42,806 bases of DNA from Candidatus Fermentibacteraceae bacterium (GTDB lineage: Bacteria > Fermentibacterota > Fermentibacteria > Fermentibacterales > JCC-6). Below the pieces are notes generated by a model. The model was not told the DNA's origin. It worked only from the letters and a program-made list of their open reading frames with translations, and made no database searches. The position numbers and the translations under genes were made by a program. Positions 1 through 42,806 of the stretch are shown here, in pieces. The DNA lies in assembly GCA_027067855.1 (NCBI GenBank), contig JAMOUX010000014.1:1-42806 (forward strand), in the 5' to 3' direction. Positions within the stretch are counted from its first letter, which is position 1; every line of letters begins with the position of its first letter.

Positions 1-1474
1 TCAGGAACCTGTAGTCGAAAACGGGGTAGCCCAGGGGCAGGGGATTGTCGTAAACGATGGGGAACGGGCCCGGGTTCTCGGGCTTGTATGCATCGGGGGT
101 ATTGGGGTTGCCGACCCAGTCCGAAAGGTAGAGGGGAGCGCTCACCCGGCCGTTAAGATCGGGGTTCTTGCCCCACATGTAGTCGTATTTTCCCACATCG
201 GTACCCGGATCAGTCTCCCAGTTCCACCATGAGTGGGAAATGGGAATAGGATACCCGTACACGTCGATGGGCCTCTCGATGTCGCCGTTAGCCTTTTCGA
301 CGTAGTAATCGAGGAGCCTCCATCCTATGAAGCCGTTGCACGGAGGAGTCACCGCGGGCTCACCCGTGTCGTCGATAGTGGAGGCCGGGTCGTTTCCGTC
401 CCACATGTAGCTCATGTTCCTGGGAACCACGTGGTAAACCGTGTCTCCCACGGTGTGTTCCCAGTGGTTGAGCGGCATGCCGTCGGAGAAGGGCACCAGG
501 CCAGCTTCGTTGGCGGGCATCCACACGGTGTCTCCGCCGACGGTCTTGAACAGTATCGTGAAATGATCACTGACACCGTTGCCGTCCACGTCGTTATCGG
601 GAATACCGTCGCCGCCGGGATAGGCGTAATGGTACCAGATGTTCTGCGGATCATCGGAATCCAGCGGGTTTTCCGGGTTCTGCCGGTACGTGTAGTCATC
701 CTGGCTGCTTGCCGGGTCCCCGTCGTCGAACTCGTATTCGAAAGTGGCATCCGGGTCGTTGCACCATATCGCGTGGCCGTCGTAGTAGACGCAATCGTCC
801 ACATAACAAGCCGTCGCGTCCGAGCTGGCGGCGTCGCAATCACCCTTTATGGCTATCAATAGACCGTCCAGCGGCTTTCCGGGGTTGCCGTGCTCGCTGA
901 AGTGTTCTATCTGGAAGTAGTTGGCTATGAAGTTGTTGTAAGCGGGGGTTCCCCAATCGTAGAGTTCCAGGTAGACGAACAGCCCGTAGGGATACTCGCA
1001 TGTTTCGAGATTCCAGTCGTCGAACGCGTAGTGGACTTCCTCGAGAGCCACCGGTCCCGGTTGAAACTTCTCGGCGGGAAATCCTTCGCTGGGTCGCATC
1101 TCCCAGTCCCCCCCCGAGGCTTCACTGTAGTTGGCCCAGGGGCCCACGGAATCTCCTTGTGCGGTTACGGGACCGTAGCAGCAGCTCCAGAATTCACCTT
1201 CATAAAGGTAACTGCTTCCCTCTCCGCCGGGCCACTCCATGGACGGGTAGTTGGCCCATGGATCTCCGAACATACCGAGGTTGAAAAAGGCACTCCAAAC
1301 GTTTGCGAGGTTCATCAGGGTGGCCGTTACCGGAGGCCTGGCATAGGTGCCCTGGCCTCCCGGCATTTCCACTTCCTTCATTGTCCTCGCAAAGCCGGTA
1401 CCTGACAGCATGAACACCGTAAGTACCGTGAGTACCAGGAACCCGCGAGTGTTAGTGTTCCAGGAGTTCCTCAT
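1..1474 (-). CDS. Large secreted protein of unknown function, 3' end cut by window edge
   Basis: An uninterrupted minus-strand frame runs from an ATG at 1474 off the left edge (491 codons visible). A purine-rich Shine-Dalgarno (GGAGGTGAAGGAG) precedes the ATG. The first ~29 residues form a signal peptide: a short basic start, a hydrophobic stretch (FLVLTVLTVFML), then an SGTGFA-type cleavage site. The mature part is rich in Trp, Tyr, Asp, Pro and Gly, with many DGDG/DPDN-like acidic turns and 'DNDVDGNGVSD', which resembles calcium-binding loops of cell-surface proteins. I recognise no catalytic domain. It lies 114 nt downstream of tonB in the same direction, so it may be the last gene of the receptor/TonB operon and a surface or secreted partner of the receptor. 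The C-terminus, where a sorting signal might sit, is not visible. Confidence 0.8.
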   Translation of the reverse strand, partial: MRNSWNTNTRGFLVLTVLTVFMLSGTGFARTMKEVEMPGGQGTYARPPVTATLMNLANVWSAFFNLGMFGDPWANYPSMEWPGGEGSSYLYEGEFWSCCYGPVTAQGDSVGPWANYSEASGGDWEMRPSEGFPAEKFQPGPVALEEVHYAFDDWNLETCEYPYGLFVYLELYDWGTPAYNNFIANYFQIEHFSEHGNPGKPLDGLLIAIKGDCDAASSDATACYVDDCVYYDGHAIWCNDPDATFEYEFDDGDPASSQDDYTYRQNPENPLDSDDPQNIWYHYAYPGGDGIPDNDVDGNGVSDHFTILFKTVGGDTVWMPANEAGLVPFSDGMPLNHWEHTVGDTVYHVVPRNMSYMWDGNDPASTIDDTGEPAVTPPCNGFIGWRLLDYYVEKANGDIERPIDVYGYPIPISHSWWNWETDPGTDVGKYDYMWGKNPDLNGRVSAPLYLSDWVGNPNTPDAYKPENPGPFPIVYDNPLPLGYPVFDYRFL

Positions 1475-1588
1475 ACTCTCCTTCACCTCCAATTCACACT
1501 TCGCGGCACCGGGAAGGAGGTTTCGCCCGCCGGCCCGGAGAATCCGCGATCCATTGAATGTTTCTTCCACCATGCTCAAATCAATCCA

Positions 1589-2248
1589 TTATAAAACGAA
1601 CTCGTACGTCACCGTGGTCCAGACGCCCACCGGTATGCCGTTATTCTGAGCGGGAGTCCACCTGGTATTCCACGCCGCGGCGATGGCCGCCTGGTCCAGG
1701 GAACTCACCCCGCTGGAATTGTAGAGTTTGACGTCCTTGACGACCCCGGTGGGATCCACGTACACCCAGAGGGTCACCGTTCCTTCCACGCCGGCCTCCG
1801 CGGCCAACTCGGGGTACTCGGGAGGAGGCCTGAAGGTACAGTTGGGCAGCACCTCCGCAGGCATGAACCTGGGGGGGCCCATCTCCTCGACCTGCGACTC
1901 CTCGAGCTGTTCGCTCTGCTCCACGGTTTCCACCGTCTCCAGCCCCGTGGTGTCGGCGTCCAGTGACAATGTGATGTCCTGCTCTATCTCCTCGACCATT
2001 TCCTCCGTTTCCTGCTCCAGTTCTTCCTGTTCTTCCTGAACTTCCTCTTCCTGTTCCTCCACCGTGTCGTCGAAAGCGAGGTCGGCCTCCACGGCTTCCA
2101 TCTCCGTATCGTTCGTACGGGTGGAAAGCCTGCCGAGCCGGCTCGCCGGTATGAGTTCGAACAGGAGTATCAGGAACGCCAGGCCCACGGCTATTCCTAT
2201 CTCAAAGTTCCGGGAGGAGCGATCATAGTCGGTCTTGTTCCGTGTCAT
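1589..2248 (-). CDS. tonB: TonB-family energy transducer with acidic linker
   Basis: TonB carries proton-motive-force energy from ExbB/ExbD across the periplasm to outer-membrane receptors. The start chosen is the ATG at 2248, immediately after GGGAGGAG; an in-frame TTG at 2263 lies upstream of that site and is less likely. The product is 219 residues: a short cytoplasmic start, one membrane anchor (about 18-36, GIAVGLAFLILLFELI), a long linker, then a C-terminal TonB domain with the hallmark PPEYPELAAEAGVEGTV and a final Trp-rich strand before FVL. The linker is almost entirely Glu/Gln/Asp (about 55-100) instead of the usual Pro/Lys-rich rod, which is unusual. It follows the second exbD gene, whose stop lies 11 nt after this ATG on the transcript only in the TTG version, so the two genes are nearly contiguous. 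Confidence 0.9.
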   Translation of the reverse strand: MTRNKTDYDRSSRNFEIGIAVGLAFLILLFELIPASRLGRLSTRTNDTEMEAVEADLAFDDTVEEQEEEVQEEQEELEQETEEMVEEIEQDITLSLDADTTGLETVETVEQSEQLEESQVEEMGPPRFMPAEVLPNCTFRPPPEYPELAAEAGVEGTVTLWVYVDPTGVVKDVKLYNSSGVSSLDQAAIAAAWNTRWTPAQNNGIPVGVWTTVTYEFVL

Positions 2249-2259
2249 TACTCCTCCCT

Positions 2260-2724
2260 TCAATCGTACAGTCCGCGCTCTTCGGCGTTGAACTGTATGC
2301 TGTAAAGTTCTTCGAACCGCATGGCGTTGAAGAACTCGACCATGCTCGACATGGGCACCCTCGCATCGACGTTGAGCACCACGACGTCTATCTTCTTGTT
2401 CTGTTCCCTCCAGAACTTGTTGCTGAGCCTGTTGAGCTGCTCGGCGACCTGGTTCAGAGGTACGTCGTAATCGCCGATACGAGCGATCAGCTCACTGTCG
2501 TCGTTACCGGGTTCCGCCTGCTTTATCCACACGCTCACGGCCAGGAACTGCTTGCCGAGTTCGTTCATTATCTCCGGGTCGGCCTGGGGGAACCGGACCC
2601 TCAGGCCGCCTTCCTCCTTGAAGAGCGTGGTGGCCATGAAGAACACGAGGAGCAGGAAGACGATATCCGCCATGGTTCCGGTGAAGATATTGCTTCCCAC
2701 CTTCATCCTGCTTTTGAACTTCAT
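2260..2724 (-). CDS. exbD: ExbD/TolR-family proton-channel protein (second copy)
   Basis: This 154-residue protein has the ExbD/TolR layout: a short N-terminus, one transmembrane helix at about 18-36 that begins with the conserved membrane Asp (MADIVFLLLVFFMATT), and a periplasmic domain of normal family length ending in a segment with ALNVDARVPMSSMVEF-like character (here VVVLNVDARVPM). In the family this Asp is the proton-carrying residue that works with ExbB. The gene overlaps the upstream exbD-like gene by one base (TAATG), which implies translational coupling, and tonB follows at once. Two different ExbD proteins in one operon suggest a heteromeric ExbD pair in the motor complex. Function is assigned with high confidence; the receptor substrate is unknown. 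Confidence 0.9.
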   Translation of the reverse strand: MKFKSRMKVGSNIFTGTMADIVFLLLVFFMATTLFKEEGGLRVRFPQADPEIMNELGKQFLAVSVWIKQAEPGNDDSELIARIGDYDVPLNQVAEQLNRLSNKFWREQNKKIDVVVLNVDARVPMSSMVEFFNAMRFEELYSIQFNAEERGLYD

Positions 2725-3473
2725 TACGCACCACCTCCAAGCCGTTCCTGGATGGTGATACCGGTCCTGCTGACGCCGTTCATCCTCAACAGGTCCAGGG
2801 CGGACACCATACCCTCGTAGTCGCAGTCGGGGAAGAACTTCAGTATGACCACCAGTTCGCTCTCCCTGACCGCCGAGGCTATCTCGCCCTGGCGGCTGTC
2901 CGAAAGGACCAGCGTGTCTCCGAACGCGACCTCGCCGAAGATCCGGCTCTCGTCCACCGGGGTATCGGCTCCCATGTATTTCCTGATTATCCCCGGCTTC
3001 ACCTGGGGCACCAGGTTTTCGGCGGCTATGGCGGTCTCCAGGGAGCCGAACGTACCGGAGGGAAGGCCCTTGGCTACTTCAAGGTTGTTGAGCAGCCTGT
3101 CTTCCACGGCGGATACGGCCTCGGCCCTTTCGGCGGCGAGCATCCTGATACCATGCTGCAGCGTGGAGTCCCGGAGACTCACGTCCTCCCCGGCCCTGGC
3201 CCTCCGAAGGGGACCCCCGGGAGGAGCCTGATCTATGAGAGCCACGTATTCGTGGGCTCCCCACTGCTTGATGGTCATGACAAGCCTGTTGGCCTCATCT
3301 ATCACAACCTCTTCGGTCTCCTCGTCGGGCTTCTTGGGAAGCCTGTAGGAAATACCCTTCTGGACTTCGAAAGTCGTGGTGACCAGGAAGAATATCAGCA
3401 GCAGGAACGCAATGTCGGACATTGAGGCGTCGGGGATTGCCCCGCTTGCTCTCGGTCTGTTACGTATCCGCAT
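2724..3473 (-). CDS. exbD: ExbD/TolR-family protein with large periplasmic insertion
   Basis: The product is 249 residues, about 100 longer than a usual ExbD. Residues ~17-38 (MSDIAFLLLIFFLVTTTF) are the single transmembrane helix with the key Asp near its start. The ExbD periplasmic fold is interrupted by roughly 100 extra residues (about 85-190), which contain predicted helices and no motif I recognise. The C-terminal part (VVILKFFPDCDYEGMVSALDLLRMNGV) matches the last strand-helix of ExbD. The gene lies 9 nt downstream of exbB and shares a base with the next exbD. The insertion could make the protein contact a partner in the periplasm; that is inference. Confidence 0.87.
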   Translation of the reverse strand: MRIRNRPRASGAIPDASMSDIAFLLLIFFLVTTTFEVQKGISYRLPKKPDEETEEVVIDEANRLVMTIKQWGAHEYVALIDQAPPGGPLRRARAGEDVSLRDSTLQHGIRMLAAERAEAVSAVEDRLLNNLEVAKGLPSGTFGSLETAIAAENLVPQVKPGIIRKYMGADTPVDESRIFGEVAFGDTLVLSDSRQGEIASAVRESELVVILKFFPDCDYEGMVSALDLLRMNGVSRTGITIQERLGGGA

Positions 3474-3482
3474 GCATGCTCC

Positions 3483-4313
3483 TTATAGCTGCTTCAGGTG
3501 CTCCATCTCTGCCAGCGTGTCCACCAGGTAGATGCCGGCTTCCTCCATGTCTATCACGAACCTCCCGATCCTGGCTATGAAGTAGTTATGAGCCATCTGG
3601 ATCGGGATGGCGATAACGAGCCCCGTGGCGGTGGTTATCAGGGCTTCCTGGATACCGCCCGCCACCAGGCTCGCTTCCACGTTCTTGGCGGCCGCGATCT
3701 CTCCGAAAGCCTTGATCATTCCCGAAACGGTTCCCAGGAATCCAAGCATCGGAGCTATGCTGGAAACGGACGCCAGGACGACGATACCCTTCTCCAGGTA
3801 CGCCATCTCTATCCCGCCGGCGCTCTCCACGGCCTTTTCCACGGCCTCGAGGCCCTTGTCGTGCCTCAGCAGCCCGGCATACATTATCGCAGCCACGGGA
3901 CCCCTGGTCCTCTCGCAAAATCTCTCCGCTCCTTTTATGTCACCCCTGCGGACGTATCCCCCCACTTTTTCCAGGAAGGGCCCGACATCTATCTTCAGCC
4001 TGTTGTAAGCGATGAACCTCTCCACGGTGACCGCTATGCCTATCAGCAATGAAAGGAGCAGCGGCCACATGAAGGGACCACCGGCGATGAACAGGTCGAC
4101 CAGGTCCATCGAGGCGCTCTGCGCACGCTCAACTTCCCGGCCCTGGGGAGCGGAAGCATTCCCGGCCTGGGGCTGGGCGTTTCCGGGAACGGCTTCCCCG
4201 CCGGTCACCTCGGCGGCCTGCTGACCTTCGTCGGATCCACCGGAAGCGGGTTCCTCTGCCTGCGCCCATACCAGCGCAGTCATGACGAGGAACAGTAGCA
4301 GGTATCTTCGCAT
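3483..4313 (-). CDS. exbB: ExbB/TolQ/MotA-family proton channel
   Basis: This 276-residue protein belongs to the MotA/TolQ/ExbB family, the membrane stator that lets protons through and drives TonB. It starts with a cleavable signal peptide (LLLFLVMTALVWAQA) and a low-complexity Gly/Ala/Gln/Pro stretch to about residue 65. It then has the family's three transmembrane segments at about 78-98 (WPLLLSLLIGIAVTVERFIAYN), about 180-200 and about 222-245. The middle signature GTVSGMIKAFGEIAA and the following AGGIQEALITTATGLVIAIP are classic. The N-terminal signal peptide plus periplasmic extension is the ExbB variant seen in many Gram-negatives. The gene follows the receptor after a 62-nt gap that holds a strong hairpin. 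Confidence 0.92.
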   Translation of the reverse strand: MRRYLLLFLVMTALVWAQAEEPASGGSDEGQQAAEVTGGEAVPGNAQPQAGNASAPQGREVERAQSASMDLVDLFIAGGPFMWPLLLSLLIGIAVTVERFIAYNRLKIDVGPFLEKVGGYVRRGDIKGAERFCERTRGPVAAIMYAGLLRHDKGLEAVEKAVESAGGIEMAYLEKGIVVLASVSSIAPMLGFLGTVSGMIKAFGEIAAAKNVEASLVAGGIQEALITTATGLVIAIPIQMAHNYFIARIGRFVIDMEEAGIYLVDTLAEMEHLKQL

Positions 4314-4335
4314 CTATCAAACTCCTTCTCGGTGT

Positions 4336-4361
4336 GCCCGGCGCCGGTGACGGCGCCGGGC
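4336..4361. other. Strong intercistronic hairpin, no U-tract
   Basis: A perfect 11-bp inverted repeat (GCCCGGCGCCG / CGGCGCCGGGC) with a 4-nt loop sits between the receptor stop and the exbB start. On the minus-strand transcript no run of U follows it, so it is not a standard intrinsic terminator. It may protect the 3' end of the receptor message or set the ratio of receptor to ExbB. That role is inference. Confidence 0.6.
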
Positions 4362-4375
4362 GTGAGGATCGCGGT

Positions 4376-7126
4376 CTACCATTCCACCCCGAGTCCGAAC
4401 CTTATCATGCGGGGACGGCTGAACACGTAGGGGTTGTGCATGGGACCCTTCGGATCGTGGTCGGGCTCTCCGTCACCGTCCATGTCGGCGTCGTACCACG
4501 CTTCATCGGCGATGTAGTTGATATTGTGCCTGTTGAACAGGTTGTTGACCTGGCAGTAAGTATCGAGGGTTACACCGCCGACCCAGAAGGTCTTGTTAAC
4601 CTTGAGGGTGGTGGACATGGTCCACGGATACCTTTTGTCGTTTATCTTGGGCATGGCGGTTCCCTGGCTGGAACTGCTGTAGGGGAACCCGCTGCCGTAG
4701 TTCCAGGAAAGGTGGATTCCGAAGCCTTCGAGGACGGGGGTGTCACCTATCCTGGGACCCTCTCCCCTGGGAATCCTGAAATCGGCATCGGCGTTCAAGG
4801 CGTGCCTCTGATCCCAATCCAGGGGCGACTCCTTCTTGGGAACTATCCAGCCGGCCCAGGCGAACTCGTAGTTCTGCCTGGAGTTGGAACTTTTGCCCAT
4901 GGCCACGGAGTAGGTGTAGTTGACGCTCCCGGACCAGAAGTCGCTGGGACGTTTCGAAAGGTTCAGTTCCATTCCCCTGACGTTTCCGTAGTCACCGTTG
5001 ATGTAGATATCGTAGGAATCCACGGCGGTGAAGAAGTGCTTCTGCATGTCCACCAGGCCCGTGATGTCCTTGTAGTAACCGGTCACGTCGAGCATCGTGA
5101 CATCATCGAACTGGTGCTTCACGCCCACCTCGTAGGACACGGTCTGCTCGGCGCCCAGGTCGGGATTGCCCACAATGGGGAACGCTCCGGCAAGGTTGTA
5201 GTCGGAGCCGGCGAACATCCTGTCGAAGCCCGGGGTCTGGAAGTAGTGGCCGTAGGTGAAGTGGAGGACGTCACGCTCGGTTATGGGATGGGAAAATCCG
5301 ACCCTGGGGCTGAGGTGGTACTTTACCGGAACGCTTATCGGGTTCTTTATGTGATCTGGATCCCCGGGCTCGGTTCCGGGATTTATGGGATCGGAAAGGT
5401 CAGCGGGATACTCGTCGAAATTGGGATAGAAGTAGTCGAAGCGGAGACCGGCGTTAACTATCATGCCGCTGTATTCCATCTTGTCCTGCAGGTACGCGGC
5501 GCCCGAATTCGGGAACGCGTGGTATCTTCCCGCATAGATGTTACCGCCGGAGGCGGTGTCTATGTAGTAATCGAATACGTCATAATAAGCGGCCTCGATG
5601 CCGGCTTTCAGCTGGTGCTCCTGGTTGAGCTGGTCCACCAGGTCGGTTCTGAACGTGGATATGGTGCTCCTGGTCTCGGACCAGCTGCGCCTGTGGCGTC
5701 CGGACCTGTAGAATCCGTCGGTGTCCGTGATCCTGGTGGGCGTGACGGCAAGCCATTCTTCCCACGAAAAGTCTTCCCCGTAGAACTCGGTGGTCTGGGT
5801 GGTGTCGTCGGGGTCGTTGTAGATCCTGGCCTTGCTGTTGCTTTCGTACTGATTGAGCTTGACGTTGATGAAGGCGGCGTTGCTCAGTGTCTGGGTAAGG
5901 CTCGCGCCCACGCTGTAGTTATTCCTGAAAATGGTGGGGCAAGCGTAGATGATGTCATTGCCCGGCGCCAGGGTGTCGCCTTCCACGATGTACGGATTCT
6001 CGTACCTGCTCCAGGACCATGAGCTGTAACCGTAGCGTTCGTCCATGAGATAACCCGTGAGGTTTATCTTCGTCTTGGGAGTGGGCTTGTACGTGAGCTT
6101 CAGGTTGCCGACATTCCTTTCCACCCAGTCGTTGAAACCGTAACCGTAACGTCCGTTCATGCCGCCGCCGATTTCAAGCCATTCGCCGGAAAGGAACACG
6201 CCCATCTCGCCGGGTATGTCCAGGCCGATGGCGGGCAGCAGGTAACTGGTGATCGGCTCGGGTCCGCCCAGGGTGCCTTCGGCATTGAGCCTGGCCTCGG
6301 CGAAGGGGCCCACGTTCTTCCACTGCCAGGGCTCGTCGGGATTGTCCGGGTTTATCCCGCCCCAATGCCAGCCGTCGGCGAGCCCCAGCTTCTGGAAGTT
6401 GTTGCCGTTGCAGCTGAGAGACCCGGTATAACGGTCGCCGCCCTCGCGTGTCACGATATTGACTACACCGGACTGGGCGTTACCGTACTCCGCTCCGAAT
6501 CCGCCGGAAATCACCGAGGTTTCCGCTACGGCGGACATGGGAACGTCGCTCGAGAAAGTTCTGTTGGTGGGATCGAGCTGGGCCACGCCGTCGACGACGT
6601 AAACGACCTCGCCGCTACGCCCCCCCCTGAGGTGCAGTCCCCCGCGGTTAGTCGCTCCGGCCTGCCTGTTCACTATGTCGGCTATGCCGGCCACGGGGAG
6701 AATGCTTATCTCATCGCGGCCCACCACGTGAAACGTCTCCGTCGCGTCCATCATTATCATGCCCCTGGAGCCCGTCACCCGTATGACGACGGCATCGCCG
6801 ACGGCGCCTGCGGGAGAAAGCACAAAGTTCAGGGGGGTGGTCTGGTCGGTTATCACCACTATACCCTCGGCCGTCTGGGCGGCCATACCGATCATGCTCG
6901 CCTGAACGGCGTATTCTCCGGGTTGCAGATTGATGATGTAGTATTCCCCGTTCGCGTCCGTCATGGCGCCGTAGGCGGTGCCCACAACCATGACGGTGGC
7001 ACCCACCAGGGGATTACCGGAAGAATCGGTGACCCTTCCGGCTATCTTTCCCGTGGTACCGGCCGTCGCCGACAGAGCAATGAACAGCACAAGTGCAAAA
7101 GACAGTACCATCGCTTTTCTGCGCAC
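4376..7126 (-). CDS. TonB-dependent outer-membrane receptor with carboxypeptidase-regulatory-like N-domain
   Basis: A large outer-membrane beta-barrel receptor (916 residues from the chosen start) that would import a ligand using TonB energy. The start taken is the GTG at 7126, because AAAGGAG lies 8-9 nt upstream and the signal peptide (MRRKAMVLSFALVLFIALSATAG) begins there; ATG codons at 7147 and 7177 are alternatives. Domains in order: signal peptide; a CarboxypepD_reg-like domain at about 25-105 (GKIAGRVTDSSGNPLVGATV); a plug domain at about 115-230 (VVYVVDGVAQLDP, QSGVVNIVTREGG); and the barrel to the C-terminus, ending in aromatic W. This layout is typical of FCB-group receptors. The substrate cannot be told from sequence. 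No SusD-like partner is present, which argues against a SusC polysaccharide system. A promoter candidate lies about 195 nt upstream. Confidence 0.92.
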   Translation of the reverse strand: MRRKAMVLSFALVLFIALSATAGTTGKIAGRVTDSSGNPLVGATVMVVGTAYGAMTDANGEYYIINLQPGEYAVQASMIGMAAQTAEGIVVITDQTTPLNFVLSPAGAVGDAVVIRVTGSRGMIMMDATETFHVVGRDEISILPVAGIADIVNRQAGATNRGGLHLRGGRSGEVVYVVDGVAQLDPTNRTFSSDVPMSAVAETSVISGGFGAEYGNAQSGVVNIVTREGGDRYTGSLSCNGNNFQKLGLADGWHWGGINPDNPDEPWQWKNVGPFAEARLNAEGTLGGPEPITSYLLPAIGLDIPGEMGVFLSGEWLEIGGGMNGRYGYGFNDWVERNVGNLKLTYKPTPKTKINLTGYLMDERYGYSSWSWSRYENPYIVEGDTLAPGNDIIYACPTIFRNNYSVGASLTQTLSNAAFINVKLNQYESNSKARIYNDPDDTTQTTEFYGEDFSWEEWLAVTPTRITDTDGFYRSGRHRRSWSETRSTISTFRTDLVDQLNQEHQLKAGIEAAYYDVFDYYIDTASGGNIYAGRYHAFPNSGAAYLQDKMEYSGMIVNAGLRFDYFYPNFDEYPADLSDPINPGTEPGDPDHIKNPISVPVKYHLSPRVGFSHPITERDVLHFTYGHYFQTPGFDRMFAGSDYNLAGAFPIVGNPDLGAEQTVSYEVGVKHQFDDVTMLDVTGYYKDITGLVDMQKHFFTAVDSYDIYINGDYGNVRGMELNLSKRPSDFWSGSVNYTYSVAMGKSSNSRQNYEFAWAGWIVPKKESPLDWDQRHALNADADFRIPRGEGPRIGDTPVLEGFGIHLSWNYGSGFPYSSSSQGTAMPKINDKRYPWTMSTTLKVNKTFWVGGVTLDTYCQVNNLFNRHNINYIADEAWYDADMDGDGEPDHDPKGPMHNPYVFSRPRMIRFGLGVEW

Positions 7127-7319
7127 TGCTGTAGCTCCTTTCCTCATTATCCGCAACCGATGGTGCGGATGATACAACCTCTACAGCATGGAAAAAACCT
7201 CAAGCACACCTCCCTCTGCTTTTCCCAAAGCTGTACAAATTCTTGTCGTTCAAACTGATATTGTTACGATAGATCTACCTTATGAAACCCCCTGTATCTG
7301 CTGTCGGTACTCCGGTTTG

Positions 7320-7348
7320 AGCATAAGCCCGCCATAATTGCTCGTCAA
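7320..7348 (-). promoter_or_regulatory. Candidate sigma-70-type promoter for receptor/TonB operon
   Basis: On the minus strand, TTGACG (7348-7343) and TATGCT (7325-7320) are separated by exactly 17 bp, close to the -35/-10 consensus. The site is in the 236-nt gap between the membrane-protein operon (stop at 7363) and the receptor start at 7126. It would give a leader of roughly 190 nt. I see no other clear element in the gap. Confidence 0.45.
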
Positions 7349-7362
7349 GCTGTACGGCGCCC

Positions 7363-8016
7363 TCAGCCGCCCAGTCCCAGCATCGCGGGAATAGTGGGCA
7401 GCCAATCCTCGATGAGGAAGGTACACCTGCCGATGAGCAGGCTCAGTCGCGCCATGATGGTGTATCCGAAACTGGCGCCGAAGGCTACCATCAGTATCGT
7501 TATACCCATGTTCGCCGTCCTGCCCACGAAACCGGTATGTGCCTTGGAGAAGAAGAAGTACACCAGGCCGCTCACAACTCCGACCACGAGCACCAGGCTG
7601 CTGAATACCTCCCAGACGCTACCCGCCGCCACGGAGATCATGGTTCCCTTCACCTGGGCCAGGGCGTTGGACTGGAAGAAGGTCACCATGTTGAGCCCGG
7701 CGCCGGTCCCCACTATCATGCCCAGGGCCAGCCTGGACAGGCCCGCAACCTTCGGCACCATCCTGGCCAGCATGAACATCGCGAATATTCCCGGCACGAG
7801 CCATATCGCGTCGAATCCCCCGTCTGCGGGGAACAAGTTCTCCCACCAGTTCGGAATGAGGACGTTGTAGATACTGTAGATCACCCAGTACCCGGCGCTC
7901 ATGCCCACGAACAGGTGTTCGACGAACTTGTAGAAAGGATTGTCACGGTACAGGAAGCTATACAGGCAAAGCGTAACCGCGGCGCCCAGCCATATGCCCA
8001 GTATCTCCCAGTTCAC
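7363..8016 (-). CDS. Integral membrane protein, last gene of four-gene membrane operon
   Basis: The GTG at 8016 overlaps the upstream stop as GTGA, and GGAAGGGAGG precedes it; it gives 217 residues. A longer reading frame upstream is shadow. The protein is mostly membrane: hydrophobic segments at about 4-20, 33-52 (FVGMSAGYWVIYSIYNVLI), 72-90, 96-118 (LALGMIVGTGAGLNMVTFF), 130-155 (GSVWEVFSSLVLVVGVVSGLVYFFFS) and 165-190. I do not recognise a family. It is translationally coupled to the preceding gene, so it probably forms a complex with the three proteins encoded before it. It has no transport or enzyme motif that I can name. Confidence 0.85.
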   Translation of the reverse strand: MNWEILGIWLGAAVTLCLYSFLYRDNPFYKFVEHLFVGMSAGYWVIYSIYNVLIPNWWENLFPADGGFDAIWLVPGIFAMFMLARMVPKVAGLSRLALGMIVGTGAGLNMVTFFQSNALAQVKGTMISVAAGSVWEVFSSLVLVVGVVSGLVYFFFSKAHTGFVGRTANMGITILMVAFGASFGYTIMARLSLLIGRCTFLIEDWLPTIPAMLGLGG

Positions 8017-8849
8017 CTGGCGCCTCCCTTCCTGCGGCTGAAGTACGATATGTTGCCTATTATTATGAACATCATTATCACCAGGTGCGCTATCGACTGG
8101 GGTGACATCCCCTTCACCGCGGGCCCCTCCTCGATGCCCACCAGAGTCTCGTAGTCGGCGGCTCCCTTGAGGCCTCCGAGCAGACCCACCATCTGGTCGG
8201 TCTGAAGGTAGGTGTACAGCTGGGGAGCGCTCACCGCGGTACATCCTCCCCCTATGGGAATACCGTACCTGTCGCCGGCCATCATCACCCAGGCTATTAT
8301 TCCCGGATCACCGGCGGAAAGGGAGATTACCAATTGTATGTCCTTCAGGCTGTTGATGCCCTCAAGCATCGGTATATCCTCCCAGGGAACGTTGTCCCTG
8401 TCCGCGGGGAACACGGCCTTGATGCTGGTTCCCATGCGAACGATCATCACCGCTCCGCCGGTCTTGTATCCCAGGTTGACCCAGTCCACGTACTGTTCCT
8501 TGCCCAGTGAATCCGCGAGGGTGGACATGGCGTGCTGGCCCAGGGCCGCTCCCTGAGGCCACAGGGCCGTTCCTATCACCTTGTGATTCTTCTCGAAGAG
8601 GTGCCTGACCACCGCTTCGGCCATGGGCTGGAGTTCCGGCATGGTGGAGGGATCGTAATCGAAGCTGACAATCACGTTCGAACCCTCCGGAAGGGCATCC
8701 ACGTAATCGAACATGTCCCTGCTGGGCTCGGCTCCGACTATGTTCGGAATGATCAGATCCGTAGTTATCGGTATTATCACGGCGAGCGCTATGAGTAAGA
8801 AGATCACCCGCCTGTCCAGGTCACCTATTTTCTGGAAGAAATTCGCCAT
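8013..8849 (-). CDS. Membrane-anchored protein with large soluble domain, unknown function
   Basis: The product is 278 residues with one transmembrane helix near the N-terminus (about 14-36, VIFLLIALAVIIPITTDLII) and one at the C-terminus (about 248-268, IAHLVIMMFIIIGNISYF). They enclose a soluble alpha/beta-looking domain of about 200 residues (VIVSFDYDPSTMPELQPM; VWVNLGYKTGGAVMIV-like region). The domain alternates beta strands and helices and has several Gly-rich turns (GGAVMIV, IPIGGGC). I know no named family for it. The start overlaps the preceding stop as TGATG and the stop overlaps the next start as GTGA. This tight coupling indicates a stoichiometric complex with its neighbours. Confidence 0.85.
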   Translation of the reverse strand: MANFFQKIGDLDRRVIFLLIALAVIIPITTDLIIPNIVGAEPSRDMFDYVDALPEGSNVIVSFDYDPSTMPELQPMAEAVVRHLFEKNHKVIGTALWPQGAALGQHAMSTLADSLGKEQYVDWVNLGYKTGGAVMIVRMGTSIKAVFPADRDNVPWEDIPMLEGINSLKDIQLVISLSAGDPGIIAWVMMAGDRYGIPIGGGCTAVSAPQLYTYLQTDQMVGLLGGLKGAADYETLVGIEEGPAVKGMSPQSIAHLVIMMFIIIGNISYFSRRKGGAR

Positions 8850-9472
8850 CAGTCCGCACCTCCCAGGTAGCTACGCTCTATGCCGAAGATCATCCGGAGG
8901 GAGGTGGCGACCACCCCCATTGCGGCGCCTATCATGACCGCCCTCTGCCCGGCGGTATTGGGAATGGCCATGAGCCAAACTTTCGCAAGCGGTATCTTGT
9001 TCCAGATCATGGCGCCTATGGGCACCTGGCCCAGCATTACGAGAAACGCCGACGAAAGCAGCAGCGTGGCCCTCCAGTTCGACGCCCTGAAAGCCCTGAA
9101 GGCCGCGGAGGCCACGAAGAACGCCAGGAGGCTGAACATCGTGGCTCCCATGGGGGCCACCATGTTCATAAAGAGGTAATCGAAAGGCTTGCCTTCCTCG
9201 ACCCCGTATATGAGCCCCAGGATCAGCATGACCACCAGGCCGATTATCGTGACCGGGCTGTACTGCCAGTTCCTGAGCCTGAGTTTCATCTTTCTCACAT
9301 GTACGTGAAGCAGGTTCGCCGTTCCCAGGAAGATCGCCCCCGAGGCGACTATCATGTACCATTCCTGGAGATGTTCCCCCAGGAACGCGAAAGGCTGATG
9401 GGGGATGAAGAAGTTGAGAATCATTATCATGCCGGCGGTGAAAGTTATCGCAAGTGGTATAACCAGTCTCAT
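8849..9472 (-). CDS. Polytopic membrane protein, unknown function
   Basis: This 207-residue protein has about five or six hydrophobic helices: roughly 3-22 (VIPLAITFTAGMIMILNFFI), 37-56, 73-92 (SPVTIIGLVVMLILGLIYGV), 108-128, 138-158 and 176-195. A basic loop (HVRKMKLRLRNW) follows the second helix. It begins 9 nt after the preceding gene and its stop shares bases with the next start (TGATG). I recognise no catalytic or transport motif. Size, hydrophobicity and operon place are like those of the 217-residue protein encoded two genes later, so the two may be paired membrane subunits; that pairing is inference only. Confidence 0.85.
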   Translation of the reverse strand: MRLVIPLAITFTAGMIMILNFFIPHQPFAFLGEHLQEWYMIVASGAIFLGTANLLHVHVRKMKLRLRNWQYSPVTIIGLVVMLILGLIYGVEEGKPFDYLFMNMVAPMGATMFSLLAFFVASAAFRAFRASNWRATLLLSSAFLVMLGQVPIGAMIWNKIPLAKVWLMAIPNTAGQRAVMIGAAMGVVATSLRMIFGIERSYLGGAD

Positions 9473-9481
9473 TCCAGCCTC

Positions 9482-10684
9482 CTATTCCACCGTGACCAGG
9501 TCACGAAGGAAATCGGCCACCGTCGCCATGGGTGGCCAGAACTGCCCCACCGTGGAAGCGATGACGCCGAGTACTATCAGCACTATGAAGAACAGCTTGG
9601 CGGCGTCCTGTCCTTTCAGGCTGCCCAGCAGCTTGGGCTCGCGGGACAGGTACGCGCTGGCGGCGAAGAGTTCTTCTCCTATGAGGGTGTAATCGCATGC
9701 GGCGACGAAGAAGGGAATCTGGCTGGGCATGGCCGTCCCCGCGATCTGTATGGCTCCCACGCTCCTGCCGGTTTCGGCGAGAATCAGGCTTTCCGCGTAG
9801 AACGTGCCCAGGAGGAATATCGCCGCCGGTTTCTCCCTCACCATTATACCGTCGACGCCCGCCGCGTATCCGAACTGGTCGTCGGTAAGATACTGGATAT
9901 TTTCCTTCACGTAAGCGTCCGGACGACCGGCCTGGAGGTAACCCTCCTTCACCACCTCCTGCGCCACGCTCATCACCACGCTCCTGCTGGTAGGAACAAG
10001 CAACGTCGTTCCATACTCCGCGGTCTTCCTGGCCACCCTGCCCAGAATGACCATGCTGGCGATGGTCTGAATGTCGTCCATATCCATGATTCCGGGGATG
10101 TACAACACCGGTTTGCCCATCTCGGTGGCCCTGCCCACCGCGTCATCCACGGCGGCGAGTCCTCCGATCTCCCTTATGTAGAGTTCCTTGCCCTTCTTGC
10201 CGGTTTCTATGTAATAAAGTATGAGCGCGGCCATTATACTCAGGATGACCAGCATGCCTATCCTGCCGCTGTGCAACCACTGGGCCGACGCGACCGCGGT
10301 TGCCGTTTCGGAAACACCCGCCACTTTTCCGCCCAGGTAAGACACTATTTTGTAGGTGTATTCCGTGCCGTTGACCGCGGTGGTGTCCCGGTAGAACACC
10401 GTTCCGGCGGGCAGTACGGCCAGGGTGTCGGCCTCGCCGGAAGGGTCCAGCCTGACTACGCCGATGGAATCCGGCTCCACTCCCCCGGAGTCCATCGCCC
10501 ATTCGAGATTGATGACTCCACCGGCGTCGTTCGGATTGTCGGACGCGGTCAGGTCGATTGCAACGCCGACGTTCGGCTGAATCGGAACCGCCATCACCCG
10601 GGCCCCGCCATCGCCGGCGGCCATCATCGCGCCGGGAAGCACGAGCGCCAGGAGCAGCGGAAAGACGCCCCGCAATATCGTCAT
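9482..10684 (-). CDS. Exported/membrane protein with Fn3-like ectodomain and conserved C-terminal domain (DUF6754-like)
   Basis: The start chosen is the ATG at 10684, directly after AGGAGGGATC, giving 400 residues; a longer frame would read through the terminator hairpin. Order: signal peptide (~1-22, LLLALVLPGAMMAA); an extracytoplasmic beta-sandwich of about 90 residues that looks like a fibronectin-III fold (DLTASDNP..., YRDTTAVNGTEYTYKIVSY); a transmembrane helix near 145-163 (IGMLVILSIMAALILYYIE); a soluble domain of about 200 residues (GKPVLYIPGIMDMDDIQTIAS); and a final hydrophobic helix near 370-390. From memory the central region resembles the family annotated DUF6754, whose function is unknown; I could not check this. 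It is first of four coupled membrane genes. Confidence 0.8.
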   Translation of the reverse strand: MTILRGVFPLLLALVLPGAMMAAGDGGARVMAVPIQPNVGVAIDLTASDNPNDAGGVINLEWAMDSGGVEPDSIGVVRLDPSGEADTLAVLPAGTVFYRDTTAVNGTEYTYKIVSYLGGKVAGVSETATAVASAQWLHSGRIGMLVILSIMAALILYYIETGKKGKELYIREIGGLAAVDDAVGRATEMGKPVLYIPGIMDMDDIQTIASMVILGRVARKTAEYGTTLLVPTSRSVVMSVAQEVVKEGYLQAGRPDAYVKENIQYLTDDQFGYAAGVDGIMVREKPAAIFLLGTFYAESLILAETGRSVGAIQIAGTAMPSQIPFFVAACDYTLIGEELFAASAYLSREPKLLGSLKGQDAAKLFFIVLIVLGVIASTVGQFWPPMATVADFLRDLVTVE

Positions 10685-10700
10685 GATCCCTCCTAACCTG

Positions 10701-10731
10701 AAAAACCGAGGCGCCCCGAGCCGGGGCGCCT
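10701..10731 (-). terminator. Intrinsic terminator/attenuator between the ATPase genes and the membrane operon
   Basis: On the minus strand a perfect 9-bp stem (AGGCGCCCC / GGGGCGCCT) with a 5-nt loop is followed by CGG and then TTTTT. The U-tract ends only ~8 nt before the AGGAGGG ribosome-binding site of the next gene (ATG at 10684). There is no room for a promoter between terminator and gene, so it probably works as a partial terminator or attenuator for the four membrane genes. Confidence 0.7.
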
Positions 10732-10769
10732 TCTCATCCGGAAATACCTGCAAACATTCATCTTCACGA

Positions 10770-11891
10770 CTACTCTTCTATCAGTTCCACGTTGGCCCTG
10801 GGAACGGTGACCGTTTCACCGTCGGGGAACTTCACGTCGAGCACCCTGACCTTGGCCTCGGAATCGAGCACCTGCAATTCGGCGGGAAGCGCCGCCACGA
10901 CGCCCAGCCTTCCGAAGTAAGGCGCCCTTATGCACCTGATCGGCGAACCGATCTCCATGGAACCGGTCTCCCTTCGCGAAGAGGTTTCCTCGACGCTCCC
11001 ATCCACGGGAATCACCACCTCCGGCCTCATGACGCCGGCTCTTATCTGCGTCGCGCCGTTCACGCTCGCCAGCATCCCCTCCCGCGACTTGAGAAGGTCG
11101 AAGGTACCGTGGGCCATGGTCATCCTGCCGAAACCCTCGGTGAGTATCAGCGTTATACCCTTCTTTTCGTGCCCGGTGATGGCCACTCCCAGGTCGTAAC
11201 CCAGGAAATCCTTCAGGTCCTTGTCGTCGAATCCTCCGATGACTATGGCCTTCGCGCCCACCGATACCGCCTTCTTCAAGGCGTCGTGAGAGACGAAGCA
11301 TCCGCCCAGCAGGACCTTCCCTTTGCAGGAAGCGTCCATCATGCCGGCGGTGAGTTCATCTCCGGGGCCGTTCACCATTACTTTCAGTTCTCCCCGGGTC
11401 TCGCCCCCGATACCGAAAATACCCTGGACGAAGGTCGCCACGGTCTCGATCACCACGCCTTCCTTCTCCAGTACCTCCGTCACCGTACCCCGCACGTACG
11501 CATCCACCTGTACGGGGAGCGGCGGTTCCCTTAACACCGCCTGCCCGGTTATCTTGTTGTAACTCTCGAAGATACCATTAATGGGAGAGCGAACGGTGTT
11601 CTTGAAAAGCCCGAAAAGACCCTTCGATTGCCCTATCACCTGCCCCTCGGTGATGGGGTCCCCTTCCTTTACCTGCAGAAGTTCGGGAATATCACCGGGC
11701 GGCAGGCCCAGCACGTTGGCCACGTTGAGCATCCTGACGTTGCCCGGAAGCTCGGTCTTCGCCACGATAGTATCCGCGGTCACGGAATCACCCTTCTCGA
11801 CAAGGGTTTCACCCATGAGAGGCAGTCTTCTCTCTTTCCGTACAACCGTCTTTTCGGCTACCCTCAATCCTGGTGTGTATGCAAACGCCAT
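10770..11891 (-). CDS. Barrel-sandwich/KOW-like protein paired with GlmL-like ATPase, function unknown
   Basis: The ATG at 11891 overlaps the ATPase stop as TAATG and follows GGAGGAGGA, giving 373 residues. The N-terminal ~125 residues look like a biotinyl-lipoyl/RnfC-type barrel-sandwich: GETLVEKGDSVTADTIVA, then KEGDPITEGQVIGQ and VRSPINGIFESYN, which are the paired hairpin repeats of such folds. No lipoyl or biotin Lys is obvious. The middle (about 175-280) alternates helices and strands with Gly-rich turns (IVIGGFDDKDLKDFLGYDLG). The last ~60 residues match a KOW-like SH3 pattern (GSPIRCIRAPYFGRLGVVAAL ... VTVPRANVELIEE). No signal peptide or membrane segment is seen, so it is likely cytoplasmic. 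It may link the ATPase to a membrane complex; that is inference. Confidence 0.85.
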   Translation of the reverse strand: MAFAYTPGLRVAEKTVVRKERRLPLMGETLVEKGDSVTADTIVAKTELPGNVRMLNVANVLGLPPGDIPELLQVKEGDPITEGQVIGQSKGLFGLFKNTVRSPINGIFESYNKITGQAVLREPPLPVQVDAYVRGTVTEVLEKEGVVIETVATFVQGIFGIGGETRGELKVMVNGPGDELTAGMMDASCKGKVLLGGCFVSHDALKKAVSVGAKAIVIGGFDDKDLKDFLGYDLGVAITGHEKKGITLILTEGFGRMTMAHGTFDLLKSREGMLASVNGATQIRAGVMRPEVVIPVDGSVEETSSRRETGSMEIGSPIRCIRAPYFGRLGVVAALPAELQVLDSEAKVRVLDVKFPDGETVTVPRANVELIEE

Positions 11892-13768
11892 TATTCTTCC
11901 TCCTCCAGGTGGATGAACCTGTCGGGATAGATTTCCAGCGCCATCGCCCACTCCTGGAGTTTTTCTATCCTCGTTGCATCCTTTTCGGGCAGGTCGAACG
12001 GTTTGCGTCCCCTTCCGTCGAATATGAGGCCCACGACTCCTCCTTCAAGGGTTCCCATCCATTCGTCCCCTGGACCGGCTCCCACGTCCAGGCCCCTTGC
12101 GGGCCTTATCACCGCATCGACCTTTTCACCCACGCCCAAGGGCTCCACGTGCATCTTTCCGCGTTCCACCCGGATCTTCTTCACGGTTCCGTCGGGGGAA
12201 GTGTACTCGACCTCGGCCAGTACGTCGGCCTTACGATTCTCCCCGGACGGAGCGACGCAAGTACCCAACCTGATCAGGCAGTCCTTGTCGAAAACCTCCG
12301 TCGCAGCCTTGGGATGAACCTCGGACAGAACACCCAACTGCGGCATCATGAATATGGAATCCACCGCCAGTTTCGTGATACCTTCCGGCAAAAAGGAGTC
12401 GATGAGCATCAGCGCCGCCTGGCTTCTCCTGGGCGCATGGGATAAGACTCCGCCGGAACCTATCAGAAGATCGAGAGACATCATGTTCACCAGTGTGGAG
12501 CCGGTCTGGGTCTGCTCGAACGCATCTCCTATGGTCCTCTCCTGGGCCACTCCCTTGAGGCCGGTGGCCAGCTCCTTATGCTGTACCAGCGCCAGCCTCA
12601 GTGCTTCCCTGGCTATGGCCTGCTCCACTATGAGTTCCTTGAGCATCTGGGGAATCGTGGTGGGACGGATCATCTTGTTCCGGATCCTGTTCCGGAGATC
12701 CGCCTCGTCCATGTGGAACGGCACCCAGCGCATGACATTGTCGAACCCAGCGCTGGCCAGCACGTTCGAAACGCTGTAGCTCATGCCCAGGTTCGCGGAG
12801 ACCGTCCTGTTGAACACCGGTTCCCCGGCTCCGTCCTTGAAGACGCTGAACACGTCGGTGGTGGCACCGCCTATGTCCACGCCCATCACTTCGATTCCTT
12901 CGTTCTTCGCCACTGTTTCTATGAGCTTGCCCACCGCTCCGGGGGTGGGCATTATGGGGACCTGCTTCCAGCGGCCTTTCTCGTCGTAGTACCCCGCCCA
13001 CTCCATCAACTTGGGGTACCCGGGAGCCTGGGCCATCACGTGTTCCATGAACAGTTCGTGGATGATATCCCTCGCCGGACCCAGGTTCTCCTTCTCCAGG
13101 ACCGGGCGGAGGTTATCCACTATTTTAAGTTCCACCCGGTCGCCGAGCGCTTCCTTGACCGCCTCCCTGGCATCCTTGTTGCCGGCGAATATCACCGGAA
13201 GCTTATAGCCCACGCCGAACCTGGGCTTGGGATCGGCGGCCCTGATTATTTCCGCCAGCTCCACCACGTGATCGATGGTGCCGCCGTCGATACCCCCCGA
13301 CAACAGTATCATGTCAGGCCTCAGCCTCCTGATGTCCGCCACTTTCTCGTGGGGGAGCCTGCCGTCGTTGGAAGCCACCACATCCATAACTATGGCCCCC
13401 GCCCCGAGGGCCGCCCTCTGGGCGCTCTCGCCCGTCATGGTCTTCACCACTCCGGCCACGGTCATCTGCAGCCCCCCGCCGGCGGAAGACGTCGACATGT
13501 AGATATCGACACCCCCCTTGCCGTCGGGAGATATCTCTATGCCTTCCCCGTCCGCCTTCAGGAACTTTCGTCCTTCCAGGTCCTCTATTTCGGCCACGGC
13601 GTTAAGCACTCCCTTGGTCACGTCTTCAGCCGGGGCCTCGACGGTGGTGGGAGCCTCGCCCCTCCGTATCAGGCGGTATTCGCCGTCCCTCTTTTCTATC
13701 AGGATGGCCTTCGTGGTGGTACTGCCGCAGTCAGTAGCCAATATCCTGGCAATCTCTTTTCCGGCCAC
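11891..13768 (-). CDS. GlmL/MutL-like ASKHA-fold ATPase
   Basis: This 625-residue protein belongs to the glutamate mutase L (MutL/GlmL) family of actin-like ATPases. It shows the phosphate-1 loop at 12-20 (TDCGSTTTK), the phosphate-2 loop at 298-305 (DIGGATTD) and the adenosine motif at 437-440 (GSGG). It is longer than classical GlmL (about 460 residues), with extra C-terminal beta-rich sequence to residue 625. GlmL is thought to act as a chaperone or reactivator of the B12-dependent glutamate mutase GlmS/GlmE. No such mutase is in this window. The start is a GTG at 13768 behind a strong AAGGAGGT. Context is a run of small, barrel and membrane proteins downstream of the glycine cleavage genes, so it may drive a different complex. 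Confidence 0.88.
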   Translation of the reverse strand: MAGKEIARILATDCGSTTTKAILIEKRDGEYRLIRRGEAPTTVEAPAEDVTKGVLNAVAEIEDLEGRKFLKADGEGIEISPDGKGGVDIYMSTSSAGGGLQMTVAGVVKTMTGESAQRAALGAGAIVMDVVASNDGRLPHEKVADIRRLRPDMILLSGGIDGGTIDHVVELAEIIRAADPKPRFGVGYKLPVIFAGNKDAREAVKEALGDRVELKIVDNLRPVLEKENLGPARDIIHELFMEHVMAQAPGYPKLMEWAGYYDEKGRWKQVPIMPTPGAVGKLIETVAKNEGIEVMGVDIGGATTDVFSVFKDGAGEPVFNRTVSANLGMSYSVSNVLASAGFDNVMRWVPFHMDEADLRNRIRNKMIRPTTIPQMLKELIVEQAIAREALRLALVQHKELATGLKGVAQERTIGDAFEQTQTGSTLVNMMSLDLLIGSGGVLSHAPRRSQAALMLIDSFLPEGITKLAVDSIFMMPQLGVLSEVHPKAATEVFDKDCLIRLGTCVAPSGENRKADVLAEVEYTSPDGTVKKIRVERGKMHVEPLGVGEKVDAVIRPARGLDVGAGPGDEWMGTLEGGVVGLIFDGRGRKPFDLPEKDATRIEKLQEWAMALEIYPDRFIHLEEEE

Positions 13769-13786
13769 CTAAATCTACCTCCTTGT

Positions 13787-14110
13787 TCACCTTCCGCCCT
13801 TGCGCACGAACCTTTTCCAGAAAGGCTCCACGCCGTTTCTGCGGCGTTCTTCCTTTTCTTCCATCCTGCGCCGGACCTCGAGATCATTTTCTTCTTCTAT
13901 AGCAACTATGAGTTTTTCCACGTTTTCCCTGTTCTCCAGCATTCTGACGAACCGGTAATAGTTTTCGGCGCTGACCACCAGTGAAATCACCGGATTTGCA
14001 AATATAAGAAGCTGGTTCCCCAGAAAGGAAAGCGGTTTCACGGTCTCGAGAAATATTATCACCGGCACGGTGAGCCGGCGCTGAACCACTTCCCTGGCGA
14101 TACTTTTCAT
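13787..14110 (-). CDS. Small conserved-looking protein of the GlmL-like ATPase cluster
   Basis: The entry uses the ATG at 14110 (107 residues, starting MKSIAREVVQRR). An in-frame TTG at 14188 has a better Shine-Dalgarno (GGGAGGAAGTAC) but would overlap the upstream gene by 47 nt and adds a Gly/Asp-rich stretch that looks non-conserved, so the start is uncertain. The core has a semi-hydrophobic stretch (LTVPVIIFLETVKPLSFLG, then LLIFANPVISLVV) followed by a charged helix (RMLENRENVEKLIVAIEEEN) and a very basic/acidic tail (RRRMEEKEERRR). It could lie on the membrane surface and end in a coiled coil. I know no function. It ends 18 nt before the ATPase start, so it is probably part of the same module. 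Confidence 0.65.
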   Translation of the reverse strand: MKSIAREVVQRRLTVPVIIFLETVKPLSFLGNQLLIFANPVISLVVSAENYYRFVRMLENRENVEKLIVAIEEENDLEVRRRMEEKEERRRNGVEPFWKRFVRKGGR

Positions 14111-14141
14111 GAAATCCGTATAATCCTCGTCATTATCGAGG

Positions 14142-14543
14142 TTAACTATCCCGTGAATTCCCCCGGGTATGCCTTCCGATGAATTCAAGTACTTCCTCCC
14201 TGTTGCCGGAAAACTGAATAGAGAGTCCCCTGAACTTGGCCAGCATGGTAGGCTCCGGAAAAGGACTCAGGAGAACTCCGTACCTGTCCGGAACGACGCT
14301 CTTCACCCGGTGCCACTTCCTCTCTTCCACACCGAAGACGGATCGCTTCCTGACTCCCTCGGCATCCATCGTATATCTCACGGGAAGAAAGAACGACCAG
14401 CCGGAGAGGAACAGCAATCCGGCCCCCACCATGCCCCACCATGGGTTGTTTCCCATGTATATGGTAGCCAGCACACCGGACGCCGCTATCACGAGCACGT
14501 AAAGAAACGCGGCCGCCGGCCTCTCCCTGGCGGGATGGGACAC
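14142..14543 (-). CDS. Small membrane protein with PH-like C-terminal part
   Basis: Two hydrophobic helices (AAAFLYVLVIAASGVLATIYM and VGAGLLFLSGWSFFLPV) are followed by a beta-rich tail. The tail (YTMDAEGVRKRSVFGVEERKWHRVKSV...) looks like a bacterial PH-type domain. The start is not certain. The GTG at 14543, 12 nt after AAGGAG, gives 133 residues and a 38-nt gap after gcvPB. The only upstream option is a TTG at 14624, which would overlap gcvPB by 43 nt and place AAGGAG too close. The SHPARERP segment at the very start looks conserved in such proteins. It opens the GlmL-like module and is co-directional with the glycine cleavage operon. I do not know its function. Confidence 0.65.
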   Translation of the reverse strand: MSHPARERPAAAFLYVLVIAASGVLATIYMGNNPWWGMVGAGLLFLSGWSFFLPVRYTMDAEGVRKRSVFGVEERKWHRVKSVVPDRYGVLLSPFPEPTMLAKFRGLSIQFSGNREEVLEFIGRHTRGNSRDS

Positions 14544-14581
14544 CCACTCCAGGGTCTCCTTTCCCTTATCTTTCCCGTTTC

Positions 14582-16045
14582 CTATTCCCCGACGCTCCCT
14601 TCGTTCAAGGGTTCCACAACGCAAAGCTCCTTAACCGCCCTGACCTCGTCCAGCCTCAGGACCGGGGTGTTTACCGGGGCGTCCTTCAGGAGATGAGGCT
14701 TCTCTTCGGCCTCTCCGGCTATCGAGATCATGGCGGAAGCGAACCTGTCGAGTTCCGCCCTGTCTTCGGTCTCGGTGGGTTCTATCATCAGGGCTTCGTG
14801 CACTATCTGGGGAAAGTAGATCGTCGGAGCGTGAACACCGTAATCCAGGAGACGCTTGGCTATGTCGAGGGTCTTGACCCCCAGGCGGGCCTGCCTGTCT
14901 CCGGACAGCACGAACTCGTGCATGCAAGGCCCGTGATCGAACGGGTTGTCGTAGTACTCGGACAACAGGGCCCTGAGATAATTAGCGTTCACCAGCGCAG
15001 CCTCGCTGACCTCCCGCAATCCCCGGGCGCCCATCGTGAGGATATATGCATAGGCCCTGTACAGGACACCTATGTTTCCATGGAACGCCAGCAACCTGCC
15101 GAAGGAACCGTCCTTCTTCCGCAGGGCATACCCGCCGTCGTCTTTCATGACCACCACGGGATCGGGAAGGAACCCGGCGAGTTCGGCGGAACAGGCCACG
15201 GGTCCCGAACCGGGCCCGCCCCCGCCGTGGGGCGACGAAAAGGTCTTGTGGAGATTCAGATGGCAGACGTCGAAACCCATGTCTCCCGGTCTCGCAATAC
15301 CCAGCAGGGCGTTCATATTGGCCCCGTCCATGTAGTTGAGCCCTCCCGCATCGTGCACGATGGACGTAATCTCCCCGATGTGGGATTCGAATAATCCCAG
15401 GGTATTGGGATTCGTGAGCATGAAAGCCGCGGTGTTGGGGCCCACTTTCCTTTTCAGGTCTTCCGGGTCCACGAGACCGTATTCGTTCGACTCGACTCCC
15501 ACCACTACGCAATCCGCCAGCGTAGCGGTGGCCGGGTTCGTACCGTGGGCGGAATCCGGCATCAGGACTTCGTTCCTATGGAACTCGCCCCTGTGCTCGT
15601 GGTAACTTTTTATCAGCATGATCCCGCAGAATTCCCCCTGCGCGCCGGCGGCGGGTTGAAGAGACACCCCCCGGAAACCGGTTATCTCGCACAGGAGTTC
15701 ACCCAGGTGATGCATCAGTTCCAAGGTTCCCCGGACCTGGTCGTCGGGGAGCAGGGGATGCAGGGCCGTGAGGCCCGGAAGCCTCGCCAGGTTTTCGTGC
15801 AACTTGGGATTGTATTTCATGGTACAGGAACCCAGGGGATATATGCCCTTCTCCAGGTGGTAATTCAAGGAGCTGAGCGAGACGAAATGCCTCATGACCA
15901 TACCCTCGGACAGTTCGGGCAGCCCTATCCGTCCCTCTTTCTCCCTGGAAAACTTCTCCGGCAGTTCCTCCGTCTTCGGTACGTCCAGTCCGGGAAGGGA
16001 AACACCGATACCCCCCGAACCGCCGGTGTCGAATATCGTCTTCAT
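14582..16045 (-). CDS. gcvPB: Glycine dehydrogenase (decarboxylating) subunit 2 (P-protein beta)
   Basis: The P-protein decarboxylates glycine with PLP and passes the aminomethyl group to lipoylated GcvH. In this two-subunit form the beta chain carries the PLP lysine. It is seen here within DVCHLNLHKTFSSPHGGGGPG, the family signature. The length of 487 residues is normal for gcvPB. Other conserved parts are the start (LPELSEGMVMRHFVSLSSLNYHLE region, LGSCTMKYNPK) and the GAQGEFCG motif. The ATG overlaps the stop of gcvPA as ATGA, so the two chains are made in equal amounts. The stop lies 38 nt ahead of the GlmL-type module, and I see no terminator between them. Confidence 0.96.
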   Translation of the reverse strand: MKTIFDTGGSGGIGVSLPGLDVPKTEELPEKFSREKEGRIGLPELSEGMVMRHFVSLSSLNYHLEKGIYPLGSCTMKYNPKLHENLARLPGLTALHPLLPDDQVRGTLELMHHLGELLCEITGFRGVSLQPAAGAQGEFCGIMLIKSYHEHRGEFHRNEVLMPDSAHGTNPATATLADCVVVGVESNEYGLVDPEDLKRKVGPNTAAFMLTNPNTLGLFESHIGEITSIVHDAGGLNYMDGANMNALLGIARPGDMGFDVCHLNLHKTFSSPHGGGGPGSGPVACSAELAGFLPDPVVVMKDDGGYALRKKDGSFGRLLAFHGNIGVLYRAYAYILTMGARGLREVSEAALVNANYLRALLSEYYDNPFDHGPCMHEFVLSGDRQARLGVKTLDIAKRLLDYGVHAPTIYFPQIVHEALMIEPTETEDRAELDRFASAMISIAGEAEEKPHLLKDAPVNTPVLRLDEVRAVKELCVVEPLNEGSVGE

Positions 16046-17394
16046 CGCCCGCCTCCCCCGCAGATAACGGAGGCGGTTTCGAAATAAGCCTCCATCTGTT
16101 CCCGGTTCCTCTTCTCGGTCGCCGTGATCAGCATGACCCCGTCACCCAACCCGGGCAGGGGAATTCCCGGAAGGATACCGGCATCCAGCATCCGTTCCAT
16201 GAACACCCGGGACGAAACCGGGAACGAAAGGGTGAACTCCCTGAAAAAGGGAGTATCGCCGAAAACCCTGGTAACGCCCGGTATCTCCAGCAGCTTCTTT
16301 TCCAGGTAGTGACTCCTGTGATAACACTGCGACGAGATTTCCCTGAAACCCTCCTCGCCGGTCAGCGCGAGATATACGGCGTTGGCCAGGGCCATTAGCG
16401 CCTGGTTGGTGCAGATGTTGCTGGTGGCCTTTTCGCGACGGATGTGCTGTTCCCTGGTCTGCAGGGTCATCACGTAGCCTTCCCGGCCCGCCCTGTCCAC
16501 GGTCCTGCCTACTATTCTCCCGGGCATTTTCCTCGCGAACTTCAGCCCGGATGCCATGAAGCCCGAGTAAGGCCCCCCGTATGAAAGAGGTATGCCCATG
16601 CTCTGGCCCTCTCCCACCACCACGTCCGCACCCGCGTCACCGGGGGAACGCAACAGGGGAAGCGACACCGGGTCGGCCGCCACGACGAACAATCCCTTCA
16701 TGGAATGAGCCAACCGGGCCAGGGGCTCCAGGTCCTCCACGAGCCCGAAATAATTGGGATATCCCACCAGTACCGCGGCCACGTCGTCTCCCGCGAGTTT
16801 CTCCGCGGCGTCCGGGTCGAGAGTTCCGTCTTCCCGGAAAGGTATCTCGTTCAACCGGAAGCTTCTCCTCCTGGTATAAGTCCGTATCACCTTCAGCCAC
16901 CTGGGATTAAGGGAACCGGCCACCAGGACCCTGTTTCTCCCGGTTACGCGCATGGCCATGAGGCACGCCTCCGCGGCGGCCGAGGCTCCGTCGTACATGC
17001 CGGCGTTAGCCATCTCCATCCCGGTAAGCCTGGCGATCATGGTCTGGTACTCGAATATGGCCTGCAGCGTTCCCTGGCTGGCCTCCGCCTGGTAAGGTGT
17101 GTAGGCGGTGTAGAATTCGCTCCGGAGAAGGACGTGATCCAGCGCGGCCGGGATGAAATGGTCGTAAGCCCCTCCTCCGGCGAAACATATCTTTTCCGCA
17201 CCCTCGTTACCTGCGGCCAGTTTCTTGAACCTGTCCACCAGTTCGATCTCGGACATGGGACCGGGAAGGTCGAGAAGCCCCCTGAACCTGAATTCCTCCG
17301 GAATGGGCTCCAGGAGATCGGGGAATTTTTCAACCCCTATGACCTCCAGCATCTCATTCCTGGTCTTTTCGTCGTAGGGTATGAAGCGGTTCAT
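16042..17394 (-). CDS. gcvPA: Glycine dehydrogenase (decarboxylating) subunit 1 (P-protein alpha)
   Basis: This 450-residue alpha chain forms the heterotetrameric P-protein with the gcvPB product in the glycine cleavage system. It has the fold-type-I transferase shape without the PLP lysine. The start (MNRFIPYDEKTRNEMLEVIG) and the segments SEFYTAYTPYQAEASQGTLQ and GMEMANAGMYDGASAAAEA match the family well, and the length is normal. It begins 3 nt after gcvH and overlaps gcvPB by four bases. The split P-protein form is common in anaerobes, Firmicutes, archaea and several candidate phyla, but rare in Proteobacteria, where gcvP is fused. Confidence 0.96.
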   Translation of the reverse strand: MNRFIPYDEKTRNEMLEVIGVEKFPDLLEPIPEEFRFRGLLDLPGPMSEIELVDRFKKLAAGNEGAEKICFAGGGAYDHFIPAALDHVLLRSEFYTAYTPYQAEASQGTLQAIFEYQTMIARLTGMEMANAGMYDGASAAAEACLMAMRVTGRNRVLVAGSLNPRWLKVIRTYTRRRSFRLNEIPFREDGTLDPDAAEKLAGDDVAAVLVGYPNYFGLVEDLEPLARLAHSMKGLFVVAADPVSLPLLRSPGDAGADVVVGEGQSMGIPLSYGGPYSGFMASGLKFARKMPGRIVGRTVDRAGREGYVMTLQTREQHIRREKATSNICTNQALMALANAVYLALTGEEGFREISSQCYHRSHYLEKKLLEIPGVTRVFGDTPFFREFTLSFPVSSRVFMERMLDAGILPGIPLPGLGDGVMLITATEKRNREQMEAYFETASVICGGGGR

Positions 17395-17397
17395 GAA

Positions 17398-17781
17398 TTA
17401 TTCGCCGATCAGCCTGGAATATTCTTCCGCGGTCTTCAGCGCCTCGAATCCCGAGGGATCGTCGGTCTTAAGCACGACGATCCAGCCGCGGCCGTAACAA
17501 TCCTCGTTGATCAGCGCGGGTTCGTCCTCCAGTTCCTCGTTGACCCTCACCACCTTGCAGTCGAACGGAGCGTAAAAATCCTCGGCGGTCTTCACCGCTT
17601 CAAGTGAACCGAGAACGTCTCCGACACCGTATTCGTTCAGGCCGGGGAATTCCACCATCACTATCTCGCCCATCTGGTCCTGGGCATAGAAAGTGAGCCC
17701 CATCATGTATTCTCCCCCTCCAAGATCCTTAACCCACTCGTGGGTGTCAGTGTAGCGAAGGTCCTTGGGAACGTTCGACAT
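17398..17781 (-). CDS. gcvH: Glycine cleavage system H protein
   Basis: GcvH is the small shuttle of the system; its lipoyl arm moves the aminomethyl group between the P, T and L proteins. The 127-residue length is typical. The lipoylation lysine is K64 in GSLEAVKTAEDFYAP, in the normal hairpin position, and the N-terminal RYTDTHEWV segment is a hallmark. An AAGGAGG site (reading CAAGGAGGAAGAG) lies directly before the ATG. The gene sits between gcvT and gcvPA; gcvT ends 50 nt upstream. No lipoate ligase or lipoyl synthase is in the window. Confidence 0.96.
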   Translation of the reverse strand: MSNVPKDLRYTDTHEWVKDLGGGEYMMGLTFYAQDQMGEIVMVEFPGLNEYGVGDVLGSLEAVKTAEDFYAPFDCKVVRVNEELEDEPALINEDCYGRGWIVVLKTDDPSGFEALKTAEEYSRLIGE

Positions 17782-17831
17782 CTCTTCCTCCTTGAATCAG
17801 TGGGCGGCCGTCCGGCCCCCTGGGTCTCCGA

Positions 17832-18929
17832 TTATTTCCTGCTCCCACCCTTGTAGAAGGGAAGCTTCACGGCTTCAACCGGGATTCTCCTGTTTCTGAC
17901 TTCCGCCTCCAGCCTGGTGCCGGTTTTATGGTAGCCCCGTTCCACCAGGGCCAGGCATATGCCGTATCCCAGGGTCGGAGCTATCGAACCGCTGGTCACC
18001 ACTCCGACCTTTCCTGACCCGTCGAACAACTCGGCCCCGTGCCTGGGAAAACCCTTTCCCTTCACCTCGAAACCGGTGATGTACCTGGACGGCTTCTCCC
18101 TCTTCTGCCTCTCCAGGACCTCCCTGCCGATGAAATCCTTGTCCGTCTTCAACTTGAGAACCCAGCCCAGCCTCGCTTCCACCGGAGTCACCGAGTGATC
18201 GATATCGTTTCCGTAGAGCAGGTACCCCATTTCCAGCCTCAGGGTATCCCTGGCGCCGAGCCCCACCGGCTTTATCCCGAACTCCTTCCCGGCCTTCATC
18301 ACCGCGTCCCAAACGGCGGGAGCGGCGGCGGGCTCCATGTACAGCTCGAACCCGTCCTCGCCGGTGTAGCCGGTCCTGGCGATGAGAGCGTCCTTCCCGG
18401 CCACCCTGCCCGTGACGTGACGGTAATATCCCACCGATGCCAGGTTCTCGTCGGTGAGCCCCTCCATCACCTTTTCCGCGTCCGGCCCCTGTACCGCTAC
18501 CAGGGCGGTGTCATCGCTCTCGTTCGTAAGTTCCACCGAAAAACCGGACTTGTGGCTGTTCACCCACGCCCAGTCCTTCTCGATATTGGCGGCGTTGACC
18601 ACCATGAGGAACTCCTCCGGAGAAATCCCGTACGTGATGAGGTCGTCCACTATTCCGCCGTCGGGGTAACACATGGCGGAATAGAAGGCCTGCCCCGGTT
18701 CCACGTCCGCGTCGTTGGTGAGTATGTAGTCCAGGAACTTCACCGCGTCCGGCCCCTTCACCCTGAATTCTCCCATGTGAGAAAGATCGAACACGCCGAC
18801 GCTCTTCCGGACCGTCTTGTGCTCATCCGTTATACCCGTATACTTGACGGGCATGAGATACCCGGCGAAGGGCTCGATCCTGGCGCCGAGTTCAACGTGT
18901 TTCTGGTAAAGAGCCGTCTTTTTGTTCAT
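17832..18929 (-). CDS. gcvT: Aminomethyltransferase (glycine cleavage T protein)
   Basis: GcvT moves the aminomethyl carbon to tetrahydrofolate, releasing ammonia and giving 5,10-methylene-THF. The start used is the ATG at 18929, preceded by GGGAG, giving 365 residues, the normal length. The first residues (MNKKTALYQKHVELGARIEPFAGYLMP) fit the family, while an upstream in-frame start at 18986 would add an unrelated 19 residues. Other signatures are VFDLSHMGEFRVKGPDA, ARTGYTGEDGFELY and GLGARDTLRLEMGY. It is the first gene of the operon T-H-PA-PB, with a promoter candidate just upstream. The folate carrier links it with folE/folP farther right in the window. Confidence 0.96.
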   Translation of the reverse strand: MNKKTALYQKHVELGARIEPFAGYLMPVKYTGITDEHKTVRKSVGVFDLSHMGEFRVKGPDAVKFLDYILTNDADVEPGQAFYSAMCYPDGGIVDDLITYGISPEEFLMVVNAANIEKDWAWVNSHKSGFSVELTNESDDTALVAVQGPDAEKVMEGLTDENLASVGYYRHVTGRVAGKDALIARTGYTGEDGFELYMEPAAAPAVWDAVMKAGKEFGIKPVGLGARDTLRLEMGYLLYGNDIDHSVTPVEARLGWVLKLKTDKDFIGREVLERQKREKPSRYITGFEVKGKGFPRHGAELFDGSGKVGVVTSGSIAPTLGYGICLALVERGYHKTGTRLEAEVRNRRIPVEAVKLPFYKGGSRK

Positions 18930-18992
18930 ATCGTCTCCCGTGTTGAGATTCAACCGGCAAGGGGTGATATTTACCTGAGAATGCACTGGATG

Positions 18993-19021
18993 AATGTAGC
19001 GGATTACCGGATGAAACGCAA
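18993..19021 (-). promoter_or_regulatory. Candidate promoter of the glycine cleavage operon
   Basis: On the minus strand TTGCGT (19021-19016) and TACATT (18998-18993) are spaced by 17 bp, a fair match to -35/-10. The leader to the gcvT start would be about 60 nt. I looked for a glycine riboswitch here and saw none: the ~106-nt gap is too short for a tandem aptamer and lacks its conserved cores. Confidence 0.4.
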
Positions 19022-19035
19022 CTTCGATACTACCT

Positions 19036-19689
19036 GTGAAAGGTGTCGCGAGTGACCGCGCGATGATAGTCCTTCCCGGAAAACTGGTGAAGAAACTTAG
19101 AAGGGAATCCGGCGCCTCCGGAACTGCGGACGCCTTCGAGATCCTGCTGGCGGAATCAGTTGCAAGACGCTGGTTCCTGGCCGAAGGACTGCCCTGTTGG
19201 CGGTCTCCTCAGCCGCCGCTGCGGAAGGGCAGGTACGGACTGCTGTTCCCCTCGGGCAGAAGGGCGCTGGTATCACCGCGAAGAACCAGGCGTTACTCCT
19301 TCGACGACATGGCTGCGGCGAAATGCGATTACCTCGTAAGCGTCTCGCTCTCGAGCGACGCATCCGGAACGCCGGAAGGCTTTCTCATTATCACGGACAT
19401 CTTCAAGCCGGAAAACCCGCTGTGGATACCGGACATTTCCACGGCGGACAAACGCCCGATTAAGGAATTTCCCGAACTAGGGATGAAACCCGGGCATTTC
19501 CGGCTTTCATACATCATCGGCAGCCTGAAACTGCTGGCGTTGTCGGAACCCCGGGTTCCGCCTCCCCGGAACACCGCAACCCGCTGTCCGCCCGGGAAAA
19601 CATACCCGAAGGGTTCCGAAAAATCCGGGGCGTCTGTATACTTATGTTCGCGGGACACTGTTAAACCCGATGCAAATGGAAGGAAATGA
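19036..19689 (+). CDS. Hypothetical protein
   Basis: A GTG at 19036 opens a 217-residue frame; an internal ATG at 19063 (MIVLPGKLVKKL) is an equally good start and neither has a strong ribosome-binding site. The N-terminal half is basic (LRRES, RRALVSPRRTRRYS). The middle has a regular strand pattern around AAAKCDYLVSVSLSSDASG and GFLIITDIF, then a Pro/Trp-rich end. There is no signal peptide or membrane helix. I do not recognise a family. It is read divergently from the gcv operon, and the lipoprotein gene follows after 3 nt, so the two are probably one unit. The last ~45 residues are Pro/Arg/Ser-rich and may be a poorly conserved tail. Confidence 0.55.
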   Translation: MKGVASDRAMIVLPGKLVKKLRRESGASGTADAFEILLAESVARRWFLAEGLPCWRSPQPPLRKGRYGLLFPSGRRALVSPRRTRRYSFDDMAAAKCDYLVSVSLSSDASGTPEGFLIITDIFKPENPLWIPDISTADKRPIKEFPELGMKPGHFRLSYIIGSLKLLALSEPRVPPPRNTATRCPPGKTYPKGSEKSGASVYLCSRDTVKPDANGRK

Positions 19690-19692
19690 AAT

Positions 19693-20304
19693 ATGGAACG
19701 AATGAAACTTCCCGCGTTCTGCATCATCTTCCTGGGGTTGATTTCAACGGGATGCATGGGGACCTTCGAAACCGCCAGGGTAACGACGTTCAGGGCCGGA
19801 GCGACTTATTTCGCCACCACCGAGTCCGATGAAAACCAGAGTTGGAACATGCCCGGCATCTTTCTCGAAGGAGGGTTTCCGGGGGGACCTTCGCGGTTCG
19901 GAATCGGCCTGCACATCAAGGCGGCTTTGAGTGTCGGCGATAACGACGGGTTCATCGCGGTCTGGGGCGGCAAGCTGCAGTTCCCGGAAAACAGGATCGC
20001 CGATGTGGCGGTCGCCGTGGACATGTGGGGCCTGTATTTTCCGGGGGAGATCAAGCTGCATCTCTCGAAAAGAATGGGGATCTTCGAACCTTACGTGTGC
20101 CTGGCCATCGTGGACTTCCTCGACTACACCGAAGGAGATGACGGCTCTATCGACATTTTCAGTGATGAAGGAAACTTATCGGTGACCCTGGGATCGATGG
20201 CTTCCCTGGGAAACGCTTCGGCGTGGAAACTGGCCGCCGAGCTTGAAGCAGGGCCGGTATGGAAGGCCTGCGGTTTCGGAGCGGGAATTTTCAGAGAATT
20301 CTAG
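19693..20304 (+). CDS. Putative outer-membrane lipoprotein, beta-rich
   Basis: This 203-residue protein begins with a lipoprotein signal peptide: FCIIFLGLISTGC, with the lipobox cysteine at about residue 21, so the mature protein would be lipid-anchored. The rest alternates short amphipathic strands and Gly turns (FRAGATYFATTES, FGIGLHIKAALSVG, VAVAVDMWGLYFPGEIKLHLS) and ends in an aromatic (EF). This suggests a small outer-membrane barrel or a lipocalin-like fold. No specific family is recognised. It starts after GGAAATGAAATATG, with GGAAGGAAAT as ribosome-binding site. A gap of about 130 nt to the next gene shows no clear promoter or terminator. Confidence 0.75.
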   Translation: MERMKLPAFCIIFLGLISTGCMGTFETARVTTFRAGATYFATTESDENQSWNMPGIFLEGGFPGGPSRFGIGLHIKAALSVGDNDGFIAVWGGKLQFPENRIADVAVAVDMWGLYFPGEIKLHLSKRMGIFEPYVCLAIVDFLDYTEGDDGSIDIFSDEGNLSVTLGSMASLGNASAWKLAAELEAGPVWKACGFGAGIFREF

Positions 20305-20435
20305 GAAAACCAGGAGAGAGGGGAAACCGTCCTTCACCATGATTCGCAGGTATCCGGATTTTCAGCCGGTATTTCCGCTTGCCCGGCAAAGATGAACCCG
20401 GAGCCGGTGATGCTCGGAAATTCCCGGGGGTTCGA

Positions 20436-21092
20436 TTGAGAACGGAACTTTTCGTAACGCCCGAGAACATCTATTCAAAGGCGAAGGATTGGCTCGACAT
20501 ACTGGAGCCGTTCGGACGTACCGGGCGGAAACTGGTGCTGAAGCCGGAATCCTGCGCCCTGGTAGTGGTCGACATGCTCAGGTATTTCGCCCATCCCGAG
20601 GGTCGTGCGTACCTGCCTTCCACCGCCGCGGTCATACCGGTCATCGAAAGGCTGCTCGGCAAGTGGCGCGAGATCGGCGGCACGGTCGTTTTCACACGGC
20701 ACTGCCACAGGGGACCCCGGGATCTCGGCATGCTCGGAAAGTTCTTCCGCGACTATATACGCTGTGATGAACGGGATTCCCGTATTATCGGGGAATTGAC
20801 TCCGCTTCCGTCGGAAAAAGTGGTTCTCAAGAATACGTACGACGCTTTCTTCCACACTGGGCTGGACGAATATCTTTCGAGACGGGGCGTCGGACAGGTC
20901 CTGGTAACCGGGGTGCTTACGCAGATGTGCTGCGAAACCACGGCCAGGTCGGCTTTCGTCAGGGGTTACGAGGTCTACGTTCCCGTGGACGCCCTGACAA
21001 CGTCCACCGAAGAATTGCATATCGGCAGCCTAAGGAGCCTGGCTTCCGGGGTCGCGGTCATGACATCGGCTGATGAGGCTTGCGGTGGATGA
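20436..21092 (+). CDS. Isochorismatase-fold cysteine hydrolase
   Basis: This product belongs to the isochorismatase/nicotinamidase superfamily. Using the TTG at 20436 (after GGGGG) it is 218 residues; another TTG at 20379 is possible but adds a non-conserved stretch. The catalytic triad is visible: Asp46 (ALVVVDMLRY), Lys132 (VVLKNTYDAFF) and Cys165 (TGVLTQMCCETTA), with the cis-peptide VTGVLT just before the cysteine. Conserved His residues of a metal site, as in true nicotinamidases, are not evident, so the substrate is open: isochorismate, an amide or an N-carbamoyl compound. It overlaps the flavoprotein gene by 20 nt, so it probably works in one pathway with it and the radical SAM protein. 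Confidence 0.85.
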   Translation: MRTELFVTPENIYSKAKDWLDILEPFGRTGRKLVLKPESCALVVVDMLRYFAHPEGRAYLPSTAAVIPVIERLLGKWREIGGTVVFTRHCHRGPRDLGMLGKFFRDYIRCDERDSRIIGELTPLPSEKVVLKNTYDAFFHTGLDEYLSRRGVGQVLVTGVLTQMCCETTARSAFVRGYEVYVPVDALTTSTEELHIGSLRSLASGVAVMTSADEACGG

Positions 21093-21993
21093 CGGTTCCG
21101 GGATTCCCGACGTGGTGGTGGTGGGAGCGGGACCTGCCGGATGCGGGGCGGCGGTCCAGTGCGCCAGGCTGGGTCTGAACGTAAAGATCGTGGACCGCAC
21201 CGGAACGCCGGGCGGACTGGTCCGCGAGGCGAGGCTCCTGGAGAATTATCCGGGGTTGCCGAAAAACGTGCCGGGAGCGATTTTCAGCGAATTCCTCTCC
21301 GACTTCCTGGAGAACAACGGGCTCCGGCCGGCAAGAATCGAAGTGGAACGGATATCCCGGGAGGAAGATTACTTTACCGTAACGTGGAGCGGCGGCTCGA
21401 TGAAAGCAAGAACACTGGTTATCGCCGTGGGCACCCGCCCCGTCGGGTACTCCCCCGAAAACGCGGAGGGGGTAACCATCCACAGGAGCATCCTTCCCCT
21501 GCTGGAAAAGCCGCCGCCCGGAGTCGCGGTGATCGGAGGAGGAGAATCGGCCCTGGATTATGCGCTGAATCTTTCCGACAGGGGGTCGAAGGTGGTGCTG
21601 CTCGTGCGGGGATCCTCGTTCAGGGCGGGGGGACTGCTTGCGGAAAGGGTACTCTCGAGGCCGGGCATCTCGGTATTGTTCGAAACGACGCTTTCAGGGG
21701 CGACTCCCACGCGGAACGGGACCGTGAAGATCCGCCTTGATTCCGGCGGCGTCGCCTTTTACATCGACGTGCACGCGGTGCTTGCCGCCGTGGGCAGGCG
21801 GCCGATATTCCCGGAAACGGATTTCCGGGTCTTCCGCAGGCCCGGAAACGTGGAAACGTCGGTACCCGGCTTCTTCATATGCGGCGACGCATCACTGGGC
21901 AGCCTGGGCCAGGCATCCATCGCGGCGGGCCAGGGGGTGCTGGCCGGGACGGAGGCGTCCCGTTTCATCCGGAGAGGAAAATCATGGAAATAG
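21073..21993 (+). CDS. Thioredoxin-reductase-like FAD/NAD(P)H oxidoreductase without CxxC
   Basis: A 306-residue, two-dinucleotide-domain flavoprotein. The FAD GxGxxG site is at about 15-20 (DVVVVGAGPAGCGAA), the NAD(P) site at about 155-160 (VAVIGGGESALDYA), and the C-terminal FAD motif is FFICGDASLGSLGQAS. Length and order match thioredoxin reductase, but the redox pair CxxC that should precede the NAD(P) domain is absent: that region reads IHRSILPLLEKPPPG. It is therefore not a thioredoxin reductase; it may pass electrons to another acceptor, such as the radical SAM enzyme or a small partner. The ATG lies within the 3' end of the hydrolase gene, and its own stop overlaps the radical SAM start by 10 nt. 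Confidence 0.85.
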   Translation: MRLAVDDGSGIPDVVVVGAGPAGCGAAVQCARLGLNVKIVDRTGTPGGLVREARLLENYPGLPKNVPGAIFSEFLSDFLENNGLRPARIEVERISREEDYFTVTWSGGSMKARTLVIAVGTRPVGYSPENAEGVTIHRSILPLLEKPPPGVAVIGGGESALDYALNLSDRGSKVVLLVRGSSFRAGGLLAERVLSRPGISVLFETTLSGATPTRNGTVKIRLDSGGVAFYIDVHAVLAAVGRRPIFPETDFRVFRRPGNVETSVPGFFICGDASLGSLGQASIAAGQGVLAGTEASRFIRRGKSWK

Positions 21994-22901
21994 TCTCGAA
22001 GGTAGGCGGCCCGGACCCGGCCACGGTGTATACCGGCCGCCTGGAGGGGGGGGAGTTGGTTGAATTCGTGGAATCGGTCCAGCCACCGGTTCCCAGGGAC
22101 GAAAAATGGGTGCTGATAGTATCCACGCTGGTGGGTTGCCCGGTGAATTGCCCCATGTGCGACGCGGGAAGATTCTACGCCAGACCCCTGTCCGCCGGAG
22201 AAATCCTCGAGCAGGTGGACCGTCTCGTAACCCGGAGGTATCCCGATCGGAAGGTCCCGGTACCGAAGTTCAAGATTCAGTTCGCAAGAATGGGCGACCC
22301 CGCTTTCAATCCCGCCGTCCCGGAAGTGTTGCGCAGGCTGCCTTCCATCTACGACGCACCGGGCCTGATGCCGTGCATCTCCACGATCGCCCCCCGCGGA
22401 AGCGGGGCTTTCCTGGAGGAACTGCTGTCGATCAAAAACGAGTTCTATTCCGGGGGAAATTTCCAGATGCAGTTTTCCATCCACTCTACGTCCTCCCGTG
22501 ACAGGCGACGCCTGATCCCATGCGGGTTGCTGGGCTTCGACCGCCTGGCGGAATGGGGTGACAGGTTCCACCGGGAGGGTGACAGGAAGATAGCGCTCAA
22601 TTTCGCCCCGGTAAAAGGATTCTCCATCGAGCCGAAAGTCATTTCGAGGTATTTCTCTCCGCGACATTTCATGGTGAAACTGACCCCGGTGAATCCCACG
22701 TTCTCCGCCCTGGAGAACGCCCTCGAGGGAGTGATAGATCCCGACCGTCCCGGTTCCGGCGAAAACCTGGCGCTTGCATTCGAAAACGAAGGTTTCCAAG
22801 TCGTCCTGAGCATAGGCGATACCCGCGAGAACGCCATCGGGTCCAATTGCGGCATGTATGTCGAAACGCGGCGCCGAGCGGAGGCCGGGACCGAAACCTA
22901 G
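21984..22901 (+). CDS. RlmN/Cfr-like radical SAM protein, truncated, missing one catalytic Cys
   Basis: The ATG at 21984 follows GGAGAGGAAAATC and gives 305 residues. The SAM/4Fe-4S motif CxxxCxxC is C52-C56-C59 (VGCPVNCPMCDAG). Sequence around it aligns by eye with the methylsynthases RlmN and Cfr: MGDPAFNPAV for MGEPLxNxxxV, FSIHSTSSRDRRRLIP for SLHAxxxxxRxxxxP, LTPVNP for IPxNP, and NCGMYV for the final ACGQL. Cys289 corresponds to the cysteine that is methylated in RlmN. The other catalytic cysteine (C118 in E. coli RlmN) would fall at residue 45, which is Ile. The N-terminal helical RNA-binding region is mostly missing. A role in rRNA methylation is unlikely; another substrate is more probable. 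Confidence 0.88.
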   Translation: MEIVSKVGGPDPATVYTGRLEGGELVEFVESVQPPVPRDEKWVLIVSTLVGCPVNCPMCDAGRFYARPLSAGEILEQVDRLVTRRYPDRKVPVPKFKIQFARMGDPAFNPAVPEVLRRLPSIYDAPGLMPCISTIAPRGSGAFLEELLSIKNEFYSGGNFQMQFSIHSTSSRDRRRLIPCGLLGFDRLAEWGDRFHREGDRKIALNFAPVKGFSIEPKVISRYFSPRHFMVKLTPVNPTFSALENALEGVIDPDRPGSGENLALAFENEGFQVVLSIGDTRENAIGSNCGMYVETRRRAEAGTET

Positions 22902-22925
22902 AAATCCGCAGGAGGATCAGGCCGT

Positions 22926-25010
22926 TCAGTCCCCGTTTCCGCTCCGGTACTGCAGCAGGTACAGGTTGTAATAAATACCTCTCCCGGCCAGGAGTTCCTG
23001 GTGCGTTCCCCGCTCGAGTATCCTGCCGTGGTCTATGACCAGTATCCGGTCGGCCTTCTGGACGGTGCTGAGCCGATGAGCGACCACGATGCTGGTACGA
23101 TTCTCCATGAGAACCTCTATGGCGTTCCGGATCAGTTTCTCGGTGGCGGGATCCACGTTGCTGGTGGCTTCGTCCAGGACCAGTATCCTCGGATCATGGG
23201 CCAACGCCCTGGCGAAGCATATAAGCTGCTTCTGGCCCGTGGAAAGCGTCGCCCCTCTCTCCGCCATCACGGTATCGAACCCATCGGGCAGCCTTTCTAT
23301 GAAGGGAGTGGCCTGCACCATGTCCGCCGCCCGTTTTACCTGTTCCCTGGTAAGGTCCAGTCCCAACCTGATATTGTCCTCTATGCTCCTGCTGAAGATG
23401 AACGCATCCTGCAGCACCACGGCTATGCCCTCGCGCAGACTTTTCAGTGAGATACGCCTTATGTCCGTCCCGTCGAGTCTTATGCAACCCTCGTCCACAT
23501 CGTAGAATCTGCATAACAAGTTGATTATGGAGGTCTTACCGGCACCGGTGGGTCCGACGAGGGCTATCCTTTCTCCGGGACGGGCGGTGAAAGTAATGTC
23601 GCTGAGCACCCTGTTGCCCTTCTCGTACGAAAAACTCACCCCGTCGAACTCTATTGCGCCGGACAACCGCAGGTACTCGGCTGCGGGAGATTCCACCACT
23701 TCCGGTTTCGTGTCCAGGATGGTGAATATCCTCTCCGCCGCCGCCATGGCGCTCTGCATTATGTTGTATTTTTGGCTTATGTCCGAAATGGGCCGGAACA
23801 TCTGGCGGACGTAACTCAGGAAGGCCACCAGGGCTCCAAGGGTCAGCGCTCCGCTGAGAACGTCGAATCCCCCGTAGATCAGCACCAGGGCTACCCCGAC
23901 GGACGAGGCTATTTCTATGAGCGGCCTGAATATACCGAATATGACCAGTTGTCTCATGTTCGCCCTGAAGTAATTTTCGTTGGTTTCCCCGTACTCCAGC
24001 CTCCGCCTCTTCTCCTGCCTGAAAACCTGCACGATCTTGATTCCGCTCAGGTCCTCGGAGAGCCTCGAATTGAGTTTGGCCAGGTATTTCCTCACCTCCC
24101 TGTAGGCCCCTCTCGCCTTCACCCTGAATATCACCGTCACCAAGATGAATACCGGGGTCACCGCCAGGGAAATGAGCGCCAGCCTCACGTTCAGGAAGAA
24201 CAGGATAACCACCGTGCCCACGATAAGGATCACGTCCTTGACCAGGTTGACCAGGACCGCCGAGAACATTTCGTTAAGAGCTTCTATGTCATTGGTTACG
24301 CGGGTGACCAGCCTTCCTATGGGATTTTTCGAGTAGAAACGTAACGACAGCTCCTGGATGTGCCTGAAAAGTTCGACCCTCACGTCGTACATGGATCTCT
24401 GTCCGGCCACGACCAGTGTCATGACATGTCCGTATCCCGCGACGAGGCTCACGATTATCAGCAGGCCCAGAAGCATGGCCAGCCTCCTTACACCGCGCAA
24501 ATCCCCGCCCCTTACATCCAGTATTACGGAAAGCGGCACCGAAGAGAGCATGTCCTCCGGCACCATCCAGTACGATCCCATGACGATGCCCGTCCGGCCG
24601 TCGTACCTGTCGCCGGGAAAGAGGTAATAGGTCCTGGAAGAAAGATCTCCTTCCCGCAGCATCCGGGTTCTATCGGCGGGATCCATCCCGTCCAGAGCCG
24701 CCTTCCGCACCAGGAGAGTCGTTCCGTCCTCCATAGGGATGAAATCCGTCGAATCCCCAAGGGCAACCAGCTCGGCGCAGACTTCGCGGGGGGCCGTATA
24801 CACCTGGTAGAGCTTCGCCAGGTACTCGTCTATTCCCTGCTTCGTAAGGTATGGAATAAGCAGTTCCACCCCCGCGGTGATCAGCATGAAGAACATCGCG
24901 AGGAATATCAGCTTCCTGTGCGGGCGCACGTACCGGAGAAGCCTCTTCACAAGGGTACTGTCGTAGAGCTTGCCTCCGGGGGCATCCTCGATGAAGGGAT
25001 TGCCTCTCAT
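22926..25010 (-). CDS. ABC exporter subunit (TMD-NBD) with extra ectodomain, catalytic site intact
   Basis: A 694-residue ABC half-transporter with six membrane helices and a nucleotide-binding domain. The NBD has Walker A GPTGAGKTS, signature LSTGQKQ, Walker B ILVLDEATS with its catalytic Glu, and the H-loop AHRLS. The signature has T in place of the usual G, which marks a degenerate partner site. The first and second membrane helices are separated by about 120 extra residues (about 70-190), probably an extracytoplasmic domain; ordinary members have a short loop there. It overlaps the next-upstream ABC gene as ATGA, and together they would form a heterodimeric exporter. The substrate is unknown. 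The operon context suggests a peptide or proteolysis product, but this is inference. Confidence 0.9.
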   Translation of the reverse strand: MRGNPFIEDAPGGKLYDSTLVKRLLRYVRPHRKLIFLAMFFMLITAGVELLIPYLTKQGIDEYLAKLYQVYTAPREVCAELVALGDSTDFIPMEDGTTLLVRKAALDGMDPADRTRMLREGDLSSRTYYLFPGDRYDGRTGIVMGSYWMVPEDMLSSVPLSVILDVRGGDLRGVRRLAMLLGLLIIVSLVAGYGHVMTLVVAGQRSMYDVRVELFRHIQELSLRFYSKNPIGRLVTRVTNDIEALNEMFSAVLVNLVKDVILIVGTVVILFFLNVRLALISLAVTPVFILVTVIFRVKARGAYREVRKYLAKLNSRLSEDLSGIKIVQVFRQEKRRRLEYGETNENYFRANMRQLVIFGIFRPLIEIASSVGVALVLIYGGFDVLSGALTLGALVAFLSYVRQMFRPISDISQKYNIMQSAMAAAERIFTILDTKPEVVESPAAEYLRLSGAIEFDGVSFSYEKGNRVLSDITFTARPGERIALVGPTGAGKTSIINLLCRFYDVDEGCIRLDGTDIRRISLKSLREGIAVVLQDAFIFSRSIEDNIRLGLDLTREQVKRAADMVQATPFIERLPDGFDTVMAERGATLSTGQKQLICFARALAHDPRILVLDEATSNVDPATEKLIRNAIEVLMENRTSIVVAHRLSTVQKADRILVIDHGRILERGTHQELLAGRGIYYNLYLLQYRSGNGD

Positions 25011-26800
25011 CCCGCGCCGCCTCCCTCTCTTCCACCTTCGATGATTTCCCTCTCGAGCTGCTGCATCCTGAAAAGCTCCGCATAGAAACCGTCGAGTTCC
25101 AGCAGTTCCTCGTGGGTACCGCTTTCCACTATCCTGCCGGAGTCCATCACGATGATGTGGTCGGCGTTCCGGATGGTGCTTATCCTGTGGGCGATTATCA
25201 CCCTGGTCATATTACCGGTCTCGTTACCCAGGCTTTCGAGGATGACGGCCTCGGTCTCCGTGTCCACGCTGGAAAGCGCATCGTCCAGAATCAGTATTCT
25301 CGGGTTCACCACCAGCGCCCTGGCAATAGCCACCCTCTGTTTCTGTCCCCCCGACAGGGTCACTCCGCGCTCGCCCACCATGGTGTCGTAACCGTCGGGG
25401 AAAGTTTCTATCTCGTCGTGGATGTCCACGATGGACGCAAGCCTCTCTATCTCTTCCCTGGAAATCTCCGGATTTCCGAACGCTATGTTGTCGGCTATGG
25501 ACATGGCGAACAGGAAGGTTTCCTGCGGAACGTACCCGAAAAGACCCCTGAGCACTGACAGCTTTACGTCGCGCACATCGTCGTCTCCGATGAAAACCGT
25601 GCCCCGGGGAGGATCGTAAAGACGCATGAGCAACTCCACCAGGGTCGTCTTCCCTGAACCGGTGCGCCCCACTATGCCCAGGGTACCTCCCTTACGCAGG
25701 GTGAACGATACGTCTTCGAGAACCCGGACGTCGGTACCGGGATAGGTGAAGGAAAGCTTTTCCACCCTTATCGCGGGTTCGGGCTCGAGGTCCTTCTCCC
25801 CGTCCACGATATCCCCCGGAGTATCCAGGATTTTCCGGATCCTGCCCATGCTGGCGGCCCCCCGCTGCAGCAGGTTGACCACCCAACCGATGGCTATCAT
25901 CGGCCAGATCAACATCATGAGGTAACTGGAAAAGGCCACGAACTCGCCCAGGGAGATGACGCCCCTGATCACCATGGATCCGCCGGCTCCCAGCAGAATG
26001 GCCATGCTTGTCATGGCCAGCGCACCTATCATGGGCTGGAACATGCCCCACACCCTGGCCAGCCTAACGTTCTGGCCGACGCATTCCTCCGCCCTGGCCG
26101 AGAAGTGGTCGTACTCGGAATCCTCGTCGCCGTAGGCCTTAACCACCCTCACGCCGGAAAGGGATTCCCGAGCCTTGTCCGTCAACGCAGCGAAGGCTTT
26201 CTGCACCGCTTCGAACCTGCGGTGTATCACCTTGCCGAATTTCAGCATCATCAATGCTATCAACGGAAGAGGAAGCAGGGTGATGACCGTCAGTTTCCAG
26301 TTCATCAACACCATTATCAGTATGCTGGCAACCGACAGGAACACCGCGTCGAAAGCCGCGATGGTAGCTATGCCCACCGCCATTCTCACCGCAGAGATAT
26401 CGTTGGTGGCGTGAGCCATGATGTCGCCTATCCTGGTGCGGTCGTAATACTGCGGAGGAAGGGTCTGAAGGTGATCGTAGAGTTCCTGTCTCAGGTCACG
26501 ATCTATTCTGTGGCTGGAACCTATTACCAGGTACCTCCAGAAAAACCTGAAAATTCCCATCACCCCGTAAAGAACCAATATGGAAAGGCCCATCTTCACG
26601 AGCAGGTCTTTCGTGGCGCTCCCATCCGCCAGGGCGTCGATGGTCTTCTGGAAAATCCGGGGCACCAGGAGTTGCATGGCATCCACGATCACAAGGGTCG
26701 CGAGCCCCAAGGCCACGGCCTTCCTGTGCTTCAGCAACCGGCGCAGCAGCAGTTTGAGGCTGTCCCTGTTCAGAGATTCTTCAGCGTGATCGGTCTTCAA
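25007..26800 (-). CDS. ABC exporter subunit (TMD-NBD), degenerate Walker B
   Basis: A 597-residue half-transporter of the multidrug/lipid exporter type. Six membrane helices occupy about 30-320, followed by the NBD. It has Walker A GRTGSGKTT, a full LSGGQKQ signature, and Walker B ILILDDALSSVD, where the catalytic Glu is Asp. Its own ATP site is thus degenerate and pairs with the LSTGQ signature of the partner. This is exactly the asymmetry expected of a heterodimer such as TM287/288 or LmrCD. The start lies 31 nt after a small exported protein gene and it overlaps the second ABC gene by four bases. Direction of transport is outward by family. Confidence 0.9.
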   Translation of the reverse strand: MKTDHAEESLNRDSLKLLLRRLLKHRKAVALGLATLVIVDAMQLLVPRIFQKTIDALADGSATKDLLVKMGLSILVLYGVMGIFRFFWRYLVIGSSHRIDRDLRQELYDHLQTLPPQYYDRTRIGDIMAHATNDISAVRMAVGIATIAAFDAVFLSVASILIMVLMNWKLTVITLLPLPLIALMMLKFGKVIHRRFEAVQKAFAALTDKARESLSGVRVVKAYGDEDSEYDHFSARAEECVGQNVRLARVWGMFQPMIGALAMTSMAILLGAGGSMVIRGVISLGEFVAFSSYLMMLIWPMIAIGWVVNLLQRGAASMGRIRKILDTPGDIVDGEKDLEPEPAIRVEKLSFTYPGTDVRVLEDVSFTLRKGGTLGIVGRTGSGKTTLVELLMRLYDPPRGTVFIGDDDVRDVKLSVLRGLFGYVPQETFLFAMSIADNIAFGNPEISREEIERLASIVDIHDEIETFPDGYDTMVGERGVTLSGGQKQRVAIARALVVNPRILILDDALSSVDTETEAVILESLGNETGNMTRVIIAHRISTIRNADHIIVMDSGRIVESGTHEELLELDGFYAELFRMQQLEREIIEGGREGGGAG

Positions 26801-26831
26801 GTTTTCTCCTCGCCCGGCGGGGACGATAACG

Positions 26832-27164
26832 TTACTCTTCCGGTTCTTCTTCCGCAGGCAGCACTACGTATTCGATGACCGCCATCTTCGGAAGCGAAGG
26901 ATCCATCGACCATCCATTCGTGACGGACCTGGCCGTGACGCGGACGGGGCGGCCGCGGTAGGGGACCAGTTCCCTCGCCCGTTCCCCCACCATGGCGTAT
27001 CTCACTCCGGTGTCGGAATCTTCGAGTATCACCGTTTCCGACCTGGTGCCCATGGCCATGACCCGCACCACTCCTTCAAGTTGAACCGTCGCATTCCCAT
27101 TCGCCCCGGATTCGCCGCACGTGGCCGCCGTCAGTACCAGGAACGCTGCGATGATGCGTATCAT
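26832..27164 (-). CDS. Small exported OB-fold-like protein
   Basis: The ATG at 27164 overlaps the stop of the preceding protease gene as ATGA and gives 110 residues. A hydrophobic start (MIRIIAAFLVLTAATC) looks like a lipoprotein or secretory signal; the site AATC is not a perfect lipobox. The mature part (VQLEGVVRVMAMGTRSETVILED ... RPVRVTARSVTNG) is a strand-rich OB-fold-like domain with a terminal acidic tail (EEEPEE). No function is recognised. It lies between the M16 protease pair and the ABC exporter, which suggests that it assists one of them at the membrane. Confidence 0.72.
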   Translation of the reverse strand: MIRIIAAFLVLTAATCGESGANGNATVQLEGVVRVMAMGTRSETVILEDSDTGVRYAMVGERARELVPYRGRPVRVTARSVTNGWSMDPSLPKMAVIEYVVLPAEEEPEE

Positions 27165-28492
27165 GAACCCCCGCCTTCGAGAGGCCACGGACGGATGGAC
27201 TCCACGGGAACGAGCGACGTGTCCGCTATCACACCCCAGCCGCCTTTACCGACCCACCGCCGGAGCACCCGGCTCAAATCGCCGGCGGTGAGGGAAGATG
27301 CTTTTTCCATGTCGTCGAAAATACTCCCCCAATCCCCGGTACGCATGTATCCCTCTCCCATGATCCAGCACTGGTTCTCCTTTTTCGCCAGGGCCATCTT
27401 CATCGATGTGAGTTCCGTCTCCACCATGCCTCGCACCAGGTCTTCGTCCACCGGATTCTCAATCACCCCGGCCATCACGTCCGCCATGAGGGAACACGCC
27501 GCTGCGGGATCCGGGGAACTTACGTACATGTAACCCCAATTCCGCCTGTAGGAACTGACCCCGGCGTAGGTGGAATAAGTAAGGGCGTGCTCCGTTCTCA
27601 ATACCTGCCAGAGGATGTCGCTAACCAGGGACATGGCGAACCGGAACGCCATGTAATCAGGATCGTTCCGGGGAGGTGCGTTGAACTTGACCACCGCGAA
27701 AGCCGTCTCCGTTTCCCTGGGCTCCAGGACCACGGTGTCCCGGGAAATCGAGAACGGCTCCAGCGGGGGCACTATATCCTCCCCCTCCGATATGCCGCCG
27801 AACGCCCGCTCGAGCATGTGAGTCAACTCTCTCGGGTCAGTCGGACCGGCGTGCACGAGCAAGATATTGCCCGCCCTGACCCTGTGATCCAGCATCCGCC
27901 TGGCGTCGTCCGCGGAAAAGCCGGCCAGAGTTTCCGGCGTCCCGTCGGGCAGCATCCGGTACGTATGGTCCTCCGGCATGAAGGCATCGTTCGCCACGTG
28001 CCATATCCACCTGTCGGGATCGCTTTTTTCCTCCAGAAGATCCTCCATCCGCCGGATCCTCACCCGTTCCACGGCTTCCTCATCCATCTCCGGCCTCATC
28101 AGGCAATCGCCGAATGCCAACAGGAGTTCTCCGAAATCCTCTTCTATGCAGCGCAGGTGATACCTGCTGTAATCGTAATTGAACGTACCGGTCCATTCCG
28201 CCCGGGAACGATCCATCAATTCCCTGAGTTCCGGCCCGGGATACGATTCGGAACCCGTCATAGCGCATTCCAGGGCAAAACGTTCCAATCCCTGAGTCTC
28301 CCGGGTGAGTACGGCCGAGCCTCCGATCAGGAAAAAGGAGAATCCTTCTATCTCGTTGTTGTCCAGCGTTCTGGTTATGACATGTATTCCGTTGGAAAGA
28401 TTGAACTCGGCGACGTCTCCGGGTATTTCGGCGTACGCTCCGCCGATGAAGGTCACGAGCAGTACGACAACCGGGAAAAATGTAAATCTCAT
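27161..28492 (-). CDS. M16-family peptidase-like protein, catalytically inactive partner
   Basis: A 443-residue protein with a signal peptide (FFPVVVLLVTFIGGAYA) and the M16 pitrilysin-family fold. The zinc-site motif HxxEH is replaced by LERFALEC, so it should not bind zinc or cleave peptides. The C-terminal half keeps family features such as LRTEHALTYSTYAGVSSYRRN. In two-subunit M16 proteases one chain carries the active site and the other, without HxxEH, completes the chamber, as seen here. It overlaps the upstream active subunit by four bases (ATGA), giving equal amounts. It is probably periplasmic or outer-membrane associated. Confidence 0.88.
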   Translation of the reverse strand: MRFTFFPVVVLLVTFIGGAYAEIPGDVAEFNLSNGIHVITRTLDNNEIEGFSFFLIGGSAVLTRETQGLERFALECAMTGSESYPGPELRELMDRSRAEWTGTFNYDYSRYHLRCIEEDFGELLLAFGDCLMRPEMDEEAVERVRIRRMEDLLEEKSDPDRWIWHVANDAFMPEDHTYRMLPDGTPETLAGFSADDARRMLDHRVRAGNILLVHAGPTDPRELTHMLERAFGGISEGEDIVPPLEPFSISRDTVVLEPRETETAFAVVKFNAPPRNDPDYMAFRFAMSLVSDILWQVLRTEHALTYSTYAGVSSYRRNWGYMYVSSPDPAAACSLMADVMAGVIENPVDEDLVRGMVETELTSMKMALAKKENQCWIMGEGYMRTGDWGSIFDDMEKASSLTAGDLSRVLRRWVGKGGWGVIADTSLVPVESIRPWPLEGGGS

Positions 28493-29799
28493 GGTTCCAT
28501 ACTCCCTTCAAGGGGCATCATCACGAAGGCCGCGCTTGGTTTTCCCGTTATCCACCGGCGGACGAACGCCGTCACGTCGTCGATCTCCACCGCCCGTATG
28601 CTGTCCAGGTAGGTGGCGTAATAGTCGAGGTTTCCCGCAACGACCCACCAGAATGACAGGGATTCTACGGCGACGTCCCTGGCGGTTTCTCCGGAAAGTA
28701 TCCTGTCCCGACGCAATCTCTCCTTCGCCAATCTCATCTCCTCCGGATCGTAGTAACCGGGATCCTGCAGTTCACGGATTTCGTCGCGAAGGGCTTCCAA
28801 CGCTTCCATCGCTCTCTCCGCCGGGACTCTTCCACCAAAGGTCACCGTGGGTGCGAACCTCTGGGTGTAGTACCAGGCGGACACGTCCGTGAAAGGACCA
28901 TTGGTTACCAGGTCCGTGTAGAATCTACCGCTCGTCAGGGAGAGATATTCCCCCCACACGTCGGCGGGATAGCTGTCGGAAGGATCCGTGGATATAGAGG
29001 GCCCTTCGAAAACAACTGCCACGTAACCTATTCCAGACGGGCTGTCCACCAGGACCGTGGTGTCCCGCTCTATCCGCACGAGCCGGGGCAGGCTGTCGTA
29101 ATCGCTCCTGCCGCCGTACTCCCACCCGGAGAAAATCTCCGAGGCCAGTTGGAAAACCCGGTCGCAGTCGACGTCGCCGGCTATTATCAACACCGAGTTA
29201 TCCGGGGTATAGTACTTGTGCCGGAATTCCCTCATCACCTCGGGATCAGCGGCCATGATAACCTCGGGATCACCGATTGCGCTGTACCTCCACGGGGCGG
29301 AAGAAAAAATGACCTTCTCCATGGCTTCGACGTAAGGATGGAAAGGGCTGACCAACCCTCTCTGGTACTCGTTCAATATCACTTCGCGCTCCCGCTCCAT
29401 CTCCAGGCTGTCGAACAGGGGAGACGTTATCGCATCGTACATGAAACGCAGCCCCTCCTCCAGTTTCCCGCTTCCCAGGGTCACGTAGTAACGGACCATC
29501 TCCGACGAGGTGGTGCCGTTCCTCACTATTCCGAGTTCGCCCATCCTGCGGTTGTAGGCGGTTTGGGAAGGCAGCGCCGCATTGCCCTTGAAGAACATGT
29601 GCTCGTAGAAATGAGCCAGCCCGTTGGTCTCCGGTGTTTCGCAGGTGGCTCCGGTTTTCACGGCGATGCATACGGTTACAACGGGAGAGGAAGCGTCGCG
29701 GCTTACCACGACCGTAAGGCCGTTATCGAGTTTCTCCACGCGAAAATCGACGGCTTGCGCCATCATGGTGACAGCCAGGAACACGAGTAGTACCTTCAT
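28489..29799 (-). CDS. M16-family zinc metallopeptidase, active subunit
   Basis: A 436-residue secreted peptidase. The signal peptide ends about residue 16 (FLAVTMMAQA). The inverted zinc motif HFYEH is at 63-67 (H63, E66, H67) and the third ligand is E144 in VILNEYQ, exactly 76 residues after the second His as in pitrilysins. The processing domain precedes a second, non-catalytic M16 domain. It is the first gene of an operon with its dead partner, a small exported protein and an ABC exporter, which suggests degradation or processing of an exported peptide. A GAGGAGGAAG site lies before the ATG. A possible -10 (TAGATT) is upstream but the -35 is poor. Confidence 0.92.
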   Translation of the reverse strand: MKVLLVFLAVTMMAQAVDFRVEKLDNGLTVVVSRDASSPVVTVCIAVKTGATCETPETNGLAHFYEHMFFKGNAALPSQTAYNRRMGELGIVRNGTTSSEMVRYYVTLGSGKLEEGLRFMYDAITSPLFDSLEMEREREVILNEYQRGLVSPFHPYVEAMEKVIFSSAPWRYSAIGDPEVIMAADPEVMREFRHKYYTPDNSVLIIAGDVDCDRVFQLASEIFSGWEYGGRSDYDSLPRLVRIERDTTVLVDSPSGIGYVAVVFEGPSISTDPSDSYPADVWGEYLSLTSGRFYTDLVTNGPFTDVSAWYYTQRFAPTVTFGGRVPAERAMEALEALRDEIRELQDPGYYDPEEMRLAKERLRRDRILSGETARDVAVESLSFWWVVAGNLDYYATYLDSIRAVEIDDVTAFVRRWITGKPSAAFVMMPLEGSMEP

Positions 29800-29909
29800 C
29801 TTCCTCCTCGGGAAACGGTGATTCTCAATTTTTGAAATCTAATGATTCCGGAGTTGCCCGTCCCATGGCCGCCGTTTCCCCTGCGGCGGCCGGGATACAT
29901 AATACATCC
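29800..29909. other. Divergent intergenic region between protease and amidohydrolase genes
   Basis: The 110-nt gap separates two divergent genes. A TACATAAT element (about 29895-29902) lies only ~8 nt ahead of the ATG at 29910 with no Shine-Dalgarno, which would fit a near-leaderless transcript. On the minus strand TAGATT could be a -10 for the protease operon. Neither has a convincing -35. Confidence 0.35.
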
Positions 29910-31199
29910 ATGGAAACCTTTTTTGACGTGGCCGGAATAGCGGACTGGAGAGGATTTCACCCGGGAGGGTACAGAATCTCCGTCGATAACGGTGTCATCT
30001 CCGGACTAACATCCCATGCCTCCGGGGGCAGGTGGGGAGATTGCATCGCCCTGCCGGGCCTGGTTCAGACCCACCTCCACCTGGGACAAACCCTGTTCCG
30101 GGGCATGGCCGAGGGCAGAACCCTGCTCCCGTGGCTGAAGGAGAGGATATGGCCCCTGGAAGCTTCCCACGACGAGGATACCCTGGCGAGTTCGGTGATA
30201 CTTTCCCTGAAAGAATTGTTCTCCGCTGGCTGCACCGGTTTACTGGACATGGGGGTACTCAGGCATTCCCGCGTCACGGTGGACATACTGAGAAGGGCCG
30301 GAGCCAGGGCTCTCTGCGGCAACTCCCTGATGGACACGGGCCCGCCCTGCTACACCGCCGACCTGGGGTGGCTCATGGAGGAATCGGCCGCCGTCGCGGC
30401 GGCATGCGGTGACACCGTCGGTTACGTTTACACTCCCAGGTTCGCGCTGTCCTGCTCTCCGGGCATCTGGGAATGGATGGCCGGACTGCCCCCGGGAACA
30501 CCCAGGACGACCCACGCTTCCGAGTCGACCGCCGAAATGGAACACCCTCTCCTGGCATCGGCCGGGGGTAATGTAAAATATCTCCATGAAATGGGCTTCA
30601 CCGGGGCTTCGACCCTCCTGGCCCACTGCGTGCACCTGCAGGAGGGAGAAGCGGAAATCCTCCGATCTACCGGGACCACCGTCGTCCACTGTCCCTGGGC
30701 CAACCTCAGGCTGGGGAGCGGCATAGCGGACGTGCCGGCCCTGGCGGCGTCCGGCGTCAGGGTTACCGTGGCCTGTGACGGGGCGGCCTGCAACAACAGG
30801 CTCGACCTTGCCGGTGATGTCAGGCTCGCCATGGGGACAGCCTCCGTGAAGGCATCGCCTTCATCCGTGGATTCGACCTCCTGGTTCCATTCCGTCACCG
30901 AGGGCGCCGCCCGGGCATTGGGATGGCATGATGTGGGCAGGCTGGACGTGGGATGGCGGGCCGACCTGGTGCTCCTCAGACCCTCGCCCGTGGAACGGGA
31001 CGAACTCCCGGAAGCCGAGGATCCGTTGAGGTACCTGCTGGAACTTCCATGGCCGGAGCGGACCGTGCTCACTATGATCGACGGCCTGGTGGTCTACGAA
31101 GAGAAAGACTTTCCATCCCTGCCTCCTCTCCCCATGGAACTCCGCAAGACGAGAAAAACCGTGCTGGAAAGGGCTCTCACTCTGGAAACCCGGGTTTGA
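29910..31199 (+). CDS. Amidohydrolase-superfamily deaminase (AtzA/SAH-deaminase-like)
   Basis: A 429-residue metal-dependent hydrolase of the amidohydrolase superfamily, cytosine/adenosine deaminase-like branch. Metal ligands are visible: THLHLG after PGLVQ (HxH), THASES, AHCVHL and the Asp in VACDGAACNN, which corresponds to TDG...NN in relatives. The C-terminal strand closing the composite beta-sandwich reads DVGWRADLVLL. The ATG at 29910 is the start where family similarity begins; an in-frame TTG at 29832 would add 26 non-conserved residues. Likely reaction: hydrolytic deamination of a purine, pyrimidine or SAH-type compound. It is followed by priA with about 125 nt between, so they need not be co-transcribed. 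Confidence 0.88.
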   Translation: METFFDVAGIADWRGFHPGGYRISVDNGVISGLTSHASGGRWGDCIALPGLVQTHLHLGQTLFRGMAEGRTLLPWLKERIWPLEASHDEDTLASSVILSLKELFSAGCTGLLDMGVLRHSRVTVDILRRAGARALCGNSLMDTGPPCYTADLGWLMEESAAVAAACGDTVGYVYTPRFALSCSPGIWEWMAGLPPGTPRTTHASESTAEMEHPLLASAGGNVKYLHEMGFTGASTLLAHCVHLQEGEAEILRSTGTTVVHCPWANLRLGSGIADVPALAASGVRVTVACDGAACNNRLDLAGDVRLAMGTASVKASPSSVDSTSWFHSVTEGAARALGWHDVGRLDVGWRADLVLLRPSPVERDELPEAEDPLRYLLELPWPERTVLTMIDGLVVYEEKDFPSLPPLPMELRKTRKTVLERALTLETRV

Positions 31200-31323
31200 A
31201 ACAGTCCCGGTGCATCCTTATTTTCGGAGGAATCCGGGCGTCCGGTCCGGGGAACCCGCATCCGGAACGTACACCGCCCGGATCGCCGTGAACGCACCAT
31301 TTCCGGAATCGGATGGCGGAAAA

Positions 31324-33780
31324 GTGAAGAAGAACCTTCCCGGCTATTTCCCGGAAAAGCACCGGCACTCCCACCATAAGGGGGCCGCCGGAACAAAACT
31401 CGTCGAAATCGTCTTGAACAGACCGATCCGGAAATCCTTCACCTATTCCCTGCCCCGCAAGATGTCGGGAGGGCGCATAATAGGCTGCAGAGTGGCGGTT
31501 CCTTTCGGTTCCGACAACCTGGTCGGCTATGTGTGGAGATTCACGGACACTCCGCCCGACGAGTCCGTGGAAATCAGGGAGATACTTTACAGGTTGGACT
31601 CCACCCCCATCCTGGAGGGAGACGTTTTCCGGCTTGTACGGTGGGCCGTCGATTATTACCATGCTCCACCGGGAATGATGATGGCCGCGGCCCATCCTCC
31701 GGGTATCTCCGGTAAAGCGGAAAGAGTGGCGGAACTGAAGGGTGTCCCGGACCCGTCACACCCCCTGAGTAAACTCCTGTCCCGGGGAACCTGCGTCCGG
31801 GTTTCCGTCCTGGAACATGCCCTCGGCGAACACTTTCCCCTGGAGCGTGAGCTTGCCGACCTGGCGGAGAAAGGCATCATCGAAGTGTACTGGAAAGCCG
31901 TAGGGGAACCCAAGCCGGTTACCGAGACGGTGGTCGAACCCGCCCTGAACGAACGGGAACTGATACGCCTCGCCGACGCCATGAAAACCAGGGCCCCCCG
32001 TCGCGCCGAGATAATAATGCAGCTCGTGTCCCGCAACGGTCCGGTAGAAAAGAAGACCCTCCTGAAAGCCGCCGGGGCATCCGGCAGGTCACTGGAACCC
32101 CTGGTGCGAAACGGCCTGCTGCGGCTTTCCGCGAGAAGAAAGCACAGGGAGGCCAGGACGACCGGAGGCGTGCTGGGCGGGGAATCCGTCGATGTGCTTC
32201 TGAACGGGGCCCAGGAAGCGGCCGTTTCCGCCGTGACCCGAAGTATGTCGGAACATGCGGTCCACCTTCTTCACGGGGTGACCGGCAGCGGTAAGACGGA
32301 GGTCTACGTCAGGCTCATAAGAAAGGTTCTGGAAGCGGGAAAGTCCGCGCTGATCATGGTGCCCGAGATCTCTCTTACTCCCCAGACCGCTTCGAGATTC
32401 AGCAGGAGATTCCCGGGAATGGTAGCCGTGCTTCACAGCGGGATGACCCAGGGGGAACGCCTGGATACGTGGAACCTGGTAAAATCCGGGAAAAAGAGAA
32501 TCGTAGTGGGTCCCAGGAGCACCGTGTTCGCCCCCCTGGAAAAACTAGGGCTCATCGTGGTGGACGAAGAACACGACGACAGCTACAAGCAGAACGAACT
32601 TCCCCTCTACAACGGCAGGGACCTGGCGGTCTTGAGGGGAAAGATGGCCGGCATCCCCGTGGTGCTGGGTTCGGCCAGTCCTTCCATGGAATCCTATGGC
32701 AACGCCGTATCCGGCAAGTACAGGCTGCTGGAACTCCGTGAAAGAGTGGACGGCATTCCCATGCCGGTTACCCGCGTGGTGGAGCAGGACAGGAGGAATA
32801 TCGTATCCCGGAAACTCCTGGACGCCCTGGCCGCCAGGAAGGAGAAGGGTGAGCAAAGCATAGTGCTGGTGAACAGGAGGGGATTCTCCCCCGCCCAGGT
32901 CTGCGGAAACTGCGGTTACAGAAAAGAATGTCCCGACTGCGGCATCACACTTACGTACCACCGCAAGGGACACGTCCTGAAATGCCACCATTGCTCTTTC
33001 TGGGAGGCGGCGTCGGACCGGTGTCCCAGATGCGGTTTCGACGAGTTCACCCACATGGGTCCGGGCATCCAGAAAGTGGAAGAGTTCCTGCAAAAGCACG
33101 TGGAAGGGATCAGGGTGATCCGCATGGATTCCGATACGACCAGGGGAAAAGATGCCCACTGGAGGAAATTGTCCGAGTTCGCAAAAGGAGGGGGGGATGT
33201 TCTCCTGGGAACCCAGATGGTGGCCAAGGGGCACGATTTTCCCAATGTCACCCTTGCGGGGATCGTCGCCGCCGACATGGGCCTGGCGATGCCCGACTTC
33301 AGAGCGGCGGAGCGGACCTTCCAGTTGATCCTTCAAGTAGCCGGCAGGTCAGGCAGGGGCAGCGTACCCGGCGAGGTCATAATCCAGGCCTACGATGTCT
33401 CGAACCCGGTTATAAGGGCTGCGGCCGATCATGACTACGAATCATTCTGGTCCATGGAAAAGAAAGCCAGGAAGGCGTTCTGCTACCCTCCCTTCGGCCA
33501 CCTCGTCAGGCTGGTGTGGAGCGGAATGCGCCGTGACCGGGTGGAAGCTGCGGCCAGGAAAACCATGAAGAATCTCGAGTGGAAGAACGTGCGGAGCACA
33601 CCACCGGTCGAAGCGGTGTTCCAGAGAATAAACAAACGGTGGAGATGGAACGTCCTGCTGAAATCCGGTTCCAGGAAGAGCCTTGCGGAAGCCGCAAAAG
33701 CGGTAGGTGAAAGATTCGGGGAACTTTCACCGGGAGGAGTCAGGCTCGAGGTGGACGTGGATCCGAGGCACCTGCTTTGA
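31324..33780 (+). CDS. priA: Primosomal replication-restart helicase PriA
   Basis: PriA recognises stalled forks and reloads the replicative helicase. The start is not certain: the GTG at 31324 gives 818 residues and lies after GGCGGAAAA, while the frame stays open further upstream. Order: 3'BD domain (LVEIVLNRPIRKSFTYSLP), winged helix, SF2 helicase with Walker A GVTGSGKTEVY and DEEHD, the zinc-binding CxxC arrays (CGNCGYRKECPDCG, CHHCSFWEA, CPRCG), helicase lobe 2 (VLLGTQMVAKGHDFPNVTL) and a C-terminal domain. All eight zinc cysteines are present. Length is slightly above the usual ~730. The neighbour on the right is convergent (stop to stop, 15 nt). Confidence 0.95.
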   Translation: MKKNLPGYFPEKHRHSHHKGAAGTKLVEIVLNRPIRKSFTYSLPRKMSGGRIIGCRVAVPFGSDNLVGYVWRFTDTPPDESVEIREILYRLDSTPILEGDVFRLVRWAVDYYHAPPGMMMAAAHPPGISGKAERVAELKGVPDPSHPLSKLLSRGTCVRVSVLEHALGEHFPLERELADLAEKGIIEVYWKAVGEPKPVTETVVEPALNERELIRLADAMKTRAPRRAEIIMQLVSRNGPVEKKTLLKAAGASGRSLEPLVRNGLLRLSARRKHREARTTGGVLGGESVDVLLNGAQEAAVSAVTRSMSEHAVHLLHGVTGSGKTEVYVRLIRKVLEAGKSALIMVPEISLTPQTASRFSRRFPGMVAVLHSGMTQGERLDTWNLVKSGKKRIVVGPRSTVFAPLEKLGLIVVDEEHDDSYKQNELPLYNGRDLAVLRGKMAGIPVVLGSASPSMESYGNAVSGKYRLLELRERVDGIPMPVTRVVEQDRRNIVSRKLLDALAARKEKGEQSIVLVNRRGFSPAQVCGNCGYRKECPDCGITLTYHRKGHVLKCHHCSFWEAASDRCPRCGFDEFTHMGPGIQKVEEFLQKHVEGIRVIRMDSDTTRGKDAHWRKLSEFAKGGGDVLLGTQMVAKGHDFPNVTLAGIVAADMGLAMPDFRAAERTFQLILQVAGRSGRGSVPGEVIIQAYDVSNPVIRAAADHDYESFWSMEKKARKAFCYPPFGHLVRLVWSGMRRDRVEAAARKTMKNLEWKNVRSTPPVEAVFQRINKRWRWNVLLKSGSRKSLAEAAKAVGERFGELSPGGVRLEVDVDPRHLL

Positions 33781-33795
33781 CGGAAACCTCAGGTC

Positions 33796-34572
33796 TCACA
33801 TGAAATCGGCGAAGTACATCAACGCGGTGAACAATGCGCCCCGTTCCCCGGATCCCACCATCTGCCGCGCCTGTTCCAGATCCAGGGCCGCCCTGGACTC
33901 CATCCTCTCCCTGACGGAAGGATTGCTCTCCTCCACGGCCCTGCACGAAAGGAACCTCGCCCTGCCGGTCAGCAGCCCTATCCTGGCCGCATCGTCCAGC
34001 ATGAGACCGGTGGCCCCGGCCGATACGGCCCCTCCGTACGAGGCGAAACGGGCCAGTTGACCGCTGTAGAGTTCCACAGGGGTCAACCCGTCGGGAATCG
34101 GCGCATACCGGTGATTCATTTCGTCCAGCATAAGGGAAAGTCCGGACAGCACTCCCCTTGAACCCACCGCCAGCACCGCTTCCTCAACGAGAATCGTGGA
34201 GTGCCTGCCGCAATCCGTGACCAGGCGTTCCATGGCCAGGGCGATCAGGGCGTCACCGGCGAGAACGGCCTTGCCGTCCTCCATCGCTTCGGCGGCGGTC
34301 GCGCCGGGTATGCGGGGGAACCCTTCAGTGCCAAGGTGCACGGTTATGCCGGTTCTGAGGAAGAGGGTCGCCACGGCCACGGGCAGACCCGCGAGAGGAT
34401 CGCCTCCGCACCACCGGGAAGAAGCGCAGGCAAGAAGGCTCAGTTCCAGGTGAAGATCGTGTTCCATCAACCGGTGGAGAATACGGGAAAGGTCTCCGGG
34501 AACAGTTCCTTCCACCCCGTCTATCGCTTTACCGGCGGCATCGAGGAGCCTGTTTCTCAGGTCATCCAGCAT
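33796..34572 (-). CDS. Degenerate polyprenyl-synthetase-like protein
   Basis: The ATG at 34572 follows AAGGAGAGGACTGGG and overlaps the cdaA stop by 11 nt; it yields 258 residues. By eye the order of segments matches all-alpha isoprenyl diphosphate synthases: LAGDALIALAMERL, GVLSGLSLMLDE where those enzymes have their GGQ.LD, YSGQLARFASYGGAVSAGA for KTaaLf..a..lGA..aGa, then IGLLTGRARFLSCRAVEE where FQIxDDxLD should be. Both Asp-rich metal motifs are missing (the first position reads FLRTGITVHLG). The protein should not make prenyl diphosphates and may be a regulator or accessory subunit. Assignment is by my alignment alone; a structural search would decide. Confidence 0.55.
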   Translation of the reverse strand: MLDDLRNRLLDAAGKAIDGVEGTVPGDLSRILHRLMEHDLHLELSLLACASSRWCGGDPLAGLPVAVATLFLRTGITVHLGTEGFPRIPGATAAEAMEDGKAVLAGDALIALAMERLVTDCGRHSTILVEEAVLAVGSRGVLSGLSLMLDEMNHRYAPIPDGLTPVELYSGQLARFASYGGAVSAGATGLMLDDAARIGLLTGRARFLSCRAVEESNPSVRERMESRAALDLEQARQMVGSGERGALFTALMYFADFM

Positions 34573-35389
34573 CCCAGTCCTCTCCTTCCCGCCCGGTGAG
34601 TTCGGCAAGCCTGTCCGCCAGTTCCTCCAGGCTGAGGTTTTCTTCCAGTATCCCGTCGTGAGCTATGCTGAAATTGCCGGTCTCCTCGCTGACCACCACG
34701 GCTACGGCATCCGATACCTCCGTTATGCCGATGGCGGCCCTGTGCCTGGTCCCGAGTTCGGCCCGGGGTTTCCTGTCGCCGGATCGCCCCAGGAAGATCC
34801 TCTTGGAAAGGGGCAGGATGGCCCTGGCACCCACAATCTTACCGTTACGTATTATTACGGCGCCGTCGTGAAGCGGGCCCGGAGGTTGAAGAATCGACGC
34901 CACCAGGGGCGGGTTCAGCTGGAGCCTGTCCAGTTTTACCGGGTCACCCCCGTACAGATGCTCCAGGGATTCCTCTCCCTCCACTACGAAAAGTCCTCCC
35001 AGGCGCAGCTTTCTCAAAAGGGCGCAGGCTTCGACCAGGGAATCTATTTCGCTTCTGGCCATCACGCCCCGGTGACCGAAATACTTCCTCAGATTCCTGC
35101 CCATGGTACCCAGCAGGTCCTTTATTTCCTCGTGAAAGATGAGTACCACCGATATGAACAGTACCGGAGTCAGGTTTGAAATCAGGTACCCGAACGTGTA
35201 GAAGCCCATGCGGCCCAACACGTTTCCAATAAGTATCATGACGATGAACATCACTATGACCGGCATCGCCGGGGTTCTCCAGAGATGTTTCAGGAGCAGC
35301 CTGATCAGGAAAGCCACGATAATCACGTTCATGAACTGAACGAACCAGAACCAGCTCAGCAGGGGGTGACCCAGGGGTTCACCGAACAT
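34562..35389 (-). CDS. cdaA: Diadenylate cyclase (c-di-AMP synthase, DisA_N/CdaA type)
   Basis: CdaA makes cyclic di-AMP from two ATP. The ATG at 35389 shares its base with the folP stop (TGATG) and gives 275 residues, the normal family length. Three membrane helices lie at about 11-30, 42-59 and 66-86. The DAC domain follows with both catalytic motifs: D175-G176-A177 in PLHDGAVII and R215-H216-R217 in LGTRHRAAIGITE. No cdaR or glmM follows, unlike in Firmicutes. Adjacency to folP, as here, is common in the FCB group (from memory). The last gene of the operon is the degenerate prenyl-synthetase-like protein. A c-di-AMP target or phosphodiesterase is not visible in the window. Confidence 0.95.
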   Translation of the reverse strand: MFGEPLGHPLLSWFWFVQFMNVIIVAFLIRLLLKHLWRTPAMPVIVMFIVMILIGNVLGRMGFYTFGYLISNLTPVLFISVVLIFHEEIKDLLGTMGRNLRKYFGHRGVMARSEIDSLVEACALLRKLRLGGLFVVEGEESLEHLYGGDPVKLDRLQLNPPLVASILQPPGPLHDGAVIIRNGKIVGARAILPLSKRIFLGRSGDRKPRAELGTRHRAAIGITEVSDAVAVVVSEETGNFSIAHDGILEENLSLEELADRLAELTGREGEDWDAG

Positions 35390-36582
35390 CAGTGATACCC
35401 CAGTCCCCTGCAAACGGACAGGACCTGCCTGGTCCCGCGCACGTCGTGCACCCTGAATATGTCGGCCGAACCCGCGCAAAGCGCCGTGACCGCATGGGTG
35501 GCAGGATCTCTCCCGGCCGGCTCCGAAAAGCCGGTCAGCATGCCAAGAAAACTCTTCCTGGAATGACCCAGAAGTACCCTGGTCCCCAAGCTGCGAAACT
35601 CGCCTATCCTATTGATCAACATTATGTTGTCATCCAGTCTCTTGCCGAACCCTATTCCGGGATCCACCACTATGGACGAAAGATCGATCCCCCCGTTCAG
35701 CGCAAGGTTCACCCTCTCTTCCAGGAACCCGAGTATCTCCTCGATGACATCATCGTAGCGGGGATCCTTCTGCATGTCCGACGGGATACCCTTCATGTGC
35801 ATGAGAACCACCGGGACATCATGCTCCGCGGCAACGCGGATCATGTCGGGATCCGAAAAGGCGGTTACGTCGTTTATCATGCGGGCTCCGGCGCGGATCG
35901 CCGCCTCGGCCACTTCGGCGCCGGACGTATCCACGGACACCACGATACTCGTTTCACCGGCGAGCCTCTCGACCACCGGCACGATCCTCCGTATCTGGAC
36001 GGCGGGCTCTACGGGACTGGAGCCGGGACGGGTCGATTCGGCGCCCACGTCGATGATGTCCGCTCCCTCAGAGGCCAGTTCCAAACCGTGTTCAAAAGCT
36101 TTTCCGGAGTCGAGATACCTGCCGCCGTCGCTGAAGGAATCCGGAGTCACGTTGAGGATTCCCATGACCAACGGACCTTCCCCGAAATCCAGTACGGCGT
36201 CTCCAGCATGCATGATGCGGGGTAGTTCCGGAGGGTTCTCCAAGGCGGCCGCCAATTCATCGGCCAGGCGGGAAAGCCCGAAAGGCTGTCCTTTCAGTGA
36301 CCGGCATCCCTGCAGAATCCGTTTAGGCGTTCCCACCACCAGGGCCGGCGTCGATTTGTCCGCGCACGAAACGCTTCCCCTGGAAACCACCGCGTCCGCC
36401 CCCCCGGACAGCATGCACTGCTTGAGTATGTTGGCCGCGGGAGTAATCATATCGTCCACACGGAAGGCGCGAATCATGCACTTTCCGCGCAGGCGGGACC
36501 ATGTAGCCGGATCCGCGCCCACCCGGTCAAGTTCCCTGCGCCACTCCGACCCGTTAACCGGGTACAGCGGTCTCAACTTCAT
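35389..36582 (-). CDS. folP: Dihydropteroate synthase with N-terminal extension
   Basis: FolP joins 6-hydroxymethyl-dihydropterin pyrophosphate with p-aminobenzoate in folate synthesis. The ATG at 36582 shares its A with the folE stop (TGATG) and gives 397 residues. The DHPS core begins near residue 135: MGILNVTPDSFSDGG (pterin/PABA loop), ADIIDVGAESTRPG, SVDTSGAEV and GHSRKSFLG are all intact. Some 115 residues precede the core (RVDDMITPAANILKQCMLSGGADAVVSRG...), a domain I remember from DHPS of other anaerobes; it may modulate or bind substrate. It lies between folE and cdaA in a coupled operon. Confidence 0.94.
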   Translation of the reverse strand: MKLRPLYPVNGSEWRRELDRVGADPATWSRLRGKCMIRAFRVDDMITPAANILKQCMLSGGADAVVSRGSVSCADKSTPALVVGTPKRILQGCRSLKGQPFGLSRLADELAAALENPPELPRIMHAGDAVLDFGEGPLVMGILNVTPDSFSDGGRYLDSGKAFEHGLELASEGADIIDVGAESTRPGSSPVEPAVQIRRIVPVVERLAGETSIVVSVDTSGAEVAEAAIRAGARMINDVTAFSDPDMIRVAAEHDVPVVLMHMKGIPSDMQKDPRYDDVIEEILGFLEERVNLALNGGIDLSSIVVDPGIGFGKRLDDNIMLINRIGEFRSLGTRVLLGHSRKSFLGMLTGFSEPAGRDPATHAVTALCAGSADIFRVHDVRGTRQVLSVCRGLGYH

Positions 36583-37151
36583 CAAATGGTCCTGAACGAT
36601 CTTCCTATAAGCGCCAGCGCCTCGGTCCTGGTCTCCAGCCTCTTGAGGTATCCCCGCATCGCCGAGGTGACTATCCTGGAGTCCCTCTTCTTCACTCCCC
36701 GCATGGCCAGGCACATGTGCTCGGCTTCCATGACCACCATTACCCCCTTGGCGGAAAGTTCATCCATGAGTCTGTCCGCTATCTCGGTGGTCAGACGCTC
36801 CTGGATGGTGGGCCTCGCCGCCATCACCTCCACCGTCTCCACTATCGAACCGAGCCCCGCTATCCGGTCGTTGGCGGGAAGGTACACCACGTCACACCTG
36901 CCCAGATACGGCAGAAGATGATGTTCGCACAATGATGCGAAACTTATGTCCTTGACGATTATCAGCTCGTTCTGGTCGGTACAGGACATGGTGGTCAGTT
37001 TCCTGACTGCGCCGGGATTCAACCCCCTGCACAACTCGGCCATGGACCCGGCTACCCTGGCCGGGGTACCTACCAGGCCTTCCCTGTCAGGGTTCTCCCC
37101 TATCCCTTCCAGTATCAGCTTCACTCCCCGCTCTATCTTCTCCAGATCCAT
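36582..37151 (-). CDS. folE: GTP cyclohydrolase I
   Basis: FolE opens the folate and pterin pathway by turning GTP into 7,8-dihydroneopterin triphosphate. The ATG at 37151 ([15 protein letters not shown]) gives 189 residues, a normal length. Zinc ligands are in [10 protein letters not shown] (Cys and His) and [14 protein letters not shown] (Cys). The start is inside the 3' end of ftsH, with a 65-nt overlap; an upstream in-frame start at 37205 would lengthen the overlap and adds only basic low-complexity residues. A GGAGG sits about 14 nt before the ATG. The stop overlaps the folP start. Confidence 0.94.
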
Positions 37152-39111
37152 CGTCGTCCCCGTCTTCCTCCGCTTTTCCGTCGTCGGCGGCATTCTCCTC
37201 GTCATCGTTCGTCACCACCGAATCCAGCGACGGGATGTCATCCATGTCCGGGCGCAGTTCCTTGATTATCCTCTTTACTTCCTCGCTGGACATGGTTTCC
37301 TTCTCGAGGAGTTCCGTTGCTATTCTCTCCACTATGTCCCTGTTCTCGTTAATTATCTCCATCGCCTTATTATAAGCTTCCTCCAGGATCCTCCTCACTT
37401 CGGAGTCTATCATCCTGGCGGTATACTCGCTGTAGGGACGCTGCCTCGTGAGTTCCATTCCGAGGAAGACCGTGTCGGAAGGATCGTTGTGCGCCACCGG
37501 CCCCAGTTCATCACTCATTCCCCACTCGCATACCATTTTCCTCGCCAGTTCGGTGGCCTTCTGCAAATCGTTGCCGGCCCCGGTGCTGAGCATGTCAATG
37601 AAGATCACCTCCGAGGCGCGGCCACCCAGGAGCATCGCGAGCATGCCCTGAAGTTTTTTCTTCGAGTAGTTGTACATGTCGTCGACGGGCAGGAAGCTCG
37701 TAATTCCCATGGCCATGCCCCTGGGAACTATGGATACTTTGTGTATGGGGTCGGGTTCGGGTACGAAAATACCCACCACGGCATGTCCGCTCTCGTGGTA
37801 GGCGGTACACCTTTTCTGACTGGGACTTATGGCGACGTTCTTTCTCTCGAGACCCAGGATGATCCTGTCTATGCCGTATTCGAAATCTTCCTGTTCCACC
37901 TTGTCCGCCCCGCGCCTTGCGGCCCGAAGCGCAGCCTCGTTCGCCAGATTCTCCAGGTCGGCCCCGCTGAACCCGGGGGTAACCCTCGCCACTTTTCCCA
38001 GGTCAACGTCTTCGGCTACGGGCATCTTCCTGGTATGAACCTTGAGTATCGCTTCCCTGGCCTTCACGTCCGGCATGCTCACCACTATCCTGCGGTCGAA
38101 CCTCCCGGGTCTCAGGAGGGCCGGATCCAGGACATCCGGACGGTTAGTGGCCGCCATGACGATGATTCCCGTTTTTTCCTCGAAACCGTCCATCTCGACG
38201 AGCAGGGCGTTCAGGGTCTGCTCCCTCTCGTCATGTCCCCCGCCCAGTCCCGCGCCGCGGTGCCTTCCCACAGCGTCTATCTCGTCGATGAAGATTATGC
38301 ACGGAGCCATTTTCTTGCCCTGTTCGAAAAGGTCCCTGACCCTGCTGGCCCCCACACCCACGAACATCTCCACGAAATCGGAACCGCTCATGGAGAAAAA
38401 AGGAACCTGTGCCTCACCGGCCACGGCCTTGGCCAGAAGTGTCTTGCCGGTACCGGGTCTGCCTACCAGGAGCACTCCCTTGGGAACTTTTCCTCCCAGT
38501 CTCCGGAATTTCTCCGGGGTTTTAAGGAATTCTATCACTTCGATAAGCTCGGACTTCGCCTCCTCCACCCCGGCCACATCCTCGAAGGTGATCTTGGGTT
38601 TGTCGGCCAAGAACAGTTTGGCCCGGCTTTTGCCGAATGAGAAGGCGCTGCCCGCGCCACCCGCTCTCCTCATCATGTATATGAAAAAACCTACCAGGAG
38701 CAGAAACGGAACCAGGGCCAGTATCTGCGCCAGCAATTCGTTCGGGGGCTTGGCAACCACCAGGACATCGTGTTTCGACAGGGAATCCAAGACCGCCGCG
38801 TTCTCGAAGGGAATGAAACTTTCAAACGCTTCGTACTCTATCCCTTCCCGGAGTATCGGCGCATTGAATTCTCCGCGTATCGAACCGTCGGGTTTTATGA
38901 CCACGGACTTCACCATTCCCCGGGACACGAAATCCATGAAACCCGATTCACCGGAATAGGGAACTTCCAGACTGGGTTTTCCAACCGAGAACAACCTGAA
39001 CATCGTGAAAAGAACGAGCCCGAGCAGGACCCACATGGTAAACACCCTGAACGAACAGCCCGTCGAAAACGGGTTCTGTCCGCCTTCAGGGTTCTTGTTT
39101 TTATCGTTCAT
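37087..39111 (-). CDS. ftsH: ATP-dependent membrane zinc metalloprotease FtsH
   Basis: FtsH is a hexameric AAA+ protease that removes membrane and short-lived cytosolic proteins. It is 674 residues. Two membrane helices at about 21-41 and 127-147 enclose the periplasmic domain. Walker A is GRPGTGKT (217-224), Walker B FIDEIDA (274-280), the second region of homology is RPGRFDR, and the zinc site HESGH is at 439-443. The last ~45 residues are extremely acidic (Asp/Glu runs) and end within the folE reading frame, so the acidic tail and folE share DNA. It follows hpt by 17 nt in the tilS-hpt-ftsH arrangement found in many bacteria. Confidence 0.97.
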
Positions 39112-39128
39112 GAAACCTCCGGATCAAT

Positions 39129-39656
39129 TTAATCCTTGACAGCGACGATATCGGCAAGGTTTCTATGGTATCCCCCGGGACTGTCCAACCCGTACCCGAA
39201 AACGAACCTGTCTGGAATGCTGAAAACCACCTCGTCGACTACGACATCCACCCGCCTGCGGGCCCTCTTGTCCAGCAGTACCACCGTCCGGAGCGAAGCG
39301 GGTTTTCTCGACCTGATCAGCTTTTGAATATAAGCCAGGGTCAGCCCGGTGTCTACAATATCCTCCACCAGGAGCACGTGGCGGCCGTTCAGGGGAAGGG
39401 ATGTGTCCAGGGTCAGCCGCACCTCGCCGGAAGACTCCGTCCCCTCGTCGTAGCTGGCGGCCCCGATGAATTCCACCTGCAAGTCCAGGTCCATGCAGCG
39501 AATCAGGTCGGAGGCGAAAACGGCGCCACCCTTGAGAAGGGGTATCACCACCAAAGTTTTTCCCACGTACATCCCGCTGAGCCGTCTGCCCAGTTCCCGC
39601 ACTTTCCCGGCTATTTCCTCCGCCGAGATGAGCTTTTCAACGTCGTAACAGTTCAA
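39129..39656 (-). CDS. hpt: Hypoxanthine phosphoribosyltransferase
   Basis: Hpt salvages hypoxanthine or guanine by joining it to PRPP. Length is 175 residues, normal. The PRPP-binding motif VLLVEDIVDTGLTL is intact, the flexible-loop region is SYDEGTESSGEV, and the C-terminal part has VVFSIPDRFVFGYGLD, with the family's Asp/Tyr segment. The start is a TTG that overlaps the tilS stop as TTGA. Its place between tilS and ftsH is a widely conserved order. Confidence 0.95.
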   Translation of the reverse strand: MNCYDVEKLISAEEIAGKVRELGRRLSGMYVGKTLVVIPLLKGGAVFASDLIRCMDLDLQVEFIGAASYDEGTESSGEVRLTLDTSLPLNGRHVLLVEDIVDTGLTLAYIQKLIRSRKPASLRTVVLLDKRARRRVDVVVDEVVFSIPDRFVFGYGLDSPGGYHRNLADIVAVKD

Positions 39657-40618
39657 TCCAGGTTCCTTTCCCTGCCGGCGGGGACTTCGATTCTCACCAT
39701 CGATCCATCCAGAACCAGCCTCGCGCCGCCGGGCAGTTCATGGAACCCGTTCTTCCCCGAGAGTATCCACCTGTCGGTCTTCTCCAGTTCCGTCCTTCCT
39801 CCCCGGGGCTTTCCCGCAATCGTCCACAGCGCCGTAATTCTCAGGGCCGCCGGCATGACCGAGTAGTCGTTCCTATCAAACCTATCTTCCCCGATCAACA
39901 GTCCGTCAAGAGATTCTTCCACCACCGTGTCCAGGAAGTCACGCCACGACTTCAGGTTGGCGGACGCCCGGGCCAGGGATGCGGCACATCCGGGAGAAAT
40001 CTCCTCCAGCACCGGCATCACCTTTTGTCTTATCCGGTTACGAAGATAATCCCCGGACAGGTTACTGGAATCTTCCACCCACGGTTGATCCAGTGCCAGG
40101 AGGTAGCTCCTGAGTTGCTTACCGGTAAAATCCAGCAGGGGTCTCCGCACACACTCCCTGCCGAAGTAATCCATGCCGCCCAGGCCCCTGAGACCCGCAC
40201 CTTCCAGTAATCTCATCAGTAGAGTCTCCGCCCTGTCGTCGGCGGTGTGTCCCGTCGCCACCAGGTCTCCATCCCGGGCAACGGAACGGTAAATCTCCTG
40301 TCGTTTCCTGCTGAAGTAATCCTCCAACGAACCCCTCGCGGGAGGTTCGAGTCTTTTCAGAACGAATTCCAGACCCTCCGAGTCAGCCAGCGCCCCGACG
40401 AATTCCGCGTCTTCGGAACTTTCCGGCCTGGTCCCGTGGTCCACGTGAAGCACCTTCAACTTCCATCCCATATGCCCCGCAAAACCTGCGAGAAGCCTGA
40501 ACAGTGCCACGGAATCCCCTCCTCCGGACACTGCGGCCACCACCGTCGTGCCGGCGGGAAGCAGATTCCTGGCACGGACGGTTTCGATGAACTTTTTTTC
40601 GACCGCGGACGGGTTCAA
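39653..40618 (-). CDS. tilS: tRNA(Ile)-lysidine synthetase
   Basis: TilS modifies C34 of the CAU-anticodon tRNA(Ile) to lysidine so that it reads AUA. The 321-residue protein has the N-type ATP pyrophosphatase P-loop SGGGDSVAL near residue 31 and the segments HVDHGTRPESSEDAEF, GHTADDRAETLLMRLLEGAGLRGLGGM and RNRIRQKVMPVLEE, which are hallmarks. A shortened C-terminal domain makes it smaller than E. coli TilS (about 430). The start is a TTG at 40618; AAGG lies about 14 nt upstream, so start support is moderate. It is the first gene of the seven-gene operon that runs left to 33796. Confidence 0.95.
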   Translation of the reverse strand: MNPSAVEKKFIETVRARNLLPAGTTVVAAVSGGGDSVALFRLLAGFAGHMGWKLKVLHVDHGTRPESSEDAEFVGALADSEGLEFVLKRLEPPARGSLEDYFSRKRQEIYRSVARDGDLVATGHTADDRAETLLMRLLEGAGLRGLGGMDYFGRECVRRPLLDFTGKQLRSYLLALDQPWVEDSSNLSGDYLRNRIRQKVMPVLEEISPGCAASLARASANLKSWRDFLDTVVEESLDGLLIGEDRFDRNDYSVMPAALRITALWTIAGKPRGGRTELEKTDRWILSGKNGFHELPGGARLVLDGSMVRIEVPAGRERNLD

Positions 40619-40653
40619 TGATCCGAAACCTTACCTTTCATTAATTTCAACCG

Positions 40654-40659
40654 ATTATA
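40654..40659 (-). promoter_or_regulatory. Perfect -10 box upstream of tilS operon
   Basis: A TATAAT occurs on the minus strand about 36 nt ahead of the tilS start, in a short AT-rich island of the 231-nt divergent gap 40619-40849. No good -35 is found at 16-18 bp. A TATATATAG run at 40771-40779 on the plus strand may serve the ABC transporter genes, also without a clear -35. I see nothing else in the gap. Confidence 0.35.
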
Positions 40660-40849
40660 TAATCAAACATACGGCGACACGGTTCGCAACGACGGTGAAG
40701 GCCTCCGGCGGCACTGCCCGAAACGAACCCTTTTGAACGTCTCCGGCAAGGCCGAGTTTTCCTGAATCGTTATATATAGTCCGGGAATCTTCTTTCATAA
40801 TTGCGCCGCGACCTGGCGGCGGGTGGATATATTCTCTGCGGCGGGAAAC

Positions 40850-41506
40850 ATGCATACACCGGATGCCTTGATAGAGTTTTCAGATGTCGATCTCAGCTTT
40901 TCCGGCGTAAAGATCATGGAGAACCTATCCATGACGGTACATACCGGTGACAAGGTGATTCTCACCGGCAGATCGGGTTGCGGCAAGAGTTCACTTCTCT
41001 CCCTGGTACTCGGATTCGTGGAACCGGACAGCGGAACGATCCTGTTCGACGGAGCCGAAGTGAACGGTAAAAACGTTTGGAACATAAGAAAAAAGGTGTC
41101 TTTCGTAGACCAGGATGTGAGCCTGGGCTCAGGCCCCGTCGCGAACCTGTTCGAATTCGCCTCACGACTGAAGGCCAATGCGCATCTCGATTTCCGACCC
41201 CATGAACTGATGAGATTCTTCGACCTGCACGGCATACTTCACAAGGACCTGAAGGAACTCTCCGGCGGTGAAAGACAGCGGTTGGCCGTCGTAGTCTCCG
41301 TACTACTCGGCCGAAGCGTGTTCTTTCTTGATGAAGTGACATCTTCTCTCGACGGGAATCTCAAAAAGAAGGTGGCGGCCTATTTCCTGGAGAAACGGGA
41401 CTGGACATGCCTGGTGGTTTCCCATGATCCCGTTTGGCTGGAAAACGATTCCGTGCGCGTATTCGACTTCGAGGAGAAGGTATGGAGACACCGGACATCC
41501 CCCTGA
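40850..41506 (+). CDS. ABC transporter ATP-binding protein, FetA-like
   Basis: A 218-residue single NBD. Walker A is GRSGCGKSS, the signature LSGGERQR, Walker B VFFLDEVTS, and the H-loop VVSHDP. The ATG at 40850 (MHTPDALIEF) is preferred over an in-frame GTG at 40823; neither has a strong ribosome-binding site. The partner permease overlaps it by 25 nt and belongs to the FetB/UPF0014 family. In E. coli FetAB is reported to export iron and help against oxidative stress. Assignment to iron is by that family link only. Confidence 0.85.
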   Translation: MHTPDALIEFSDVDLSFSGVKIMENLSMTVHTGDKVILTGRSGCGKSSLLSLVLGFVEPDSGTILFDGAEVNGKNVWNIRKKVSFVDQDVSLGSGPVANLFEFASRLKANAHLDFRPHELMRFFDLHGILHKDLKELSGGERQRLAVVVSVLLGRSVFFLDEVTSSLDGNLKKKVAAYFLEKRDWTCLVVSHDPVWLENDSVRVFDFEEKVWRHRTSP

Positions 41507-42294
41507 TAAACCTCGCAATCGCTTTCCTGCTTTTCCTGATTCCCGTAATCATCAGCTCCAGGTACGGCCTGGGGTTGCTCAAGCCGCTTTTCGGATCAGT
41601 AGCACGCATGACCGTTCAGCTCGGCCTCATAGGCATTTTCCTGGGGTACCTGTTCCAGTGGAACAACCCTTTCGTGAACATGGGCTGGTTAACGGTGATG
41701 ATAATGGTTGCCGTCTTCTCCGCCATCAGGCATTCATCGCTGAGGATGGACATCAGCTTCCTGCCCGTGTTCGCCTCATTCTCCCTGGCGACGCTTACGG
41801 TGGTGTTCTTTCTCAACTATTTCGTCATACCGGTCAAGAGTGTCTTCGACGCTCGCTACCTCGTCGTTCTGGGGGGAATGCTCCTCGGAAATTCCCTTCG
41901 CGGAAACATCGTCGGAATCAGCACCTTCTACGAACGGCTGAGGGAAGATTCGAACCACTACCTGTACATTCTTTCTCTCGGCGCAACGGAATCGGAAGCA
42001 CTGATGCCGTACCTGAGGGAAAGCGTACGCCTTGCTCTCAAACCCACCCTAGCATCGATGGCCACCATGGGAATCGTAACTCTCCCCGGCATGATGACCG
42101 GCGTGATCCTGGGCGGAGCCGACCCCAGGGTGGCCATCAAGTACCAGGTGCTCATCATGATCGGCATCGTTACGAGCACCATCACCAGCGTCGTGCTTAC
42201 CATAATCCTTACCAAGAGAGTATGCATGAACCGATACGGCATACTTCGGAATGATGTCTTCAGGAAAAAAACGCCCGTACGGAAAAAAACCTGA
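41482..42294 (+). CDS. FetB-like ABC transporter permease (UPF0014)
   Basis: A 270-residue polytopic membrane protein with about seven hydrophobic helices, among them LAIAFLLFLIPVIISS, VARMTVQLGLIGIFLGYLF, WLTVMIMVAVFSAIRH, FASFSLATLTVVFFLNYFV and TLPGMMTGVILGGADPRVAIKYQ. The last, with LPGMMTGxILGGxxPxxAxxYQ, is the most conserved part of the UPF0014/FetB family. The ATG at 41482 follows GAGGAGAAGGT and overlaps the ATP-binding gene. The C-terminal ~20 residues are very basic (KKTPVRKKT). Downstream is no clear terminator. Confidence 0.9.
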   Translation: METPDIPLINLAIAFLLFLIPVIISSRYGLGLLKPLFGSVARMTVQLGLIGIFLGYLFQWNNPFVNMGWLTVMIMVAVFSAIRHSSLRMDISFLPVFASFSLATLTVVFFLNYFVIPVKSVFDARYLVVLGGMLLGNSLRGNIVGISTFYERLREDSNHYLYILSLGATESEALMPYLRESVRLALKPTLASMATMGIVTLPGMMTGVILGGADPRVAIKYQVLIMIGIVTSTITSVVLTIILTKRVCMNRYGILRNDVFRKKTPVRKKT

Positions 42295-42353
42295 TAATGA
42301 CGACAATAACGACCGGCGGCAGTATAGCGAACATTCCTCTTCCGCAGCGGTGA

Positions 42354-42608
42354 CTATTCACACCGCCGGAAACGAAACGAATTACCGGTGTTCCGAAAGC
42401 GCTGAGTCTTTTTGTTCCGTTTGATCTCCAAAACTCTAAATCCCTCTGTATTCCCGTCCCAGCTGCAGAAAATATTCCCGCTGATTCCGTGCTTGCGCCA
42501 CACCTCCGGGACAAGAATTCCGGTATCCGCTTCAGCAATAATCGCCACTATCCGTATCTTCGTGAATTCTGATCTCCTCGACTCGACTTTCCGGCCGGGT
42601 TTCAGCAA
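42354..42608 (-). pseudogene. Decayed IS3-family transposase OrfA remnant
   Basis: This 84-residue frame resembles the helix-turn-helix OrfA of IS3-type elements. RRSEFTKIRIVAIIAEADTG and then VWRKHGIS match the pattern R-S-x-F-T-x-x-x-I-x-x-I-L-x-E-A-x-x-G ... C-R-K-H-G-I-S. The following part drifts (NIFCSWDG for TFYnWk) and after KR it no longer looks like OrfA, where the leucine-zipper tail should be. No OrfB with a DDE motif and no terminal inverted repeats are seen. It is a fossil insertion between the FetAB genes and an AT-rich glutamine synthetase end. Confidence 0.6.
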
Positions 42609-42679
42609 AAAGTTCTATTCTAATAACCGATGTTTAAACGAATGAGAGATTATATAAAACAGAGTATCAATTCTTTGCG

Positions 42680-42806
42680 CTAGTACAAAGATAAGTATCT
42701 GTCCTGCTCCCACTTATGGACCTGTCGGATATACAGACTCCATTCTATCTTCTTTGCTTTTAGAAAATTGTTGTAAATATGTTCGCCAAGGGTTTCTTTT
42801 ATTAAT
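42680..42806 (-). CDS. glnA: Glutamine synthetase, C-terminal end only (runs off right edge)
   Basis: Read on the minus strand from 42805, the frame LIKETLGEHIYNNFLKAKK... up to the TAG at 42682-42680 gives the last 41 residues of a type-I glutamine synthetase. The match is to the terminal helix pattern LGEHxxxxFxxAKxxEWxxYRxxVxxWExxxYL of GlnA. The enzyme makes glutamine from glutamate, ammonia and ATP. The codons are AT-rich (TTA, ATA, AAA), unlike every other gene in the window. The start and most of the gene lie outside the window. An adjacent IS3 fossil suggests transfer, or a contig join. Confidence 0.75.
   Translation of the reverse strand, partial: LIKETLGEHIYNNFLKAKKIEWSLYIRQVHKWEQDRYLSLY

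Follow-up and report, generated by a model that had tools for sequence, protein, structure and literature searches.

Attenuators of amino-acid and ribosomal operons carry a terminator-like hairpin before the structural genes, a layout shared by the junction described here. Other counterparts come from clostridia. The ABC-importer operons of Ruminiclostridium cellulolyticum are reported to contain internal terminators with GC stems and low-U tails that pair ahead of the stem; their termination was measured and varied widely in efficiency, and a stem-loop without a U-rich tail is described in the same study as having failed to terminate (PMC9045158). In Clostridium cellulolyticum, the stem-loops of the cip-cel operon have been reported to set transcript ratios through selective RNA processing and stabilisation (PMC4423207).

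The element considered here lies on the minus strand of the window, the whole 42.8-kb stretch of DNA that was analysed. As in R. cellulolyticum, it is a GC-rich stem-loop that follows an upstream gene and precedes genes for membrane proteins, its tail is limited in U and pairs, in many members, with sequence preceding the stem, and the downstream genes would likewise be expressed via read-through; unlike the clostridial terminators as reported, it belongs to another phylum and to other genes, its termination is predicted from sequence, and it also ends the upstream gene set where the membrane operon is elsewhere (PMC9045158). Like the cip-cel elements, it is a stem-loop located between genes of a long operon, at the 3' end of the one upstream, but those elements are reported to be marked by a mapped processing site, whereas the T-enriched tail of this one suggests termination (PMC4423207). 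The element is real, conserved and well placed, and of an ordinary known kind in a new place. We read it, with a probability of about two in three, as an intrinsic-type 3' terminator of the upstream set, internal and leaky, so that the membrane genes would be expressed by read-through.

The junction and its genes in the window

Genes of the same strand flank the hairpin on both sides, according to the gene calls. The features, in the direction of reading, are as follows.

14582..18929, minus strand: glycine cleavage genes T, H, P1 and P2, upstream and in the same direction (Pfam, gene calls)
11891..13768, minus strand: MutL/GlmL-like ATPase-fold gene (PF13941, E 2.7e-127)
10770..11891, minus strand: BSH gene, encoding a barrel-sandwich-hybrid-like protein, with the hairpin 3' of it (gene call, weak RnfC_N match)
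10709..10731, minus strand: predicted terminator hairpin, a perfect 10-bp stem with a 3-nt loop, whose strength in combination with T5 is unique in the window and which is kept in relatives
10701..10705, minus strand: U5 tract, 3 nt (CGG) past the stem (read from the sequence, folding)
10691..10696, minus strand: ribosome-binding site AGGAGG of the DUF6754 gene (read from the sequence; GGAGG retained in relatives)
9482..10684, minus strand: DUF6754 gene, the first membrane gene (PF20539, E 3.8e-120; start behind AGGAGG)
8849..9472, minus strand: mem2, the second membrane gene (gene call; no Pfam family)
8013..8849, minus strand: mem3, the third membrane gene (gene call; no Pfam family)
7363..8016, minus strand: mem4, the fourth membrane gene (start from a simple gene caller)

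Two small genes without a Pfam match also belong to the upstream same-direction set, and the four membrane genes are followed downstream by genes for a TonB-dependent receptor, ExbB, two ExbD proteins and TonB. Three of the four membrane proteins (window 7363-9472) had no Pfam match above cut-off, and none of the papers searched contains the word DUF6754. The earlier note spoke of an ATPase pair ahead of the membrane genes, a description that suits the MutL/GlmL-like PF13941 protein but not its partner, the barrel-sandwich protein, whose RnfC_N match is weak and under the cut-off.

The BSH gene ends with TAG at 10772-10770, and the DUF6754 gene starts with ATG at 10684. Read on the minus strand from 10731 to 10709, the hairpin is AGGCGCCCCG GCT CGGGGCGCCT, with stem arms AGGCGCCCCG and CGGGGCGCCU and 9 of 10 pairs being G-C. 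A CGG spacer at 10708-10706 separates the stem from the U5 tract in the window's species; the distance to the ATG is 24 nt from the end of the stem and 16 nt from the end of U5, and folding indicates UGAGAA, which precedes the stem, as an alternative pairing partner of U5. The earlier note had the hairpin in the right place and with the right terminator-like look. Two of its details need a small correction: the stem is 10 bp long and not 9, and the U5 tract is parted from the stem by CGG.

A strict motif (a perfect stem of at least 10 bp with at least 9 G-C pairs and T5 within 3 nt) occurs a single time in the 42.8-kb window, compared with a mean of 0.017 and a maximum of 1 in 60 dinucleotide shuffles. 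A loose terminator scan of 14 kb returned 15 sites against 11.0 +/- 3.0 in shuffles, scarcely over chance, and the junction hairpin ranks first among the terminator-like sites of the scanned 14 kb. The hairpin is stable and GC-rich (10 bp, -21.0 kcal/mol); a 41-nt stretch folds at -23.2 kcal/mol (z -3.2, equalled by 1 of 200 shuffles), and longer stretches of 89 nt and 137 nt are unremarkable in folding (z -1.5 and -1.0). The window junction is present as one copy in its own genome, and so does not behave as a REP-like dispersed repeat; across 19 genomes of the genus the hairpin core pattern occurs at no more than one place per genome, 9 of the 12 places being this junction.

Several further observations concern the window and its genome. 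A second strong hairpin, also on the minus strand (4314-4375), has an 11-bp stem, a 4-nt loop and no U tract; it sits between the TonB-dependent receptor gene and the ExbB-like gene, 22 nt before the latter. Elsewhere in the window's genome (G000) is another, distantly related membrane operon of four genes including DUF6754 (L071, G000:C24:19500-27700), with 30-46% protein identity and no MutL-like or BSH match in the 8.2 kb covered. G000 alone among 19 genomes of the genus lacks the Y1 transposase family PF01797, which the other 18 contain; at 1.86 Mb, it is the smallest among the genus genomes listed as at least 90% complete.

Retention of the hairpin among relatives

Relatives, uncultured bacteria of the Candidatus Fermentibacteria, were sorted into genera labelled g1 to g9 without names, the window belonging to g1. 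A search of 60 genomes at E <= 1e-10 detected the DUF6754 protein in 49, and in the order's 42 genomes the BSH protein was detected in 36 at E <= 1e-30. Scanning named genomes yielded 27 BSH loci, of which 25 bear the titles Candidatus Aegiribacteria, Sabulitectum or other names from the Fermentibacteria, one is titled Hyd24-12 and one (L131) only "bacterium". Comparison of the stem in related genomes, which the earlier note had proposed, bears out the arrangement: the order BSH, hairpin, DUF6754 is found in all 17 readable loci, namely 16 from g1, including the window, and one from the sister genus g2. Excluded rows were G004 and G014, which have no readable junction, G013, whose contig starts within the repeat, L102 (contig end), and G034, G040 and G041 (no BSH match at 1e-30). 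The stretch of G003 in the junction alignment was placed by hand, because the finder had extended that stem.

Over these 17 loci the hairpin follows the BSH stop by 29-38 nt and has a stem strength of -16.6 to -25.3 kcal/mol. The distance from hairpin to ATG is 20-30 nt in g1 and g2, rising to 67-68 nt where a palindrome has been inserted (three loci). This palindrome, of about 41 nt (AGGAGTGTGTCTGCCAATGTTTCATTGTCGGACAGGCTCCT in L036), occupies the same spot between the hairpin and the ribosome-binding site in four g1 genomes (L036, L040, L041 and L043), three of which are measurable, and the tree requires 3 changes to account for it. Its 19-nt end (at most 1 mismatch) occurs in 1 to 19 copies in 15 of 18 genus relatives and in none in the window's genome; there are also longer copies at other places, some 95 nt in length, and in two cases (L150, L154) such a copy immediately precedes a ribosome-binding site and ATG.

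The nine core pairs are intact throughout the alignment save for one gap cell, with changes on both sides at 3 of the 9. For a 15-pair structure that includes the lower stem, 87.9% of cells are paired versus 82.7% in shuffles, 15 cells carry both-side changes versus 6.3, and the covariation score is 0.327 versus 0.226, with 0 of 500 shuffles as high in each case. The two measures, out of five, that according to the tool used are least misled by relatedness are not above shuffles: pairs with both-side changes number 6 versus 4.8 (151 of 500 as high) and further pair types 16 versus 14.8 (166 of 500). Sliding the partner by 1 to 3 columns lowers pairing to 40-55%. We take the structure to be retained, with moderate evidence from pair changes and with lower pairs that are often broken.

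Beyond these genera, a hairpin precedes DUF6754 in 3 of 3 loci of the group f3, and G020 and G036 have no hairpin in gaps of 3 and 23 nt. On a tree of DUF6754 and mem2, the hairpin amounts to one change and the adjacency to two; G020 and G036 are long branches that meet on this tree, and their join is unsure. Where same-strand genes are 30-149 nt apart, hairpins are infrequent: three genomes of the genus have them in 6 of 49, 3 of 35 and 0 of 25 such gaps.

The hairpin travels with the upstream gene. Although g4 and g5 have their membrane operon elsewhere, folding places a hairpin after the BSH stop in 14 of 14 ends; the simple stem finder detects 13 of these, the hairpin of L094 being visible only by folding. 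A survey of these ends, based not on gene calls but on open frames of 150 codons or more, found the closest one to be convergent in 9 of the 14, with a same-strand frame first in 2, both strands open in 2 and none in 1.

Tails, promoters and regulation

In the 17 g1 and g2 loci, the 8 nt past the last G-C pair contain on average 4.88 T, where composition would give 1.6-2.0. Hairpins at convergent gene ends, located with a simple gene caller, have 3.11 T in the window's own genome (9 of 22 gaps), 4.25 T in G001 (8 of 24 gaps), 3.67 T in G010 (3 of 26 gaps) and about 4.2-4.4 T in 200 kb of E. coli K-12 (4.22 over 36 of 52 gaps). The tails average 2.67 T in the three f3 loci and 4.0 T in 13 g4 and g5 ends. 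Judged by this composition, the g1 tails are ordinary for predicted terminators and the f3 tails are poorer. The idea that tails in this phylum lack U was rejected as an artefact of stems extended into A-U pairs; counted from the last G-C pair, the tails are T-enriched. A computed terminator score is -13.7 in the window, low because of the three-base spacer. It exceeds zero in 12 of 17 g1 and g2 loci, in none of the 3 f3 loci and in just 1 of the 13 g4 and g5 ends that were scored, the negative scores of the last group arising partly because the stem was extended into the tail.

The main rival to termination is RNA processing, in which one whole-operon transcript would be cut near the junction and the hairpin would protect the 3' end of the upstream mRNA, with little or no termination. 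Such processing would give similar sequence marks. In its favour, the stems are strong in all 17 g1 and g2 loci, whereas the tails of several relatives and the 3-nt spacer behind the stem in the window's species are poor for termination; in many species, moreover, the tail is paired to bases that precede the stem, and the cip-cel operon, as reported, provides a precedent (PMC4423207). The T-enrichment of the tails, similar to that at convergent gene ends, speaks against it, since a pure RNase barrier needs none, and we regard this explanation as unlikely.

The g5 genomes, in which the operon stands apart, inform the question of how the membrane genes are transcribed. All 13 carry a TTG-led hexamer, a 17-nt spacing and TATTAT, starting 58-81 nt before the DUF6754 ATG. 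A strong site of this type, a pattern that was defined after the g5 sites had been seen and that fails in both g4 genomes, is present within 300 nt before the ATG in 0 of 15 g1 and g2 loci and 0 of 3 f3 loci, and within 120 nt in neither of the 2 g4 loci. The promoter search, like the analyses of BSH-end variation and of antiterminators, covered 15 of the 17 g1 and g2 junctions (L039 and L044, whose BSH gene is cut by the contig, were left out); the promoter search treated G013 as adjacent though its BSH end is off the contig. Because a strong promoter-like site occurs in 13 of 13 separate g5 operons and in 0 of 15 behind the hairpin, read-through is the likeliest route of membrane-gene expression. 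The relatives thereby supply a positive control, and the earlier note's claim that the space behind the hairpin leaves no room for a promoter agrees with our findings. That the four genes must be read through was put too strongly: a promoter inside the upstream gene is an alternative, if an improbable one.

Such an unseen promoter, in the end of the BSH gene, would drive the membrane operon and leave the hairpin merely in the downstream 5' leader. Loose promoter-like sites do occur in 8 of the 15 g1 and g2 loci: six share one kind of match, 192-235 nt upstream of the ATG within the BSH coding end, and two have a different match at 151 nt; neither the window nor six others of the 15 has any. 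The matches sit, moreover, within a coding region in which 49 of the last 51 codons vary in form among the 15 loci, and a transcript begun there would also run into the hairpin, which makes this explanation very improbable.

The outside relative L131 (59% identity in BSH, 67% in the MutL-like protein and 49% in DUF6754) has the order BSH, 11-bp hairpin, TTGACA-N17-TAGCTT, DUF6754. Because it combines a terminator with a promoter-like site, this single locus fits promoter loss in g1: terminator plus promoter may have been the earlier state, from which this genus would have lost the promoter.

The earlier note also raised the possibility of a regulated attenuator, in which a ligand, a protein, a leader peptide or a stalled ribosome would toggle the hairpin to control the membrane operon. 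The hairpin does stand immediately before an operon that otherwise lacks a promoter, a 24-codon frame spans it in the window, and a similar 17-codon GTG frame is found in five close relatives (L034, L035, L039, L042 and L069). Unlike the attenuators of amino-acid and ribosomal operons, however, this junction has no competing structure above shuffles, no leader peptide common to all relatives and no Rfam family matched at gathering score in a scan of the window. Duplexes of the 5' arm with the 150 nt upstream were no better than shuffles at any of the 15 junctions (fractions 0.10-0.97), so the antiterminator candidate was dropped; a recurring duplex position around -69..-58 falls in the conserved BSH coding end. 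A leader peptide over the hairpin was likewise rejected: frames span it in 16 of 17 junctions, but their start and length mostly differ and none is common to all 17, while the 17-codon frame is absent from the window, lacks a ribosome-binding match in a script test and is taken for the shared ancestry of near-identical DNA. A TTG at 10753 that would fuse a leader to the DUF6754 frame was taken as mechanical ORF extension, and hiding of the ribosome-binding site by the tail appears in folds of single species (e.g. L032, L033, L046), not in all. The 67-68 nt between hairpin and ATG in the palindrome-bearing genomes imply that close coupling is seemingly unneeded, and the hairpin remains with the upstream gene where the membrane operon is elsewhere. 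The attenuator proposal finds no support in these comparisons and strikes us as highly doubtful. A regulated gate, by which both gene sets would form one functional system whose ratio is changed by anti-termination in the genera where they are adjacent, with g5 running its membrane operon from a separate promoter, is a similarly long shot.

A candidate internal terminator

Under the leaky-terminator reading, the hairpin would end the upstream set, made up of the glycine cleavage genes, the MutL-like gene and the BSH gene, and may also protect the end of the upstream mRNA. In the window's genus the DUF6754 operon begins 20-26 nt past the hairpin (67-68 nt with the repeat) with no visible promoter. 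We infer that RNA polymerase would halt at the hairpin part of the time, the efficiency of termination leaving a read-through fraction from which the four membrane genes would be transcribed; these would be translated from their own strong AGGAGG site. The predicted outcome is a membrane protein level that is lower than, and in mostly constant relation to, that of the upstream genes. The terminator reading is weakened because CGG parts the stem from U5 in the window's species, because scores are negative in 5 of 17 g1 and g2 loci, 3 of 3 f3 loci and 12 of 13 scored g4 and g5 ends, because two of the five pair-change measures are not above shuffles, and because G020 and G036 have no hairpin.

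Sister lineages seem to express one membrane operon differently, with a conserved terminator and no visible promoter in one case versus the operon's own promoter in the other, which would offer a natural comparison of how operon ratios evolve. The locus also ties the glycine cleavage and MutL-like genes to four membrane proteins that are uncharacterised.
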